Assembly (NCBI GenBank): GCA_944392655.1
Contig: CALXXL010000002.1
Location: forward strand, 124,001-188,000
Length of the DNA stretch: 64,000 nt
Direction: 5' to 3'
Origin: an uncultured Victivallaceae bacterium
GTDB taxonomy: Bacteria > Verrucomicrobiota > Lentisphaeria > Victivallales > Victivallaceae
Below, in pieces: positions 1-64,000 of this stretch. Each line of letters opens with the position of its first letter. Position 1 is the stretch's first letter. The position numbers were made by a program, and so were the translations under genes. The notes beneath the pieces are model-generated. The model saw nothing but the letters and a program-made list of their open reading frames with translations, did no database searches and was not told where the DNA came from.

Positions 1-305
1 CTATGACTGTTACTCCTGACGACTACAACAAGCTGGTTGACAAGCACAATCCTGATGTAATTATTATTGCAGCCGGTCTTCCTGCCGGCTCACCTGCCGG
101 CATCCGTTGCATCAAAAAGAACAACAAGACTCCAGTATATCTCTCCTATAAATCCGGTATCAGAAGAGACATGGCTGAGCAGCTGGTTGGTGAAGGCTAT
201 GTTGCCGGAGCGATTGTCCGCACCAACAAATCCCAGAAAGATGCGGTTGCTTCAGCCGACCTTCAGGAAAGCTTTGATCAGATGTACAGCTACATTGGCG
301 AATAA
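1..305 (+). CDS. C-terminal fragment, possible receiver-like domain protein
   Basis: This reading frame is open at the left edge, so the gene probably begins before the window; the ATG at 3 may be internal. The visible 100 residues read like the second half of a CheY-type receiver fold: a hydrophobic strand (PDVIIIAAGLP), a following helix, a TPVYLSY strand, and a GAIV strand before a final helix. The aspartate normally phosphorylated in such domains would fall in the IIIAAG stretch and appears to be alanine. If the assignment is right, this would be a pseudo-receiver. The match is by fold pattern only and a different Rossmann-like domain is possible. A strong terminator follows within 20 bases of the stop, so the gene ends a transcription unit. 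Confidence 0.4.
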   Translation, partial: MTVTPDDYNKLVDKHNPDVIIIAAGLPAGSPAGIRCIKKNNKTPVYLSYKSGIRRDMAEQLVGEGYVAGAIVRTNKSQKDAVASADLQESFDQMYSYIGE

Positions 306-320
306 CAGCTAGCTGATTTC

Positions 321-350
321 AACCGCCCTGTATCCGGGGCGGTTTTTTTG
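321..350 (+). terminator. Rho-independent terminator
   Basis: Stem CCGCCC at 324-329 pairs with GGGCGG at 337-342, followed by seven T at 343-349. It ends the edge gene just before ttcA starts at 358. Confidence 0.85.
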
Positions 351-357
351 TATAGTT

Positions 358-1134
358 ATGAGTGATGTATGGTATCAGATCCGGCGTCGTGCAGGTGCAG
401 CGATAGCCAAATACAGGATGATCAATCCGGGTGACCGGATTATGGTCTGTCTTTCCGGAGGCAAAGACAGTGCGGTGCTGCTGCGTACGCTCTGCTTGCT
501 GCAAAAGCGTTCTCCGGTAAAATTTGAACTGGGAGGAGCGGTTTTCCATCCGGGTTTTGAACGTTTCAATATTGCATCAATACAAAAGCAGGCCGAAGAG
601 TGCGGCATAAAGCTGCACATCACCGGAGCCGACATTCCTCTCATTATCGAAGACAAATCAGCGCAAGATCATCCGTGTATGCTTTGCTCGCGTTTACGAC
701 GTGGTGCGCTGTACTCACTGGCGGAAAAGGAGGGCTACAATAAACTGGCGCTCGGCCATCATCTGGATGATCTTGCCGTATCGTTTTTAATCAGTCTCTT
801 CCGCGGGCAGGGTTTAACCACTATGGGGCCGAATGTAGCGGCGAAGGAACATGCCTTGCGGATAATCCGTCCACTGATAACCACGCAGGAATCGTTAATC
901 TCGCGTGCAGCGGCAACGTTGGAGATAGATTTCAGCGAACGTTGTCCTTATGCCGGAATGCTGTCGGCCTCCGGAGACCGGGCTTATTTCCGGCGTCTTA
1001 TGGATGATTTGACACAACGCATTCCCGACATTCGTGAGCAGATGCTCAATTCGCTTGGCAGCATTCAGCCGGACTATCTGCTGGATTTAAGGTTTCTCAA
1101 TTTGCCAGCTCCGGCAAAAGGCGGCTCAGATTGA
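358..1134 (+). CDS. ttcA: TtcA-family tRNA 2-thiocytidine synthetase
   Basis: ATP pyrophosphatase of the TtcA family, which in known members thiolates cytidine 32 of tRNA using ATP and an iron-sulfur cluster. The 258-residue protein has the PP-loop SGGKDS near residue 35, a central CMLC pair (CxxC) and a later cysteine in ERCPYAG, the layout TtcA uses to hold its cluster. The GHHLDD stretch is also typical. Its 3' end overlaps the 3' end of rsmA on the other strand by 38 bp. The gene starts only 8 bp after the upstream terminator's T-tract, so a promoter must lie inside or overlap that terminator, or the message reads through. I see no clear Shine-Dalgarno before the ATG. TtcA is strongly supported; the exact tRNA target is inferred from the family. 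Confidence 0.85.
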   Translation: MSDVWYQIRRRAGAAIAKYRMINPGDRIMVCLSGGKDSAVLLRTLCLLQKRSPVKFELGGAVFHPGFERFNIASIQKQAEECGIKLHITGADIPLIIEDKSAQDHPCMLCSRLRRGALYSLAEKEGYNKLALGHHLDDLAVSFLISLFRGQGLTTMGPNVAAKEHALRIIRPLITTQESLISRAAATLEIDFSERCPYAGMLSASGDRAYFRRLMDDLTQRIPDIREQMLNSLGSIQPDYLLDLRFLNLPAPAKGGSD

Positions 1135-1927
1135 GAAAATCCTGACAGGTAAGATTTTCCGGGCGGGCATCGACGGAGAGTTTCAATTGGTAAAGCGCCT
1201 CTGCCACACAATCGTTTCCGAATGCCGCGCCGAGAGTATTGGTCAATTTCTTTCTGCGTTGATGAAAAGCCATTCTGGCGATGGAATCCACCTTTTTTCG
1301 TTCGCACTCAGGCGGCACATTCTCCAATAATTGAGCCGCCAGCAGAGCCGACTCAACTGCGGGCGGTGGATAAAACACCTCCGGCGGAACGACTCTGACC
1401 AGTTCAAGTTTATACATCAGCTGCGCGCGGACGCTGAGTGCGCCGTAATTTTTGGTTTTAACGTCGGCAGCGAGCCGCTGAGCCATCTCTTTCTGTAGCA
1501 TGAAAAACCAGTTGGTAGGCGGATTATCCAGGGTCAGGAGTCTGGCAATAAACACAGAGCTTATTGCGTAAGGCAGATTGGCGATACAGCGGAACGGTCT
1601 GTCCTGCGGCAGTTGCGAAGCGAAATCGACCTTGCATGCGTCTCCTTCGATCAGGTGGAATTCCGGCATGGTAAACTCTTTTTTGAGATAATGAATCAGT
1701 CTGCGGTCAAACTCGATGGCATATACCTCTGCACCGGCCTCCAAAAGTCCTCTGGTCAAAGCTCCGAATCCCGGTCCCACCTCCAAAACGGTCATCCCCG
1801 GAGCCGCGCCGGAGGTACGGACAATGTAATCGAGCAAGTTTCCGTCAAGCAGAAAATTCTGCCCCAGTCCCCGTCCGGGGCGCATCCCCAGACTGGTCAT
1901 TATATCCATCAGCTGTTGTTTCTTCAT
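1097..1927 (-). CDS. rsmA: 16S rRNA (adenine1518/1519-N6)-dimethyltransferase RsmA/KsgA
   Basis: Dimethylates two adjacent adenines in the 3'-terminal hairpin of 16S rRNA with S-adenosylmethionine during small-subunit maturation. The 276-residue protein starts with the family's GQNFLLD stretch. It carries motif I LEVGPGFGALT and the catalytic NLPYAISS (NLPY) motif, and it has the usual KsgA length with the C-terminal helical domain. The gene converges on ttcA and the last 38 bp overlap its 3' end, so there is no room for a separate terminator between them. It diverges from the BamD-like gene, and the 140 bp between them must hold both promoters. Confidence 0.95.
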   Translation of the reverse strand: MKKQQLMDIMTSLGMRPGRGLGQNFLLDGNLLDYIVRTSGAAPGMTVLEVGPGFGALTRGLLEAGAEVYAIEFDRRLIHYLKKEFTMPEFHLIEGDACKVDFASQLPQDRPFRCIANLPYAISSVFIARLLTLDNPPTNWFFMLQKEMAQRLAADVKTKNYGALSVRAQLMYKLELVRVVPPEVFYPPPAVESALLAAQLLENVPPECERKKVDSIARMAFHQRRKKLTNTLGAAFGNDCVAEALYQLKLSVDARPENLTCQDFLNLSRLLPELAN

Positions 1928-1995
1928 AGTACATCCGTTTTAAAAATTAAACCAAGGTAATATAACATTTTTTCATGAAATGGCGAAAAGAAAAG

Positions 1996-2024
1996 TTGAA
2001 TTTTACCGTTAATTGCGATACAGT
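1996..2024 (+). promoter_or_regulatory. Probable sigma70-type promoter of the BamD-like gene
   Basis: TTGAAT at 1996-2001 and TACAGT at 2019-2024 with a 17 bp spacer. An inverted repeat begins immediately downstream. Confidence 0.5.
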
Positions 2025-2039
2025 ATGTTATTATAACAT
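2025..2039. repeat. 15-bp inverted repeat, possible operator
   Basis: ATGTTAT, one central T, ATAACAT: a perfect 7-bp inverted repeat placed right after the candidate -10 box, about where transcription would begin. The position suits a repressor site, but the sequence is AT-rich and could be chance. Confidence 0.35.
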
Positions 2040-2067
2040 AAGAAAAACAACAACAGGGAATACTCCA

Positions 2068-3153
2068 ATGACCCGACATTGGCTGACAGCAGCGTTTCTG
2101 GTGGTATCTTTTATCTCGGCGATTCCGCTCCGCGGATCTGATGATGATGCGAAAGCACTTCTGCGTGAAGCGCGTAATGAATACAAGGAAAAGGACTACT
2201 ATTCCGCGGCGTCAAAGAGTCTGGATGCCGAACACATGGCGGACTCGGTTGAATTGAAAGCCGAGGCGGTAAAGCTGGCGGTGCTCAGTTACCGTAAGGA
2301 GAAGCTGTACTACCGTGAATTTCAGAATATTGAGAAACTTCTGTCCAGCTACAGCTCCCAGGCGGACTACGCCAGTCTGGTAAAGCGTCAGTTTGAAATT
2401 GGTGACGCCTATTACAAGGGTCATCGTGATCCTGCCTACTATGCATTGCGCTGGGTTCCCTGGCTGTATGATGAAGATCGTACGATTGAGATTTACGAAA
2501 AGGCGCTGTCGCATGCGCCCTACTCTGAATCGGCGGCCACGGCCAAGCTGCGCACAGCGGTAAAGCTGATTGAAGAGAAAGGCGAGCTTGAAAAAGCGAT
2601 GGAGTTATTCCGCGGCATTGTCAAGGATCACCCGGACACACCGGAAGCGAAGATGGCACTGCTGAGGCTTGGGGTAACGCTGGCTGCATTGGCGGAATAC
2701 GGTGATGGCGATGGAGCGTACAACCGTGAAGCGATTGTAGTTCTGAACGAATACAAGAACAAATATCCGGAAGCCACCGAGCTTGATTACGTCAACAAAC
2801 TCATATTGCGCACCAGAGATATTCAGGCACAGCGTCTGATGAATATTGCCGATTTCTACCGTATGAACGACCGCAGCGAAGTTACAGAGCGTTATCTTGG
2901 CGAAGTGATCCGTCTTTATCCTGACACCAAAAGTGCGGAAGATGCCGAACGGATGCTCACCGAGATGGACAAGACCTATATTCCGCAGCCGGTTCAGCCG
3001 GCGATAGAGCCGAGATTGCAGAGCTACGATTCCTATCCGATTCCGGAGTACCGTGGCAAGCTGCTGATCACGCCGCAGCAGAGCGATGGCAAATATCTGC
3101 GGCCGATCTACGATTTAGGGCTCAACAATGAAGAATCCGGAGAGGGTAAATAG
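2068..3153 (+). CDS. BamD/YfiO-like periplasmic TPR protein
   Basis: About 361 residues from the ATG at 2068. This start is preferred over the in-frame ATG at 1975 because it has a purine-rich AGGGAA upstream and gives a clean signal peptide (TAAFLVVSFISAIPL), whereas the longer form has none. The mature part is helical repeats of the TPR type, including EYKEKDYYSAASKS, ELEKAMELFRGIVKDHPDT and a later VTERYLGEVIRLYPDT. The last of these resembles BamD, the helical partner of the BamA outer-membrane insertase. No lipobox cysteine follows the signal, unlike classical BamD, so anchoring would differ. It is 2 bp upstream of lptE, which supports a role in outer-membrane assembly. It could instead be a generic TPR protein. 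Confidence 0.65.
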   Translation: MTRHWLTAAFLVVSFISAIPLRGSDDDAKALLREARNEYKEKDYYSAASKSLDAEHMADSVELKAEAVKLAVLSYRKEKLYYREFQNIEKLLSSYSSQADYASLVKRQFEIGDAYYKGHRDPAYYALRWVPWLYDEDRTIEIYEKALSHAPYSESAATAKLRTAVKLIEEKGELEKAMELFRGIVKDHPDTPEAKMALLRLGVTLAALAEYGDGDGAYNREAIVVLNEYKNKYPEATELDYVNKLILRTRDIQAQRLMNIADFYRMNDRSEVTERYLGEVIRLYPDTKSAEDAERMLTEMDKTYIPQPVQPAIEPRLQSYDSYPIPEYRGKLLITPQQSDGKYLRPIYDLGLNNEESGEGK

Positions 3154-3155
3154 AT

Positions 3156-3671
3156 ATGAAAAAGCGAATTTTTTCTGCGTTGCTTACTTCTGCGCTGTTG
3201 TTTATTACCGGTTGCGGCTATCACTGGGGTTCGATTATGCACCCGCAGGTAAAATCCATAGCGATTGCGCCGGTGGTAAATGAGACGACGGCGTACAATG
3301 TAGCCAGTGATATGCGTATGATGCTGGCGGAGCAGTTTACGCTGGACGGCAGTTTAGAGTTGACCAGTCTGGAAACGAGCGATTGTATTCTTGAAACGCG
3401 GGTTCTCAGTGTAAAATTCACAGAAATCGATGATGACTCTTACGATGCCAGCGTCATCTACCGTCCGTCGGAATGGGAAGTAATAGTTGAAGCAGAATTC
3501 CGGGTAATCATCCCCGGAGTTCGTGAACCGTTGGTAAAGCCCCGCAAGGTTACCGGCCGTGCGCTGTTCAAATCGCAGGCGGATATGGAGACCAACCGCA
3601 TTCAGGCTACCAGAATGGCCTGTTCAGAAGCGGCTAAACTGATCATCATTTATACCACTGAAGCGTGGTAA
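3156..3671 (+). CDS. lptE: LptE/RlpB-like LPS-assembly lipoprotein
   Basis: LptE plugs the LptD barrel and helps place lipopolysaccharide in the outer leaflet. The 171-residue protein has a lipoprotein signal ending ITGCGYHWG, where the Cys-Gly-Tyr sequence is typical of LptE. It is followed by the family's pattern of a conserved strand VKSIAIAPVVNET and a long helix with MMLAEQF. The stop of the BamD-like gene and this ATG are separated by 2 bases, with GGAGAGGG ahead as the ribosome site, so the pair is translationally linked. No lptD is in the window. The family call rests on the N-terminal motif and overall pattern; LptE sequences diverge strongly. Confidence 0.7.
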   Translation: MKKRIFSALLTSALLFITGCGYHWGSIMHPQVKSIAIAPVVNETTAYNVASDMRMMLAEQFTLDGSLELTSLETSDCILETRVLSVKFTEIDDDSYDASVIYRPSEWEVIVEAEFRVIIPGVREPLVKPRKVTGRALFKSQADMETNRIQATRMACSEAAKLIIIYTTEAW

Positions 3672-3732
3672 TTCCGGTATTGCGGCTAACCGCCCGCGGT
3701 TAAAAAGAGCGGTGAATATTAAATTGATGTAA

Positions 3733-3768
3733 TAAAAAAAAGCGCGGAATTGTTTCCGCGCTTTTTTA
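3733..3768. terminator. Bidirectional terminator between lptE and pyrF
   Basis: GCGCGGAA and TTCCGCGC pair around a 3-base loop. The stem is flanked by an A-run on the left and a T-run on the right, so it can stop transcription from both strands. Confidence 0.85.
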
Positions 3769-3782
3769 TTGCCGTAAAACTT

Positions 3783-4598
3783 TTACGGACGGCATGACCG
3801 GATAAGGTCGCGCAGTTTGATTGTCGCGTTTCTGGCGGCATCGGCAAAATCGTCGCCGTTGGAGGCGTAGATAATGCCGCGGGAGGAGTTGATGATCAAG
3901 CCATAGCCATTGGCGGCCAGACCGTGTTCGAGAACCTTAGCCACATCGCCGCCCTGAGCTCCGACTCCGGGAACCAGGAAAGGCAGCTCCGGACATATAG
4001 CGCGGATGCGTCCCAACTCTTCCGGATATGTTGCGCCGATAACTAAAGCGGCGTTCTGATTATAATTATATTTATCGCGGGTAAGCACTGCCACATGCTC
4101 ATAAATCGGCATACCGTCGCATACCAGATTCTGCAAATCGTTGCCTCCGGCGTTGCTGGTGCGGCAGAGGATAATCACGCCGCGGTCGGCATAATCGAGG
4201 AATGGCTTAAGGGCGTCGCTGCCCATATATGGATTGACGGTAACGGCGTCGGCATTATAGCGGACAAAAGCCTCTTTAGCATACTGTGCTGCGGTGGAAC
4301 CGATATCACCGCGTTTTACGTCGAGGATAACGGGGACATCGGGATAATTTGTCTTAATATATTCGATGGTCATAGCGAGCTGATCATCGGCATTCTGTCC
4401 GGCATAATATGCCGCCTGTGGCTTGTATGCGCAAACGAGATCATGGGTTGCGTCAACCAGAGCCTTATTAAAGGCGAAAAAAGGATATTTTTCATTTTTG
4501 ACGCATTCGGGCATTTTAGCCAGATCCGGGTCGAGCCCTACGCAAACCATCGAATCGCTTTTGCGCCATATTGCCGCCATTTTTTCGTAAAAAGTCAT
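3783..4598 (-). CDS. pyrF: Orotidine 5'-phosphate decarboxylase (PyrF, long type)
   Basis: Last step of UMP synthesis: decarboxylation of orotidine monophosphate. At 271 residues it belongs to the longer bacterial class. Visible motifs are VGLDPDL near residue 20, YKPQAAYY, the catalytic LDVKRGDIGST with its lysine and aspartates, and the C-terminal VPGVGAQGGD phosphate-binding loop. It is the last gene of a minus-strand operon. Its ATG follows the stop of the radical SAM aminomutase gene by only 3 bases, and the terminator at 3733-3768 ends the unit. No other pyrimidine genes are nearby. Confidence 0.95.
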   Translation of the reverse strand: MTFYEKMAAIWRKSDSMVCVGLDPDLAKMPECVKNEKYPFFAFNKALVDATHDLVCAYKPQAAYYAGQNADDQLAMTIEYIKTNYPDVPVILDVKRGDIGSTAAQYAKEAFVRYNADAVTVNPYMGSDALKPFLDYADRGVIILCRTSNAGGNDLQNLVCDGMPIYEHVAVLTRDKYNYNQNAALVIGATYPEELGRIRAICPELPFLVPGVGAQGGDVAKVLEHGLAANGYGLIINSSRGIIYASNGDDFADAARNATIKLRDLIRSCRP

Positions 4599-4601
4599 TT
4601 T

Positions 4602-5630
4602 TCACTCCTTGTCCGGATATTTTATCAATTTTTTATTGTGAATGTCCCAGAAGCATCCATTCTCCTCATAGTCCGGTTGCAAAGCCACTTTGCCCCCGCC
4701 CTCCGGCAGATCGATGGCAAAAGTCGGAGTCCCGAGAGAAGATAGCCTTCCGCGCAGATAACGCAGTACCTCCAGCCCCGGTTCGATTCCGGTGGCAAAG
4801 TGCCGTACACCGCGCACCGGGTCGACATGAAAGAGATAGTGCGGTTTCACCTTAATTGCCAACAGCTTACGGAATAACTGCTCCAGAATTTCCGGAGAGT
4901 CGTTCACCCCTTTTAAGAGGACGGTCTGATTAAGCACCCATATCCCGCGTGAAATCAATTTACGGCACGCGTTGCTGCTCTCCGGCGTCACCTCATTGGG
5001 ATGGTTGAAATGCGTCAGCACCCACAATTTTTCGAATTCTGCCAGTTTTTCCGCCAGTTGTCCGGTAATTCTGTCTGGGAACATAACCGGTATACGGGTT
5101 CCCAGCCGGATGACTTTAATCTGTTCAAGTTCGCTGAAAACGCGGATAATCTCAATCAATCTCTCATCGGCCAGCATCATGGGGTCGCCGCCGGAGAGCA
5201 GAACCTCTTCGATCTCCGGATGCGCCTTGAGCGCAGCGACCATATCCTCAAGCTCCCGGTTGGAGATATCGTTCAGCTCCGCGTCTGATTTCCACAGCCG
5301 TTTACGGAAACAGAAGCGGCAGTGTCCGGCGCATTTGGCGGTTACGAGCACCACCACCCGGTCATAAAAGCGCCGGATCATGCGTGGAGCGATCATCTGC
5401 TGAGCCTCGGCCAGCGGGTCGAATTCTGAAGAGAGATCATCCAGCTCCGCGTCATCCGGCAGAATCTGCCGCAGCACGGGGTCATCAAATCCGTTATTCC
5501 GGTCGATCAATCCCAGATAGTAGCTGTTGGCCAGTACGGGATATATCTTATCCACCGCCATCCATTCCGGCGGAGTCTCAATTCCCAGAAACTCCGCCGC
5601 AGCGGATGCGCTGTGTATGAACCGGATCAT
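4602..5630 (-). CDS. KamA-family radical SAM lysine 2,3-aminomutase, EpmB-like
   Basis: Radical S-adenosylmethionine, pyridoxal-phosphate aminomutase. The iron-sulfur motif CAGHCRFC places cysteines at 100, 104 and 107. SGGDPMM follows, and PEGGGKV near the C-terminus holds the likely pyridoxal-phosphate lysine. At 342 residues it is short like EpmB (YjeK), which isomerises lysine for modifying elongation factor P, and lacks the longer tail of clostridial lysine aminomutases. No efp or epmA is in the window, so that role is inferred. The start ATG overlaps the stop of pgi as ATGA (4 bases) and the stop lies 3 bases before pyrF, so the three genes are coupled. Confidence 0.8.
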   Translation of the reverse strand: MIRFIHSASAAAEFLGIETPPEWMAVDKIYPVLANSYYLGLIDRNNGFDDPVLRQILPDDAELDDLSSEFDPLAEAQQMIAPRMIRRFYDRVVVLVTAKCAGHCRFCFRKRLWKSDAELNDISNRELEDMVAALKAHPEIEEVLLSGGDPMMLADERLIEIIRVFSELEQIKVIRLGTRIPVMFPDRITGQLAEKLAEFEKLWVLTHFNHPNEVTPESSNACRKLISRGIWVLNQTVLLKGVNDSPEILEQLFRKLLAIKVKPHYLFHVDPVRGVRHFATGIEPGLEVLRYLRGRLSSLGTPTFAIDLPEGGGKVALQPDYEENGCFWDIHNKKLIKYPDKE

Positions 5631-7171
5631 TTAACTTCGTAAATCCACTGACCGTTGACGAATTCGCGGCCGACTTCGCCGTTGACCGCCGCTTTGGCCA
5701 GCAATCCGGCGACAACCTCTTCTGCACCGCTTAATTTTGCCTTGGCGGCCAGCTCGGCGGCGGAACCTTTAACCGGTTTGAGCGCATTGAGAGCGGCAAA
5801 GAGCTCCTTGCGCTGAGCGAGAACACCCTTGGCCGCCAGCTTATATGCCTGAACTCCGGGCTGATGGAAGGCGTTAATATGGATCAATTCGGCATAAACC
5901 GCCACTGCCCGTTCGTAGAGAGCGATCAGCATCCCGAGGGTTGCGGGGGTAAGTTCTTCAATAGTTATGCGGATAACCTGACGTCCCTTACTCTGCAAAG
6001 CGGCGGAAAGTCCTTCGAGGAATCCGTGCAGATAGTCGCCCATGGTAACGCCGCCCTGGAGATTGATTTTGCGTGCATTTTTCAATACTTCAATAAATGT
6101 GACAAAGAAGTCGTCGCGGCCGTCGTTCAGCTGCTGGATAAATGCGTGCGCGTCGGTACCGCCTTTATTACCGAAGACGTTGAGGCCCTGATTAACCTTC
6201 TTGCCATCGAGATCCAGCTCTTTGCCGAGGCTTTCCATAACCAGCTGCTGCAGATAGCGGCTAAGCAGGATAAGCCGGTCGGAATAAGGTACGATAACCA
6301 TATTGCGGTCGCCGCGGCCGTTGCCGGCGATATACCACATAGCGGCCAGCAGATAAGATGGGTTGTCGAGGATTTCCGGCTGGCGTGTCCACTCGTCCAT
6401 CATGCATGCGCCGCGGAGGAAAGCGCCGAAATCGATTCCGGCGAGAGCGGCGGGCAGATGTCCGACAATACTGGTTTCGCTGGTACGTCCGCCGATAGAC
6501 TCAGCCATTTCAAATATGCGGAGATATCCTTTTTCTTCAGCGTGTTTGTACAATGCGCTGTTGAGCATGGTAATGACAGCCGACTGTTTAGCGATATCGA
6601 CGCCTGCGGCGGCAAAAATATCTTCCAGTGCGTCGAGGTTATTCTTGGTCTCCTGAGTACCGCCGGACTTGGAGATGGTCACAACGAGGGTGGTTTCAAG
6701 ATCCATCACCTGCATAAGATCCTCTACACCGGCGGGGTCGGTATTATCGAGGAAATATATTTTCAGATAACCGTGTCTCTGGGCATCGGAGAGTTCATTC
6801 CAGTACGGACCGTTGACAGCAAACTGCATCAGCTGCGGTCCCAGAGCGGACCCGCCGATACCGTTGATCACTGCCTGGGTGAATTTTTTCCCGGTGGAAG
6901 ACTTGATTTCGCCTGCGGCGATCTGATCGGCAAAAGCCTTTACCGATTTAAAGAGATCGCTGTCAAGATAATTTTTCCGGTCGGTAAAGTGGGTAACCTT
7001 ACGATTTTCGTCGGGATTTTTGATCTCGCCGGCCTCGATAGCCTGCATACCTGAGTGTGCGCGAACAAAGGCCGGTTTAAGATTTTCAATATCGGCGTCG
7101 TTAAACTTCATGCCGTTGACATTGAGCCCGAAACGGCATTCCGGGCAATACAGATTATATTTGCTGCTCAT
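5627..7171 (-). CDS. pgi: Glucose-6-phosphate isomerase
   Basis: Interconverts glucose 6-phosphate and fructose 6-phosphate. The protein shows GIGGSALGP, the phosphate-binding TISKSGGTQET, and a later GNKGGTDAHAF stretch typical of this sugar-isomerase fold. The start at 7171 (MSSKYNLY) is chosen over an in-frame start at 7252. The longer form would run back into the aminotransferase coding region, adds a low-complexity basic stretch, and ignores the GGAGAA ribosome site just before 7171. This leaves a 16 bp gap to the aminotransferase stop. The gene ends in an ATGA overlap with the aminomutase. About 514 residues, similar to other members. Confidence 0.9.
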   Translation of the reverse strand: MSSKYNLYCPECRFGLNVNGMKFNDADIENLKPAFVRAHSGMQAIEAGEIKNPDENRKVTHFTDRKNYLDSDLFKSVKAFADQIAAGEIKSSTGKKFTQAVINGIGGSALGPQLMQFAVNGPYWNELSDAQRHGYLKIYFLDNTDPAGVEDLMQVMDLETTLVVTISKSGGTQETKNNLDALEDIFAAAGVDIAKQSAVITMLNSALYKHAEEKGYLRIFEMAESIGGRTSETSIVGHLPAALAGIDFGAFLRGACMMDEWTRQPEILDNPSYLLAAMWYIAGNGRGDRNMVIVPYSDRLILLSRYLQQLVMESLGKELDLDGKKVNQGLNVFGNKGGTDAHAFIQQLNDGRDDFFVTFIEVLKNARKINLQGGVTMGDYLHGFLEGLSAALQSKGRQVIRITIEELTPATLGMLIALYERAVAVYAELIHINAFHQPGVQAYKLAAKGVLAQRKELFAALNALKPVKGSAAELAAKAKLSGAEEVVAGLLAKAAVNGEVGREFVNGQWIYEVK

Positions 7172-7187
7172 AATATTTTCTCCGCGG

Positions 7188-8381
7188 TTATTTTTCCAAA
7201 TTGCGCATCGCCCGGATGAACGACTCTTTCGATCCGGAGATGGTCTTTTCACTTACACAAAATGCCAGTCGCACAAACCCCTTGCCGCCGAAGCCGGTAC
7301 CCGGCACCACCAGCACCCGTTCCTTGACCAGAGCGTCCACCAGCTTAGACTCGTCCGCCACCGGTGATTTCGGGAAGAAGTAGAATGCGCCCTGCGGCAT
7401 AAAGTATTCGAATCCGGCGGCGTCGAGGACCTCTTTCATTGCCGTTCTTCTGGCGCGGTAAATTTCGAGATCGACTTCGGAGCCGATAGCGTCGATTAGA
7501 ATCTGCTGAGCGATTGCCGGAGCGTTGACAAACCCCAGGATGCGGTTGGAGAGTATGAGACCGCTCATCAAAAGAGCGCACTCCTTCATTGCCGGGTTGA
7601 CGGCGATATAACCGATACGTTCGCCAGCCAGCGAAAGATTCTTGGAATACGATCCGATAATAATGCTGTGCTCGTAGAGTTTGAAATATGATGGTATTTC
7701 CACGCCGTCAAAGTTGAGGAAGCGGTATGGTTCGTCGGAAATAAGATAGACCGTCCGGTTATATCGGCGTTCCATTTCGCGCATAAGATTGCAGAGCGCC
7801 TCCATTTCGTCACGGGTGTAGATGCGTCCGGTCGGATTATTGGGGGAGTTGATGATCACCGCTCTGGTTTTGGAAGAAAACGCCCGTTCAAACGCCTCCA
7901 GATCGAGGGAGAAATCGGCCGGATTGGTTGGCACCGGTATAAGTTTTCCGCCGAAGTTGCCGGTATAGAAGCCGTATTCGACGAAATACGGAGCCGGACA
8001 AAGCACCTCGTCGCCGGGATTCAGCACAGAACGGAACAGTACATTCATACCTCCGGCGGCGCCGCATGTCATAACCACATTTGCTCCTTTGACCTCTACG
8101 CCCTGCTCGCGGCTGACCTGAAGTGCCTGTTTCTCGCGGACCTCCGGATACCCTGCATTTGGCATATATCCGATGGAGAAAGGCTGTTCCACTTTAGCGG
8201 TAATTTTCATCAAAGCCTGATGAACGGCCTCCGGCGGCGGCAGATCCGGGTTGCCTAAACTGAAGTCATAAACATTATCCTCGCCGTACTGTTTTTTCAG
8301 TTCCAGTCCCGCCTCAAACATTTTGCGGATCATGGAAGAGTTGTTCAAGTAACCGGCTATTTCAGAAGTTACACAATCCAT
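7188..8381 (-). CDS. Class I/II PLP-dependent aminotransferase (aspartate aminotransferase-like)
   Basis: Pyridoxal-phosphate aminotransferase of fold type I. Seen are NSPNNPTGR (substrate-binding region), SDEPYR, and SYSKNLSLAGERIGY, where the lysine forms the internal aldimine. The N-terminal SLGNPDLPPP stretch suits the aspartate/alanine aminotransferase group. Substrate cannot be told from sequence alone. I choose the ATG at 8381, which has GAGG six bases upstream; an in-frame ATG at 8399 would place that GAGG inside the gene. It is the first gene of the aminotransferase-pgi-aminomutase-pyrF unit, downstream of gltA. Confidence 0.85.
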   Translation of the reverse strand: MDCVTSEIAGYLNNSSMIRKMFEAGLELKKQYGEDNVYDFSLGNPDLPPPEAVHQALMKITAKVEQPFSIGYMPNAGYPEVREKQALQVSREQGVEVKGANVVMTCGAAGGMNVLFRSVLNPGDEVLCPAPYFVEYGFYTGNFGGKLIPVPTNPADFSLDLEAFERAFSSKTRAVIINSPNNPTGRIYTRDEMEALCNLMREMERRYNRTVYLISDEPYRFLNFDGVEIPSYFKLYEHSIIIGSYSKNLSLAGERIGYIAVNPAMKECALLMSGLILSNRILGFVNAPAIAQQILIDAIGSEVDLEIYRARRTAMKEVLDAAGFEYFMPQGAFYFFPKSPVADESKLVDALVKERVLVVPGTGFGGKGFVRLAFCVSEKTISGSKESFIRAMRNLEK

Positions 8382-8435
8382 ATTTGCCTCATTTCTCACT
8401 ATATTCAGCGCTCTTTTGCGCCTTGCGTTTTAAAC

Positions 8436-8465
8436 AAACAAGCCGCACTTTTCCTGCGCGGCCTG
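8436..8465 (-). terminator. Weak terminator after gltA
   Basis: On the minus strand GCCGC pairs with GCGGC across an 11-base loop and is followed by TTGTTTGTTT. The short stem and interrupted T-tract suggest partial termination, with some read-through into the aminotransferase gene. Confidence 0.45.
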
Positions 8466-8476
8466 TAAAAAGTCAA

Positions 8477-9763
8477 TTAATCCTCTTTGCGATAAGTTTT
8501 GCCGATATATATCTGACGCGGCCGGGTAATCCTGGTACCGGCGCCGATCATCTCCTTCCAGTGGGCGATCCATCCCGGCAGACGGGCCAGAGCGAACATT
8601 ACGGTAAACATATTTTCCGGGATACCCAGAGCCCGGTATATGATACCGGAATAGAAGTCCACATTGGGGTAGAGATGCCGTGCGATAAAGAAGTCATCCT
8701 TAAGTGCCGCCTCTTCCAGCTCCATAGCGATATCGAGCAATGGATCCTTGCAGTGCATGGTTTCGAGGAAGCGGTGACACTCTTCTTTGATGATGACAGC
8801 GCGCGGGTCATAAGTTTTATATACACGGTGGCCGAATCCCATGAGTCTGAAAGTTGAGCTGCGGTCTTTAGCCATATCGATATATTTGCGTACATTTCCT
8901 CCGTCGGCCTGAATCATCTTAAGCATCTCGATAACGGCCTGATTTGCGCCGCCGTGAAGCGGTCCTGAGAGCGCGCTCATTCCGGCGGAGATGGTCGAAT
9001 AGAGGTTGACCTGGGCGCTGCCGACAGTGCGTACAGCGGTGGTTGAGCAGTTCTGTTCGTGGTCGGCGTGCAGAATAAAGAGCACGTTAAGGATATTGAC
9101 CGCCTCCTCGCGAATCTCGTAAGGATTGACGGGGGAGTCGAACATCATATTGAGGAAGTTTGCGCAGTACGGGAGATCCCGCCGCGGATACACCACCGGT
9201 TCGCCGATAGATTTTTTATATGCGAAAGCGGCGATAGTTCTGACGGTCGAGATAAGCCGTGCGGTAGAGACGTCGATATCCTCGCTCATGGATAACGAGT
9301 CCACATTGGGATAGAAGGTGGACAAAGCGTTAATCATGGTGGAAAGGATATGCATCGGGTGAGCTCCATGCGGGAAATTGTCAAAAAAGTGGCGCATATC
9401 CTCATGAAGCATGGAGTGGCGATTGAGCAGGTCGGAGAATTTCCGGTTGCACTCTGCGTCGGGCAGATATCCGTGGACGAGCAGATAAGCGGTCCGGACA
9501 AAGCTGGCGGACTTCACCAGCTGTTCCACAGGGATTCCCCGGTAACGCAGGATACCGCGTTCGCCATCGACGAAAGTTATGCGGCTGTAACACGCGGCGG
9601 TATTGACAAAACTCGGATCGATGGTAACGCATCCGGTATATTTTCGCAGATTGCTGATATCTATTCCCCGTTCACCCTCGGTACCGACGATGATGGGAAG
9701 CTGAATTTCCTGATCGCCGATACGCAATACGGCGAATTCGGTGGCTTCTGGTTGATCTAACAT
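8477..9763 (-). CDS. gltA: Citrate synthase, type II
   Basis: Condenses acetyl-CoA with oxaloacetate. The 428-residue length and N-terminal beta domain (IGDQEIQLPIIVGTEGERG) match the hexameric, NADH-regulated Gram-negative type. Catalytic regions are visible: ILHADHEQNCSTT, GPLHGGANQAV with the active histidine, GFGHRVYKTYDPRA, and an arginine-rich C-terminus TRITRPRQIY. AGGTGGG lies ahead of the ATG. It has its own promoter (9823-9851). No other TCA-cycle gene is in the window. Confidence 0.97.
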   Translation of the reverse strand: MLDQPEATEFAVLRIGDQEIQLPIIVGTEGERGIDISNLRKYTGCVTIDPSFVNTAACYSRITFVDGERGILRYRGIPVEQLVKSASFVRTAYLLVHGYLPDAECNRKFSDLLNRHSMLHEDMRHFFDNFPHGAHPMHILSTMINALSTFYPNVDSLSMSEDIDVSTARLISTVRTIAAFAYKKSIGEPVVYPRRDLPYCANFLNMMFDSPVNPYEIREEAVNILNVLFILHADHEQNCSTTAVRTVGSAQVNLYSTISAGMSALSGPLHGGANQAVIEMLKMIQADGGNVRKYIDMAKDRSSTFRLMGFGHRVYKTYDPRAVIIKEECHRFLETMHCKDPLLDIAMELEEAALKDDFFIARHLYPNVDFYSGIIYRALGIPENMFTVMFALARLPGWIAHWKEMIGAGTRITRPRQIYIGKTYRKED

Positions 9764-9822
9764 AATTCTGATCCCACCTTTTCTGTTGTTGTTATCGGTT
9801 AAAATTTGCCGGGCATCCTTAC

Positions 9823-9851
9823 AATATACTATTCGTAGAGGTTTTTTTCAA
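9823..9851 (-). promoter_or_regulatory. Promoter of gltA
   Basis: On the minus strand TTGAAA (9846-9851), a 17 bp spacer, then TATATT (9823-9828), about 60 bp before the gltA start. Confidence 0.65.
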
Positions 9852-9955
9852 ATACCGGTTGAATAATTCTGCAATCTTTGCCTTGCGGACAAAATCGGCC
9901 GATATCGTATATGAGTGGATAAAAAGATGATTTGAAATTTAGCTGGCGAGGTGTT

Positions 9956-10771
9956 ATGTTACTAAAAAATTCTGAGATAAAACGATTTATAAAGTTAAGG
10001 AAAAACAGCGGAAAAATGGCACAGCAAAATCAGATTCAACAGCAACCCCGTCCCGAACTCCGGCCGCAGATGTTTGAGCCGAACGACATATACGAGGCGA
10101 AAAAGCTCTCCCTGCCCGATTACGATGATCCCTCATTCTCCCCCTCCAATTTCCGGTCCGGAGGAGACGGTCCGAAGCACGATGAGCGCTGGGAAAAGGA
10201 GACCGACTTTATAGTGGACAAAATTCTGTGTGAATTCATTCCGCGGGAGAACTCCTGGCTGCTGGACTACGGCTGCGGAGCCGGACGTATTGCCAAAAAG
10301 CTGTGTGATAAAAAGCTCAATATTCTCGGTGTGGATATCTCTCCGGGTATGCGCAAATACGCGGTTGAGTATGTAAACAATCCGGAACGATTCCTCTGTG
10401 TATCCCCTGAGATGATGCAGCAGCTGATACTTCAGGGTTTCCGTGTGGACGGGGGTTTTGCGGTATGGACACTGATGCATGTGCCGAAGATTCCGGAAGC
10501 GCTGGAAGAGATCCAGGACATATTGAAATTCGGAGCGCCGTTTATTTCGGTGAATCTGCAATCCAAACGTCTTCTGCCGGTAACGATGAACGGCGAAGGG
10601 AAATGGCTGGAAGACAACTACGACCTGTGGGGCATGACGGACAATTTCTTCGGCTTGAGGAACACCATATTATTCCCGCATGATCTGGATCCGAAGAACA
10701 AGCTGTTGCTGCGCAGCTACTGGAAAACGCTTACCGCGCCGCCGCAGTCGGTGCGTCCGACCAGATCATGA
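9956..10771 (+). CDS. Class I SAM-dependent methyltransferase, unknown substrate
   Basis: About 271 residues from the ATG at 9956, which has GAGG four bases upstream. A further in-frame ATG at 10016 is a reasonable alternative because the first 20 residues are basic and unconserved-looking. Motif I is LDYGCGAGRIAKKL, followed by LGVDISPGMRKYA (motif II with an acidic residue). The later AVWTLMHVPKIPEALEEI matches motif IV of small-molecule methyltransferases such as the UbiE/Methyltransf_11 group. The C-terminal half after residue 200 has no recognised feature. The stop overlaps the next gene's start as ATGA, so the two are coupled. Confidence 0.7.
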   Translation: MLLKNSEIKRFIKLRKNSGKMAQQNQIQQQPRPELRPQMFEPNDIYEAKKLSLPDYDDPSFSPSNFRSGGDGPKHDERWEKETDFIVDKILCEFIPRENSWLLDYGCGAGRIAKKLCDKKLNILGVDISPGMRKYAVEYVNNPERFLCVSPEMMQQLILQGFRVDGGFAVWTLMHVPKIPEALEEIQDILKFGAPFISVNLQSKRLLPVTMNGEGKWLEDNYDLWGMTDNFFGLRNTILFPHDLDPKNKLLLRSYWKTLTAPPQSVRPTRS

Positions 10772-11430
10772 TCCGTGAGACAAGTTACGGGCAGACGTTT
10801 GGCGAACTGTACCGTGAAACCGAAGAGCTGTTCAACACGGTTGATGACGGCTGCCATGATTTTGACCATACGCTAAGAGTTCTGCACAATGCTGAACTTC
10901 TGCTGACTCATTATCCTGCTGCGAACAAGGAAGTTGTGCGTTTGGCGGCATTGCTGCACGACATTGGCAGAGTTGGGGAATCCAAAACTGCTGGAGCGCC
11001 GTGTCATGCGGAGACTGGAGCGGCTAAAGCGGTGCAGATGCTACTGTCGCACGGGTATGATATGCCGACGGCGGTACAGGTTGGCGAAGCGGTGCGTACC
11101 CACCGTTACCGCGGGGATGCACAGCCGGAGACGCTGGAAGGGCAGATCATATTTGATGCGGACAAACTTGATTCGCTGGGGGCGGTAGGCATCGGGCGTG
11201 CATTTCTGTTTGCGGGGATGGTTGGAGCGCGGGTGCACAACACGGCGGAGACAGCGCTCAGCAGTCCGGCTTACGGCAGGGAGGACACGGCGTACCGGGA
11301 GTATCTGGTAAAATTGCGTCATATTCCGGAAAAGATGTTTACTGATGCGGGTCGTGTTCTGGCGCATGAGCGGCTGAAGTTCATGGAAGAGTTCTTTGCG
11401 CGGCTCAATCTGGAAGTGTACGACAATTAA
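10768..11430 (+). CDS. HD-domain metal-dependent phosphohydrolase
   Basis: 220 residues of the HD superfamily, similar in layout to E. coli YedJ-type proteins. The metal ligands are visible: His34 in HDFDHTLRV, His64-Asp65 in LLHDIGR, and an aspartate in the IIFDADKLDSLGAVG stretch, which is characteristic of this subgroup. Known HD proteins cleave phosphate esters of nucleotides; no substrate can be assigned here. The 4-base ATGA overlap with the methyltransferase gene implies a two-gene unit. No terminator is obvious before the promoter of the next gene at 11467. Confidence 0.75.
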   Translation: MIRETSYGQTFGELYRETEELFNTVDDGCHDFDHTLRVLHNAELLLTHYPAANKEVVRLAALLHDIGRVGESKTAGAPCHAETGAAKAVQMLLSHGYDMPTAVQVGEAVRTHRYRGDAQPETLEGQIIFDADKLDSLGAVGIGRAFLFAGMVGARVHNTAETALSSPAYGREDTAYREYLVKLRHIPEKMFTDAGRVLAHERLKFMEEFFARLNLEVYDN

Positions 11431-11466
11431 AATATAAAAAAAATGTCATAGAAACATATTTTTCAT

Positions 11467-11495
11467 TTGCATTTAGCCGAACGGGTGGATATACT
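11467..11495 (+). promoter_or_regulatory. Promoter of the first PilT-like gene
   Basis: TTGCAT at 11467-11472, 17 bp spacer, TATACT at 11490-11495. The leader to the start codon at 11596 is about 95 nt and contains a strong hairpin. Confidence 0.6.
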
Positions 11496-11528
11496 ACAAT
11501 CAAGCTGATATTTTCAGGATGAATACGT

Positions 11529-11558
11529 CAATCCGGAAGCGTAAAAAATTCCGGATTG
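11529..11558 (+). other. Leader hairpin upstream of the PilT-like pair
   Basis: CAATCCGGAA (11529-11538) and TTCCGGATTG (11549-11558) form a perfect 10-bp stem around a 10-base A-rich loop. No T-tract follows, so it is not a standard terminator. It could stabilise or regulate the message. Confidence 0.5.
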
Positions 11559-11595
11559 GCAACAACATGCTTCTAGCAGCAGGAAGGACGGGGCC

Positions 11596-13698
11596 ATGAG
11601 TTTGGAATTGAAGTGGTTCATCTATGTATTGATCCAGCACGAGATCGTCACGCCGGAGTTTGCGCTCACACTGCTTGCCCGTCTGGGGCAGGAGGAGACG
11701 ACTCTGGAAGAATATGCGCAGCAACTGTTTGAATTACTCAGCAACGGTTTACCGCAGGCTGAACAGGCGCAAATGATGCAGCAGATCCAATCCTATGCTG
11801 AATATGCGATGGAACAGGCCGACACGGGTGAAGAGCCGCTGGAGACCTATGAAGTTGAAATTGTCGATGATCTGGATGAAGCTGATGCAGAAGCTCCGGC
11901 TCCAGCAGCTGAGCCGTCCCGGCCTGAACCGGCGTCCAATGGTTTTGATCCGTTTGCCGGCCGCGGTGTTACTCCGGTGATGCCCAGGGAGGAAGATCTT
12001 GATGAGACCAGTGCATTCCCTGCTGAAGATGATGAATTTGATGACATTCCGGAAGATAACACAACCGAGATAATGGATGCGGCCAAGGATGATGATACGG
12101 CTGACGATATAGACGATGATGAAGCCAAGCCGAAGGAGCCCGCAGGTTACCGGGTGCAGAAGCCGGAAGAGGATTTTGCGGCGCAGGAAAAGCTGTTTTC
12201 CAGCATAGCGGAGGCGCGGGCTAACTCCTCGGTTGATCCGGAAGAGGATCTGAATCAGGAGCCGAGTGTGGAAGACATCATGGCGGCGTTCAACCGCAAG
12301 CATGGTGGTGCTGCTAAAAAGCAGAAGGAGGTAAAGCCGACGCTGTCGAATATAACCGGCTCACGTCCGATGGCTACGGAGACGACCAGAACGCTGAAGA
12401 AGGTAAAGGTTGACGCGAAGATATTGAGTCCGGAACAGCCGAAGGAGAAGGAACCGGCGGCGAGTGACACAATTCCCTTATCGTTGCCGCACTTTTTTGC
12501 CGATACTGACCGCCGGGTGTTCAAAGTGGACAATCTTCCGGCGCTGATAAATCTGGAAAAGCAGAATGCCGGAGAGTGTGCGCCTTTAATGATGGATCTG
12601 ATTGCGGCATTGCGGCGCAAACAGGTCAGCGATCTTTATATCAATGCGGGGATGCCGTTATTCATCCGGCGTCACGGTCTGATAAACTATCTTGAAACGG
12701 AGCCGTTGTCGGCCAAAGCGGCGGAAAATCTGAATCTGGCGCTGCTGAATGAGAGTCAGAAGGAGAAATTCAGCCGCAATGGCGATCTGTCGTTCTCGCT
12801 GGCTTTGCGTGACGGCCGCTGCCGTGGGAATCTGCGTTGGCAGATCAAGGGGATCAGCGGCAGTTATCATCTGGCGCCGGCGGAGATCAAGCCGCTGGAA
12901 GAGCTTGGTTTTCTCAAGAACGATGTAAAGGCGATCCAGGAGATGCTGGACAATCCCTCGGGTCTCATAGTGGTAGCCGGTCCGGCGGGCAGCGGCAAGA
13001 CGTCGACTCTGGCGGCGATGGTGGACTATATTGTTCACAAGCGCAAGGATCAGGTAATCATGCTGGAGTCTCCGATTGAGATTCTGCAGGAGAGTGCAGA
13101 GGGCAACGTAATTCAGCGTGAAATCGGCATACACACCTCCTCGATCACAGTTGGGCTTGATGCGGCGATGCAGGAGGATCCGGATGTAATTGTATTAAGT
13201 GAGATATACAATCCGGGTACGATTGAAAATGCGTTGCGGGCAACGGAAGACGGGTTGCTGGTAATAGTATCGATGTACGCTACGAGTGTTGCGGCGGTGC
13301 TGGCTCGGCTTATGGAGGTATTTGAGCCTGAGCGTCGTGAAGAGATCAATGCGATGATATCCGGGAATCTGCGCGGCATAGTAGTGCAGAAACTCATTGA
13401 TGCAGCGGATGAAGACAACCGTACTGCCATCTATGAATTGCTGGTGAACACTCCTGAGATGGCTGGTCTTCTGGTGGATGGCAAGATATCCGGAGCGGTG
13501 CAGGTGATACGTTCCGGCCGGCGCAAGAACATGTGTTCGTTTGACAATTGCGTAATAGCCAAATATCATGCTGGCTCGATCACTGGAGAAACGGCGCAGG
13601 CGGCGATCCACCATCCGGAAATCCGGACTAAGGTGGAACAGGAAGTAGCGATAGCTGAAGCGCGCAAATTGTTGAAGAACCGGAACCAAAACAAATAG
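11596..13698 (+). CDS. PilT-like secretion/retraction ATPase with acidic N-terminal extension
   Basis: 700 residues. Residues 1-75 are helical. About 85-190 is an acidic, proline-rich linker (many Asp/Glu runs), and about 325-700 is a GspE/PilT-type ATPase. Walker A is GPAGSGKTS at 462-470. The Walker B region reads EDPDVIVLSEI where PilT has a Gly-Glu pair; the glutamate is kept. The His box (TLHTS in PilT) reads SMYATS, so its histidine is lost. The N-terminal domain keeps VSDLYINAGMPLFIRRHG, the PilT aspartate-box region. Known relatives power type IV pilus retraction. No pilin or PilB/PilC gene is near. It is followed after 20 bp by a second PilT-like gene. Family sure; activity uncertain. 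Confidence 0.75.
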   Translation: MSLELKWFIYVLIQHEIVTPEFALTLLARLGQEETTLEEYAQQLFELLSNGLPQAEQAQMMQQIQSYAEYAMEQADTGEEPLETYEVEIVDDLDEADAEAPAPAAEPSRPEPASNGFDPFAGRGVTPVMPREEDLDETSAFPAEDDEFDDIPEDNTTEIMDAAKDDDTADDIDDDEAKPKEPAGYRVQKPEEDFAAQEKLFSSIAEARANSSVDPEEDLNQEPSVEDIMAAFNRKHGGAAKKQKEVKPTLSNITGSRPMATETTRTLKKVKVDAKILSPEQPKEKEPAASDTIPLSLPHFFADTDRRVFKVDNLPALINLEKQNAGECAPLMMDLIAALRRKQVSDLYINAGMPLFIRRHGLINYLETEPLSAKAAENLNLALLNESQKEKFSRNGDLSFSLALRDGRCRGNLRWQIKGISGSYHLAPAEIKPLEELGFLKNDVKAIQEMLDNPSGLIVVAGPAGSGKTSTLAAMVDYIVHKRKDQVIMLESPIEILQESAEGNVIQREIGIHTSSITVGLDAAMQEDPDVIVLSEIYNPGTIENALRATEDGLLVIVSMYATSVAAVLARLMEVFEPERREEINAMISGNLRGIVVQKLIDAADEDNRTAIYELLVNTPEMAGLLVDGKISGAVQVIRSGRRKNMCSFDNCVIAKYHAGSITGETAQAAIHHPEIRTKVEQEVAIAEARKLLKNRNQNK

Positions 13699-13718
13699 GT
13701 GCTTAAGGAGGCTCAATT

Positions 13719-14771
13719 ATGGCGAAAATAGACGAACTTTTATCGAAGATGCTTGAGGCTCAAGGCACGACGATGCATATAGGTTGCAACCGTCCTCCGA
13801 TGTACAGAAAGAATGAGATGCTTTCGGAATTTGGCGAGGGAGAGCTTTCGCGCGAAACGGTATCGCAAATGCTGAAGGAGATCTGCCCCCGTGAACGCTG
13901 GGACAAGTTCATGGAAAGCAACGACATGGACTTTATTTATACGATGGACAGTTCCGCCCGTTTCCGCTGCAACTACTATTTTGACCGCAGTGGGATAGGC
14001 GGGGTATTCCACTCGATTCCGGCGCAGGTACCTTCTCTGGATGACATAGAAGCGCCGCAGGTATATAAAGACATCTGTCACCTGCCTGGCGGTTTCATAC
14101 TGACCTGCGGGCCATTGGGCAGCGGCACGACGACCACGCAGGCGGCGATGCTGCAGTATATCAATGAAAACACCTCGAGATACATTATTTCGATTTCGAC
14201 GCTGATCGAGTACACGCACCAGCCCAACCGTTCAGTGATTGAGCAGTGCGAAGTGGAGAAGTCGAAAGTAGCGGATACGCTGGCAGCGGCATTGAATTCG
14301 AATCCGGATGTGATAGTTATAGACGATCTTCCGGATGCGCGCTCAGTACGTCTGGCGTTGCGTGCGGCGATGATGGGGATACTGGTAATTGCGTCTTTGC
14401 CGACGTCGAATTTTGCCAAGACGCTGGATTATATAAGCGACATGTTTCCGGTCAAGGACCGGGCGGAAGCCAAGACGCTGCTGGCGGAATCGGTACAGGC
14501 GATTCTCTCGCAGATGTTATGCCACAGTGTGGAAGGCGGCCGGGCAATCTGCCGTGAAGTACTTTTGCGTGCGGAAGGGGTTCCGACTGCGATCCGCGAA
14601 AACAACATTGCTGCGCTGCGCCAGATTATGGACTCCTACCGTCAACAGGGTATGAGAACGCTGGACTTCAGTCTGCGTGAACTGCTGGCAACTGGCAAGA
14701 TCACTGCGTCAGAGGCCTATGCCCGGGCGACGGACAAGCGTCAATTCCAGCATTTTCTTGTCGGCTATTGA
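13719..14771 (+). CDS. Degenerate PilT-like protein, probable pseudo-ATPase
   Basis: 350 residues, PilT length and domain order, with AAGGAGG ahead of the ATG. The nucleotide loop reads GPLGSGTTTT at 131-140: the invariant Walker A lysine is threonine at 137 (codon ACG, clearly readable). The Walker B Gly-Glu pair is Asp-Asp in PDVIVIDDLPD, and the His box reads SLPTS, without histidine. The rest keeps PilT character (LALRAAMMGILVIAS, KTLDYISDMFP, and the C-terminal RTLDFSLRELLATGKIT). Loss of three catalytic elements with the fold preserved suggests a structural or regulatory partner of the upstream ATPase, with which it is co-transcribed. Confidence 0.75.
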   Translation: MAKIDELLSKMLEAQGTTMHIGCNRPPMYRKNEMLSEFGEGELSRETVSQMLKEICPRERWDKFMESNDMDFIYTMDSSARFRCNYYFDRSGIGGVFHSIPAQVPSLDDIEAPQVYKDICHLPGGFILTCGPLGSGTTTTQAAMLQYINENTSRYIISISTLIEYTHQPNRSVIEQCEVEKSKVADTLAAALNSNPDVIVIDDLPDARSVRLALRAAMMGILVIASLPTSNFAKTLDYISDMFPVKDRAEAKTLLAESVQAILSQMLCHSVEGGRAICREVLLRAEGVPTAIRENNIAALRQIMDSYRQQGMRTLDFSLRELLATGKITASEAYARATDKRQFQHFLVGY

Positions 14772-14796
14772 TTTTTGCCTGCGGCTGTTGTATAAT
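14768..14796 (+). promoter_or_regulatory. Promoter of the coiled-coil membrane protein gene
   Basis: TTGATT at 14768-14773 overlapping the stop codon of the preceding gene, 17 bp spacer, TATAAT at 14791-14796. Confidence 0.65.
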
Positions 14797-14809
14797 AAGT
14801 TAATGGGTA

Positions 14810-14842
14810 CCCTGTTGCTGCGGATATCTGCGGCAACGGGGA
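14810..14842 (+). other. Leader hairpin
   Basis: GTTGC and GCAAC, with flanking C/G runs, form a stem around a TGCGGATATCTGCG loop that can itself pair. There is no following T-tract. It sits between the promoter at 14768 and the GGAGG at 14868. Confidence 0.4.
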
Positions 14843-14882
14843 AATTATTTACATCAGCCACATTACTGGAGGTTTGGCTCAA

Positions 14883-15887
14883 ATGAATGAGAAGAGTGCT
14901 ATCCGGATATTTTCCATAATTATTTTCATAAGTGCGGTAATGATTCTCACTGCCACGGTATTATTTATTGTGCATGAGCGGAAAGCCTATTATCTTAAAG
15001 TGGATGGAATGGATAAATCCGCCGCGTCTGTTACAGCAGCTCCCGCCGCAGTTGAGTCAAAAATTCCGGAGAAAAAAGAGGAAGAAAAGCTGGAAACCGC
15101 GCCTTTTCCTGACGCCCATGCGGAGCTTTATAATGTAGTGCAGGAAGAGGTTCCCGATATTTACCAGTCGATTGCCAACGACATAGAGTGCTCCAGTCTT
15201 TTCAAGACGCTGGATAACCGGCTGAGCAAATGTATAACAGATAATGTACTTACGGTGCATGTAAAAGCGCAGCATCAGCAGCAGTACGGTACAGTGGTCA
15301 AGGTGGAAAAATACGGCAAAGACGGCAAAGATTTTGCCACTGATAAGACTATTCTGCTGCTGAACTGGAATCTTCCGGATGGCGAAAGTGCGGATCTTAC
15401 CATATATCCTACGGCCATGATAACTCAGGATAATGATCAGACGCTGGAAATTTTTGCATTAAATCCGCTTGCAGCCTATAAAGCGTGCATGGAGGGGATA
15501 GACCGTCAGCTGGATGGAGCCTATTACATTCTGGATCTCCATTTGGAGGCGAAGCGGAATGAAGAATTGGCGCAGCAGAGCCGGGCATTGGCTGAGCAGG
15601 CGCTTCAGGAGGCGGAAAATGCGCGGTTACAGGCGCAGAAGGAAGCGGAAAAGAGCAATGTCATTATCAACAACAACTATTATGAAGATGACAATGACCG
15701 CCGTTATTACCGTACCATTTCTGTTCCTGCGTGGCCGCTGCGTCCGGTAAGGCCGCAGAAGCCTTCACAACCGTCAAAACCATCTCAGCCGTCGCAACCG
15801 TCGAAACCGTCTTCCGGTAGCAGCAAACCTGCTTCATCGCCGACGTCGCACAGTATGTTTGCGCCTGGCAAAATAAATGTTCCGTAA
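14883..15887 (+). CDS. Single-pass membrane protein with coiled coil and Pro-Ser-Lys tail
   Basis: Not recognised as a known family. Starting at the ATG at 14883 (GGAGG ten bases upstream) it has about 334 residues. A transmembrane segment covers roughly 8-30 (IFSIIIFISAVMILTATVLF). An acidic/lysine linker follows, then a soluble domain of about 150 residues with a two-Cys pair (ECSS, LSKCITDN). Next comes a charged alanine-rich coiled coil around 225-260, an asparagine-rich NVIINNNYYEDD stretch, and a tail of repeated PSQPSK units. The topology suggests an inner-membrane anchor reaching into the periplasm. It lies directly after the PilT-like pair but has its own promoter, so a shared function is only a suggestion. 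Confidence 0.6.
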   Translation: MNEKSAIRIFSIIIFISAVMILTATVLFIVHERKAYYLKVDGMDKSAASVTAAPAAVESKIPEKKEEEKLETAPFPDAHAELYNVVQEEVPDIYQSIANDIECSSLFKTLDNRLSKCITDNVLTVHVKAQHQQQYGTVVKVEKYGKDGKDFATDKTILLLNWNLPDGESADLTIYPTAMITQDNDQTLEIFALNPLAAYKACMEGIDRQLDGAYYILDLHLEAKRNEELAQQSRALAEQALQEAENARLQAQKEAEKSNVIINNNYYEDDNDRRYYRTISVPAWPLRPVRPQKPSQPSKPSQPSQPSKPSSGSSKPASSPTSHSMFAPGKINVP

Positions 15888-15911
15888 AAAAACAGTAAGC
15901 CAGCTGATATT

Positions 15912-15948
15912 GCGGAGGGATTGAGAATAATCTCTCCGCTTTTCTTTT
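15912..15948 (+). terminator. Rho-independent terminator
   Basis: GCGGAG at 15912-15917 pairs with CTCCGC at 15934-15939, with further inner pairing (GATT/AATC). TTTTCTTTT follows. Confidence 0.75.
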
Positions 15949-15976
15949 CCGTGCCGGGGTGCCACGGTCAATATAT

Positions 15977-16005
15977 TTGAATATTAAGAGTTTTGGTGCT
16001 ATATT
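15977..16005 (+). promoter_or_regulatory. Promoter of the metF-fusion operon
   Basis: TTGAAT at 15977-15982, 17 bp spacer, TATATT at 16000-16005. The leader to the start codon is short (about 28 nt), leaving no room for a SAM riboswitch. Confidence 0.65.
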
Positions 16006-16039
16006 AACCTGAATTGACGAGAATAAGGATAACTGGCTT

Positions 16040-17872
16040 ATGAGTGACCTTCTTAGGGCGAAACTTAACGATCATATTGTAATATTTGACGGTGCGATGG
16101 GCACCGAGTTGTATAACAGGAACTTCTTTTTAAACAGCTGTTATGAGAATCTGAATCTGACCAATCCTGATGCGGTGCTTGGCATCCATGCGGCCTATTT
16201 TGACTCCGGGGCGGAGGTTCTCACCACGAACACTTACGGGGCGAACCGTTTAAAGCTGTCGCGTCATGGTCTGGCGGAACAGATTGGAGAGATCAACCGT
16301 GCGGGGGTGCATCTGGCGCGCCGGGCGGGAGATGAGACCACGCTGGTGGCCGGTTCGGTGGGACCGCTTGGCCGGGAGCAGATGTCCGGGCACTCGCAGG
16401 AAGAGTTGATAGAGGTTTTCGGGGAACAGATAGGTTATCTTCAAAGTGCGGGAGCGGACTTTATCCTTGGGGAATCGATGCCGTCGTTATCGGATGCGCG
16501 TTTATTTCTGAAAGCGGTGGAAAAGTATTCCGACATTCCCTATATGATCAGCTTTGCGACCGACCGTGATTTAACGCTGGCGTTTGGGGAAGATCTTGCG
16601 CCTTTTATGAATGAGATAAAAGCATTGAGCAAAGCTCCGACGGCGATCGGATTAAACTGCGGAATCGGTCCTGAGCCGATGCTTGCGGCGCTGGAGAAGC
16701 TGGTCAAAGTTTCGTCGTATCCGATTATTGCGCAGCCCAATGCGGGTGTGCCGAAGAGTATTGACAACCGTACGATTTACATGTGCAGTCCGGAGTATCT
16801 CACCACCTATGCGATCCGTTTTGTCAGTTTAGGTGTGCGTGGGGTTGGCGGCTGCTGTGGTACAACGCCCGAGCACATTTTTGATCTGGCGCGCAGTGTA
16901 CGTCCGATGCGCCACACGCCGCGAGTGAAAGAGATCACCAGCATAGCGGAGAAGTCGCCTGAGCTGCCGGAAGTTCCGGTTGCGGAGCGCAGTAAACTTG
17001 CAATGAAGATCAGCAGGGGTGATTTTATAAAGACGGTGGAGATCACTCCGCCGCGTGGATTTTCGCTGGATGAGACGATTGCGAAGGCGGCGGCGTGCAA
17101 AGCAGCCGGAATAGATGCGATAAATCTTCCGGATGGTCCCCGGGCGAGCAGCCGGATATCGAGTTTAATCACAGCGTGTGAAATTCAAGGCAAAGCTGGG
17201 ATAGAGACGATACTGCACTGCTGCTGCCGTGACAAGAATCTGATTGCGATGCAGGCAGATCTTCTCGGCTGTGCGCGGATGGGAGTCAACAACATACTGT
17301 TCATCACGGGTGACCCGCCAAAACTGGGGGACTATCCGTTTGCGAGTGGGGTATTCGATGTGGACTCCATTGGGATATTGAAAGTTGCCTCGGCGATGAA
17401 CCGTGGATTGGATATTGGCGGCCGTTCGATCGGCAAAGTTCCGACGGGATTTTTTGCGGGAGCGGGGGTCGATCCCAATGCGATAGACATCACGCGTGAG
17501 TTGAACCGGATGCGTGAAAAGGCTGAAGCCGGGGCAAACTTCTTCATCACGCAGCCGATTTTCAGTATTGAGCCGTTGGATGTAGTGCTGAAAGAGGCGG
17601 CGAAATTGAATATTCCGGTAATTGCCGGGGTATGGCCGCTGGCGAGCTACCGCAATGCGGAATTCATGCAGAACGAAGTACCCGGAGTAGTAATTCCGGA
17701 CCAGGTGATGCGCCGTATGGGTTCGGCGGAGAGCAAGAGTGCGCAGTTGGCGACAGGCATAGAGATTGCGCGAGAGACGATTGCGGCGATCCGCGACCGT
17801 GTTGCCGGCGTACAGGTAAGTGCGCCGTTCGGCAAAGTGGAAACTGCGCTGGCGGTGTTGGAAGGTATTTAG
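16040..17872 (+). CDS. Bifunctional homocysteine S-methyltransferase / 5,10-methylenetetrahydrofolate reductase
   Basis: 610 residues with two enzymes in one chain, the architecture of Bacillus YitJ. Residues 1 to about 290 are a zinc-dependent homocysteine methyltransferase: DGAMGTELYNR at the start, LNCGIGP and GGCCGTTPEHI supplying the three zinc cysteines. About 320 to 610 is a MetF-type flavin reductase: KTVEITPPRG, ITGDPPKLGDYP and ANFFITQPIFS are visible. Together they would make methyl-tetrahydrofolate and use a methyl group for methionine synthesis, in line with a compact one-carbon pathway. Whether the N-terminal half uses methyl-folate or S-methylmethionine cannot be settled. It opens a four-gene unit with an NlpC/P60 protein, fabD and fabG. 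Confidence 0.9.
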   Translation: MSDLLRAKLNDHIVIFDGAMGTELYNRNFFLNSCYENLNLTNPDAVLGIHAAYFDSGAEVLTTNTYGANRLKLSRHGLAEQIGEINRAGVHLARRAGDETTLVAGSVGPLGREQMSGHSQEELIEVFGEQIGYLQSAGADFILGESMPSLSDARLFLKAVEKYSDIPYMISFATDRDLTLAFGEDLAPFMNEIKALSKAPTAIGLNCGIGPEPMLAALEKLVKVSSYPIIAQPNAGVPKSIDNRTIYMCSPEYLTTYAIRFVSLGVRGVGGCCGTTPEHIFDLARSVRPMRHTPRVKEITSIAEKSPELPEVPVAERSKLAMKISRGDFIKTVEITPPRGFSLDETIAKAAACKAAGIDAINLPDGPRASSRISSLITACEIQGKAGIETILHCCCRDKNLIAMQADLLGCARMGVNNILFITGDPPKLGDYPFASGVFDVDSIGILKVASAMNRGLDIGGRSIGKVPTGFFAGAGVDPNAIDITRELNRMREKAEAGANFFITQPIFSIEPLDVVLKEAAKLNIPVIAGVWPLASYRNAEFMQNEVPGVVIPDQVMRRMGSAESKSAQLATGIEIARETIAAIRDRVAGVQVSAPFGKVETALAVLEGI

Positions 17873-17881
17873 GAGAGAGAG

Positions 17882-19288
17882 ATGTTAAGGGTCATAGTAT
17901 TTCTGATGAGTTTTGCAGTTTATCTCTCGGTAAATGGGGCGATGGTAAGGACGCAGGCGGAGTCCCGTAATTTTGAACAGTTTCCATTGGCAACGCCTGG
18001 GGTTACTCCTGAAATGCTCTATGCTGACTTCTGGATTGCCAACACGGCCGAACCTGACAAGGTATTGATGGATTGGCCGACGATAGTGGAGTACAACCGC
18101 ACGGCGTTGTCGCAGGACAATACGCTGGTAGATCTGCGCAAATATCCGGAAAAGCTGACGAAGGAAGAGGTTTTGCGTGCGATAGCTGAGACAAGTCCGG
18201 TGCCGTCGTCGCCGCGTTATTATCACAATGGGGAAAAGCTGACTGATAGTGATTTTGCGCGTTATACGGCGAACATGGCAGAAGATTCGGTAGCGGATGA
18301 GGTGGAAGTCAAGTTCGGATTGGCGGTGGAGCGCGGTTTGATGCGCACATTTCCGACGCCGGATCAGGTAACCAACTCCGGCCGTGATTTTGAAGTTGAC
18401 ATGTTTGTGGAGACGGCGATCTATCCCGGAGAAGCGGTTGCGATACTGCACACCTCGAAAGACGGCAAATTTTTTCTGGCGCAGAAATACAACTATCTGG
18501 CGTGGGTTCCGGTGGAACTGATTGCGGTTGGCGATCGGGAAGAGGTGCTGGACTATGTGGAATCGGATAATTTTCTGCTGGTCACCGGAGCGAAGATCCA
18601 CACGGTCTATAATCCGGTGCGTCCGGAGATTTCGGAGCGTCAGTTTGACATGGGCTGCCGCATTCCGTTATTGAAAGAGAATCCGGGGTATATTGACCGT
18701 ATGGCGCCGGAGAGCTGTTTTGCGGTAGCCATTCCGGTAAGGACGGCGGATGGCGGGCTGGAGGTAGTTCCGGCGCTGATACCGCGGTCCTCGGATGTCA
18801 ATATCGGTTTTCTGCCGTACACGCGGGAGAACATAATCCGCCAGGCGTTCAAATTTCTGGGCGAGCGTTATGGCTGGGGGGATGGCAACAATGCGCGTGA
18901 CTGTTCCGGTTTTGTATTGAATGTATTTTCGACATTCGGTCTTATAATGCCGCGGAACGGCGGGGAGCAGGAGCTGGATGCGATAGGTGATTATTTTCCG
19001 TTCAAAGGCTTATCCGGGGAAGAGCGGGTAGCGTTGCTGCGTTCGCTGCTGCCGGGCGATGTAATTTCGAGTCCGACGCATATAATGATCTGCCTTGGTT
19101 CGCTGGGGGACGAGGTATTTATCATACACGACCATCTTGGTTCGAGTTTTGTAATTGACGGCAAGGTGGTGGATGTCGATACCCGGGGAGTTGGAGTTAC
19201 TCCGGTTCTGGGCTTTATGGTAAACTCGGGTAGGAGTCACTACTACGACTACTTTACCGGGGCTAAAAGATTTATACTGAACAAGTGA
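17882..19288 (+). CDS. Secreted NlpC/P60 peptidase with SH3-like domains
   Basis: 468 residues with a signal peptide (VIVFLMSFAVYLSVNGA) and export to the periplasm. The C-terminal 150 residues are an NlpC/P60 cysteine peptidase: ARDCSGFV holds the nucleophile Cys341, and SPTHIM holds His400, with IHDH about 18 residues later as a candidate third polar residue. Before it are about 200 residues with strand patterns expected of bacterial SH3 domains, as in dipeptide-cleaving muropeptidases (YkfC-like), which cut between D-glutamate and the diamino acid of peptidoglycan peptides. The stop of the previous gene is 9 bases upstream with AGGAGAGAGAG between. Its place between a folate/methionine gene and fatty-acid genes gives no clue to function. 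Confidence 0.8.
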   Translation: MLRVIVFLMSFAVYLSVNGAMVRTQAESRNFEQFPLATPGVTPEMLYADFWIANTAEPDKVLMDWPTIVEYNRTALSQDNTLVDLRKYPEKLTKEEVLRAIAETSPVPSSPRYYHNGEKLTDSDFARYTANMAEDSVADEVEVKFGLAVERGLMRTFPTPDQVTNSGRDFEVDMFVETAIYPGEAVAILHTSKDGKFFLAQKYNYLAWVPVELIAVGDREEVLDYVESDNFLLVTGAKIHTVYNPVRPEISERQFDMGCRIPLLKENPGYIDRMAPESCFAVAIPVRTADGGLEVVPALIPRSSDVNIGFLPYTRENIIRQAFKFLGERYGWGDGNNARDCSGFVLNVFSTFGLIMPRNGGEQELDAIGDYFPFKGLSGEERVALLRSLLPGDVISSPTHIMICLGSLGDEVFIIHDHLGSSFVIDGKVVDVDTRGVGVTPVLGFMVNSGRSHYYDYFTGAKRFILNK

Positions 19289-19310
19289 AAAACAACAGGG
19301 AAAAGGATTG

Positions 19311-20225
19311 ATGAAAGCAATTTTCGCATTTTCCGGACAGGGAGCTCAGGCTGTTGGCATGGGCAAAGATCTGTATGAGAACTCTCCGGAGGCAAAAAAG
19401 ATTTTTGATTTGGCGGATGAAGTGCTGGGTTATCCGCTTACGGAGATCATCTTCAACGGGCCGCAGGAAAAGCTGACGGAGACCCGTTACTGCCAGGTGG
19501 CGATCTACACGATGAGCTGTGCTGCGCTGGAAGCGTTCCGGGCAAAATTTCCGGAGATCCAGCCGGTAGCGGCCGGTGGTTTGAGTCTGGGAGAATATGC
19601 GGCGCTCTATGCTGCGGGCAGTTACACTTTTGCCGATGGACTCAAGCTGCTCTCCAAACGTGCGGAATTGATGGATGCGGCGTGCAAAGCGACAAAGGGT
19701 GGCATGGCGTCAGTGCTTGGTGGAGATGCCGCGGTGATTGCAGAAGTGGCAAAAGAGTGCGGTATTGACGTAGCGAACTACAACTCTCCCGGTCAGATAG
19801 TGATCAGCGGTGAAGCGGAAAAGGTGGATGCGGCTGTTGCGATGCTGAAAGAGAAAGGTATGCGCAAGATAGTACCGTTGACGGTAGCCGGAGCGTTTCA
19901 CTCCCGTCTGATGGCGTCAGCTGGCGAAGGTTTAGCTCAGGTGCTGGCCGATGCGGCCATAGAACTTCCGGAATTTCCGGTATATCACAACTTCACGGGA
20001 GCGCCGGCCGGCAGTGTAGCTGAGCTAAAGGATGCCTTAAAGAATCAGGTAGCCGGCAGTGTTCACTGGTATCAGAGTGTAGAAAAGATGGTAGAATCAG
20101 GAGCGGATGCGATGATTGAATTTGGACCGGGCAATGTGCTGACTGGTTTACTGCGCCGCACCTGCAAGGATGTACCTGGGTACAATATCAACAGTTGGGA
20201 ATCGTTAAACAATTTCAATAATTAA
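19311..20225 (+). CDS. fabD: Malonyl-CoA:ACP transacylase (FabD)
   Basis: Transfers malonyl from coenzyme A to acyl carrier protein for fatty-acid elongation. Starting at 19311 (AAAGGA upstream) it has 304 residues. FSGQGAQAVGMGKDL is the oxyanion-loop region, GLSLGEYAAL carries the nucleophile Ser92, and GAFHSRLM carries the active His197. The usual GHS before the serine is GLS here, replacing the histidine with leucine, a mild deviation that should not abolish activity. fabG follows after 18 bp. acpP and fabF, commonly next in such clusters, are missing: a terminator follows fabG. Confidence 0.95.
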   Translation: MKAIFAFSGQGAQAVGMGKDLYENSPEAKKIFDLADEVLGYPLTEIIFNGPQEKLTETRYCQVAIYTMSCAALEAFRAKFPEIQPVAAGGLSLGEYAALYAAGSYTFADGLKLLSKRAELMDAACKATKGGMASVLGGDAAVIAEVAKECGIDVANYNSPGQIVISGEAEKVDAAVAMLKEKGMRKIVPLTVAGAFHSRLMASAGEGLAQVLADAAIELPEFPVYHNFTGAPAGSVAELKDALKNQVAGSVHWYQSVEKMVESGADAMIEFGPGNVLTGLLRRTCKDVPGYNINSWESLNNFNN

Positions 20226-20243
20226 ATTACAGGAGAAGGGATT

Positions 20244-20990
20244 ATGGCAGGCACACTTGCAGGCAAAGTAGCGTTGGTAACTGGTGGAGCTCGCGGTATA
20301 GGCAAAGCGATCTGCGAACGTCTGGCGGCGGAAGGAGCGTCTCTGGCGATTGTGGACATCATGCTGGATGTAGCGCAGGCAACGGCGGACGAATTTACCG
20401 CCAAAGGGATCAACGCCAAGGCTTATGCGGCCAACGTGGCAAAATTTGAAGATGCTGAAAGCACGATAGCCAAAGTAGTGGAAGACTTTGGCAAGCTGGA
20501 CATTCTGGTCAACAACGCCGGCATCACGCGCGACACTCTGATGATGCGTATGACGGAAGCTGACTTTGACGCGGTTATTGCGGTGAATCTGAAAGGTACG
20601 TTCAACTTCACCAAAGCGGCGTGCAAAGTAATGATGAAGGCCCGTTCCGGCAAGATCGTAAACATTTCGAGTGTAGTTGGCCGTATGGGGAATGCCGGTC
20701 AGGCGAACTATTCGGCGAGCAAAGCCGGGGTTATCGGTCTTACCAAGACGACGGCCAAGGAATTTGCCAGCCGCAACATCCAGTGCAATGCGGTAGCTCC
20801 CGGTTACATTATTACCGACATGACCGGCAAACTTTCGGAAGCAGCTACCGACATGTTTCTGAAGATCATTCCTGCCGGCCGTGGTGGCAAGCCGGAAGAT
20901 GTGGCGAACGTGGTCTACTTCCTCGCCTCTCCGGATGCCGACTACGTCACTGGTCAGGTAATCAATGTTGACGGTGGAATGCTGATGTAA
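20244..20990 (+). CDS. fabG: 3-oxoacyl-ACP reductase (FabG)
   Basis: NADPH-dependent reduction of beta-ketoacyl-ACP. The 248-residue short-chain dehydrogenase shows GGARGIG for the cofactor, NNAG at 90-93, and the catalytic Ser143, Tyr156 and Lys160 (NISS and YSASK). PGYIITDM and the C-terminal GQVINVDGGMLM are characteristic of FabG. AGGAGAAGGG precedes the ATG. It is the last gene of the unit that begins at 16040. Confidence 0.95.
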   Translation: MAGTLAGKVALVTGGARGIGKAICERLAAEGASLAIVDIMLDVAQATADEFTAKGINAKAYAANVAKFEDAESTIAKVVEDFGKLDILVNNAGITRDTLMMRMTEADFDAVIAVNLKGTFNFTKAACKVMMKARSGKIVNISSVVGRMGNAGQANYSASKAGVIGLTKTTAKEFASRNIQCNAVAPGYIITDMTGKLSEAATDMFLKIIPAGRGGKPEDVANVVYFLASPDADYVTGQVINVDGGMLM

Positions 20991-21015
20991 TTTTGAGCGT
21001 AAAAGCTGTTTTCCG

Positions 21016-21047
21016 GCCCCGTTCCCTGAAGGAGCGGGGCTTTTTTT
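21016..21047 (+). terminator. Strong terminator after fabG
   Basis: GCCCCGTTCC (21016-21025) pairs with GGAGCGGGGC (21031-21040) with one T-G wobble, then seven T. Confidence 0.9.
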
Positions 21048-21058
21048 ATGCCGAGCTC

Positions 21059-21086
21059 TTGACAATCGTTCTTACGGTGATAAATT
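21059..21086 (+). promoter_or_regulatory. Promoter of hydF
   Basis: Consensus -35 TTGACA at 21059-21064, 16 bp spacer, TAAATT at 21081-21086; the hydF start is 40 bp downstream. Confidence 0.6.
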
Positions 21087-21125
21087 CTCTTATAGAATTT
21101 AAAAAACAAAAATACAGAGACTATT

Positions 21126-22334
21126 ATGAGTATGAGTGACACACCGCGCTCTGAGCGTGTTCATATTGCATTTTTCGGCAACCGCAATGCAGGCAAATCG
21201 AGTTTAATCAATGCGGTTACGGGTCAGCCATTGGCAATCGTTTCGTCCAGTCGTGGAACGACGACCGACCCGGTCTACAAGTCGATAGAGATTCTGCCGT
21301 TGGGACCGTGCGTTCTGGTGGACACGGCCGGGCTGGACGATATTGGGGAACTTGGGGAGCTGCGGATTGAGAAATCGCTGGAGGTGCTGGACAAGTGCGA
21401 CATTGCGCTGGTGGTAATAGATGCGGAAACCGGAGCTACTCCGGATGACGCCGCTCTGGTAAAGCGGATCAAAGATAAGAAGCGTCCGTTTCTGATTATC
21501 TTAAACAAGATTGACTTAATATCCGGGCCGGAAAAGCTGGCGCAGAGTCTGGCGGAAAAGTTTGATGTGCTGACGATTCCGGTATCGGCGGTATCTGGAG
21601 CGGGGATATTGGAGTTAAAGAATGCGCTGCCCGGGCTTCTGCCGGAAAAACCGGCGGAAAAATATATACTTGATGGGGTGGTCAGTGCCGGGGATGTTGC
21701 CATTTTAGTCTGTCCGATTGACTCAGCTGCGCCCAAGGGTCGGCTGATCCTGCCGCAGCAGCAGGTGATCCGTGAGCTGTGTGATTTGCACTGCGGTGCG
21801 TTGGTATGTCAGGTGGGTGAGCTGGCCGGGATGCTGAAAAAGCTGAGTGCGCCGCCCCGTATAGTTATAACCGACTCGCAGGTATTTAAAGAGGTGAATG
21901 AGATTGTGCCTGACGATATACCACTGACCAGTTTCTCGATACTTTTTGCCCGTTACAAAGGCAATCTGGCACAATTTCTTGATGGGATAAAAGCGTTGAA
22001 GAGTCTGAAAGACGGTGATGCGGTGCTGATAGCTGAGGGTTGTACGCACCATCGCCAGAAGGATGATATCGGCACAGTAAAGATTCCCCGCTGGCTGAAG
22101 AGTTATACGGGAAAAGAGTTGAAACTGGAATACGCAAGTGGAGTTGGGTTCAGTTCGTCGTTAAACAAATACAAACTGATAATTCACTGCGGCGGCTGTA
22201 TGCTGACGCGGCAGGCGATGCTGGCCAGGCTTGAGTCGGCGTCGGCCAGCGGGGTACCGGTGATCAACTACGGGATACTGATTGCCTGTGTGCAGGGAAT
22301 ACTGGAGCGGGTAACGGCTCCATTTACAAAATAA
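21126..22334 (+). CDS. hydF: [FeFe]-hydrogenase H-cluster maturation GTPase HydF
   Basis: Scaffold protein that builds and delivers the di-iron subcluster of [FeFe] hydrogenases. 402 residues: GTPase domain with P-loop GNRNAGKSS (18-26), GTTTDPV, DTAGLDD and NKID. The C-terminal half has the cluster-binding signature, with Cys and His in EGCTHHRQKDD and a CxxC in HCGGCM about 50 residues later, the spacing expected for HydF. A second ATG at 21132 could also serve as start. HydE, HydG and the hydrogenase are not in the window, but HydF implies the organism makes hydrogenase and is anaerobic. galM follows after 19 bp. Confidence 0.93.
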   Translation: MSMSDTPRSERVHIAFFGNRNAGKSSLINAVTGQPLAIVSSSRGTTTDPVYKSIEILPLGPCVLVDTAGLDDIGELGELRIEKSLEVLDKCDIALVVIDAETGATPDDAALVKRIKDKKRPFLIILNKIDLISGPEKLAQSLAEKFDVLTIPVSAVSGAGILELKNALPGLLPEKPAEKYILDGVVSAGDVAILVCPIDSAAPKGRLILPQQQVIRELCDLHCGALVCQVGELAGMLKKLSAPPRIVITDSQVFKEVNEIVPDDIPLTSFSILFARYKGNLAQFLDGIKALKSLKDGDAVLIAEGCTHHRQKDDIGTVKIPRWLKSYTGKELKLEYASGVGFSSSLNKYKLIIHCGGCMLTRQAMLARLESASASGVPVINYGILIACVQGILERVTAPFTK

Positions 22335-22353
22335 AACCGGGAGGAGACTGGTT

Positions 22354-23379
22354 ATGTTTAAAGAAGAGCATATGGAAAAGATCAAATTATACCAACTCCG
22401 GAACAGCTCCGGCTTCGGGGTGGACGTCTCTAATCTTGGGGGGACGGTGGTATCACTATATACTCCAGACCGTGACGGCAACATTCTGGATGTAGCGCTG
22501 GGATTTGATGAATTATCCGATTACCTGGATAATCCGTTTTATTTTGGCACCACAGTAACGCGCGTTGCGGGTCGGCTTGCCGGGGCTTCAATTGATATTG
22601 CGGGTCGCAGTTACAAACTTCCGGCCAATGACAATGGTAACACGCTGCATGGTGGTGGCAGTTGCCGGTATGATTTTTTCCGGGTATCGAAGCTGGATCC
22701 GGCCACGTTATCGCTGCGGTATGACTATCCGGCGCTGGAGTGCGGTTTTCCCGGCAATCTTGCGCTGGAGGTGATATATCAGATAAGCGATGAAAACGAG
22801 CTGATTATCGACTATGCGGCGAAGAGTGATGCGGCGACGCCGGTAAATCTTACCAGTCATCTCTACTTCAACCTGAACGGCAATGCGTCCGGGGATATCT
22901 CCGGGCACCGTTTTGCGATCAACAGTTCCGAAAGGATAGTTACGGACAGGAATCTTATTCCGACGGGCATGAAAGCGGCGCTGGATGGTACGCCTTATGA
23001 TCTCCGCACGCCGACACTTTTCTCATCGATAAGCGACAAGCTGGAGAATGGTTTTGACGATTATTTCATACTTGAGACCGCTGCCCCCGGTTTCATGGAT
23101 GCGATGGCCTATTCGGAAAAATCCGGCATTGAGATGCGGGTTTACACTACAGAGCTTGGCATCCAGTTTTACACCGGCAATTTTCTTGACGGCACGGTAG
23201 CGGGCAAAAGTGGCTGCCGTTACGGCCGTCATGGTGGTTTCTGCATGGAAACGATGGGCTATCCGGATGCGATTCACCATGCGGGATTCCCGTCCAACGT
23301 CCTGCATCCGGACGACACTTACCGTCAGCGAACCATCTATAAATTTCTGACCCGCAACCCCGGAGAGTATAATGATTAA
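22354..23379 (+). CDS. galM: Aldose 1-epimerase (mutarotase)
   Basis: Interconverts alpha and beta anomers of aldoses such as galactose. 341 residues with GGAGGAG seven bases before the ATG at 22354. Visible are TRVAGRLAGA, NTLHGG, NLTSHLYFNL (active histidine) and GGFCMETMGYPDAIHH (catalytic glutamate), followed by the PSNVLHPDDTYRQRTIYKF C-terminus typical of GalM. The last 8 bases overlap the start of the PIN-PhoH gene. No Leloir-pathway partners are near. Confidence 0.93.
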   Translation: MFKEEHMEKIKLYQLRNSSGFGVDVSNLGGTVVSLYTPDRDGNILDVALGFDELSDYLDNPFYFGTTVTRVAGRLAGASIDIAGRSYKLPANDNGNTLHGGGSCRYDFFRVSKLDPATLSLRYDYPALECGFPGNLALEVIYQISDENELIIDYAAKSDAATPVNLTSHLYFNLNGNASGDISGHRFAINSSERIVTDRNLIPTGMKAALDGTPYDLRTPTLFSSISDKLENGFDDYFILETAAPGFMDAMAYSEKSGIEMRVYTTELGIQFYTGNFLDGTVAGKSGCRYGRHGGFCMETMGYPDAIHHAGFPSNVLHPDDTYRQRTIYKFLTRNPGEYND

Positions 23380-24718
23380 ATTTTTTGTATTGGACACTAA
23401 TGTTCTGCTGCACAATGCCAACAGTATAGAAGCATTTGGGGACAACAACATTGTCATTCCGATGGCGGTGGTGGAAGAGCTGGACAAATTCAAGAAGAAT
23501 CAGGATCTGCTTGGCCGTAATGCCCGTCAGGTAATCCGCAATCTTGACCGTCTGCGTGAGAAGGGACATTTAACCGATGGCGTTCCGCTGGCTGAGATCG
23601 GCTCATCGGCAACGGGCAAACTGTTTGTCCGTTATGCGGAGAAGATAGATGATCCGCGGCTGTTGCAATTATTTGAAACGGCGGACGGCAGAAATGTGGC
23701 GGACAACCGGATACTGGCGGTAGCGCTGGATCTGCACGAGAGTGGCAAGCCGGTGGTATTTGTGAGCAAAGACATCAACCTGCGGTTAAAGGCGGATGCG
23801 CTGAATCTCAGGGTGGAGGATTTCAACCGTGAAAAGGTTCAGATGGATGTCCTCTACACTGGATTTCAGAATTTTGAAGTAGAGAACTCCGTAATAAGCA
23901 AATTGCATAAAGAGAAGGAGATTGAGTTCAAGGCGGAACTCTGTCCGAATGAATTTGCGGTATTGAACGGGAAAGACAAGTCGGCGCTGGCGCGGAATGC
24001 GGGTAACAGGAAGATACGCCTGGTCGAGTCACCGCCTGAGTGGCGGGTATGGAACATCACCTCGCGCAACAAGGAGCAGCGGATGGCATTGGAGCTATTG
24101 CTGGATCCGGAGGTGAAACTGGTAACGCTGATTGGCGGAGCCGGTACGGGGAAAACGCTTTTAGCCTTGGCGGCGGCGCTGGAGAACACCTTGCACGGCA
24201 ACATATATGAACGGATACTGGTCTCGCGCCCGATAGTGCCATTGGGCAACGACATCGGCTTTATGCCGGGGGACAAGAACGACAAACTGCGCCACTGGAT
24301 GCAGCCGATATTTGACAATCTTGACTTTTTAATGGGCGAATCTTCGAACGGCAAAAACAAGCCGCCCAAGAGCGGCATCAACCAGCGGGTGCAGAATCTG
24401 CTGAACAATGACCAGCTGAGTCTGGAAGCGATTACCTACATCCGTGGCCGGAGCATTGCCCGTCAGTATATAATAATTGACGAAGCGCAGAATCTGACTC
24501 CGCACGAGGTAAAGACGATTATCAGCCGTGCCGGCGAGGATACGAAGATTGTTCTCACGGGCGACCCGGCGCAGATAGACAACCCCTATCTGGATGCGGC
24601 GAGCAACGGTCTCACCTACCTGGTTGACCGATTGAAGAACCAGCCGATTTACGGTCATGTAACGTTGAAGAAGAGCGAACGCAGCGAACTTGCCGGAATT
24701 GCGGCGCGGATGCTGTAA
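23372..24718 (+). CDS. PIN-PhoH fusion (PhoH2-type RNase/helicase)
   Basis: 448 residues with two domains. Residues 1-130 are a PIN nuclease (LDTNVLL with Asp8, VVEELDKFK with acidic residue, DNRILAVAL). About 230-448 is a PhoH ATPase: Walker A GGAGTGKT at 255-262, SRPIVPLGNDIGFMPG, IIDEAQNLTPHEVKT (Walker B) and LTGDPAQIDNPYLD. This is the PhoH2 architecture, characterised in mycobacteria as a sequence-specific RNA helicase and ribonuclease. It starts inside the last 8 bases of galM, so the two are coupled. No separate antitoxin-like gene accompanies it. Confidence 0.9.
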   Translation: MIKFFVLDTNVLLHNANSIEAFGDNNIVIPMAVVEELDKFKKNQDLLGRNARQVIRNLDRLREKGHLTDGVPLAEIGSSATGKLFVRYAEKIDDPRLLQLFETADGRNVADNRILAVALDLHESGKPVVFVSKDINLRLKADALNLRVEDFNREKVQMDVLYTGFQNFEVENSVISKLHKEKEIEFKAELCPNEFAVLNGKDKSALARNAGNRKIRLVESPPEWRVWNITSRNKEQRMALELLLDPEVKLVTLIGGAGTGKTLLALAAALENTLHGNIYERILVSRPIVPLGNDIGFMPGDKNDKLRHWMQPIFDNLDFLMGESSNGKNKPPKSGINQRVQNLLNNDQLSLEAITYIRGRSIARQYIIIDEAQNLTPHEVKTIISRAGEDTKIVLTGDPAQIDNPYLDAASNGLTYLVDRLKNQPIYGHVTLKKSERSELAGIAARML

Positions 24719-24734
24719 TTTTTAATTTGGGGAT

Positions 24735-24774
24735 AAAAAAAAAACTCCGGGGGAAAAATCCCGGAGTTTTTTTA
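24735..24774. terminator. Bidirectional terminator between the PIN-PhoH gene and pepF
   Basis: ACTCCGGG and CCCGGAGT form the stem around GGAAAAAT. A long A-run precedes it and seven T follow, so it serves both convergent genes. Confidence 0.9.
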
Positions 24775-24782
24775 TTTCCGTC

Positions 24783-26579
24783 TTACAGCAGTTGAGCGAG
24801 TTCATCCACCATGCGGTCGAACATTTTGAGACACGCCTCGACCGGAGCCGGAGTTGAGAGATCGACGCCGGCGTCCTTCATAATATCCAGCACATCTTTG
24901 GATGATCCGGCTTTAAGGAAGCCGAAATATGCGTCGAGCTTATCCTGATTGCCGGAGAGGATATTTTCGGCCAGAGTGATCGCCGCTGCCATGCCGGTGG
25001 CATATTTGTAGACATAGAAGTTGTAGTAGAAGTGCGGCACCCTCGCCCATTCAACTGCGATGAGGTCATCGGTATCCATATGCTTGCCGTAATAAAACTT
25101 ATTGATTCTGGCATATTCGCTGTCAATAACATCAGCGGTAAGCGGAACGCCCTGTTCGGCCAGTTCATGAAGTTTCAGTTCGAACTCGGCGAACTGGGTC
25201 TGCCGGTAAACGGTGGTGCGCACCTCGTCCAGCAGATGGCTGACCAGATAAGCCTTGAGCGCCTTGTCGTCGCACTGTTTCATCAGATAATGCTGCAACA
25301 GTATCTCGTTGGTGGTACTGGCGACCTCGGCCACGAATATGCTGTAATCGGCGTAGTGGTACGGCTGGGATGCGTTGGAGTAGAATGAATGCATGGAGTG
25401 CCCCAGCTCATGCGCCAGAGTGAATACGCAGTTGAGGGTTCCGGTAAAGTTGAGCAGCAAATAGGGATAGGTGTCGAAACAGCCGCTGGAATATGCTCCG
25501 GTACGTTTGCCGCGGCAGGGGAGGATATCGACCCACCGTTCGGTAAAAGCGCGGTTGAGAGTTTCGCCGTACTCACCGCCCAGCGGAGCGAGGGCCTGCT
25601 TAACGGTTTTCACCGTCTCCTCCCATGAGTATTCCCTGCGGCAGTCGCCGACAATCGGCACAGCGAGGTCATACATTTTCATTTTGTTTATTCCCAGAGC
25701 CCTGCCGCGCAGTTTAACATATTTGTGCAGTGGTTTGATATTCTTATGAACGGAGTCGATCAGATTGCGGTAGACCTCCTCCGGAACGTTGTCGGAAAAG
25801 AGCGCGGCGGCCAATGCGCCGGGGTATCCGCGCAGTTTAGCATTGATCACATGGGTTTTGACTGCGCCGTCGAGAGTCGCGGCGCAGGTATTGCGGATAC
25901 CGGAATATGTATTGTACATCGCCTGATATGCGCCGCGGCGGACGGAACGTTTTTCTGATTCGAGGAACTTGCTGTAATTAGCGTGAGTAAGTTCGATTTT
26001 CCGTCCGTCCTCTCCCTTGACTTTGGGGAAAGTTAGGTCGGCGTTATTGAGTGTGGAGTAGATTTTAGCCGGAGAGCGCAGAGCGTCGGAGAGGACGCCG
26101 AGCATCCGTTCTTCGACGGCGGAGAGGACATGCTTTCTGGCGCGCCACAACTCATTCAAACTGCGGTGGTAGAGTTCGAGTTCAGGGGATTTCATATATG
26201 AATCCATCAACTCGTCGGAGAAAGCGGTAATTTCCGGCTCGAACCACGCCATCATGCCGGAAATTTCGGCGAATTTAGCTTCAATGCGGTCCTGTCTGGC
26301 GCGGTTTTCAGAATTTCCGGTATCCTCATCGGTGCGCAAATGGGAGTATACATAGAGTTTTTCGGCCAGGCGTTCGAGGTCATCCACCGCCTCAAAAGCG
26401 GCCTTAAGCACCTCGGCGCCTCCGGCGAGTTTTCCCTGAAAAGCGGCGGCGGTGGCGAGTTTTCCGTCGAGTTTACTAAAATCCTCCTCCCACGCCTGAT
26501 TATTTTCATATATTGCCTGTAAATCCCAGGTCATTTTTTCCGGCAGATCGCAGCGCTGAGCAACTTCGCATTTTTTCAT
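24783..26579 (-). CDS. pepF: Oligoendopeptidase F (M3 family)
   Basis: Cytosolic zinc peptidase that cleaves short peptides. Starting at 26579 (MKKCEVAQ, with GGAGG upstream) the protein has 598 residues, the usual PepF length; an in-frame start at 26660 would add 27 residues and skip this ribosome site. The zinc motif is HELGH at 390-394, with the downstream glutamate in AEVASTTNEI. Also typical are YDLAVPIVGD and YSSGCFDTYPYLLLN. The gene converges on the PIN-PhoH gene with a shared terminator and diverges from metG. A possible promoter lies at 26626-26653. Confidence 0.95.
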   Translation of the reverse strand: MKKCEVAQRCDLPEKMTWDLQAIYENNQAWEEDFSKLDGKLATAAAFQGKLAGGAEVLKAAFEAVDDLERLAEKLYVYSHLRTDEDTGNSENRARQDRIEAKFAEISGMMAWFEPEITAFSDELMDSYMKSPELELYHRSLNELWRARKHVLSAVEERMLGVLSDALRSPAKIYSTLNNADLTFPKVKGEDGRKIELTHANYSKFLESEKRSVRRGAYQAMYNTYSGIRNTCAATLDGAVKTHVINAKLRGYPGALAAALFSDNVPEEVYRNLIDSVHKNIKPLHKYVKLRGRALGINKMKMYDLAVPIVGDCRREYSWEETVKTVKQALAPLGGEYGETLNRAFTERWVDILPCRGKRTGAYSSGCFDTYPYLLLNFTGTLNCVFTLAHELGHSMHSFYSNASQPYHYADYSIFVAEVASTTNEILLQHYLMKQCDDKALKAYLVSHLLDEVRTTVYRQTQFAEFELKLHELAEQGVPLTADVIDSEYARINKFYYGKHMDTDDLIAVEWARVPHFYYNFYVYKYATGMAAAITLAENILSGNQDKLDAYFGFLKAGSSKDVLDIMKDAGVDLSTPAPVEACLKMFDRMVDELAQLL

Positions 26580-26625
26580 AAACAAACCTCCTTTGCGGAT
26601 TGTCGGGTTATTTTTAATTTTAAGT

Positions 26626-26653
26626 AATATAATTGCGGAAAAAAAGTTGTAAA
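26626..26653 (-). promoter_or_regulatory. Candidate promoter of pepF
   Basis: On the minus strand TTTACA (26648-26653), 16 bp, TATATT (26626-26631), about 47 bp before the pepF start. Confidence 0.5.
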
Positions 26654-26681
26654 GTTGCAAACGTAGAATTAAATTATCTTT

Positions 26682-26687
26682 TATAAT
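26682..26687 (+). promoter_or_regulatory. Candidate -10 box of metG
   Basis: A consensus TATAAT about 43 bp upstream of metG. No convincing -35 is found at the expected distance (TTGCAA is 21 bp away), so only the -10 is marked. Confidence 0.35.
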
Positions 26688-26729
26688 ATGCGTTGAAAAG
26701 GACTATTTGAATACGGGAGTTTTAAGCTG

Positions 26730-28652
26730 ATGGGCAAAGATACCTTTTATATTACCACGCCGATTTACTATGTGAATGACAAACCGCATATCGGCCACGC
26801 CTACACTACGATTCTGGCGGACGTGCTCGCCCGCTTTCACCGGCTGCTTGGGGATCCGACCTTTTTCATGACGGGTACTGACGAACACGGACAGAAAGTG
26901 GAAAAAGCGGCGGCGGAAAAAGGCATTCCGCCCCAGCAGCAGGCGGATGAAACGGTGATCCGCTTTCAGGAGTTGTGGCAGAAGCTGGATATAACATTTG
27001 ACCGTTTTATCCGCACCACGATGCCGTTTCACAAAAAGGTGGTGCAGGAAGCGTTGCAGGATCTCTACGACCGCGGTTTGATCTACAAGGCGGAGTACGA
27101 GGGGTGGTACTGCGTACCGGACGAACGTTTCTGTACTGAACGCGATCTGGTGGACGGCAAGTGTCCGGACTGCGGGCGCGAGGTAACGCGTATTGTTGAA
27201 AGCAACTACTTTTTCAAGATGAGCCAGTTCCAGGATTGGCTGATCGACTACATCAAGAGTCATCCGGAGTTCATCCAGCCGGCGTTCCGGGCGAATGAGA
27301 CGCTGGGTTTCCTGAAGAAGCCGCTTAACGACCTGTGCATTTCGCGGCCGAAGTCCCGTCTGAGCTGGGGGATTGAGCTGCCGTTTGACCGTGATTACGT
27401 CTGCTATGTCTGGTTTGATGCGTTGATCAACTACATATCCGGGGTTGGCTACCGTCAGGATGACGAACAGTTTAAGAAGTGGTGGCCGGCCTCCTACCAT
27501 CTGATCGGGAAGGACATTCTGACCACGCACACGGTCTACTGGCCGACGATGCTGAAAGCGATGAATCTGGAGATGCCGAAAACGATTTTTGCGCACGGCT
27601 GGTGGCTGATCGGCAAGGACAAGATGAGCAAATCGCGCGGCAACGTAGTGAATCCGATGGACATGGCGGAAAAGTACGGGGTGGATGCCTTCCGTTACTT
27701 CCTGCTGGCGGAGATGACGATGGGGAACGACGCGAGTTTCTCGGAAGATGCGTTTATTCTGCGCTATAACAGCGACCTGGCGAACGACCTGGGCAACCTC
27801 TTAAGCCGGGTGCTGAAGATGACCCTGCGCAATGGTGGAACGGTACCTCAGCCGGGCGAATATTCGGCGGAAGAGAACGAGCTGTTTGCCGCCTTGCATA
27901 ATGCGATAAGCGCGACGGAAAGCTCGATTAAGGAGATGCGCCTGGAGACCGGCATTGCCGCGATACTTGAAGCGGTGCGGGCGGGCAACCGTTATCTGGA
28001 AAAGACCGCGCCGTGGACGCTGCTCAAGCAGGGCAATACTGAAAAACTCAACACGGTGCTCTATGTATGCGCGGAACTGTTGCGCAATGTATCGGTGCTT
28101 CTGTATCCGGTAATGCCGGAAAAGATGGGCGACCTGCGTGAAGCGATAGGACTTGAGCGCGAGCTGGATGTAAATATCCGTGATCTGACGCGCGGCGGCA
28201 ATGTGATGACGGGCAAGGTGATGAAAGATCGTGAGCCGTTGTTCATGCGGATAATGGTGGAGAAGGAGAACGCCCAGCCGAAGGCGGCGAAAGCGAAGGT
28301 GAAAGAGGAGAAAAAGGTGGAAGAAGCGCCTCTCATTTCGATCGACAAATTTTTTAAAACGAAGCTGAAAACGGCGAAGGTTCTGACGGCGGAAAAGGTT
28401 CCTGATTCGACCAAACTCCTGCGTCTGGAGATCGATCTTGGCGGTGAGACACGCCAGATTGTATCCGGGATTGCCGAGCACTACACTCCGGAGTCTTTAA
28501 TCGGGAAGACTATTGTTGTGGTAGCGAATCTTGCCCCGGCGAAGATCCGCGGGGTTGACTCATACGGAATGCTGCTGGCGGCGAAGAGCGGCAAGACCCT
28601 GCGTCTGGTCACGCTGGATGGCGATGTTCCGCCGGGAGTTCAGGTAGGCTGA
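26730..28652 (+). CDS. metG: Methionyl-tRNA synthetase
   Basis: Class Ia synthetase charging tRNA-Met. 640 residues: HIGH at 20-23, one zinc knuckle with four cysteines (YCVPDERFC and KCPDCG), KMSKS at 298-302. After a lysine/alanine-rich linker around residue 520 comes a C-terminal OB-fold tRNA-binding domain (KLLRLEIDLGG, VVVANLAPAKIRG). The two-domain form is the common dimeric bacterial type. Start ATG at 26730 gives the standard N-terminus FYITTPIYYVND. An HPr-like gene follows after 51 bp. Confidence 0.97.
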   Translation: MGKDTFYITTPIYYVNDKPHIGHAYTTILADVLARFHRLLGDPTFFMTGTDEHGQKVEKAAAEKGIPPQQQADETVIRFQELWQKLDITFDRFIRTTMPFHKKVVQEALQDLYDRGLIYKAEYEGWYCVPDERFCTERDLVDGKCPDCGREVTRIVESNYFFKMSQFQDWLIDYIKSHPEFIQPAFRANETLGFLKKPLNDLCISRPKSRLSWGIELPFDRDYVCYVWFDALINYISGVGYRQDDEQFKKWWPASYHLIGKDILTTHTVYWPTMLKAMNLEMPKTIFAHGWWLIGKDKMSKSRGNVVNPMDMAEKYGVDAFRYFLLAEMTMGNDASFSEDAFILRYNSDLANDLGNLLSRVLKMTLRNGGTVPQPGEYSAEENELFAALHNAISATESSIKEMRLETGIAAILEAVRAGNRYLEKTAPWTLLKQGNTEKLNTVLYVCAELLRNVSVLLYPVMPEKMGDLREAIGLERELDVNIRDLTRGGNVMTGKVMKDREPLFMRIMVEKENAQPKAAKAKVKEEKKVEEAPLISIDKFFKTKLKTAKVLTAEKVPDSTKLLRLEIDLGGETRQIVSGIAEHYTPESLIGKTIVVVANLAPAKIRGVDSYGMLLAAKSGKTLRLVTLDGDVPPGVQVG

Positions 28653-28703
28653 TTAACAGTTGAAATATCGGGTTCAACATTTAATAGAAAGGGGAGACAT
28701 ATC

Positions 28704-28988
28704 ATGAAACAGCGGGTTGTAACGATCAAGAACAAGGCCGGGATCCACTGCCGGCCGTCCAGTGCGATACTCACGGTGATAATGAATGAATTCCCGGGGT
28801 ACAAATTCACGGTAACCGCGCCGGACGGCAGTGAAATAGAGCTGGCGAGCATATTAAATCTGATATCACTGGGGTTGCAGTGCGGGGAGTCAGCCACGCT
28901 GCGGGTTGAAGGTGAAAACGAGGATGCGGCGATTGCGAAAGTGGGGGATCTGTTTGAATATGAATTTGATTTTCCGCCGAAGAAATAG
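28704..28988 (+). CDS. HPr-family phosphocarrier protein
   Basis: 94 residues matching HPr of the phosphotransferase system. NKAGIHCRP contains the phosphorylated His15 and Arg17. ELASILNLISLG aligns with the regulatory-serine helix, so Ser49 corresponds to the HPr-kinase site. Residue 16 is cysteine where alanine is usual. AAAGGGGAG precedes the ATG. No Enzyme I, HPr kinase or sugar permease is in the window, so whether it feeds sugar uptake or is purely regulatory (Crh/NPr-like) cannot be decided. It is co-oriented with metG and followed by a terminator. Confidence 0.85.
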   Translation: MKQRVVTIKNKAGIHCRPSSAILTVIMNEFPGYKFTVTAPDGSEIELASILNLISLGLQCGESATLRVEGENEDAAIAKVGDLFEYEFDFPPKK

Positions 28989-29010
28989 TGCTGAAAGAAT
29001 CGATTAAAAA

Positions 29011-29048
29011 ACGGCTCCGTCCGGGTTTGGGCGGGGCTGTTTTTTTGT
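29011..29048 (+). terminator. Terminator after the HPr gene
   Basis: GGCTCCGTCC and GGGCGGGGCT pair with wobbles around a GGGTTT-type loop, followed by seven T. Confidence 0.8.
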
Positions 29049-29130
29049 ATGTTGGGCATACCTGTAAAGTGTTGGTTAAAACGGTGGTTTTTTCCTCATT
29101 AATTGCGGTTGAATGCTTGATTTAAAGGGG

Positions 29131-29158
29131 TTGAAGATGTATATTGCTTTTATATTAT
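29131..29158 (+). promoter_or_regulatory. Promoter of the gyrA operon
   Basis: TTGAAG at 29131-29136, 16 bp spacer, TATTAT at 29153-29158. The -10 lies inside a perfect 22-bp palindrome. Confidence 0.55.
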
Positions 29159-29169
29159 ATAATATAAAA
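29148..29169. repeat. 22-bp perfect palindrome over the gyrA promoter
   Basis: The half-site TTTTATATTAT (29148-29158) is followed directly by its exact reverse complement (29159-29169). It covers the candidate -10 and start region. Pure AT, so it could act as an easily melted or supercoil-sensitive element, or as a protein site. Confidence 0.6.
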
Positions 29170-29204
29170 CATTCTCCGGAACGGAGTAAAGAGCGGATAG
29201 AATT

Positions 29205-31802
29205 ATGAGTGAAATTGGTGTTAGAGATTTTCCGATAAATATTGAAGACATAATGCACACTGCGTATCTGCAGTATTCTCTTAGTGTCAACGTTGGCCGC
29301 GCCATTCCGGACGTGCGTGACGGGCTCAAGCCGGTTAACCGCCGCATTCTGTATGCGATGAAGCAGCTTGGGCTGTCGAAATCCCACGGCTATGTAAAGA
29401 GTGCGAAAGTAGTGGGTGAAGTGATTGCGAACTACCATCCGCACGGAGACAGTTCGGTATACGATGCGATGGTGCGTCTGGCGCAGGATTTCTCGATGCG
29501 GGTACCTTTGGTTGACGGTCAGGGTAACTTCGGAAGTATTGACGGGGACTCGGCGGCGGCCTACCGTTACACTGAGTGCCGTATGGAGCGGGTATCGGAA
29601 GAGCTGCTGGCAGACATCGACAAAGATACGGTAGACATGATGCCGAACTTTGACGAGTCGACGGTGGAACCGACGGTGTTGCCGGCGCGTTTCCCGCATC
29701 TTCTGGTCAACGGCACCACCGGTATCGGGGTGGGTATGGCGACGAGCATTCCGCCGCACAATCTGGGTGAAGTGATCAACGCCACAGTATGCCTGCTGGA
29801 AAATCCCTCGGCTACGGTGGATGATTTAATGGAGCACATGCCGGGGCCGGACTTCCCGACGGGGGCGATAATCCGCGGCCGTTATTCGGTGCGTCAATTC
29901 TACTCCACTGGCCGTGGTTCGGTAAAGGTGCGGGCCAAGGCGGAGATCGAGGAAAAGGACGGCAAGGAAAGGATCATCATTACGGAGATCCCGTACGCGG
30001 TAAACAAGGAGCAGATGGTCAAGCGGATAGCCGAACTGGTTACGGAAAAACGTATTACCGGCATATCGGATTTGCGGGATGAATCGAGTGACCGGGTAGG
30101 CATCCGGGTGGTAGTAGACATCAAGCGCGGAGCGATGGCTTCGGTAGTGCTGAACCAGCTTTACGCGCACACTCAGCTGGAAAACTCCTATGGCTGCACG
30201 ATGCTGGTAGTGGATCACAACCGTCCGCGGGTAATGAATCTCATACAGGTATTGCAGGCCTATATTGACCACCGGCTGGAGGTGGTAACGCGCCGTATTA
30301 TGTTTGATCTGCGCAAAGCGGAAGCGCGGGCGCACATTCTGGAAGGGTTGCTGATTGCGCTGGCGAATATAGATGAGGTTGTGCATATAATCCGTGATTC
30401 TGAATCCAAGCAGAATGCTTCGGACCGGTTGCGTGAACGTTTCAGTCTCTCCTCTGAGCAGACCAACGCGATACTGGAAATGCGGTTGCATCAGCTGACT
30501 CATCTGGCGGTGGCAGATATTGAAAACGAATACAATGAGCTGAAAAAGGCGATAGAATACTACAAAGAGCTGCTGGCCAGCCGTGAAAAGCGTCTGGAAG
30601 TAGTAAAGAATGAACTTATAGAAGTGCGTGACAAATACGCTGATCCGCGCCGGACAGAGATTGTTACGGACGACAGTGATTTGAACATAGCCGATCTTAT
30701 TCCGCGTCACAGCTGCGTAATCACGGTCTCCAACACCGGTTACATCAAGCGTGTTCCGGCGGACACTTACCAGACGCAGCACCGTGGTGGCAAAGGGATC
30801 AAGAGCATGGAGACGAAGGATGAGGATTATGTGGAACATCTCTTCAATGCGAACAGCCACGATCTCATCTTCTTCTTCTCGGACAAAGGCTTCATGTACT
30901 GGCTGAACGTCTATGAGATACCTGAAGGCTCGCGTACGAGCAAGGGCAAAGCGATCGTCAACATGATCAAGGTTGAGCCGGGAGACCGTATCCGGGCGAT
31001 GCTTACGGTGAAGAAGGAAGATTTTGAAGACGACAACAAATTCATCATCATGGCGACCCGCCGTGGTTATATCAAGAAGACGCAGCTGTCTGCGTTTGCG
31101 AATCTGCGCCGGACGGGATTGCGTGCGCTGGTGATAGAAGATGACGACGATCTTATCGGGGCGGATCTGTGTGAAAACGGCAATGAGATACTGCTGTCGA
31201 GCGCCTATGGTATGGCGTGCCGTTTCAACCAGTCGGATGAAGAGATCCGGCCGATGGGTCGTACGGCGCGCGGAGTAACCGGTATGCGCTTCAAGATAGA
31301 TGGTGACTACCTGGTATCGATGGCGGTGATACACGAATCTCTTGGTGGTGAAGCGTCGGATGAAGAAGATGTGGAAGAGCCGTTAACGGTTGATGAAGAT
31401 GGTGTGCTGCCGGAAGCTGGACAGGGTCCGGAAATCATGGTAATTTCGGATGGCGGCATGGGCAAGCGCAGTCTGGTAACCACCTACCGCAAGACCCGCC
31501 GTGGAGCTAAGGGTGTGGTATCGATGAAGCTGCGTGACGGTGAACTGGTGGTTGACGCGGTGCAGATTACGCCCGGAGACGAACTGCTTATCACGACGGA
31601 ACGCGGGTTGCTTGTACGCATTCCGGTGGATGAAGTGCGTCAAACCGGTCGTGCGGCGAAAGGCGTACGGATAATGAATCTGAATCCGAGTGACAAGATC
31701 ACCGGTGTAGCGCGTTTGATCTCCGACTCATCGCTGACGAAAGATAGCGGAGACCAGGCAGAGGAACCAGAAACTGTATCCGGAGCGGAAGACGTTGAAT
31801 AA
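29205..31802 (+). CDS. gyrA: DNA gyrase subunit A
   Basis: ATP-dependent negative supercoiling subunit that cuts and rejoins DNA. 865 residues. The active tyrosine is Tyr122 in YRYTECRM, with the same number as in E. coli. The quinolone region reads HPHGDSSVYD with Ser83 and Asp87, the sensitive-type residues. The C-terminal pinwheel begins near residue 500, where the GyrA box appears as QHRGGKG rather than QRRGGKG. A later KTRRGAKG repeats the blade motif, and the tail is acidic. gyrB is not adjacent. It leads a packed run of nine genes ending at 39191. Confidence 0.95.
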   Translation: MSEIGVRDFPINIEDIMHTAYLQYSLSVNVGRAIPDVRDGLKPVNRRILYAMKQLGLSKSHGYVKSAKVVGEVIANYHPHGDSSVYDAMVRLAQDFSMRVPLVDGQGNFGSIDGDSAAAYRYTECRMERVSEELLADIDKDTVDMMPNFDESTVEPTVLPARFPHLLVNGTTGIGVGMATSIPPHNLGEVINATVCLLENPSATVDDLMEHMPGPDFPTGAIIRGRYSVRQFYSTGRGSVKVRAKAEIEEKDGKERIIITEIPYAVNKEQMVKRIAELVTEKRITGISDLRDESSDRVGIRVVVDIKRGAMASVVLNQLYAHTQLENSYGCTMLVVDHNRPRVMNLIQVLQAYIDHRLEVVTRRIMFDLRKAEARAHILEGLLIALANIDEVVHIIRDSESKQNASDRLRERFSLSSEQTNAILEMRLHQLTHLAVADIENEYNELKKAIEYYKELLASREKRLEVVKNELIEVRDKYADPRRTEIVTDDSDLNIADLIPRHSCVITVSNTGYIKRVPADTYQTQHRGGKGIKSMETKDEDYVEHLFNANSHDLIFFFSDKGFMYWLNVYEIPEGSRTSKGKAIVNMIKVEPGDRIRAMLTVKKEDFEDDNKFIIMATRRGYIKKTQLSAFANLRRTGLRALVIEDDDDLIGADLCENGNEILLSSAYGMACRFNQSDEEIRPMGRTARGVTGMRFKIDGDYLVSMAVIHESLGGEASDEEDVEEPLTVDEDGVLPEAGQGPEIMVISDGGMGKRSLVTTYRKTRRGAKGVVSMKLRDGELVVDAVQITPGDELLITTERGLLVRIPVDEVRQTGRAAKGVRIMNLNPSDKITGVARLISDSSLTKDSGDQAEEPETVSGAEDVE

Positions 31803-32601
31803 ACCTCTGATTCCAAAAATATTGGGGATACTGAATGTCACGCCGGACTCATTCAGTGACGGCGGGTGCTATATTGATGTACCGGAAGCGGTTGCGGCGG
31901 CGGCGGCGATGCTTGCCGCCGGGGTTGACGCCATAGATGTCGGTGGGGAATCGACCCGGCCGGGCGGTGCAGAAGTAAGCGTATCGGAAGAGATCTCCAG
32001 AGTGGTGCCGGTAATCCGCGGGATAAAGAAGGATCATCCGGACGCGTTGATCAGTATAGACACGCGCAAGAGTGCGGTAGCCTATGCGGCGCTGGAAGCT
32101 GGAGCCTCGATAGTGAACGATGTTTCGATGCTGACGTTTGACCCGGCGATAACCGGTGTGGTGCGAGAGTTCAATGCGACACTGGTAATCGGACACATCC
32201 GCGGCATTCCGGAGACGATGGATCGTTTTGCGAACTATAAAGATGTGGTAAAAGAGGTGGGGGAAGAGCTGCTTGGTGCGGCGTCAAAAGCGGAACAGAG
32301 CGGAGTTTCCCGCGATCGTATCATACTTGATCCTGGCTTGGGTTTTGCCAAGAATCCGGAGCAGAACATAGAGATACTCAGGCATCTGGATTACTTTAAC
32401 GGTTTGGGTTACCGGCTGATGATCGGCCATTCGCGCAAGCGTTTTCTGGGGGCGGTATGCGGTATTGCCGATCCGCTCAAGCGTGACATGGCTACGCTGG
32501 CCTGCTCCTGTTTTCTGGCGGGCAGGTGTGACTGGATAAGGGTGCACAGTGCGATAGAGCATGCGCAGGCGTTCAAACTGCTGAAAGAGTTGAAAGGATA
32601 A
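31795..32601 (+). CDS. folP: Dihydropteroate synthase
   Basis: Joins p-aminobenzoate to the pterin pyrophosphate in folate synthesis; the target of sulfonamides. 268 residues. ILGILNVTPDSFSDGG at the N-terminus, VGGESTRPG, IVNDVS, LDPGLGFAKN and MIGHSRKRFLG are all diagnostic. No ATG exists before the conserved ILNVTPDSF, so the start must be an alternative codon. TTG at 31795, inside the end of gyrA (8-base overlap) and preceded by GGAG, is the best candidate. Tight coupling to gyrA follows from this. Confidence 0.93.
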   Translation: MNKPLIPKILGILNVTPDSFSDGGCYIDVPEAVAAAAAMLAAGVDAIDVGGESTRPGGAEVSVSEEISRVVPVIRGIKKDHPDALISIDTRKSAVAYAALEAGASIVNDVSMLTFDPAITGVVREFNATLVIGHIRGIPETMDRFANYKDVVKEVGEELLGAASKAEQSGVSRDRIILDPGLGFAKNPEQNIEILRHLDYFNGLGYRLMIGHSRKRFLGAVCGIADPLKRDMATLACSCFLAGRCDWIRVHSAIEHAQAFKLLKELKG

Positions 32602-32606
32602 AGGAA

Positions 32607-33464
32607 ATGAATTTTTTTGACTCCGGAGTCTACCTCAACATCATACTTCCCTTTGTAACGTATGCCCGTCCGGTAATGGAGATATTTCTCTTATTTCTGA
32701 TCATCTACATATTGCTGTATTCGTTGCGGGGGACGCGCGGATCCAACATGCTGCTGGGGCTGGTGATGGTGCTGGTAGTCTTCACCTCACTGGTGCGGGC
32801 ATTGAATTTTGAAGTTCTGGCGTGGCTGATGGACAGTATCTGGGTAGCGGTGCCTACGCTGCTCATAGTAATTTTCCAGCCGGAGCTGCGCAAAGCGTTT
32901 GCGCGGATCGGGAGCAATCCTTTTTCACAGGGCTTAAAGAAGCGTGAAGTAATTGCCGAGGTAGTCACTGCGGTAGAAAATATGTCGCAGAGCAAAACTG
33001 GGGCATTGATTGTATTTGAGGGCAAGATCGGAATGCGTTCATTGATCAACGACTCGATAAAGCTGGACAGCCGTATATCGGCGCCGATAATTGAATCGAT
33101 ATTCTATCCCAACTCGCCATTGCATGATGGAGCGATAATCATTCAGAATGACCGTATTGCGGCGGCGCGGGTAATACTGCCATTGTCGCGTGATGAAAAT
33201 CTATCGCGTACGATGGGTACGCGTCACCGTGCGGCGCTGGGGATCACGGAGGAGAACGACTCGGTAGTAATCATAGTTTCGGAGGAGAACGGATTTATCA
33301 GTGTAGCGTATCAAGGGGTGATTCAGCGTGGGCTTTCGGTGCAGAATCTGGAAAAGCGTCTGGAAGAGCTGCTGTTGAAGCAGAACAGTACAACGGCGAC
33401 GATGCTTGGTCTGCATAATTCTCCGGCCTCCGGTGCGCCGGAAGAGGAGGATAAAAATGACTGA
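32607..33464 (+). CDS. cdaA: Diadenylate cyclase CdaA/DacA (membrane DisA_N type)
   Basis: Makes the second messenger c-di-AMP from two ATP. 285 residues: three N-terminal membrane segments (about 20-40, 47-63, 76-90) followed by the DisA_N catalytic domain with DGA at 174-176 and RHR at 206-208, the signature residues. Start 5 bases after folP with AAAGGAAATG context. Its stop overlaps the start of the YbbR gene by 8 bases, the conserved cdaA-cdaR pairing known from Firmicutes. glmM, the usual third partner, is absent. Confidence 0.93.
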   Translation: MNFFDSGVYLNIILPFVTYARPVMEIFLLFLIIYILLYSLRGTRGSNMLLGLVMVLVVFTSLVRALNFEVLAWLMDSIWVAVPTLLIVIFQPELRKAFARIGSNPFSQGLKKREVIAEVVTAVENMSQSKTGALIVFEGKIGMRSLINDSIKLDSRISAPIIESIFYPNSPLHDGAIIIQNDRIAAARVILPLSRDENLSRTMGTRHRAALGITEENDSVVIIVSEENGFISVAYQGVIQRGLSVQNLEKRLEELLLKQNSTTATMLGLHNSPASGAPEEEDKND

Positions 33465-34461
33465 TTACGAAAAGAACGGTTTTTTGAAAAGGGTTGTCCG
33501 TCTGTTTACGGAGGACTGGCTGCGCAAAGTGATAGCGTTATTTGTAACGCTGGCGCTTTACTCGATAATTTCCGGGAACACCGGGCAGGAGCAGACGTTC
33601 ACCCGCATACCGGTTGAGCTTGAGATCCCCGAAACGCTGGTAAACATGGATCCTGCGCCGCCCTATCTGGCCAAGGTGATAGTCCGCGGCAACAGTGCGC
33701 AGTTAAAACACCTGTCGGCGAACGACTTGAAGATCCGGATGCAGGTACGCAAGGAAAATTTTTCTGCGCACACTCCCTATGTTATGCGTTTGAGTCCTGA
33801 CGATGTAAAGACGCCGTTCGGGACCTCAGTAATAGCGATCGAGCCGCAAACGATCACGTTGAATCTCGAACCTCTGGCAAGCAAAAAGGTACCGGTTGCG
33901 GCGCAGTTCAGTGGTTTGAACGAGATGAATCACGACTATTTGATTTCGAAGATAACATTTACGCCGTCAGAGGTCACGGTAAGCGGAGCAGAGTCATTGC
34001 TTCGTGATGTTGATAAAATTGATACATTATCTATTCCTTTGAATGCGAGTGCGACGGAGAGTTTTGACTATACAGCGTCGTTATCGTGCCGTAGCGGCTT
34101 ACGGGTAATGCCGGAAGCGGTGAACTGCCGGGTGGAGATAGTCAAAGGCAATGAAAGCCGTGAGCTGGAAGGGGTTCCGCTGACGTTGCTGGTACCTCCG
34201 GGTCTGGAATCGAAGTTCAACGTTGAGCTGATATCGGCGAGCAATGTAAAAGTAACGCTTTACGGTCCCCGTGGGAAGATAGCGATGCTGGATGAAAAAT
34301 CGTTAAATATATTTGCGGACTTGAGTGAGCTTGACCGTGCCGGCACCTATACGGTAAACGTCATCTGTCAAACGCCGGAAGACCGTGAGATAGCGGTAAA
34401 AAATATTTATCCTGATAAAGTTCAAGTAAAATTAACATTAAAAAATACAGAAGGAAAGTGA
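33457..34461 (+). CDS. YbbR-domain protein, CdaR-like regulator of diadenylate cyclase
   Basis: 335 residues from the ATG at 33457, supported by GAGGAGG just upstream; the longer in-frame version from 33406 lies inside cdaA. One membrane segment (about 24-42, VIALFVTLALYSIISG) anchors a large extracytoplasmic region of repeated YbbR beta modules. Recognisable strands include IPVELEIPETL, KVIVRGNSAQLKHL, and the LNLEPLASKKVPV repeat junctions. In Gram-positive bacteria CdaR binds and modulates CdaA; the 8-base overlap supports the same pairing here. Exact domain count (about three) is estimated. Confidence 0.85.
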   Translation: MTDYEKNGFLKRVVRLFTEDWLRKVIALFVTLALYSIISGNTGQEQTFTRIPVELEIPETLVNMDPAPPYLAKVIVRGNSAQLKHLSANDLKIRMQVRKENFSAHTPYVMRLSPDDVKTPFGTSVIAIEPQTITLNLEPLASKKVPVAAQFSGLNEMNHDYLISKITFTPSEVTVSGAESLLRDVDKIDTLSIPLNASATESFDYTASLSCRSGLRVMPEAVNCRVEIVKGNESRELEGVPLTLLVPPGLESKFNVELISASNVKVTLYGPRGKIAMLDEKSLNIFADLSELDRAGTYTVNVICQTPEDREIAVKNIYPDKVQVKLTLKNTEGK

Positions 34462-34471
34462 GTTTAAAAAA

Positions 34472-36157
34472 ATGGCAATCCGACGGATCAATTCGTTTTT
34501 CTCCAAACACCACCGGATATTTTTCGGAGTCTTGGCGATATTTGTAGTAGTGATGTTTGTCTTCTACTTTTCGTCCGGTTCGATATTTGACATAACCTTT
34601 TCCGGCAGTCAGAAAACCGGCTTGAAGGTATTTGGCAAGGATATATCTGCCAATGAGCTTCAGGAGCAGGCGCAGTGTTCGCTGATTGAGTTGTCGCTGA
34701 TGATCGGTCCCCAGGCGTTCAACCAGGGTTATTTTGATCAGATCACGCGGATGGCGCCCAAATATCTTGGGCTGCTGGCGATAGCGGAAGAGCGTGGGAT
34801 CGAGTGTTCTCCGGAAGAGGTGGACAATGCGTTGATTGCGATGTTCTCGATGGACGGCAAATATTCTGCTGATCTCTTCAATCAGTTCTGCGGTATGCTG
34901 AACAGCTACGGCATGACGGCTGAGACATTGCGTGAAGCGGTTCGCCGCCAGATAATCATCAACAAGCTGAATCAGGAGCGCTATCTTGCGGTTGACCTCT
35001 CTTATACGGAAAATCTGGCGCAAAACTTCAGCAAATATCTCAACTCCGGCTGTCAGGTTACGGCGATCAAATTTCCGGCGTCCAGTTATCTGGACAAGGT
35101 AACGGTAACAGATGCAGAACTGGAAAGCTATTACAATGCGAATCCGTCGCAGTTTCTGATTCCGCCGGATTATTCGGCGACACTGGCGGTGATAAAATTT
35201 GATGATCCCCAGGTGGTAAAGGATGCCTCCAAGCAGGCGGAAGACGAAGCCAAGCTGAAGGAGTATTTTGAAAACAACATCTTCCGTTACGGAAAAGTTA
35301 ATGAAGATGGTTCGATGGAGGATGTTGATTTTGAAAAGGTAAGAAGTCAGGTCATTGCCGACTTCATGGAAAACGCCAAGCGCAACGCGGCGATAGCCAA
35401 AGCGAACAACTTTGCGGTTCAGATATACGAACAGCTTGCCTCCGGCACGCCATCGCTGGGAAAATTCACGCAGGCGGCGGAGCAGCATCAGCTGCCTTTG
35501 GTAACGACTTCGGTTTTCCAGCCGCAGTCCGCCTCGATTGGACTGTCGGATGGCACGCAGATTGCGGGCAGACAGTTAGCGTCGATACTCAGTGGTGCGC
35601 CCTCCTCGATTCCGCTGTCGGAAATTTACGTTGGGGACAATGCGGTTTATATTGGTTATGTAACGCTGGAAAAGCCGGAAGCGGTAAAAGATTTTGCGTT
35701 GGTAAAGGATGAGATTGTAAAACTTCTTACGGAGCAGAAAGCGCTTCAGCTGGCGCGCCAAACTGCCTTGAATGCGATGCTGCAGGCGGATACGGCGGCG
35801 GCCGGTGACAACAAAGCCAAGTTTGAGCAGTTGTCAAAAACGGAGGGAGTGGTGGTAGAATCTCTGCCGGTAATGAACATCAACCAGCAGCTGAAAAATG
35901 CCGAGAGTGTGCTGTTGCTGCAGGCGGCGATGACCTTGACTATAGATGAACTGTCTCAGGTGATCAATGTTGCCGACGGGGCGGTAATCGTCCGGCTGGA
36001 TGCCCGTCCGGAGGTTGCGGCAGACCAGGCAGTGGATGCGGCAAAGGCGGAACAGACCTATCTCAACAACCGTTTCATGGCGTCTGAAGTTGAGCAGGAT
36101 CTCTACATAAGCGAAAACATTCTGACCTCGCCTGAATTCATGGAGCAGTTCCAGTAA
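34472..36157 (+). CDS. Membrane-anchored SurA/PpiD-like periplasmic chaperone
   Basis: 561 residues. Basic N-terminus, one transmembrane helix about 18-36 (FFGVLAIFVVVMFVFYF), then a long periplasmic part. Residues about 50-190 look like the SurA/PpiD N-terminal helical domain (GKDISANELQEQAQ, ERGIECSPEEVDNAL, LREAVRRQIIINKL). TVTDAELESYYNANPSQF is the typical linker before the parvulin region. A clear parvulin catalytic motif is not visible in the middle part, so isomerase activity is doubtful and a chaperone role more likely. It sits between the YbbR gene and the polyamine genes in one transcription unit. Confidence 0.75.
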   Translation: MAIRRINSFFSKHHRIFFGVLAIFVVVMFVFYFSSGSIFDITFSGSQKTGLKVFGKDISANELQEQAQCSLIELSLMIGPQAFNQGYFDQITRMAPKYLGLLAIAEERGIECSPEEVDNALIAMFSMDGKYSADLFNQFCGMLNSYGMTAETLREAVRRQIIINKLNQERYLAVDLSYTENLAQNFSKYLNSGCQVTAIKFPASSYLDKVTVTDAELESYYNANPSQFLIPPDYSATLAVIKFDDPQVVKDASKQAEDEAKLKEYFENNIFRYGKVNEDGSMEDVDFEKVRSQVIADFMENAKRNAAIAKANNFAVQIYEQLASGTPSLGKFTQAAEQHQLPLVTTSVFQPQSASIGLSDGTQIAGRQLASILSGAPSSIPLSEIYVGDNAVYIGYVTLEKPEAVKDFALVKDEIVKLLTEQKALQLARQTALNAMLQADTAAAGDNKAKFEQLSKTEGVVVESLPVMNINQQLKNAESVLLLQAAMTLTIDELSQVINVADGAVIVRLDARPEVAADQAVDAAKAEQTYLNNRFMASEVEQDLYISENILTSPEFMEQFQ

Positions 36158-36195
36158 AAAACCGATAAAGAAACTTGTTTTGAAAGCCGAAAGTG

Positions 36196-37014
36196 ATGGA
36201 AAAACCGGTGGAAACGATAAAAGATTTTGCGTTGGGCAAACATCTTACCGCGGAGTTTTACGACTGCAGTTCGGAGATTCTGGCGGATGCCCATCTTATG
36301 GAGTCGATATTTATTGCGTCGGCGAAGGCGAGCGGAGCCACGGTACTGGGATCAAACTTTCATGATTTCAAGCCGCAGGGGGTAAGTGGTTTTGTCATCA
36401 TTGCGGAGTCGCATTTTTCGGTACATGCCTGGCCGGAGTACGACTATGCGGCGGTGGACATATTCACCTGTGGAGAATCAATAGACTTCCGTATAGCGGT
36501 TGAATCGCTGAAGAGTGCGTTAAAATCGGAATCGGTGATCATCTCCGGGGTAATGAACCGCGGCATAGTTGGCAACAATGGGGTTGAGCGCCTGGTTCCG
36601 GTGTATGTGGACAAGACGCAGGCCTATGCGCTGGCCTGGCAGACCAGGTTCAATTCGGTCGATGCCTGGGGGTTGCAGTGTTCGCTGGATATTCATGATT
36701 GCAGTGAAAGTTTCATGCGAGACCGTCATGCGGTTGAATCCGGAATTTACGCGCTGTGCGGGGAGTTGTCGCTTGAATACGAGGGCAGTGTAGAGATCAG
36801 GGAGTTCCATAATCCTGACAAGGGAGACGGGCTCTTGTTCCACCTGCCGTTAGCCGGTGGCGGCCGCATCTCCGGAGACATTGCGTGGGATACGCACAGT
36901 GCCTATGTGGACATATTCTCGACCAGTTTTATAGAACCCCGCAGTGCAGCGGAGAAAGCGCTTGCCGCGTTTCACGGCCGCCATTACCGTATGCAGGTTG
37001 CGGTGCGGAGATAA
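36196..37014 (+). CDS. speD: Fused double-domain S-adenosylmethionine decarboxylase
   Basis: Self-processing pyruvoyl enzyme that makes decarboxylated SAM for spermidine. In the N-terminal half ESHFSVHAWPE gives the cleavage/pyruvoyl Ser72, with His77 and Cys92 (IFTCGES) at the family's +5 and +20 spacing. At 273 residues it is about twice the usual 120-140. Residues about 150-260 repeat the fold: WGLQCSLDIHDCSESFM matches the first strand region, and AYVDIF aligns with AAVDIF at an offset of 151. In the repeat the three catalytic positions are Gly223, Asp228 and Thr243, so it is inactive. This parallels the eukaryotic enzyme, a fused duplication. speE follows after 3 bases. GTG at 36193 is an alternative start. 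Confidence 0.85.
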   Translation: MEKPVETIKDFALGKHLTAEFYDCSSEILADAHLMESIFIASAKASGATVLGSNFHDFKPQGVSGFVIIAESHFSVHAWPEYDYAAVDIFTCGESIDFRIAVESLKSALKSESVIISGVMNRGIVGNNGVERLVPVYVDKTQAYALAWQTRFNSVDAWGLQCSLDIHDCSESFMRDRHAVESGIYALCGELSLEYEGSVEIREFHNPDKGDGLLFHLPLAGGGRISGDIAWDTHSAYVDIFSTSFIEPRSAAEKALAAFHGRHYRMQVAVRR

Positions 37015-37017
37015 GCT

Positions 37018-37854
37018 ATGGGGGAATGGATTTCAGAAGTGGGGCCGAGTTTCGGCTTTACGGTAGAGACGACGGAGCACCTGTACACAGCCCGGAGTCC
37101 GTATCAGCAGATAGACATTTACCAGACGGCGCATTGCGGCAAGCTGATGCTGCTTGATGGGATCATTCAATTTACAGAGTACGATGAATTTGCCTATCAG
37201 GAGATGCTGGCGCATCTGCCGTTATTTGCGCATCCGTGTCCGGAGCGGGTGCTGGTGATTGGCGGGGGAGATGGTGGTATTCTGCGTGAAATAGCTAAAC
37301 ACGATTGTGTAAAGCGCATAGACCTCTGTGAAATCGATGCCATGGTGATAGAAGCGGCGAAAAAGTTTGTCCCCTCCATGAGCTGTGGATTTGACGATCC
37401 CCGGGTTGCGGTGCACATAGCCGATGGCAGTAAATTTGTTGCGGACAAGGAATCGGAGTACGATGTAATCATAGTGGATTCGACAGATCCTGTCGGTCCC
37501 GGGGAGTCGCTGTTCAATGCGGAATTTTACAGTAAGATGAAGCGTGCGCTCAAGCCGGATGGAGTAATAGCCTCGCAATCGGAATCGATCTATCTTCATC
37601 CTGCGGTCATCAAGCGTCTGATGCGGATAAATCTGGATCTGTTCGGCAGCTACAATTATGCTTTGATGCTGGTTCCGACTTATCCGACAGGGACGATTGG
37701 AGCGAGTGTGGTATCGTGTTCGCGGGATGTAAAGAATCCTGTGCGTGAGCCGGATGCCTCCATGCGGGCGAAATTGCGTTATTACACGCCGGCGATCCAC
37801 CGGGCGAGCTTTGTACTGCCCAAATTTGCTGAAGATTTCTTAAAGGAGGTATAA
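37018..37854 (+). CDS. speE: Spermidine synthase (polyamine aminopropyltransferase)
   Basis: Transfers aminopropyl from decarboxylated SAM to putrescine. 278 residues with the N-terminal beta domain (YQQIDIYQTAHCGKLMLLDG, FTEYDEFAYQEMLAH), VLVIGGGDGGILRE as cofactor loop, DLCEIDAMVIEAAK and the catalytic IVDSTDPVGPGESLF. GGAG precedes the ATG and the SAM decarboxylase gene ends 3 bases before, so the two enzymes act in one pathway. A glyoxalase-family gene follows after 3 bases. Confidence 0.95.
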   Translation: MGEWISEVGPSFGFTVETTEHLYTARSPYQQIDIYQTAHCGKLMLLDGIIQFTEYDEFAYQEMLAHLPLFAHPCPERVLVIGGGDGGILREIAKHDCVKRIDLCEIDAMVIEAAKKFVPSMSCGFDDPRVAVHIADGSKFVADKESEYDVIIVDSTDPVGPGESLFNAEFYSKMKRALKPDGVIASQSESIYLHPAVIKRLMRINLDLFGSYNYALMLVPTYPTGTIGASVVSCSRDVKNPVREPDASMRAKLRYYTPAIHRASFVLPKFAEDFLKEV

Positions 37855-37857
37855 GTT

Positions 37858-38226
37858 ATGAACTTTCGTTTTATTCACTATAATTTCAATGTGCTTGACC
37901 TGGAAAAGAGCATAAAATTCTATAATGATGCGTTGGATCTGAAAGAGGTTCGCCGTCTTACGGCGGCAGATGGTTCTTATATTATAGTGTATCTTGGCGA
38001 CGGGCAGACCGATTTTCAGCTGGAATTGACCTGGTTGCGCGACTGGAAAGAGCCGTACAATCTGGGCGACAATGAGATGCATCTTGCGTTCCGAGTTGAC
38101 GACTATGATGCGGCCTATGCCAGACACAAAGCGATGAACTGCATCTGCTACGAAAATCCTGCGATGGGCATCTACTTCATCAATGACCCGGACGGCTACT
38201 GGCTGGAAATCGTTCCCACCCGCTGA
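37858..38226 (+). CDS. VOC/glyoxalase I-family protein
   Basis: 122 residues, one vicinal-oxygen-chelate domain pair: FIHYNFNVLDLEKSIKFYNDALDL at the start (split by the family's His and Tyr), FQLELTW with a metal glutamate, MHLAFRVDDYDAAYARH with the second histidine, and INDPDGYWLEIVP at the end. The arrangement fits lactoylglutathione lyase (GloA) or a close relative, but a substrate cannot be assigned. GGAGG is eight bases upstream and speE ends 3 bases before the ATG. Confidence 0.75.
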   Translation: MNFRFIHYNFNVLDLEKSIKFYNDALDLKEVRRLTAADGSYIIVYLGDGQTDFQLELTWLRDWKEPYNLGDNEMHLAFRVDDYDAAYARHKAMNCICYENPAMGIYFINDPDGYWLEIVPTR

Positions 38227-38243
38227 AGAAAGCCGAGGATTTC

Positions 38244-39191
38244 ATGCCGCTGTTGGAAGTCAAACATCTGAAGTTGTACTATCCGGTAAACCGTGGCTGG
38301 TTTCACAGGAAAGCGTTTGTGCGTGCGGTGGATGACGTATCGTTCACGCTGGAATCCGGGGAGACGCTTGGTCTGGTAGGGGAATCCGGCTGCGGCAAGA
38401 GTTCGCTTGGGCGTACGCTGGTCAGATTGGAGAAGCCGACTGCGGGTGAGATCATTTTGAATGGGAAGAACATTCTTGAATTGAAAGGTTCAGCGTTTCG
38501 CAGGGAGCGCAAGAACTTCCAGATGATCTTCCAGGATCCTTACGGCTCATTGAATCCCCGGCTTACGGTATTACAGGCGTTGGACGAGGTGCTGCGCCTG
38601 CACTCCAGACGTTCTGCGGCGGAACGGAAAGAGCGGGCGTTGGAGCTGCTTGGACTTGTGGGATTGGAAAAGGAGTTATTGTACCGTTATCCGCATCAAT
38701 TTTCCGGAGGTCAGCGTCAAAGGATCGGCATAGCGCGTGCGCTTGCGGCGGAGCCTGAACTGATAATTGCTGACGAGCCGGTATCAGCGTTGGATGTAAG
38801 CGTACAGGCACAGATTATCAATCTTCTAAAAGATATCCAGAGTAAGACAGGCACCGCCTTTCTCTTCATTGCGCATGATCTTGCGGTGGTTGAGCATATC
38901 AGCAGCCGGATCCTGGTAATGTATCTTGGGAGGATAGTGGAATCCGGACCGGCGCGTGAGGTATGCGGTGCGCCGCGTCACCCCTATACGAAAGCGCTGC
39001 TTTCGGCGGTGCCTCGTATTGGTTCTGACGGGAAGAAGCGGATAATACTTGAAGGGGATGTTCCGTCGCCGTTATCGCCGCCATCTGGTTGTCATTTTCA
39101 TCCCCGCTGTCCTTTGGCGCAGGAGCGCTGCCGTTGTGAAACGCCTGAGCTTGGCGAAGGTTCGCATAGTTGCGCATGTTTCTTTGCCTGA
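38244..39191 (+). CDS. Peptide-type ABC transporter ATP-binding protein (OppF/DppF-like)
   Basis: 315-residue ATPase. Walker A GESGCGKSS at 46-54, signature FSGGQRQRIGIARAL, Walker B LIIADEPVSALD and the H-loop histidine in IAHDLAVVE. The C-terminal extension PLSPPSGCHFHPRCPLAQERC, rich in cysteine and histidine, is the oligopeptide/dipeptide import subfamily tail, which can hold an iron-sulfur cluster in some members. No permease, binding protein or OppD partner is adjacent, so the rest of the transporter must be elsewhere. Last gene of the gyrA run. Confidence 0.85.
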   Translation: MPLLEVKHLKLYYPVNRGWFHRKAFVRAVDDVSFTLESGETLGLVGESGCGKSSLGRTLVRLEKPTAGEIILNGKNILELKGSAFRRERKNFQMIFQDPYGSLNPRLTVLQALDEVLRLHSRRSAAERKERALELLGLVGLEKELLYRYPHQFSGGQRQRIGIARALAAEPELIIADEPVSALDVSVQAQIINLLKDIQSKTGTAFLFIAHDLAVVEHISSRILVMYLGRIVESGPAREVCGAPRHPYTKALLSAVPRIGSDGKKRIILEGDVPSPLSPPSGCHFHPRCPLAQERCRCETPELGEGSHSCACFFA

Positions 39192-39220
39192 ACATATATT
39201 GCCGGAAAATTGCGGTAATT

Positions 39221-39248
39221 CGTTGAAAAAATAACTTTTTGTACTATA
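39221..39248 (+). promoter_or_regulatory. Promoter of asd
   Basis: TTGAAA at 39221-39226, 16 bp spacer, TATAGT at 39243-39248; 60 bp before the asd start. Confidence 0.65.
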
Positions 39249-39307
39249 GTAATAGCGATTTTGTATAAAAACGGGTTATTTTGAACCATTTAAGGAGTTT
39301 TTTTCGG

Positions 39308-40312
39308 ATGAGCAAAATGTACAATGTGGCGGTAGCCGGTGCTACCGGTGCCGTGGGTGTGGAGATGGTAAAGACGCTGGAAAAGCGTAATTTTCCGGTA
39401 AAGAGCTTAAAACTTCTGGCCTCCAAGCGTTCCGCGGGAAAAACGATGACCTTCAAAGGCGAACCCGTAGTTATTGAAGAGCTGACCCACGACTCATTCA
39501 AGGGTGTGGACATTGCGCTTTTCAGTGCGGGTGGAGATATATCGAGAGAATTTGCCAAGAGCGTAGTTGATTCCGGTGCGGTAATGATCGACAATTCGAG
39601 CGCGTTCCGTATGGAAGACGACGTTCCGTTGGTAGTTCCGGAAGTAAATCCGGAAGACATCAAGTGGCACAAAGGCATCATCGCCAACCCGAACTGTTCA
39701 ACGATCATCATGCTGGTAGCGGTAGCTCCGCTGCACCGTGCGAAGAAGCTGAAACGTCTGGTAGCGGCGACCTATCAGGCGACCAGCGGAGCCGGGGCGA
39801 AAGGCATGGATGAGCTTCTGGTGCAGACCAGACAGCTGCTGAACAACGAACCGATAGAGCCCAAAGCCTTTGCGCACCGTATCGGTTTCAACCTGATTCC
39901 GCATATTGACGTATTCAAGGATAACGGCTACACCAAGGAAGAGCTGAAGATGCTCTATGAAAGCCGCAAGATGCTGCACGAGCCGGAATTGATGGTGAGC
40001 TGCACCTGCGTGCGTGTACCGGTACTGCGTGCGCATTCGGAAGCGTTGAATCTGGAATTTGCCGAAGAGATCACTCCGGATGAAGCCCGTGCGATTCTGA
40101 AGAACGCGCCGGGAGTTGAAGTTGTTGATGATCCGGCGAACAAGCGTTATCCGATGCCGGTAGACGCCACAGAAAAATACGATGTACTGGTTGGGCGTAT
40201 CCGTCAGGACATCTCCCGTCACGACAAACGTGGTCTGGACATCTTTGTTGCTGGCGACCAGGTATTGAAGGGTGCGGCGCTGAACGCGGTTCAGATTGCC
40301 GAACTGCTCTAA
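39308..40312 (+). CDS. asd: Aspartate-semialdehyde dehydrogenase
   Basis: NADP-dependent reduction of aspartyl phosphate, at the branch to lysine/diaminopimelate, threonine and methionine. Starting at 39308 the protein has 334 residues. VAGATGAVGVEM is the cofactor loop, NPNCSTI carries the nucleophile Cys130, SGAGAKGMDEL the conserved turn, and the C-terminal RQDISRHDKRGLDIFVAGDQ contains the catalytic histidine region. AAGGAG lies twelve bases upstream, somewhat distant; the ATG at 39317 is possible but would remove only three residues. Own promoter and terminator, so monocistronic. Confidence 0.95.
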   Translation: MSKMYNVAVAGATGAVGVEMVKTLEKRNFPVKSLKLLASKRSAGKTMTFKGEPVVIEELTHDSFKGVDIALFSAGGDISREFAKSVVDSGAVMIDNSSAFRMEDDVPLVVPEVNPEDIKWHKGIIANPNCSTIIMLVAVAPLHRAKKLKRLVAATYQATSGAGAKGMDELLVQTRQLLNNEPIEPKAFAHRIGFNLIPHIDVFKDNGYTKEELKMLYESRKMLHEPELMVSCTCVRVPVLRAHSEALNLEFAEEITPDEARAILKNAPGVEVVDDPANKRYPMPVDATEKYDVLVGRIRQDISRHDKRGLDIFVAGDQVLKGAALNAVQIAELL

Positions 40313-40336
40313 AGAGTTGCTTTACAGCAAAATTCA

Positions 40337-40366
40337 GGCTTCCGGAAAAAACCGGAAGCCTTTTTT
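40337..40366 (+). terminator. Terminator of asd
   Basis: GGCTTCCGG (40337-40345), six-A loop, CCGGAAGCC (40352-40360), six T. Confidence 0.92.
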
Positions 40367-40370
40367 GTTA

Positions 40371-40411
40371 TAAAGAAAAGGCCGCGTTCCCGATCTGCCG
40401 GAACGCGGCCT
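40371..40411 (-). terminator. Terminator of the envelope operon
   Basis: On the minus strand AGGCCGCGTTCC pairs with GGAACGCGGCCT around a short loop and is followed by TTTCTTT. It ends the operon that starts at 45416. Confidence 0.85.
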
Positions 40412-40430
40412 GAATTATTACATTAATCTA

Positions 40431-41954
40431 TTATTTACCTTCGTGCGGCATACGGTCATGCAGAGCCTTGCCGGCTTCTGAGCGGACGTGAGCCCAGAGT
40501 TGACGGCGGACCGGATCTTTTTCGGTCATAAAGTTGACGGTTGCTTTCTGGCGGACGTTTTTGCCGACTCTGCGGAACTGAGCTGCGGTATTATCCTGAG
40601 CGCCGCCGATGGTGCGGATAGCGCGGCCGAGCTCTTTGCAGCGTTCTTCAAGTTCCTCTTCATCGCCGTTCTCGTCATTAGCGAGAGCCACTATTTCCGC
40701 GCTGAGCACTTCGCAATCTGCCGGGGTTTTGATCAGGTGAAGGACATCGGCATAAAACTTCTCCATTTCGTCGAAGTCGGCGGAGAAGAGTCTGGTTATA
40801 TCCTGATTAGCTTCGCCTGCGTTGGCGGTCAGGAAGTCGCGTTCATTTTTGCCCCATTCGCGGAAGTGTTCAATACGTTCGCGTATGCGGCGGACAAACT
40901 TATCCATTGCATCGATTCTGGTAGCGACCTCTTCGCGTAATTCATATGCTTCGCTGCGGTAGAATATTTTTTCAATTGCCTCGGTGGTGCCGCATGTAGC
41001 TGGGAACCATTTACCGTCGTTTTCTTTTTCGGATATGCTCTGCCACTGTTCTTTATCGAGGAACTGCAATATCGCCTCTTTCGGCATAATCAGAGCTTCC
41101 GGTTGAGCGGGGACCTCCATTCCCTCCCAGTAGTTGACCGTAGGATCCGCGCCCATTGGATAGATAAAAGCGCCGAAAGCGGTGTCGTGCTTCTGATGCG
41201 GATACTCCCCGGCATAGAGGAAACGCAGATAGGTATTGTTCTTATCGGCGCGGGCGGGATAGAAAGTGCCGCCGTAACCGGATACCCAGTTGCTCCAGGT
41301 TTTACCGTCATAGATAGCCAGACTGGTAGCCACCTGCATGGGGATATCTCTGAACGGCATAATTTTCCAATCCTCCTGAGTTCCGTTTTCGGAATTCATT
41401 GCGCCGATCTCTTTGCGGTAAGCCACCTGGAAATCAGCGGCGAAGGGTATTTTCCAGTCAACGGGCAGCCACTCCTGATCGTTCAGCTGAGCGGTAACAT
41501 GCTTCCATATTCCGGGGCAGTCCAGCAGATAATAACCGACCTTGCGTTCAGCTCCGGTAATGGTCACCACACCGTCGGCCAGTTTAACTTCGGCCTCCGG
41601 ATTATCCCATGCGATCATCTCCACGCGGTTGCCGTTTTCGGAAAACAGCATAAAGGTATAGTTATCTGCGGGGATATAATACTCTCTCCCCGGTTCGGTA
41701 AAAACGACGGCGCTTTCGCCGATAAAATCCGGAGTCATAACAGCGTTGACTTCGCCGACATTGATAGTCACCACATTGCCATCGGGAACGATCAACGCCA
41801 AAGCGTTGGCATAAGCGCACTCTCCGGCGATAATTCCTTCGGACTCAAATGCGGTTTCCGGAGTACCTCCGGTAATAACCGGCGGTTCAATTGCGGCCGA
41901 CAGAGCCGTGCCGGTCAAAATTCCGATACCGAGCAAAAACTTCTTCATTTTCAT
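40431..41954 (-). CDS. Unrecognised secreted protein of the envelope operon
   Basis: I do not recognise the family. 507 residues with a signal peptide (MKMKKFLLGIGILTGTALSAA). The first two thirds look beta-rich, with many aromatic residues and no membrane segments. About 340-480 is strongly charged and helical (VATRIDAMDKFVRRIRERIEH and later), probably a coiled coil. There is no lipobox and no outer-membrane C-terminal signature, so the likely place is the periplasm or outside. It is the last gene of a four-gene unit with an MBOAT acyltransferase and its SGNH partner, 42 bp after the latter, and directly before the terminator. A role in handling or being modified by the acylation system is plausible but unproven. 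Confidence 0.6.
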   Translation of the reverse strand: MKMKKFLLGIGILTGTALSAAIEPPVITGGTPETAFESEGIIAGECAYANALALIVPDGNVVTINVGEVNAVMTPDFIGESAVVFTEPGREYYIPADNYTFMLFSENGNRVEMIAWDNPEAEVKLADGVVTITGAERKVGYYLLDCPGIWKHVTAQLNDQEWLPVDWKIPFAADFQVAYRKEIGAMNSENGTQEDWKIMPFRDIPMQVATSLAIYDGKTWSNWVSGYGGTFYPARADKNNTYLRFLYAGEYPHQKHDTAFGAFIYPMGADPTVNYWEGMEVPAQPEALIMPKEAILQFLDKEQWQSISEKENDGKWFPATCGTTEAIEKIFYRSEAYELREEVATRIDAMDKFVRRIRERIEHFREWGKNERDFLTANAGEANQDITRLFSADFDEMEKFYADVLHLIKTPADCEVLSAEIVALANDENGDEEELEERCKELGRAIRTIGGAQDNTAAQFRRVGKNVRQKATVNFMTEKDPVRRQLWAHVRSEAGKALHDRMPHEGK

Positions 41955-41996
41955 AGTACTACCTGCTCCAGTTAAAAAATTTATATTACAACAGTG

Positions 41997-43118
41997 TTAT
42001 TCCTCATCGATAATCTGTTCAGCCATAATCTCATATCCGGGGTCGAGCGGATGGCTGGCGTCGGCATAGCATTCCGACGGCAATTCCTCCATAACGATAT
42101 ATTCCGCGTCGAGCTCGTCGAGATCGTCCATAATATAGTCCATCATATCCTCATAATCGCTCAGCGAATCGTCGTCAAGCAGATGGGTATTGAATGCGCC
42201 GAGCAGAATAACCACCTCGTTGCCGCGTTCTTTAAGGATTTTCCAGGTATTGATGAACGCCTCCCACTGGCGTGACTGATATGGCATAACCCAATTGTAT
42301 GATACCTTGAAGGGGCGTGGTTTATTCCACGGAGTATCGCGGTTGATATGCTCCGTTTCAATGGCGTTCACTTTACGTTCCACGGCGGCCCATGGCATTC
42401 TGTCGGGATTGTCCAGCATCCACTCGGGATACGTCTGATTGCTGAACCACACGCTGCGGAGGTGATTAGCGAGGCTGAAGAATGGGATATTGCGCTCCAT
42501 GGTATTGGCGATTCTCTTTTTCAGCGGCTCGTTATAGCAATAGAGAGTGGAGTCGAACTGCGGAGCCAGTCTTGGATGCATAACGGAGATGGTCTCGAAC
42601 TCGCCTGACTCATCTTTCTGCGGCATAGCGGAGAGGTCGAATTTCGGGTCATTCATCCACAATGCGTTGAAATAGAGATATACTTTTTTATCTTTTATTG
42701 CGCCGCCGAAGTCGCGGACAAGATTTTCGAGAGCGACGGGGTGAAGTCCGTCAATTCCCAGATTTGCCGCGATATTCTCCTCTTTCAGGCGGTTGTAATG
42801 AGCCGGCAGAGTATGTTCATTATCGGTATACATACCCCAGATCACCGAATCTCCGATAAATACCACCGGATAGTTCTGACATGCGTAGTCGCACCACTGC
42901 TGATAGCTCCAGTAGTCGTCGCGCAGATTGTAGCTGAGGCGGAAATTGTCGCCGAAGTCCCATTTTTCCCACGCCCGGTAAATGGCCGGCATAATCCAGA
43001 ATACGACAATCAGGGTAAGCGGCAGAACCACCGCCAGTTCTTTGGGTGAAAGTCGCAGATAGTTTCCGCCGAAAGGTATCGCTTTTATACTGCGCTGTTT
43101 TCTCTTTTTACTGTCCAC
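41997..43118 (-). CDS. SGNH-type membrane protein, AlgJ/AlgX/DltD-like partner of the MBOAT
   Basis: 373 residues. One N-terminal transmembrane helix about 29-48, then an extracytoplasmic domain. FIGDSVIWG supplies the block-I Gly-Asp-Ser with Ser91, and DASHPLDPGY near the end supplies Asp353 and His356, completing a Ser-Asp-His set typical of SGNH/GDSL hydrolases. In alginate, D-alanine and related systems, a periplasmic SGNH-fold protein works with a membrane-bound O-acyltransferase to put acyl groups on a polymer. The gene lies 8 bases downstream of the MBOAT gene. The polymer is unknown; overall sequence does not clearly match AlgJ or DltD. Confidence 0.7.
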   Translation of the reverse strand: MDSKKRKQRSIKAIPFGGNYLRLSPKELAVVLPLTLIVVFWIMPAIYRAWEKWDFGDNFRLSYNLRDDYWSYQQWCDYACQNYPVVFIGDSVIWGMYTDNEHTLPAHYNRLKEENIAANLGIDGLHPVALENLVRDFGGAIKDKKVYLYFNALWMNDPKFDLSAMPQKDESGEFETISVMHPRLAPQFDSTLYCYNEPLKKRIANTMERNIPFFSLANHLRSVWFSNQTYPEWMLDNPDRMPWAAVERKVNAIETEHINRDTPWNKPRPFKVSYNWVMPYQSRQWEAFINTWKILKERGNEVVILLGAFNTHLLDDDSLSDYEDMMDYIMDDLDELDAEYIVMEELPSECYADASHPLDPGYEIMAEQIIDEE

Positions 43119-43126
43119 GATTCACC

Positions 43127-44572
43127 TCAAAAGTCAAAGTAAAGGAATTTCTGGTTAGCGTCGGCCGGAACGATCAGGATAAGGGCGACTACAATAGCGA
43201 AGATAATGTACCGTAACGGCGCCCACGCCAACACCTTGTTAAATCTGGAATCGAATACCAGCTGATAAATCCATACCGCCGCCGCCATTCCGAGCATCAG
43301 CCATGGGATACCGGCGCTGACAGTGCCGGCGGCTCCGGAAAATACTACCTTGAGCAGACCGACCGCCTGTTCAAAGGTCTGCGCCCGGAAGAATACCCAT
43401 CCCACCGCGACCAGGTTGAATACCACCAACTGCTTCAGGAGTTTCGGCAATTTCACATACCACTCTCTCTTTTCAAAGCCGCGCCATATCACGGCCAGAA
43501 TGCCGTGCCATGCGCCCCAGATAATGAAAGTCCATGCCGATCCATGCCAGAATCCTGAGACCAGCATGGTAAGGAATAAATTCCACCATATCCGGTAGCG
43601 CACCACCCGGCTTCCTCCGAGCGGGATATAGACATAATCGCGGAACCATGAAGAGAGGCTGATATGCCATCTGCGCCAGAAGTCGCTGAAATCGACCGCC
43701 ACATAAGGGTTGTTGAAATTCAGCGTCAAATGTATTCCCATAATTTTAGCGATCCCCCGTGCCATATCGGTATACCCGGCGAAGTCGCCGTAAAGCTGCC
43801 ATGCGTAGGCGTAAGTGGCGAGAACAACGGCGAGCGCACCGTAACTGCCTGGTTCGGCGTTATAAACCTGATTAACGAATACAGCCAGTGTATCCGCCAG
43901 CACCACCTTTTTGAACATCCCGCTGATGAACAGGCACACGCCGTCGCTGAAATCGACCGGTCTGAACGGCATTTTATGCCGGAGTTGTTTAATCAGCAAC
44001 CCCGAACGGTCGATTGGTCCGGAAAGCAGAGCGGGGAAGAAGGCGAGATAAGATGCGTAGTGGATAAAATTCCGTTCCACGCGCTGATCGTGCCGGTAAA
44101 CGTCGATAGTATAAGAGAGCGACTTGAAGGTAAAGAAACTGATCCCGGCCGGGAGCAGAATCTGTGCGGGCAAAGCGTAGTCGATATTTAGCGCGTTAAA
44201 AATATTCTGTGCGCTCTCGGCGATGGTTGGAACGTGAACCTGCCAGTGGATATAGTCGCACAGTGCCTGTAAATTTACGGTAATAAAGTCGGCATATTTG
44301 AATAGACTCAGGAGCATCACTCCATTGATAATGCTCAATGTAACCAGAGTTTTCCTTACGCCGTTGCTGCTGTAAGCCGCCAGTCCGCGTCCGATAAAGT
44401 AGTCAACTATAGTAATATAGATAATGAATACGAGGAACGCCGGACTCATATATCCATAAAAAAAGTAACTTGCCGCCAGCAGCCATAAAGACTTCAGTCC
44501 CGGCCTCAGCAGAGCCATTCCAGCCATTACAATGGCAAAGAATATAACGAACTCCCAGGTTTGAAAGAGCAT
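43127..44572 (-). CDS. MBOAT-family O-acyltransferase (AlgI/DltB type)
   Basis: 481-residue polytopic membrane protein with about ten to twelve hydrophobic segments. It has the AlgI-type core: FKSLSYTIDVYRHD, FFPALLSGPIDR, YVAVDFSDFWRRWHISLSSW, RDYVYIPLGG, and WHGSAWTFIIWGAWHG with the probable catalytic His343. Relatives pass acetyl or D-alanyl groups across the membrane to exopolysaccharide, teichoic acid or peptidoglycan. Its partner SGNH gene follows after 8 bases, and a formylglycine-generating-enzyme-like gene precedes it by 16 bases. The substrate cannot be read from the sequence. No polysaccharide synthase genes are nearby. Confidence 0.9.
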   Translation of the reverse strand: MLFQTWEFVIFFAIVMAGMALLRPGLKSLWLLAASYFFYGYMSPAFLVFIIYITIVDYFIGRGLAAYSSNGVRKTLVTLSIINGVMLLSLFKYADFITVNLQALCDYIHWQVHVPTIAESAQNIFNALNIDYALPAQILLPAGISFFTFKSLSYTIDVYRHDQRVERNFIHYASYLAFFPALLSGPIDRSGLLIKQLRHKMPFRPVDFSDGVCLFISGMFKKVVLADTLAVFVNQVYNAEPGSYGALAVVLATYAYAWQLYGDFAGYTDMARGIAKIMGIHLTLNFNNPYVAVDFSDFWRRWHISLSSWFRDYVYIPLGGSRVVRYRIWWNLFLTMLVSGFWHGSAWTFIIWGAWHGILAVIWRGFEKREWYVKLPKLLKQLVVFNLVAVGWVFFRAQTFEQAVGLLKVVFSGAAGTVSAGIPWLMLGMAAAVWIYQLVFDSRFNKVLAWAPLRYIIFAIVVALILIVPADANQKFLYFDF

Positions 44573-44588
44573 AATCTATTCCTGAATA

Positions 44589-45416
44589 CTATTCGGTTTT
44601 ACTGTCTGCCGCCGGGCGCACGCAACGGAATCCGTATACGTCATACCCCTGACAGATATCGGCGGTTACGGGGTTATCTGCTTCGCGGATGGAGCTGCCG
44701 ATTTTCCGTGGCCGGTCGGCCCATGATCCGCCGCGCAACACTCTTTTGTCGCCGGTTTCAGGTCCGGTGGGGTCAACGGCGGCGCTTTCAGCATAATAGG
44801 TATTTTTGTAAAAGTCATTGCACCATTCGGCAACGTTGCCATAGAGGTCGTAAATGCCGAAAGCATTTGGAGTCTTGGTAGCCACGGTATGAGTGGACTC
44901 CTCGGAATTATTGCGGAACCAGGCGTAATTTTCCAGTTCTTTTTCATCATCGCCATAATAGAACCGGGTATCAGTTCCGGCCTTGGTGGCGTACTCCCAT
45001 TCTGCTTCGGTGGGAAGGCGGTATCCGTTGGCGGAGAAGTCTGCCTCATCGGTTTCGAGGTTGTAAACCGGGGTCAAACCCTCCTCTTCGGAACGTTTAT
45101 TGCAGTATGCGGCGGCATCGATCCAGCGGGTGCGTTCAACCGGAAGATTTTCGCCGCGGAATTTCGATGGATTATACTCCATCAGCCGGACATATTCCTC
45201 CTGTGTAACTTCGGTAACGTCCATATAGAATGGTGAAACAGTAACCTCGTGAACGGCAGATGCGTCGGACTTTCCTTTTGCATCGCCCATATTAAAGCTG
45301 CCGCCGGGGAGTTTAACCATCTCCACTCCGCCCTTGGTAACTATCTTCTCCGGAGTCTCCGCCATAACCATCATGGAAGAGAGCATTGCAGCAGTAATAA
45401 AAAGCCCCAGTTTCAT
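44589..45416 (-). CDS. Secreted formylglycine-generating-enzyme-like (SUMF1) domain protein
   Basis: 275 residues with a signal peptide (LGLFITAAMLSSMMVMA). The rest is an FGE-sulfatase fold: VKLPGGSFNMGD, PFYMDVTEVTQEEYVR, RLPTEAEWEYATKAG, DLYGNVAEWCND, VLRGGSW and GFRCV are all family landmarks. True formylglycine generators carry two active cysteines after the RGGSW turn; the stretch here (ADRPRKIGSSIREADN) has none, so oxidase activity is unlikely and a binding role is more probable. No sulfatase is in the window. It is the first gene of the envelope operon, with a candidate promoter at 45474-45501 and AAAGGAG before the ATG. Confidence 0.85.
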   Translation of the reverse strand: MKLGLFITAAMLSSMMVMAETPEKIVTKGGVEMVKLPGGSFNMGDAKGKSDASAVHEVTVSPFYMDVTEVTQEEYVRLMEYNPSKFRGENLPVERTRWIDAAAYCNKRSEEEGLTPVYNLETDEADFSANGYRLPTEAEWEYATKAGTDTRFYYGDDEKELENYAWFRNNSEESTHTVATKTPNAFGIYDLYGNVAEWCNDFYKNTYYAESAAVDPTGPETGDKRVLRGGSWADRPRKIGSSIREADNPVTADICQGYDVYGFRCVRPAADSKTE

Positions 45417-45473
45417 ATAAGATCTCCTTTAAAAAAATTGCGTTATTATTTCACATAATATTGTTATCATGTA

Positions 45474-45501
45474 AGGATAGCCTCTAAAGTGGAAAAGTCA
45501 A
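45474..45501 (-). promoter_or_regulatory. Candidate promoter of the envelope operon
   Basis: On the minus strand TTGACT (45496-45501), 16 bp, TATCCT (45474-45479), about 58 bp before the start at 45416. Confidence 0.5.
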
Positions 45502-45603
45502 TCCATATATCATAAAACAATCCACAAAAAAAAATATTTCAATTTGATTTGCATTTATTCCGGAAAACTCCGGTAATATGTTGAATAATCTTAAAACGTC
45601 TGA

Positions 45604-45639
45604 TAAAAAAAACCTCTCCTCCGGTAAGGAAGAGAGGTT
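45604..45639 (-). terminator. Terminator of the Pal/OmpA lipoprotein gene
   Basis: On the minus strand AACCTCTCTTCC pairs with GGAGGAGAGGTT (one mismatch), followed by a T-run. Confidence 0.88.
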
Positions 45640-45661
45640 CTGATCAGAATTCAGATAATGT

Positions 45662-46267
45662 TTACTGCATCTGAGCGGGCAGCATAACTGCGCGGCGGTT
45701 CAGTGCTCTGGACTGAGCGTCAGTTCCCTGAGCGGCCGGAGCGTCTTCGCCATAGCTGATGGTGCGGATTCTTTCAACGCCGACGCCGTATTCATTCATA
45801 GCGTTCATAACGGCGAGTGCGCGTCGTTCGCCGAGGGCGCGGTTATATTCATTGGTGCCGACGTCGTCGGTATGCCCTTCAATGATAAGGCCGAGTTCGG
45901 GATATGTATTCATGTAGTTAGCGACCTGCTGAATAGCTTCGCGTTCACTCGGGCGTATTTCGTCGCGGTCGAAATCGAAGTAGATGATGGGGAATTCGAT
46001 GCCTTCCACGACCGGCCAACCGGCATCATGCAGAGCGCCTCCGGCGATAGAGCCTTCATCAGCGCCTGCTGCCCATCCGTCTTCTCCGGGTACGGCGTCA
46101 AATCCGAGAGTATCACCGGTGGACATACCGGCGTTGCGTGGATCTCCGGCTGCGCCGGGGATATTGTTCAGGCCGGTCTCTTCCGGGATCTGATTATCAA
46201 CGCATCCGGAAAAAACCACGGCAGCGGCCAAGACCATTGCCCCGACAAAGGATTTTTTTGAAAACAT
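45662..46267 (-). CDS. Pal/OmpA-family peptidoglycan-associated lipoprotein
   Basis: 201 residues from the ATG at 46267, chosen because GGAGGAAA lies just upstream and because it begins the signal peptide directly (the in-frame start at 46339 adds 24 non-signal residues). The signal ends in a lipobox VVFSGC, so the protein is lipid-anchored. A glycine/alanine-rich linker of about 90 residues leads to an OmpA domain: IIYFDFDRDEIRPSER, IIEGHTDDVGTNEYN with the residues that hold diaminopimelate, RALGERRALAVM and LNRRAVM. It should tie the outer membrane to peptidoglycan. Monocistronic with its own terminator. Confidence 0.88.
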   Translation of the reverse strand: MFSKKSFVGAMVLAAAVVFSGCVDNQIPEETGLNNIPGAAGDPRNAGMSTGDTLGFDAVPGEDGWAAGADEGSIAGGALHDAGWPVVEGIEFPIIYFDFDRDEIRPSEREAIQQVANYMNTYPELGLIIEGHTDDVGTNEYNRALGERRALAVMNAMNEYGVGVERIRTISYGEDAPAAQGTDAQSRALNRRAVMLPAQMQ

Positions 46268-46310
46268 CGTTTCCTCCTGAAAAGTTTTAATTTGTAACGT
46301 TTTCATATAT

Positions 46311-46339
46311 TTACTATTAATGTATATTTCCTGAGTCAA
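46311..46339 (-). promoter_or_regulatory. Candidate promoter of the Pal-like gene
   Basis: On the minus strand TTGACT (46334-46339), 17 bp, TAGTAA (46311-46316). The -10 is a poor match. Confidence 0.35.
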
Positions 46340-46357
46340 AAATCAATTTATCAATGT

Positions 46358-46386
46358 AAAAAAAAGGTTTTTTTTGTCAAAAAAAA
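46358..46386. other. Phased A-tracts, probable curved DNA
   Basis: A8 (46358-46365), GG, T8 (46368-46375), then A8 (46379-46386). The tract centres are 10 and 11 bp apart, matching the helical repeat, in the divergent region between the Pal-like gene and ilvE. This pattern usually bends DNA. Confidence 0.5.
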
Positions 46387-46478
46387 TTACAGTGAGTCCG
46401 TATAGAGATAAAGGTCAATAAAAAAACATCAAAAATTCTGGAAATGTTTGACTATTTCCGGCTTTGGAATTATATTCT

Positions 46479-46484
46479 TATAAT
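46479..46484 (+). promoter_or_regulatory. Candidate -10 box of the ilvE operon
   Basis: Perfect TATAAT, 40 bp before ilvE. The nearest good -35, TTGACT at 46448-46453, is 25 bp upstream, too far for a standard promoter, so only the -10 is marked. Confidence 0.4.
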
Positions 46485-46523
46485 GTAAAATCACGGTTAA
46501 AAATCTAACGGAGCAAAGAGATC

Positions 46524-47531
46524 ATGAACATCAAATGGGATGAACTTGGATTCGGCTATATGCCGGTGCGTTCAAACATACGTTTTCACTATGAAAACGG
46601 CAAGTGGAGCGAGGCCGAACTGACCAACGATTCCACCATTAACATAAGCATTGCAGCCAACTGCATTCATTATGGGCAGGCGCTGTTTGAAGGGGGGAAA
46701 GCGTTCACCTGTGCAGACGGCAAGGTACGTCTTTTCCGTCCGGATGAAAATGCGAAGCGTCTCAACCACACAGCGGAATATCTTCAGATGCCGCAGATTG
46801 CCGAAGAGCTTTACATTGATGCAGTCCGCCGAGTAGTAAAAGACAACCTTGACTATGTTCCGCCCTACGGGACTGGTGGTGCGCTCTATATCCGTCCGGT
46901 AATGTTCGGTACCTCGCCGCAGATTGGGGTAAAAGCGAGTGAAGTTTATGAATTGATCATCATGGTGGTACCGGTTGGGGCCTATTACAAAGGCGGGATC
47001 AAGCCGGTGCGTGCGTTCATTCCGGAAAACATCGACCGTGCGGCGCCTTATGGCACTGGTCACATCAAAGCCGCCGGCAACTATGCTGCGAGTCTCTATC
47101 CGAGCCGGATAGCGAAGGAGAAGGGTTGTGCGGTAGCGTTGTTCCTGGATCCGAAAGAGCACAAATATGTTGATGAATTCGGCACCAGTAACTTCATTGG
47201 CATTACGAAGGACGGGGTCTATGTTACGCCGAAGTCCCACTCAATTTTAGCGAGTATCACGAACAAATCGCTTATGACGCTGGCGGAAGATCTCGGCATC
47301 AAAGTTGAGCGTCGTCCGATCCCCTATCAGGAGTTGGCGGACTTGTCAGAAGTTGGAGCCTGCGGTACGGCGGTAGTGCTTACGCCTGTGAGTGAAATTC
47401 TCTACAAGGATCAGGTCTACAAATATGGTGATGAAATTGGTCCTGTGCTGAAGAAGCTGTATACTGAGATGACCTCGATCCAGCACGGGGATAAGCCGGA
47501 CCGTCACAACTGGCTGTTTGATCTGGATTAG
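46524..47531 (+). CDS. ilvE: Branched-chain amino acid aminotransferase
   Basis: Fold type IV pyridoxal-phosphate enzyme interconverting branched-chain amino acids and their keto acids. 335 residues, the longer bacterial/eukaryotic-type form. HYGQALFEGGKAF near the N-terminus, YIRPVMFGTSPQIGV, GHIKAAGNYAASL with the cofactor lysine (IKAAGNY), EFGTSNFIGI, and a late ACGTAVVLTPV are typical. It opens a unit of ilvE, panC, hisD and a LacI regulator. panC and ilvE share keto-acid metabolism through pantothenate synthesis. Confidence 0.95.
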   Translation: MNIKWDELGFGYMPVRSNIRFHYENGKWSEAELTNDSTINISIAANCIHYGQALFEGGKAFTCADGKVRLFRPDENAKRLNHTAEYLQMPQIAEELYIDAVRRVVKDNLDYVPPYGTGGALYIRPVMFGTSPQIGVKASEVYELIIMVVPVGAYYKGGIKPVRAFIPENIDRAAPYGTGHIKAAGNYAASLYPSRIAKEKGCAVALFLDPKEHKYVDEFGTSNFIGITKDGVYVTPKSHSILASITNKSLMTLAEDLGIKVERRPIPYQELADLSEVGACGTAVVLTPVSEILYKDQVYKYGDEIGPVLKKLYTEMTSIQHGDKPDRHNWLFDLD

Positions 47532-47540
47532 GGAGACATT

Positions 47541-47560
47541 TTGCTGTTGTTCCGGCGGCA
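47541..47560 (+). other. Short GC-rich hairpin between ilvE and panC
   Basis: CCGGCGG and CCGCCGG form a perfect stem around a five-base loop in the 62 bp gap. There is no T-tract. It may protect or partly separate the ilvE part of the message. Confidence 0.5.
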
Positions 47561-47593
47561 GATCCGCCGGAGCGGCAATATGAGAGAATAGTT

Positions 47594-48439
47594 ATGAAAA
47601 TAATAAATACTCCGGAAGAGATGCAGCGTCAGGCGCTGGAATGGCGTAAAAGCGGCAAAAAGATCGGTTTGGTTCCGACGATGGGTTTTCTGCACGATGG
47701 CCACATGTCGCTGATCGACCGTGCGCGCCCGGAGTGTGATATACTGATAGTATCGATATTTGTGAACCCGACGCAATTCGGGCCGAATGAGGATCTGGAC
47801 AAATATCCGCGTGATTTCAAGCGTGACTGTGAACAGTGCGAAGCGCATAAAGTTGACTGTATATTTGCTCCGGCGCCGGAAGTAATGTATGCTCCGGATC
47901 ACTCCACCTGGGTAGTGGAGGAAAAGCTGTCGCGTCCGTTATGCGGCAAGAGTCGTCCGATACACTTCCGTGGGGTTGCCACGGTAGTGACCAAGCTGTT
48001 TAATCTGACGCAGGCGGAGGTAGCGGTATTCGGGCGCAAGGATGCGCAGCAGGCGCTGATTATCAAGCGTATGGTGCGTGATCTCAATATGCCGATAGAG
48101 ATCATAGTTGCGCCGCTGGTGCGTGATACCGACCTGGTGGCGATGAGTTCCCGCAACCGTTATCTGTCAGAGTCCGAGCGTAAATCGGCACAAGTCATCA
48201 GCCGTTCGCTGTTGAGTGCGGAAGATGAGTTGCGGCGGAATGGTATAAAAGACATAGAAGAGCTGATTTTGAAGATAAAAACGGCCATCACCTCTGCGGG
48301 TGGCCGTATAGATTATGTAGAAGCTCTGGATGGCTATAATCTTGAACCGCTGACCGGTAAATCGTCGAGTGTACTGTTGGCGGTAGCAGCCTATTTTGGC
48401 ACAACGAGACTGATCGACAATGTGCTGGTCGATTTTTGA
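47594..48439 (+). CDS. panC: Pantothenate synthetase
   Basis: Condenses pantoate and beta-alanine using ATP. 281 residues with VPTMGFLHDGHMSL (the nucleotide HxGH at 34-37), IVSIFVNPTQFGPNEDL, HFRGVATVVTKLFN, FGRKDAQQ and MSSRNRYLS, all diagnostic. hisD begins 14 bases after its stop. panB and panD are not in the window. Confidence 0.96.
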   Translation: MKIINTPEEMQRQALEWRKSGKKIGLVPTMGFLHDGHMSLIDRARPECDILIVSIFVNPTQFGPNEDLDKYPRDFKRDCEQCEAHKVDCIFAPAPEVMYAPDHSTWVVEEKLSRPLCGKSRPIHFRGVATVVTKLFNLTQAEVAVFGRKDAQQALIIKRMVRDLNMPIEIIVAPLVRDTDLVAMSSRNRYLSESERKSAQVISRSLLSAEDELRRNGIKDIEELILKIKTAITSAGGRIDYVEALDGYNLEPLTGKSSSVLLAVAAYFGTTRLIDNVLVDF

Positions 48440-48453
48440 AAGGAATTACAGTA

Positions 48454-49770
48454 ATGAAGAGACTGACATACGGATTGGACAATTTTGAATTTGAGCTGCT
48501 GAAATTGTACAATCGTGGCAGCTATCCGGCGGAGATAGAAGATTCGGTGCGTGATATTATAGCGGAAGTCCGTCGTGATGGGGACAAAGCGCTGGTAAAA
48601 TTCGCGAAAAAGTTTGATCACGCCGATTTGACGCCCGACCGTTTTCTGGTAACGCCGGAAGAGGTTGAAGAATCGATTGCCTCCGTATGTGCTGAAGACC
48701 GCCGCGCGATAGATGTAGCGCTGGCTCATGTAATGGATTTTTCCCGTCAGCGCATACCGCAAAAGTGGGAATACAATCCGCGTCCCGGGGTAACGCTGGG
48801 GGAAAAATTTGAACCGCTGGACCGTGTTGGTGTCTACATTCCCGGAGGCACGGCCTCACTGGTATCGACGGTTATCCACACCGCCGGTATAGCCAGAGCA
48901 GCCGGGGTAAAAGAGATAGTAGCGGTATCGCCGCCGAATGCGGAGGGCAAAATTGCTCCGGCGGTATTATATGCGATGAAGCAGGCAGGTGTGAGTGAGA
49001 TCTACCGTCTGGGAGGAGTTTACGCCATAGCCGCGCTGGCCTACGGGACAGACACAATAGATAAGGTGGAAAAGATTGTCGGTCCGGGCAACGCCTACGT
49101 TACGGCGGCCAAGAAGCTGGTTTACGGTGAGGTTGCGATAGATATGATAGCTGGGCCGTCGGAGATTCTGATAATCGCGGATCACAATGCGCCGGTGGAA
49201 CTGGTAGCGGCGGATGTATTAAGCCAGGCGGAACACGGCTCCGGGTTGGAGCAGGCGGTAGTGATTTCTGATTCGGCGGAATTTCTGGACAAGGTTGAAT
49301 CAGCGGTTAACGAGCAGAAGCAGCGTTTACCGCGTCAGGCTACGGTGGACAAAGTTCTGGCGAACGGGACATTTCTTATTGAAGTTCCAACGATGGATAT
49401 GGCGGCGGTGATAGCCGGCAATTATGCACCGGAACATCTGGAAGTAATGTGTGCATCTCCTCGTGAGATAGCGATGAAGATAAAAGCCGCCGGAGCGATA
49501 TTCATAGGTCCGTGGACGCCGGAACCGGTAGGAGATTTCTGTGCGGGGCCGAGTCATGTTCTTCCTACGGGAGGCAGCGCCAGATTTTTCAGTGGCTTGA
49601 CGGTGGAAGGATTTTTCCGTAGAACCAGTCTGGTTCAATATACGCATGATGCGATTGAGCCTGAAATTGAAACCATTGAACGCATAGCTGCGCTGGAAGG
49701 GCTTATGGCGCATGGGCTGAGTGGAACGAGGCGGCGCGATCCGTCCGGTAATGGCAAACAGGGACTATGA
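48454..49770 (+). CDS. hisD: Histidinol dehydrogenase
   Basis: Two-step NAD-dependent oxidation of histidinol to histidine, the end of histidine synthesis. Starting at 48454 (AAGGA upstream) it has 438 residues. YIPGGTASLVSTV, VGPGNAYVTAAKK, GPSEILIIAD, AEHGSGLEQAV (zinc and catalytic histidines), NYAPEHLEV and GPSHVLPTGG are typical. Other his genes are absent. The stop overlaps the start of the LacI-type regulator gene by 4 bases (ATGA), an unusual pairing for a biosynthetic gene. Confidence 0.95.
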   Translation: MKRLTYGLDNFEFELLKLYNRGSYPAEIEDSVRDIIAEVRRDGDKALVKFAKKFDHADLTPDRFLVTPEEVEESIASVCAEDRRAIDVALAHVMDFSRQRIPQKWEYNPRPGVTLGEKFEPLDRVGVYIPGGTASLVSTVIHTAGIARAAGVKEIVAVSPPNAEGKIAPAVLYAMKQAGVSEIYRLGGVYAIAALAYGTDTIDKVEKIVGPGNAYVTAAKKLVYGEVAIDMIAGPSEILIIADHNAPVELVAADVLSQAEHGSGLEQAVVISDSAEFLDKVESAVNEQKQRLPRQATVDKVLANGTFLIEVPTMDMAAVIAGNYAPEHLEVMCASPREIAMKIKAAGAIFIGPWTPEPVGDFCAGPSHVLPTGGSARFFSGLTVEGFFRRTSLVQYTHDAIEPEIETIERIAALEGLMAHGLSGTRRRDPSGNGKQGL

Positions 49771-50750
49771 CCACCATAAAAAAAATTGCAGAAGTGCTTG
49801 GTCTTTCGCCGGCAACGATATCGCTGGCACTAAACGGTTCGCCGTTAATTTCGGAGAAGACCCGCAAAAAGGTACAGGACAAAGCGGAGGAATTGGATTA
49901 TATTCCGAACAACTTTGGCCGGGGTCTGCAATCGAAGAGCAGTCGTCTTATAGGTTACATGTGCAACACGCCGATACACTCGTTCAATGCGGAAATAATG
50001 GAAGTATTCGGGCTTCAGGCGGCGCAGAACAAATACGGGATGGTGCTTGGTGTTGCGGGGGATAATTTTGAAAACTTTGACAAGCTGTTTCAATTATTTC
50101 TGGAAAAGAATGTTGACGCCATAGTTCTTGCGTTGGACACTATTTTTGAAGGTACACATTTTTCATATTTTATGGAAAAGATCACCAAGCGTAAGCTGCC
50201 GGTATTGGCGTGTGCCTCAGAAATAATGAATGCTGACATTCCTTTTGTTGGCATAAACGAATGCCAGGGGGCCTACATCTCTGCGGAATATCTTTTAAAG
50301 ATAGGGCACCGTCATCTTCTCTGTCCCAGTAAAGCGATTTCGCCGCGGCGGCGCAACGGTTATATTGCCGCCTGCCGGAAATATGAAGTACCGGAGCCAT
50401 TCTGGGCTGATGAGCCGCAGGAAATAGTATCGTATGTACTGCGCCACAAAGAGATAACCGGTATTTTATGTTCATCAGATTTATGTGCCATACAGGTGCT
50501 TGCGCTGCTGAAGGACAATGGAGTAAAGGTTCCGGATGATGTTTCTGTGATAGGTTTTGATGACATCTGGTTTGCCGCCCGTCCGGAATACTCGCTTACA
50601 ACGGTAATCCAGCACCGTCTTCCGTTGGGAGAATTAGCATTTTCCACCATATTAAAAATGATCAATGGAGAAGAGATAATTCATGATCAGTTTATAGAGC
50701 CTGAGTTGATTTTGCGCTCCACCACCGGCTGGCCGAAGAGATTGAATTAA
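49767..50750 (+). CDS. LacI-family transcriptional regulator
   Basis: 327 residues. N-terminal helix-turn-helix TIKKIAEVLGLSPATISLALNG followed by the hinge helix region (YIPNNFGRGLQSKSS). The C-terminal part is a periplasmic-binding-protein-like effector domain, with GILCSSDLCAIQVLALLKDNGVKV interrupted by typical VIGFDD and a final TTVIQHRLPLGELA. Such regulators usually sense sugars or related metabolites. It overlaps hisD by ATGA, so it is made from the biosynthetic message, and it lies 55 bp upstream of an oxidoreductase gene that may be its target. No operator could be identified with confidence. Confidence 0.9.
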   Translation: MTTIKKIAEVLGLSPATISLALNGSPLISEKTRKKVQDKAEELDYIPNNFGRGLQSKSSRLIGYMCNTPIHSFNAEIMEVFGLQAAQNKYGMVLGVAGDNFENFDKLFQLFLEKNVDAIVLALDTIFEGTHFSYFMEKITKRKLPVLACASEIMNADIPFVGINECQGAYISAEYLLKIGHRHLLCPSKAISPRRRNGYIAACRKYEVPEPFWADEPQEIVSYVLRHKEITGILCSSDLCAIQVLALLKDNGVKVPDDVSVIGFDDIWFAARPEYSLTTVIQHRLPLGELAFSTILKMINGEEIIHDQFIEPELILRSTTGWPKRLN

Positions 50751-50805
50751 TGTTACTATACATTATATATAGAGAAACCATAAAACATTTCCAGGGGGAA
50801 CAATC

Positions 50806-51657
50806 GTGAAAAAGAAAATTGGATTCATCGACTTGTTTATTGACGAATGGCATGCCAACAACTATCCGAAATGGATCAGTGGCAGCAAGTATGCTGATGA
50901 TTTTGAATTATACATGGCATGGGAGCAGAAAACCAAAACCGGTCTCCGTCCGCTGGAAAAGTGGTGTGCCGACTTCAACGTCACTCCGGCCAAGTCCCAG
51001 GAACAGCTGATAGAAGAGTGCGATGGAATAATTGTTTTAGCGCCGAGCAATCCTGAAGTGCATGAAGAACTTGGTCATCTTGCGCTTCAGAGTGGCAAAC
51101 CGGTTTATATGGACAAGCCGTTTGCGCCGGACCGTGCGACGGCCGAACGTATTTTTGAATGGGCAGACAAGCACAATACTCCGTTGTTCTCGAGTTCCGC
51201 GCTCCGTTTTTCGGATGAGCTTGCGGCGCTGAAGAGCGGCATGTTCAAGGATGAAAAGATTCAGCTTGTCGGCACCACTGGCGGCGGCTCCTCCTACTGG
51301 GAATACTGCATTCACCAGATTGAGATGATTGTAACGCTGATGGGAACCGGAGCGACCAGACTGATGCAGACGACCGGAGGTCCCAACAAGCATGTTGTCA
51401 TTGAATATGCAGATGGGCGTATAGCGCATGTCAACTATGCGCCCTGTTTCCCGGAAACCTTAATGGTTGCCGGCGACAAGAGTTCGACGATAGTACATCA
51501 GTGCAGCAACTTCTTCCCGACGCTGCTGGATACGATTCTGAAGTTCTTCAATGACCGTATTGTTCCGATACCTCCGGCAGAAACGCTGGAAGTTGCCGGA
51601 ATTGTCGGGCAGAGTGTTGCGGCGCAATCCTGTCCGAACGTCTGGTTTGACCTGTAA
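50806..51657 (+). CDS. Gfo/Idh/MocA-family oxidoreductase, atypical
   Basis: 283 residues, starting with GTG at 50806 behind AGGGGG. The family landmark is MDKPFAPD, the equivalent of the EKP motif with the catalytic lysine. IIVLAPSNPEVHEELGHLAL and a late CIHQIEMI helix fit as well. The usual GxGxxG nucleotide loop at the N-terminus is missing (KKKIGFIDLFIDEWHANN instead), so cofactor binding is uncertain, and at 283 residues it is shorter than most members. Relatives oxidise or reduce sugars and inositols. The LacI-type gene just upstream suggests a carbohydrate role. Confidence 0.75.
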   Translation: MKKKIGFIDLFIDEWHANNYPKWISGSKYADDFELYMAWEQKTKTGLRPLEKWCADFNVTPAKSQEQLIEECDGIIVLAPSNPEVHEELGHLALQSGKPVYMDKPFAPDRATAERIFEWADKHNTPLFSSSALRFSDELAALKSGMFKDEKIQLVGTTGGGSSYWEYCIHQIEMIVTLMGTGATRLMQTTGGPNKHVVIEYADGRIAHVNYAPCFPETLMVAGDKSSTIVHQCSNFFPTLLDTILKFFNDRIVPIPPAETLEVAGIVGQSVAAQSCPNVWFDL

Positions 51658-51680
51658 TATTCCATAAAGTTATCTTTAAA

Positions 51681-51712
51681 AACGGCACATCCTTAATGGT
51701 GTGCCGTTTTTT
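51681..51712 (+). terminator. Terminator after the oxidoreductase gene
   Basis: AACGGCACA (51681-51689) pairs with TGTGCCGTT (51700-51708), followed by a T-run. Confidence 0.9.
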
Positions 51713-52013
51713 ATATATTCGTAAATATATTTTGCATTTCTAAAAAGTTCTACCCTTGCCATAGTATCCAAAACCGCAAAACCCAAGTCTTTAGATCTTT
51801 TTTTATCTATAATCAATATATTAGATTGCTTATCGTGGTTATGATATCAAAATTTTTTTTGCATTTTTTTATCAAAACCTCTTGACATCTATTGCAATTT
51901 ATAAAAAATGAGATATTGTTAGCGTTGGAATATTGTCTTTTTGTAGTCTAAAACGGCTAAAAAAACCATAACGTAGTGGTTGAAAAGCCACAAAAAAACC
52001 AAAGAGGTAGAGT
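51713..52013 (+). promoter_or_regulatory. AT-rich leader/promoter region of the giant repeat protein gene
   Basis: About 300 bp without a gene, very AT-rich, with several T and A runs. A consensus -35 TTGACA lies near 51889, but no well-spaced -10 follows it, so the promoter is not resolved. A TATAAT at 51808-51813 lacks a matching -35. The last 50 bases can form competing hairpins. GAGG at 52004-52007 is the ribosome site for the ATG at 52014. Confidence 0.45.
51964..51991 (+). other. Mutually exclusive leader hairpins
   Basis: GTGGTT at 51976-51981 can pair with AGCCAC at 51986-51991 around a GAAA tetraloop, or its TGGTT part can pair with AACCA at 51964-51968. Only one can form at a time, about 12-20 bases before the ribosome site. 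A switch is possible; no ligand class is recognised. Confidence 0.35.
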
Positions 52014-55000
52014 ATGTCATTTCAAGCGAACGTAAACGCTGAAAACTCTCCGGTAACCGGAGAGGTCGTGGAAAACGGTACTCAGATCATCGAATCCGGA
52101 GGGTGGACTCAGGATGCGGTAGTCGGTACTGGCGGCAACCAGACTATTTATGCTGGTGGCAAAGTAGTTAACACCACGGTAAATGCCGGTGGTGTTGTAA
52201 TGGGCATGGGTGGTGGTGCTGTTGTTGAAGGCGGCAGTATTTCCGGAGCGAATGCGACCATCCAGATCAGTGGCGAAGGCTCGGAAATTACCGGAACCAC
52301 AATTGCCGGAAGTGAATTTGCCAAGGTGGAAGTATGGACTGGAGCGAAAGCCTCTGATATATTGGTATCAGCCGGAGCGCCGATTGCCACCGGAACCGGC
52401 AAAAAAGGTGCATTTTTAATTGTCACCGGAGCAGGAGCAGAAGCCAGCGGCATTACGATTACCGACTTTGGTTCAGCCTCGGTATATGACGGGGCAAAGA
52501 TTATGGATTCTGTAGTTGAAGCCGGCGGCATACTTGCGATGAGCTATCGTAAGCTGAATGACGGTACCAGTGCGGGTTATGCAGAAAACATCACGGTTAA
52601 GGAAGATGGTATTTTCTGGGTTGGCAAACTTGGTTCAGTTGCGAACAACATCACTTTTGAAGCTGGTTCATTCATTGGTGGTTTTGGTCTTGATTCCCAG
52701 GGTACAGCATTCACCAACAGCAAGGTTATCGGATATGACGGCAGTGAAACAACGCTGACGAACTGGAATGGTGGCGATTACACGGTAGCGAACGGTCTTA
52801 TTCTTCTGATGAGCAGCAGAATTGGTGATGACACAGCTGATTACGTTCTTGACCTGAGCAAGGTTATCCTTGACAAGGGCGGTGCGATCCAGAAGAGTGT
52901 TACCGACAACACCTTCAGTTCTGCCGATACCGTTGAAGGACTGCGTGTAATTGATCCTGAAACCGGTGACGTTCTTGATGCCTCCATTTCCGGCGGCAAA
53001 GCGACCAACTGGGTAGTAAACAAGGGACAGGAATACACTTTTGGAGCGAACGATACCGGTTTGATTGTCTATGAAGGCGGAGTTATCAACGGCAATTACA
53101 GCACGGCTGAAAATCAGCTTACCGGTCGTTATGTCTATGATGATGGTTCTGTTGTTGCCTTCAGCTGTGCTGATGGTGTTGCAGAAAACCTGATTCTTGA
53201 TGGCAAGACCCTGAGCATTGCTGCCGGTGGCAAATCGATCAATGCGGTTCTGACCAATGGTGGTGTAATCAACGGTATGGGTGGCGGAGCTACGGTTGAA
53301 GACGGCAGTGTTTCCGGCGAAAACTCCACCATTCAGATTACCGGAGCTGATTCAGTAATTTCCGGCACTGTTCTCAGCGGAACAGAATTTGCTAAGATTG
53401 AAGTATGGGATGGTGCGAAGGCCTATGATATTCTGGTATCAGCCGGAGCGCCGATTGCGACCGGTATGGGCAAAAAAGGAGCGTTCCTGATCATTACCGG
53501 AGCAGGAGCAGAAGCCAGTGGCATTACAGTTACCGACTTTGGTTCAGCAGCGGTTTATAATGGTGCGAAGATTTCTGATTCCGTAGTTGAAGCCGGTGGT
53601 GTTCTGACGATGAGCTATCGCAAGCTGAATGATGGTGCGAGTGCCGGTTCTGCGGAAAACATCACGGTAAAAGAAGACGGACTTTTCTGGGTTGGCACGC
53701 TTGGTTCAACTGCGAACAATGTAACATTTGAAGCCGGTTCATTCATTGGCGGCTTTGGTCTTGGCGAACAGGGAACCACTTTCACCAACAGTAAAGTAAT
53801 TGGCTATGACGGCAGTGAAACCGAATTGGCGAACTGGGATGGAGGCGACTACAAGGTAGCGAACGGTCTTATTCTTCTGATGAGCAGCAGAATTGCTGAT
53901 GACGGTGCCGATTATGTGCTTGACCTGAGCAAGGTTATCCTTGACAAGGGTGGTGCGATCCAGAAGAGTATTACCGACAACACCTTCACCTATCAGGATA
54001 CCATTGAAGGTCTGCGCGTAGTAGATCCTGAAACCGGTGCAATCCTTGATGCATCTATTGTTGACGGTGTTGCGACCAACTGGGTAGTGAACAAGGGCCA
54101 GAGCTACCGTGTTGACGGTGGCTGGGGTGCAGCCGGCAGTGCTGATGGCTTGATTGTTTACGAAGGTGGTTCAATCACTGGTATGTTTGTTGGCCGTCCC
54201 GGACCGATTGCCGGAACCCCCGGTACGGTTATCACCAATGGCCGTTATGTAAAGAATGACGGAACAATCGTCAACTTCTCCTGCGGCAACGGTTATGCGG
54301 AAAACATGATTGTTGAAGATGGTACTTTCACCTTGAATGGCTATACCGGAGCTTATACGGAAGCCACATTTGGTTCTGGTGCGGTAGTCAAGAACACCAC
54401 AATGATCAACGGACTGTATGTACAGGGCAACATGGCCTACTCTGATGGTCTCACTGTTTCCGGCAACACCGCGATTCAGACCTACAGCTATGCAGAAATC
54501 ACCAATGGTGTAAATCTTGATGAAAGTGAAGACAGCATTTACCGCAACTTCTCCTTGAAGGACGGTGTTGCCTCCGGATTCATTCTTGAAAATGGTGGTT
54601 TTCTGGTACTTGCCGGAGAACTTGTTTCTACAGATGGCACACTGCCGACGATTCCGGCCGGTTCTGCGACCAACATTATTGTACGCGGCACCTTGGCGGA
54701 AAAATACTGGACAGGAGGAGCGGCCGGTCAGCAGGGCAACAACAACCGTACGGACCGTAAATCCTACCTGCAGATGCAGTCTGGTGCGGTCATAGACAAT
54801 GTCAGCATCCAGGATGGTGGTATTCTTACGAGCGTAGGCGCCAACTGGACAGCGAACAATGTTACGATTGATGTTGGTGGTGCGACAGACATTACCATTG
54901 GCGCTGACACAGTTCTGAATGCCACAGTAATGACGGAAGACGGCTCCTATACACTGAGTTGGGATGCGGGTTCCGGCGTTCTGGCCGGTTACACTCTTGG

Positions 55001-58000
55001 CGGCGATGGAAACATCAAAGTCACGTTGGCCGATGACATTGATGTTTATGATTTCAATGACATGACGATCATCAATTCCACCTATTCTCTTGGCATTCGC
55101 AAGACCTACAACAATCTTACGGTTGACAACTCCACCGTTACGAGCTATGACAACAACACAGTCAATGGCATGACGGTTGGCGGCAGTGCAACATTCCTGC
55201 AGTTCACCAAGGGTACCTTCAATGATATAGCTCTGAACGGCGGTAAATTTGAAGCAGCCGGAACGGCAGAAATCAACAATGTAGTAATTGATGGTACACT
55301 CTACAACACGCCTGTTGGCGATACCAGTGATAACATCAATGGCCACTTCTCCACTCAGTTGGTAGCCTATGCTGATGGAGTAGTAATCAACGGCATGGTA
55401 TTGCAGAATGGTGGTTCTGCCTTCATCTATGCTGGTGCGACAGCCTCTGGTGCTACAGTTAATTCCGGTGGTGTACTTTATCTGACCAACTGGAACAAGG
55501 ACACCAACACCACAGCGAACATTCTTGGTGATCTGGTTGTTCAGACTGGTGGTACGCTGTGGCTTGGTTCTACTGAAAACAATATTGAAAAGATTCAGAC
55601 CTATGCTGGAGCCAACATTGTTGGTATAGCCAGCGGCACAGTAATTGATGATATAGTTCTGCGCGGCGCCAATATTGAAATTGACGACAAGCTGACCATC
55701 AACAACGCTCTCATGGGCAACAACCAGACCCAGACCGGTGGTTTGGTCAAAACTCTGACCAACAACTATGGTGTATGGACGATGGAAGGCGGCGTTCTGG
55801 AAAATTACATCCACAACAATGGCAATAACGTTGACTGCGGTATCTACATCAAGGGTGGTACGGTACAGAATCTTGATCTGACCAAATACAATGGTACCAG
55901 CTATATTCTTGGTGGTTCGATTGAAGGCGGCACGATGGCTGGCGGTACGCTCTCTGACGTAGATGCTACTGATCCGGAAGCGATCGTAACCGGCAATGGC
56001 TCCATCTCCAACTTCACAGTTACCGGAACTGGTATTCTGTCGATTGCGTCAGAAAACACTGTTCTCAGCAACATCACGCTGAAGGGCGGTACGATTGACG
56101 CCAAGGTAGACATCAGCGGCATCAACATTTACGGTGGTAAGATTCTTGGCAGCAATGCGGTAAATGATTCTACCATTTATGAAGCCACTGACATGTGGAC
56201 CTCGAAGACCTACAATAATCTTACTATTGACGGTGCGGCGCAGAACATTGGCGGCGGCAACATTTTCAACAATCTGACGGTTAACGATGCTACGTTGATG
56301 TCCTACTCTGCCGGCAACACCATCAATGGTATGACCATCACCGGTGGAAAGACCTTTGCCCAGGCTCTCTCGGACAACGTCTTCAGTGATGTTGAAATGT
56401 ACGGTGGTAAGTTTGAAGTTGCAGGAACGACAGTAGTTAACGGTATCATGATTGATGGTACAGCGTTCAACACTGCTCCTGGCGACACGAGTGACAACAT
56501 TGACGGTCACGTTTCCACTCAGTTGGTAGCCTATGCTGCTGGAGCGGTTGTCAATGACATGGTTCTGCGCAATGGTGGTTCTGCGTTCATCTACAATGGA
56601 GCGACGGCGAACAACGTAACGGTTGAAAAGGGCGGTGTGCTCTACATGACGGACTGGAATCAGAATGACGGCGTCAATGGTGTAGCCAATGGTGTGACTG
56701 TTCAGGATGGTGGGTACCTCTACTATCGCAGTGGCAGCACGGTTAATGATCTGACGATCAACAAGGGTGCTACGCTTGATGCAAGAATCAGCTGGACTGA
56801 CTCCTTTGCGGGAACTTATGTTGATGGCGACACCGTTATTGACTACACTCTCAATGGAGAAGAAGCCAACACCTTTGTAGTAACCCAGGGAACCACCTTC
56901 CTTGGCAACTACACTGCGGCCGGCGGTTCCGAAGGCGGAGTTGCGACCTTTGACAAGCTCTATGTTGTTGAAGGCGGTTCGATGCTTGGCTGGCATCTTG
57001 GCAACACAGTCATCACTGAAGGTGCCTACATCGCCAATGACGGCACCCGCATTGAAATGAACTGGGGCAGCCTCAACGAAACTGGTGGTAAGCACATTCA
57101 GGGTGGTTACTTCTACAAAGGTTCCGCGGTACTTGGTGGTGGTTCTGCCAATCTTGACGAAGCGACAGGTGAAGTCACCTTTACGATCAATACGTTGGAC
57201 AACGTTATTTTCGACAACAGTCTGTTTGTTGCCGGCAATATAACCAAGTCCACCAACCTGGTATTCCGCAATGGAGCGAGCCTCCAGACCTACAGCAATG
57301 CCGAAATGAGCGGTATCAATGAAGATGAAGCGGAAGACAGTGTCTATCGCAACTTCTCGCTGAAGGATGGAGTAGCTTCCGGTTTCATTATTGACAACGG
57401 TGGTTTCCTGCAGATGGTGCCTGAAGGCTACAACTGGCAGGGTAACACTCCGTCTCCTGCGGCGTCAGCGTTTGACATTTACGTCCGTGGCAGCCGCACT
57501 GAAGTAGCGGGCAACTACAATGCTGACATGATGAACATGTTCAATGGTGGTTCTCACATTCAGCTGAGCAGTGGAACCTATGTCAAGAATCTGCGTGTTG
57601 GCACTGGAGCAGGCGTCCGTGTAATGGCTGGCAATGATGAAGTTGCAGCCGGTGTAATTGAAGACATGGTTCAGGAAGCCGGTGCGATCACCATCTTCGA
57701 ACAGATCAACAGAGACAGCAAGATCAACGCTACGGTTGAATTGGGTGAAGGTGAAACTATTGCCTACACGATTGCTGATGGTGTTGTATCCAACTACTAT
57801 CAGGACAATGCCAAGTCCAGACTTACCGGTGCGGCAAATCTGACGTTTGAAAACCTCACCGTCAAGGGTGGTACAGTTTCCGCGTTGGAAAACACTGTTA
57901 TTACTGGCACCACCGCTGTAAGCGGCTCAGGCACAGTCTTCTCAGCTGCTACGGTAAAAGAAATCAGCGGCAACCTGTCTATAACTGATGGAGCGTCAGT

Positions 58001-60980
58001 AACCTTCGGTTCAGCTAATGAAGCAGCGGGTGCGAATCTGGAATCTCTGGTAGTAGATAATGCCTCCTTCAGCACCACCGACATCAACTACGGTTGTGAT
58101 GTCACGATCTCCAACGGCTCCAAGGTAACCTGGACCGGTGGCAGCATTGCTGACGGCAAGACCATGACGGTTGACGGAGCTGGTACAGAAGTTACCATGA
58201 GCTGGCATCACTCCAACTGGGGAAGCAGCAACAACACGCTGAAGATCTCCAATGGCGGTTATGTCATTTCCAATGGCAGCAACGGCTTTGGTAAAGTAAT
58301 CATCGAAAACGGTAACCTCTATCACAATGGCACCAGCTACTACAAAGACATCACGCTGCAGAACGGTTGGATTCAGATGAATGCGACCTATGCCGGCAAT
58401 GTTACCATTGGCGGAGGTACAGATGAAGGCACCTATTATCAGGTTATCGGCACTGCGACAGGTACCACAACGCTTAACGGAATAGGTTCTGTTTACGTTG
58501 GCAGTGCTGCCTGGGGAGCCGCGGCGTTTGAAGGCAAGATTGTTGTCAGCACCAAGGACAAGGAAGTTGGTAACGTCTGCCTGCGCAATGGTTCGATCAA
58601 CGGCCTGGAAATGAACGGTGGTACCTTCTGGTATCGTGGCAGCTATCGTGTAAACGATGCGAATGTAACGAGCACCACAGTTTCGATTGCCGGCGATATT
58701 ATGTTCAGCAATGCGAAGATTGTTTCCGGCAATATGGAACAGACCAATACTGAAACGATGGATCTCACCGGAGTAAGCAGTCTGGTAATTGGTAACAACA
58801 CTGATGTCAACATCAGCATCAACGCGAGTGATGTTAATGTATCTGTTGGCGGTGGCATCAACATTGCCGAAGGCAAGACCATCACCGTTGGTGCGATCAC
58901 CGGTTATGACTTCCGCAATTCTCAGAGTTACGAAGTATATGGTGCGCTTACTGGTGACATGTCTCAGTGGAACTTTACCAACACAGACAAGCCGATCTCG
59001 ATTTCCAGCATCACTGTTGGCGGCGAAGGTGTATATCACCTCGGCAATGTAGATTATCTGAAGATTCGTCCGGGTGTTGCGTTCACTTGTGGTGGATACA
59101 CTGCTACCATTGATGAGCTTGGCGTTGACATCATCACAGAAGCAAGCTATGATACAACCATGACCATCCGTGTTGATGTTGATGAAAACAACAATGCGGT
59201 ACTGACAGTTTACCGTTCCAGCTCTGCGGACAAAGTGGATGCTACCTGGTATGAAGGTTGGAGCTACGACTTCGGTGAACCTCCGGTCAAGAACATTCCG
59301 GTTCGTGCATCTGACGTTGAAACGTTTGCCTCTGTTGCCGGTGTCCTTGACATCCAGAGTGCGAATGAATTCAGTGCTCAGGGGCGGTTTGTTTATTCTG
59401 AACCGAACGCCACTGGTGGTGTATCAGCGTTGGCCTACATGGATAATGCATGCGATGGACTCACGGTAGTGATGACATCCGGCAGCCGTCAGAACTCCTG
59501 GGCGGAAGTAAACGGAACTCAGAATCTCACTCTGATTGCCGGTGGAATTGACTCTGAGGGCAATACTGTTACTACAGCTGCTGCACTCAATAACAATTCT
59601 TACATGTACATCTATGGCGGCGCGACCACAGAAAAGGTATTCGGCGGCGGCGCGAACAACTTTGAAGTCAAGGGCAGCACCAATGTAGCTATCGAAGGCG
59701 GCTCGCACAAGATGGTAGTTGGTGGTGGCCATGGCGGTACGGTTGGCGCGGTCAATCTGGATATTGTTGGCGGTGCTGAAGTTACCAGTCTGGTAGCTGG
59801 AGCTATGGGTAATGTTACCGGTGACGTAAACATCACGCTTGATGCGGTCAGCGGCGTAGCCAACATCTACGGTGGTGCGATCAATTCAGCGGTTCCGGCG
59901 ATTGGCAATGTTGCGGTTGATGGCGACTATGCGGTCAACAACGTAGTCATGAGCATCACCAACAGCAATCTCCAGGGCTTGATCTTCGGTGGCGGCGTAG
60001 CTGAAGCTGATGGCAAGACCAGTACTGCAGCCAGCACCACAGTTACGTTCAGCGGCTCAACCCATACCGGCAACCCGGATCTGGCTGAAGGCGGACGTTA
60101 CAACAGTGCGTGGATTGTAGGTGGTGGATTGGCCAAGAATACCGGTATTGCCAATGTCACTGGTACAGCGGTAATCAACGTTACTGCGGATGCCAATGCG
60201 ACCTATATTCTTGGTGGTGGCGTATCCTACTTCAGTGGAGCGACGGCTTCTGTTGGTTCAACCTTCATAACTGTTGATGATGGTGCGACAGTAAGTGCGA
60301 ACATCTACGGTGGCGGTTACTCACTGGCCGGTGGAGCTTCCACGGTCAATGGTGATGCCGTAATCACGATTGATGCGACAGCTGCCGACAAGATTGTATC
60401 CGTACAGGGTAACATCTATGCTGGCGGTTGGGGCAACAACTCCACAGTTACCGGCGATGCGTATGTTGTCTTCAAGGGCAGCAGCGACAGCCTGGCCTTC
60501 ACCGGTGAAGTCAATGGTAACGGCAATGTGGAAGCGGTTGTTGGTAACAGCTATCTGGTATTCGAAGACTTCTCCGGCGTATTCAGCGCCAGTGTTGTAA
60601 ACTTCGATTATGTCAAACTGAGCAGTGATACAGCGATGAGCTTTGATCAGGCTGCTTCGGTCAATGGTTTCGTCTTTGACGTGGCCGACCGTGATGCGGC
60701 TCTGGTAGACGAAGCCGTTGCCGATGCCACCAACCTCTCCTTCAACGGGGCAGGCGAACTGGTAATCAACAATGCGGATCTGTTCACGGACGGCACCAGC
60801 ATGGCGTTGCTCTCTGGAGCTGACGAACTGCTTACGGCTGATACCGTAATCAATCTGTTTGACCAGAATAATGAACTGATCGGTACGTTCAACTATGGCG
60901 AAACCTTCGCCAGTGCTGAACTTGGATTCACACTGGAATCCAAGGATGGTAAAGTTTACCTCAACGTTACCGCTCTGTAA
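52014..60980 (+). CDS. Giant AIDA-like beta-helix repeat protein (2988 residues)
   Basis: Almost entirely short beta strands with Gly, Asn and Thr turns, in patterns like TVNAGGVV and VEAGGILTM, as in AIDA-type adhesin passengers forming long beta-helices. Larger duplications are visible. A block at residues about 48-343 recurs at 405-700 (offset 357 residues, 1071 bp, high DNA identity). A TYNNLT/STQLVAY block recurs 388 residues on. A YRNFSLKDGVASGF block recurs 935 residues on. Residues about 2480-2850 change to IYGGG/VVGGG/GDAYV repeats. The N-terminus (MSFQANVNAENS) has no classical signal peptide, and the C-terminus (KVYLNVTAL) shows no autotransporter barrel. A surface or secreted role is inferred from composition. 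Confidence 0.8.
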   Translation: MSFQANVNAENSPVTGEVVENGTQIIESGGWTQDAVVGTGGNQTIYAGGKVVNTTVNAGGVVMGMGGGAVVEGGSISGANATIQISGEGSEITGTTIAGSEFAKVEVWTGAKASDILVSAGAPIATGTGKKGAFLIVTGAGAEASGITITDFGSASVYDGAKIMDSVVEAGGILAMSYRKLNDGTSAGYAENITVKEDGIFWVGKLGSVANNITFEAGSFIGGFGLDSQGTAFTNSKVIGYDGSETTLTNWNGGDYTVANGLILLMSSRIGDDTADYVLDLSKVILDKGGAIQKSVTDNTFSSADTVEGLRVIDPETGDVLDASISGGKATNWVVNKGQEYTFGANDTGLIVYEGGVINGNYSTAENQLTGRYVYDDGSVVAFSCADGVAENLILDGKTLSIAAGGKSINAVLTNGGVINGMGGGATVEDGSVSGENSTIQITGADSVISGTVLSGTEFAKIEVWDGAKAYDILVSAGAPIATGMGKKGAFLIITGAGAEASGITVTDFGSAAVYNGAKISDSVVEAGGVLTMSYRKLNDGASAGSAENITVKEDGLFWVGTLGSTANNVTFEAGSFIGGFGLGEQGTTFTNSKVIGYDGSETELANWDGGDYKVANGLILLMSSRIADDGADYVLDLSKVILDKGGAIQKSITDNTFTYQDTIEGLRVVDPETGAILDASIVDGVATNWVVNKGQSYRVDGGWGAAGSADGLIVYEGGSITGMFVGRPGPIAGTPGTVITNGRYVKNDGTIVNFSCGNGYAENMIVEDGTFTLNGYTGAYTEATFGSGAVVKNTTMINGLYVQGNMAYSDGLTVSGNTAIQTYSYAEITNGVNLDESEDSIYRNFSLKDGVASGFILENGGFLVLAGELVSTDGTLPTIPAGSATNIIVRGTLAEKYWTGGAAGQQGNNNRTDRKSYLQMQSGAVIDNVSIQDGGILTSVGANWTANNVTIDVGGATDITIGADTVLNATVMTEDGSYTLSWDAGSGVLAGYTLGGDGNIKVTLADDIDVYDFNDMTIINSTYSLGIRKTYNNLTVDNSTVTSYDNNTVNGMTVGGSATFLQFTKGTFNDIALNGGKFEAAGTAEINNVVIDGTLYNTPVGDTSDNINGHFSTQLVAYADGVVINGMVLQNGGSAFIYAGATASGATVNSGGVLYLTNWNKDTNTTANILGDLVVQTGGTLWLGSTENNIEKIQTYAGANIVGIASGTVIDDIVLRGANIEIDDKLTINNALMGNNQTQTGGLVKTLTNNYGVWTMEGGVLENYIHNNGNNVDCGIYIKGGTVQNLDLTKYNGTSYILGGSIEGGTMAGGTLSDVDATDPEAIVTGNGSISNFTVTGTGILSIASENTVLSNITLKGGTIDAKVDISGINIYGGKILGSNAVNDSTIYEATDMWTSKTYNNLTIDGAAQNIGGGNIFNNLTVNDATLMSYSAGNTINGMTITGGKTFAQALSDNVFSDVEMYGGKFEVAGTTVVNGIMIDGTAFNTAPGDTSDNIDGHVSTQLVAYAAGAVVNDMVLRNGGSAFIYNGATANNVTVEKGGVLYMTDWNQNDGVNGVANGVTVQDGGYLYYRSGSTVNDLTINKGATLDARISWTDSFAGTYVDGDTVIDYTLNGEEANTFVVTQGTTFLGNYTAAGGSEGGVATFDKLYVVEGGSMLGWHLGNTVITEGAYIANDGTRIEMNWGSLNETGGKHIQGGYFYKGSAVLGGGSANLDEATGEVTFTINTLDNVIFDNSLFVAGNITKSTNLVFRNGASLQTYSNAEMSGINEDEAEDSVYRNFSLKDGVASGFIIDNGGFLQMVPEGYNWQGNTPSPAASAFDIYVRGSRTEVAGNYNADMMNMFNGGSHIQLSSGTYVKNLRVGTGAGVRVMAGNDEVAAGVIEDMVQEAGAITIFEQINRDSKINATVELGEGETIAYTIADGVVSNYYQDNAKSRLTGAANLTFENLTVKGGTVSALENTVITGTTAVSGSGTVFSAATVKEISGNLSITDGASVTFGSANEAAGANLESLVVDNASFSTTDINYGCDVTISNGSKVTWTGGSIADGKTMTVDGAGTEVTMSWHHSNWGSSNNTLKISNGGYVISNGSNGFGKVIIENGNLYHNGTSYYKDITLQNGWIQMNATYAGNVTIGGGTDEGTYYQVIGTATGTTTLNGIGSVYVGSAAWGAAAFEGKIVVSTKDKEVGNVCLRNGSINGLEMNGGTFWYRGSYRVNDANVTSTTVSIAGDIMFSNAKIVSGNMEQTNTETMDLTGVSSLVIGNNTDVNISINASDVNVSVGGGINIAEGKTITVGAITGYDFRNSQSYEVYGALTGDMSQWNFTNTDKPISISSITVGGEGVYHLGNVDYLKIRPGVAFTCGGYTATIDELGVDIITEASYDTTMTIRVDVDENNNAVLTVYRSSSADKVDATWYEGWSYDFGEPPVKNIPVRASDVETFASVAGVLDIQSANEFSAQGRFVYSEPNATGGVSALAYMDNACDGLTVVMTSGSRQNSWAEVNGTQNLTLIAGGIDSEGNTVTTAAALNNNSYMYIYGGATTEKVFGGGANNFEVKGSTNVAIEGGSHKMVVGGGHGGTVGAVNLDIVGGAEVTSLVAGAMGNVTGDVNITLDAVSGVANIYGGAINSAVPAIGNVAVDGDYAVNNVVMSITNSNLQGLIFGGGVAEADGKTSTAASTTVTFSGSTHTGNPDLAEGGRYNSAWIVGGGLAKNTGIANVTGTAVINVTADANATYILGGGVSYFSGATASVGSTFITVDDGATVSANIYGGGYSLAGGASTVNGDAVITIDATAADKIVSVQGNIYAGGWGNNSTVTGDAYVVFKGSSDSLAFTGEVNGNGNVEAVVGNSYLVFEDFSGVFSASVVNFDYVKLSSDTAMSFDQAASVNGFVFDVADRDAALVDEAVADATNLSFNGAGELVINNADLFTDGTSMALLSGADELLTADTVINLFDQNNELIGTFNYGETFASAELGFTLESKDGKVYLNVTAL
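52155..53043 (+). repeat. In-gene tandem duplication, copy 1
   Basis: First copy of an approximately 0.9 kb block repeated in frame 1071 bp downstream. Shared landmarks are the SYRKLNDG, FTNSKVIGYDGSET and LILLMSSRI codons. Confidence 0.85.
53226..54114 (+). repeat. In-gene tandem duplication, copy 2
   Basis: Second copy of the block at 52155-53043. Most differences from copy 1 look like single-base changes, so the duplication seems fairly recent, and recombination between copies could change protein length. Confidence 0.85.
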
Positions 60981-60996
60981 TCGTTAACTTAACCAG

Positions 60997-61028
60997 AAAG
61001 GCCGTCGGGGTTTTCCGACGGCCTTTTT
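60997..61028 (+). terminator. Terminator of the giant gene
   Basis: GGCCGTCGG (61000-61008) and CCGACGGCC (61015-61023) with a GGTTTT loop, then five T. Confidence 0.9.
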
Positions 61029-61092
61029 GTTATAGAGTTGCTTTATTAAAGTTAAATAGATTACGCTTTACATATATGTTATTTGTTTATAT

Positions 61093-61133
61093 AAAAAAAA
61101 CTCCTCCGGGAAGCCTATATCTTCCGGAGGAGT
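61093..61133 (-). terminator. Terminator of the argH unit
   Basis: On the minus strand AACTCCTCCGGAAG pairs with CTTCCCGGAGGAGTT (one bulge) and is followed by a long T-run. Confidence 0.88.
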
Positions 61134-61152
61134 TATAGTATATAAAATATAA

Positions 61153-61953
61153 TTACTGATTAACTGGCACAAACTTATCGGATACAACGCCGTCTTTTAT
61201 ATAAACCATTCTGAATCCATATGGACGGTTATCAAAATTGGTGCTGGTATTTTCAGCATGAAGGAACCGTATTCCTTCCCATTCGTTATCTATTCTGGTA
61301 TGGCTGTGTCCGCCGACATAAAGGATGACGCCATATTTCTTAAACAGGTTCAATATCTCCATGCGTTTATTCGGTTCAATATTATAATATGGATCTTCCG
61401 GTTCATTCACATCTTTCAAAAAGATCGGGCTGTGTCCGGCAACGATAATATTTTTGCCGTCCTCTTTTGCATTTGCCAAAGCCTGTTCAAACCACTGATC
61501 AAACTCTGCGGTTCTTGCCTGCGGATACTTCCACAAGTTGGTATTGATTACGATAATTCTGAAATCATCCTGATCAAAGGTATAATAATCTTTACCAAAG
61601 CTGTTATGATACAATTCAATAGCTTCCGCCTTGGCATTGATATCGTGATTTCCGGGAACCACATAATATGGTATCTTCAATTCATTGCTGGCAACGATAA
61701 AGTCGGCGTTATGTTCTGCGGTAGGTATATTAACCATATCTCCGGTCATAATCATAAAAACCGGTTCATCCTTATCGTTATCGCTATTTATAAGTGCGAT
61801 AGCGTTTTTATATCTTTGGTATTCCAGATCATAATCATAGAATCCGAACTGAGAGTCCGTCATATGAACAAATGTAAGTTGAGAAGGCGAGCTGCATCCG
61901 GTCAGCGCCAATGCGGCAGCCAAACCGGCCGAAGTAGCAGTAATGAATTTCAT
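61153..61953 (-). CDS. Lipoprotein calcineurin-like metallophosphoesterase
   Basis: 267 residues from the ATG at 61953 (AAGGA upstream). Signal peptide ends in the lipobox ALTGC, so the enzyme is anchored in the envelope. Metal motifs in order: TDSQFG (the usual DxH is DxQ, as in some purple-acid/CPPED1-like members), GDMVN, GNHD, GHSP and GGHSHTR. These predict a two-metal phosphatase or phosphodiesterase acting on an extracytoplasmic substrate that cannot be named. It follows argH by 25 bp and ends before a terminator. Confidence 0.85.
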   Translation of the reverse strand: MKFITATSAGLAAALALTGCSSPSQLTFVHMTDSQFGFYDYDLEYQRYKNAIALINSDNDKDEPVFMIMTGDMVNIPTAEHNADFIVASNELKIPYYVVPGNHDINAKAEAIELYHNSFGKDYYTFDQDDFRIIVINTNLWKYPQARTAEFDQWFEQALANAKEDGKNIIVAGHSPIFLKDVNEPEDPYYNIEPNKRMEILNLFKKYGVILYVGGHSHTRIDNEWEGIRFLHAENTSTNFDNRPYGFRMVYIKDGVVSDKFVPVNQ

Positions 61954-61978
61954 AATCAATCCTTATATTCTGTCATAT

Positions 61979-63346
61979 TCAGAGTCTATTGCGCCAATAT
62001 TCCAACTGTTGTCTTACAGCGTTAAAACCTGTTCCGCCCGGGATTTCGCGTTTGCCGACGCTGGCCTCCGGATCAAAAACAGCTAAAAACTCCTCTGTTG
62101 CATCCGGGATTGATATTCTCATTTCTTCCAGGGAAATCTCATTAAGTTTTCTATTATGGTCATTACAATACTTGACCAATGCGCCGACCTGATGATGAGC
62201 CGTTCTGAACGGGACTCCTATTTTCACCAGCAGTTCAGCGATATCCGTGGCCATCAAGGCCGGATCTGAAGCAGCGTTATACATATTTTCTTTGCGAACG
62301 GATGCGGTAGCGATCATTGGCGGATATACTCTAAGTATCATCTTAACCGTATCGATTGCGTCGAACAACGACTCCTTATCCTCCTGCAAATCGCGGTTAT
62401 ATGTCAGAGGCAGCCCTTTGCACAGAGTAAGCAGAGCCATCAATGAGCCGTAAATCCGTCCGGTTTTTCCTCGAGAAAGTTCAGCGATATCTGGATTTTT
62501 CTTTTGCGGCATCAGGCTTGAACCGGTACAGAAGGCATCGCCGAGTTCGATAAAAGCGAACTCCTGAGAGCACCACAGAATAAGATCCTCGGACAATCTT
62601 GAAACATGCATGGCAAATATTGCCAGATCCGCCAGCAGTTCAATAATAAAATCTCTATCAGCCACTGAATCCATACTGTTGCGTGTTATTCTGGCAAAAT
62701 CCAGTTCCCGGCATACCATTTCCCGGTCAATTGGCAGAGTAGTTCCGGCAATTGCGCCGGCGCCTAGCGGCATAACGTTGACTCTCTTGTAACAATCGTC
62801 CAACCGGTCGAAATCGCGGTCAAACATCTCCACATACGCGAGCAGATGATGAGCGAAGAGAACCACCTGAGCATGCTGAAGGTGGGTAAATCCCGGCATG
62901 ATAACCGTTTTATTAGCGTCAGCCAGTTCAAACAACGCATGTTGAAAACCGCGTAAAAGCTGCTGAATTTCACGGATTTCGTGTCTCAAATAGAGTCTTA
63001 TATCCAATGCTACCTGATCATTTCTGCTTCTGGCGGAATGAAGTCTGGCGCCTTCCGGACCGAGTTTGTCAATAAGAGCGGATTCGATATTCATATGAAT
63101 ATCTTCCAACTCCTGTTTAAAAGTAAACTTGCCATCCTGAATAAGGTGCAGAATCTCCTCCAGTCCATCTTCGATAGCCTTTGCGGTTGCAACCGGGATA
63201 ATTCCGGTTGCGCCCAACATCTTCACATGAGCCTTGCTTCCGGCGATATCATAAGGATACAATCTGCGATCATATGAAATAGACTCTGAAAATTTTGCCA
63301 GTTCCTTATCAGTTTCTGCGCCGAACCGGCCGCCCCACATTGCCAT
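61979..63346 (-). CDS. argH: Argininosuccinate lyase
   Basis: Splits argininosuccinate to arginine and fumarate. 455 residues. MWGGRFGAETDKELAKFSES N-terminus, DIHMNIESALI, ARSRNDQVALD, TPL-like HLQHAQVV, and the fumarase/aspartase signature GSSLMPQKKNPD with its mobile catalytic serine are all present. It lies 32 bp after the edge gene and 25 bp before the phosphoesterase gene on the minus strand, probably one transcription unit. argG is not in the window. Confidence 0.96.
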   Translation of the reverse strand: MAMWGGRFGAETDKELAKFSESISYDRRLYPYDIAGSKAHVKMLGATGIIPVATAKAIEDGLEEILHLIQDGKFTFKQELEDIHMNIESALIDKLGPEGARLHSARSRNDQVALDIRLYLRHEIREIQQLLRGFQHALFELADANKTVIMPGFTHLQHAQVVLFAHHLLAYVEMFDRDFDRLDDCYKRVNVMPLGAGAIAGTTLPIDREMVCRELDFARITRNSMDSVADRDFIIELLADLAIFAMHVSRLSEDLILWCSQEFAFIELGDAFCTGSSLMPQKKNPDIAELSRGKTGRIYGSLMALLTLCKGLPLTYNRDLQEDKESLFDAIDTVKMILRVYPPMIATASVRKENMYNAASDPALMATDIAELLVKIGVPFRTAHHQVGALVKYCNDHNRKLNEISLEEMRISIPDATEEFLAVFDPEASVGKREIPGGTGFNAVRQQLEYWRNRL

Positions 63347-63378
63347 AAAAACCTGCTTTCCTGTTTTATATTACCTGT

Positions 63379-64000
63379 TTAGAAACCCCACTTCAATTCA
63401 TCGACGACCCGGAAAGAGGTCTCCGCCTCTAATTTCATACCGCGCATCGACTGCCGTATCTGATTACGCAACTGAGCGACAAAAGAGTACGGCACCAATC
63501 CGGAATCCACCCGGATAAACACCTGTATCATATTTGATTCATCTTTTGGCGATGCCTCAATAAGTGACGTTAAGAATGCCACAATCTCATCTCTGAAATT
63601 CTGCATAGCCTCAGCAGAATAGTCTGCCGGATTTGCACCGAGCGGCAAAGTAAAAAGCTGCCGCATCAAAGGATTCTGCGGAGACGCAACTTTAACCAGA
63701 AATCCGTCATCAGTCAAATTTACTTCGACATTACAATTTATAATTTTCAAACCCGGCATATTTTTACCCGAGCCATATTCTGCCGGCAAAACTATCTCCA
63801 ACTCATTAAATAACGCTCTTGAACGCAATTCAATATCCTCGCGTGTCATAGTGAACAATCCGGAATAAAGTTTCTCATATCCGGCGGGGCGTACCGTCAT
63901 TCCCGACCACAGATATTTATCCTTTGCGTTATTCCATTCCAGCGTTACCTTATTGGTATAAGCCTTATTGATGGAATCGATATTAATTACCTCATCCTGC
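63379..64000 (-). CDS. Unrecognised protein, cut by the right window edge
   Basis: The reading frame stays open from 63379 to the end of the window. The in-frame ATG at 63900 is probably internal, because codons upstream of it to position 64000 read on without a stop (ending LEWNNAKDKYLWSG before it). About 206 residues are visible. They form no recognised motif: there are alternating strands and amphipathic helices, a conserved-looking NCNVEVNLTDDGF stretch, and a C-terminus MRGMKLEAETSFRVVDELKWGF. No membrane segment or signal is visible in this part. It is upstream of argH in the same orientation. Confidence 0.55.
   Translation of the reverse strand, partial: QDEVINIDSINKAYTNKVTLEWNNAKDKYLWSGMTVRPAGYEKLYSGLFTMTREDIELRSRALFNELEIVLPAEYGSGKNMPGLKIINCNVEVNLTDDGFLVKVASPQNPLMRQLFTLPLGANPADYSAEAMQNFRDEIVAFLTSLIEASPKDESNMIQVFIRVDSGLVPYSFVAQLRNQIRQSMRGMKLEAETSFRVVDELKWGF

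Follow-up and report, generated by a model that had tools for sequence, protein, structure and literature searches.

A conserved four-gene set in Victivallales and related bacteria joins an MBOAT-SGNH pair to an FGE-fold protein and an unnamed secreted family, and is a probable glycan O-acetylation module

The stretch of Victivallaceae DNA analysed here (64,000 nucleotides, hereafter the window) harbors a minus-strand operon encoding a protein with the fold of formylglycine-generating enzymes (FGE), an MBOAT, an SGNH protein and a secreted 507-aa protein of no named family. Given that the same set was found in 16 further genomes, the grouping of these genes is not a product of chance. It is a conserved, undescribed combination using known transfer chemistry, and we consider it probable that the module is a self-contained O-acetylation system for an extracytoplasmic glycan. 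Its FGE-fold and 507-aa parts belong to no acetylation system that we could find described: literature searches returned no described system uniting MBOAT, SGNH and FGE, and those on MBOAT in Lentisphaerae returned unrelated work only. The features of the operon are, in window coordinates:

45474..45501, minus strand: weak candidate promoter, TTGACT-16-TATCCT, 9/12 consensus matches.
44589..45416, minus strand: FGE-fold gene, 275 aa, signal peptide, C-type-lectin-like, secreted, catalytic Cys pair absent.
43127..44572, minus strand: MBOAT gene, 481 aa, His343, C-terminal FLYFDF with Tyr478.
43127..43147, minus strand: last six codons of the MBOAT gene (FLYFDF, the FXYXXF acyl-Tyr shuttle hexapeptide) plus the stop codon, identified by sequence, with the chemistry as described in PMC12148441.
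41997..43118, minus strand: SGNH gene, 373 aa, GTG start, N-terminal TM helix 24-49, Ser91 (GDSV), Asp353 and His356 (DASH).
40431..41954, minus strand: 507-aa gene, secreted product with two domains (N-terminal beta, C-terminal helical bundle) ending in HEGK, family unnamed.
40379..40411, minus strand: intrinsic terminator hairpin, -25.4 kcal/mol, z -5.34.

ORF coordinates bear out the arrangement given in the original prediction, four minus-strand genes separated by exactly 16, 8 and 42 bp, and a purine-rich Shine-Dalgarno-like stretch is found 5′ of each of them. Folding revealed no notable RNA structure in the 42-bp gap that precedes the 507-aa gene. Of the one promoter and one terminator also predicted, it is the terminator that stands (z -5.3): folding compared with shuffled sequences supports a G+C-rich 12-bp hairpin 3′ of the operon (40379-40411) followed by a U-run, UUUUCUUU, which the consensus terminator scan skipped because its loop is longer than 8 nt. 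The promoter (45501-45474) is weak as evidence, since it matches the consensus at 9/12 positions and the scan yields many such sites. The assembly containing the window comprises 2.34 Mb, and no MBOAT other than that of the module was found in it.

Whole-genome searches covered the window's own phylum. Among 137 genomes of the order, the 507-aa protein was found in 7 and the SGNH protein in 9, and the relatives' loci that were read share one set of neighbours (FGE-fold, MBOAT, SGNH and 507-aa genes). A profile of the SGNH protein added contigs of Victivallales from ruminant stomachs and horse faeces, matched further contigs in additional classes of the phylum, and also added two MAGs, which bear the labels Planctomycetota and Paludibacter. 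The full four-gene set is present in 17 of 25 loci, all from distinct genomes, of Lentisphaerota and of further classes within its GTDB phylum (the window, L054, L055, L056, L057, L061, L074, L076, L077, L080, L081, L083, L085, L086, L105, L106 and L108). Three others, in which the contig ends at or near the MBOAT (L073, L078 and L082), carry the MBOAT, SGNH and 507-aa genes; L110 starts within the SGNH gene and has two 507-aa genes along with an FGE-fold gene, and the L065 sequence stops after the SGNH gene. Altogether, the 507-aa family adjoins other module genes in 21/25 loci. It has no gene near L066, L067 or L109, of which L066 and L109 retain FGE-MBOAT-SGNH and L067 apparently has no 507-aa gene anywhere in its genome, so this protein may not be strictly required. 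Gene order varies as well: in L076, L106 and L108 the 507-aa gene lies ahead of the FGE gene.

Across 388 evenly sampled genomes of the phylum, a strong SGNH match occurs in 15 and the 507-aa family in 13, all 13 of which also have the SGNH protein (Fisher 1.8e-22, a p-value that overstates independence since the sampled genomes are related). Pairwise distances of the four module proteins correlate across 16 loci, with Mantel r of 0.66-0.91 and 0/999 permutations as high. Thus the co-occurrence across taxa that the original prediction had anticipated is seen in 17 four-gene loci, one MBOAT clade, correlated divergence and 13/13 co-presence; the opposite outcome, first and last genes scattered without linkage to the pair, was not observed, although some of these genomes also have 507-aa paralogs at other sites. 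The module contigs labelled Paludibacter and Planctomycetota (L076 and L077) have MBOATs that group with Victivallales, which points either to transfer or to mislabelled bins; both labels may be misassigned because these MBOATs nest among Victivallales sequences.

The MBOAT matches its Pfam family at 5e-23 and presents the His343 residue, within WHG, that is invariant in 8/8 aligned sequences. All 23 module MBOATs terminate exactly in F(I/L)YxxF, which reads FLYFDF in the window protein. The FXYXXF motif is found at this extreme C-terminal position in presumed PatA and not in DltB; in the Dlt system it sits on DltX (PMC12148441). The motif Tyr of PatA receives acetyl from acetyl-CoA and can hand it on to PatB (PMC12148441). 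Since other MBOATs of the order carry FXYXXF too, the motif marks the chemistry rather than the module. What sets the module proteins apart is their phylogeny: in a tree of 54 MBOATs, a branch with support of 91/94 sets off all 23, which form a single group in 92% of bootstrap trees. They are separate from 22 further MBOATs found in the order, from DltB, from plasmid-borne references and from two presumed PatA references, which come from N. gonorrhoeae and P. mirabilis DNA that carried no annotation. Placement inside a known acetylation clade, the outcome set against the original prediction, was not seen in this tree, where the module proteins group neither with presumed PatA nor with DltB and no experimentally verified AlgI is among the sequences.

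No Pfam family matches the SGNH protein above cut-off, and its assignment comes from the GDSV and DASH blocks, found in nearly all relatives, along with the SGNH fold of its AlphaFold2 model (pLDDT 85.5), for which the best PDB folds are DltD structures (E 1.6e-6). The Ser91, Asp353 and His356 triad is intact and the predicted N-terminal TM helix (24-49) suggests a membrane-anchored protein. The pair therefore presents the hallmarks of MBOAT-SGNH envelope acyltransferases, i.e., the catalytic His, the Tyr hexapeptide and an adjacent anchored SGNH protein with its triad.

The FGE-fold protein matches Pfam FGE-sulfatase at 6.8e-48, and a sequence search gives T. denticola TvpA, FGE and PorK/GldK as its best PDB relatives. 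The original prediction of a secreted FGE-like protein holds for fold and secretion signal, with the refinement that it cannot be a working FGE, as the catalytic cysteines are lost. Comparison with a solved FGE and 23 relatives shows that the second catalytic Cys is missing, replaced by Arg or another residue, in 24/24 FGE-fold sequences, and that the first position, Ile in the window protein, is Cys in 9/24 and has lost it in 15/24. A search of the window's genome for the sulfatase family PF00884 returned no match, while the same search was positive in 10/14 control genomes. Hence, despite the strong Pfam match, it is scarcely credible that this is a functional FGE activating secreted sulfatases and functionally unrelated to the MBOAT pair; a sulfatase maturase is ruled out by the loss of the second Cys in all 24 sequences and the lack of a Pfam sulfatase in the genome. 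PorK is a non-enzymatic FGE fold that serves as a docking hub (PMC12421860). The module protein resembles PorK/GldK in that its FGE fold lacks both catalytic cysteines, but its gene lies outside any type IX secretion locus and it scores 117 bits against the GldK model (cut-off 350). We infer that the fold has been repurposed here as a subunit for binding or docking, with no enzymatic role. A second FGE-domain protein of 866 aa, fused to an apparent Ser/Thr protein kinase N-terminal part, is encoded on contig 1 of the same genome (L145:2414-5014).

The 507-aa product, which the original prediction had not recognised, still has no named family after profile search and structure prediction: neither Pfam nor NCBIfam matches it above cut-off, there is no PDB sequence match and no match among plasmids, and its AlphaFold2 model (pLDDT 80.6; beta domain at ~51-268, helical bundle at ~291-498) retrieved no solved PDB fold at E<1e-3 in a structure search. 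A weak resemblance to GH36/GH31 alpha-galactosidase/alpha-glucosidase folds (E 6.9e-3, TM 0.14) is not relied on, and a PDB profile search that returned coiled-coil chemoreceptors only (E 0.05) was dismissed as helical-bundle noise. Scanning genome contigs for peptide patterns of this protein returned nothing, probably because the family diverges too fast; alignment of the SGNH protein succeeded instead. Residues W150, A173, Y265, C321, R360, R447 and G450 are conserved across 32 sequences, as is the ending (E/D)G(K/R), which is the very C-terminus (-COOH) in 27/31 full-length relatives, at identities to the window protein down to 17%; four divergent members extend a few residues beyond it. 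The family is fused to CBM_4_9, above gathering score, in L108 and L110 and to other N-terminal stretches in L055, L056 and L059; no CBM was recognised in the window protein. Paralogs outside the module occur in four genomes (G060, G073, G005 and G219), and several adjoin GH20, GH42 or CBM (CBM9) proteins. Because of these surroundings and of the CBM_4_9 fusions, a glycan-facing protein appears to be the simplest reading.

We propose that the MBOAT takes acetyl from cytoplasmic acetyl-CoA via His343 and would place it on Tyr478 of its own periplasmic C-terminal FLYFDF. From this tail the acetyl could pass to the DltD-like, membrane-anchored SGNH protein at Ser91, and that protein would transfer it to glycan hydroxyls. 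The FGE-fold protein would be a putative docking or binding subunit, and the 507-aa protein a putative glycan-binding partner for presenting or selecting the polymer. Sequence and structural models establish the gene set, its conservation, the motifs, the triad and the predicted fold. The transfer reaction itself is drawn by analogy with PatA/PatB and DltB-DltX-DltD, and we likewise infer acetyl as the acyl group, a glycan as the target and the roles of the FGE-fold and 507-aa proteins. The most direct hint of an acetyl cargo is an acetyl-CoA synthetase-like gene inside the L105 operon, between MBOAT and SGNH, with 692 bits to the acetate-CoA ligase model, 37 bits under its strict cut-off (729), and 1e-144 to a PDB acetyl-CoA synthetase; this arrangement is seen in one locus only. 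The original prediction had noted no polysaccharide synthesis genes close by, and the analysis recognised none for polymer synthesis next to the module. Poly_export (Wza-type) and Wzy_C (Wzy-type) genes do lie ~1.3 kb apart on another contig of the window's genome and might supply an exported polysaccharide as a possible substrate.

The original prediction envisaged a self-contained module modifying either a surface polymer or the secreted protein itself; the module stands, and between the two targets the evidence favours a glycan. Were the 507-aa (or FGE-fold) protein the acyl acceptor, its conserved C-terminal (E/D)G(K/R) would be recognised or modified, in line with the persistence of that ending in distant relatives and with the fact that the 507-aa gene, and not polymer genes, accompanies the MBOAT-SGNH pair. 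Yet paralogs with the same ending are located apart from any MBOAT, in glycan-degradation surroundings, the motif is not terminal in the four divergent members and the CBM fusions point towards sugar, which makes a protein acceptor unlikely. More speculatively, the 507-aa family could be a specific acyl acceptor or else a new carbohydrate-active or carbohydrate-presenting fold, and the module an undescribed acylation machine in which this family and the FGE fold replace polymer-specific partners; we regard this as a tentative idea with a modest chance of being right.

It is improbable that the module is a PatA/PatB-type peptidoglycan O-acetyltransferase with accessory proteins: the MBOAT-SGNH architecture and the shuttle motif are shared, but the module MBOATs stand apart from the two presumed PatA references, the SGNH model is closest to DltD and no O-acetylpeptidoglycan esterase was recognised beside the module. 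A role in carbohydrate uptake, with the module remodelling the acylation of foreign glycans instead of modifying a polymer of the cell itself, would fit the glycosyl-hydrolase-like neighbours of some rumen relatives, the 507-aa paralogs among GH20/GH42 genes and the secreted HDAC-family proteins next to L066 and L105. However, acyl transfer by an MBOAT with such a shuttle tail is directed outward, and hydrolysis of foreign esters would need no MBOAT; with no recognised glycosyl hydrolase flanking most module loci, such a role is very improbable.

O-acetylation of an extracytoplasmic glycan, our preferred reading, places the module beside three known systems. It is similar to Gram-negative PatA/PatB in the Tyr shuttle fused to the MBOAT C-terminus, the separate SGNH transferase and the presumed acetyl-CoA donor, and differs in the separate MBOAT clade, the DltD-like SGNH fold and the constant FGE-fold and 507-aa partners, which are absent from PatAB as described. 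DltB-DltX-DltD, which D-alanylates teichoic acid, offers the nearest fold for the SGNH protein and 164 bits between the MBOAT and the DltB model, a score under the cut-off (375); unlike in Dlt, the shuttle is fused to the MBOAT and no DltA, DltC or DltX was recognised in the module loci. AlgI-AlgJ-AlgF-AlgX also combines an MBOAT, a membrane SGNH protein and extra periplasmic proteins to acetylate alginate, AlgF being a non-enzymatic mediator (PMC10641220), but the module has neither a second SGNH protein nor an alginate synthesis cluster alongside, and its accessory proteins belong to other families.

In five loci (L055, L057, L066, L077 and L105), the region upstream of the FGE gene encodes an ECF sigma factor and a FecR-like anti-sigma factor with a single TM helix, homologous from locus to locus; in four of the five it also encodes a homologous ~400-aa protein of no known family. 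HDAC-family proteins with signal-like N-termini adjoin the module in two distant genomes (L105:856-1860 and L066:181-1161, 54% identical) and are possibly an extracellular deacetylase beside an acetylation system. The window operon adjoins no ECF sigma, anti-sigma, ~400-aa or HDAC-family gene; the window's genome returned no homolog of the HDAC-family protein, nor of the ~400-aa protein in a search run without a positive control. Elsewhere in the window (52014-60980, plus strand), a 2988-aa ORF, which has a LacI-type regulator and a GFO/IDH/MocA oxidoreductase as neighbours, shows only a sub-threshold match to the AIDA autotransporter stalk (20.3 vs 27 bits) and is possibly a giant adhesin.

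What emerges is a compact cassette, probably for acetylation, in a phylum that has received little study. Its fixed partner set makes two families testable, a non-enzymatic FGE fold and the unnamed 507-aa family, and the shuttle motif allows the mechanism to be probed at a single residue, Tyr478. In five lineages, the module's own ECF sigma/anti-sigma pair provides a handle on the timing of surface glycan acetylation.
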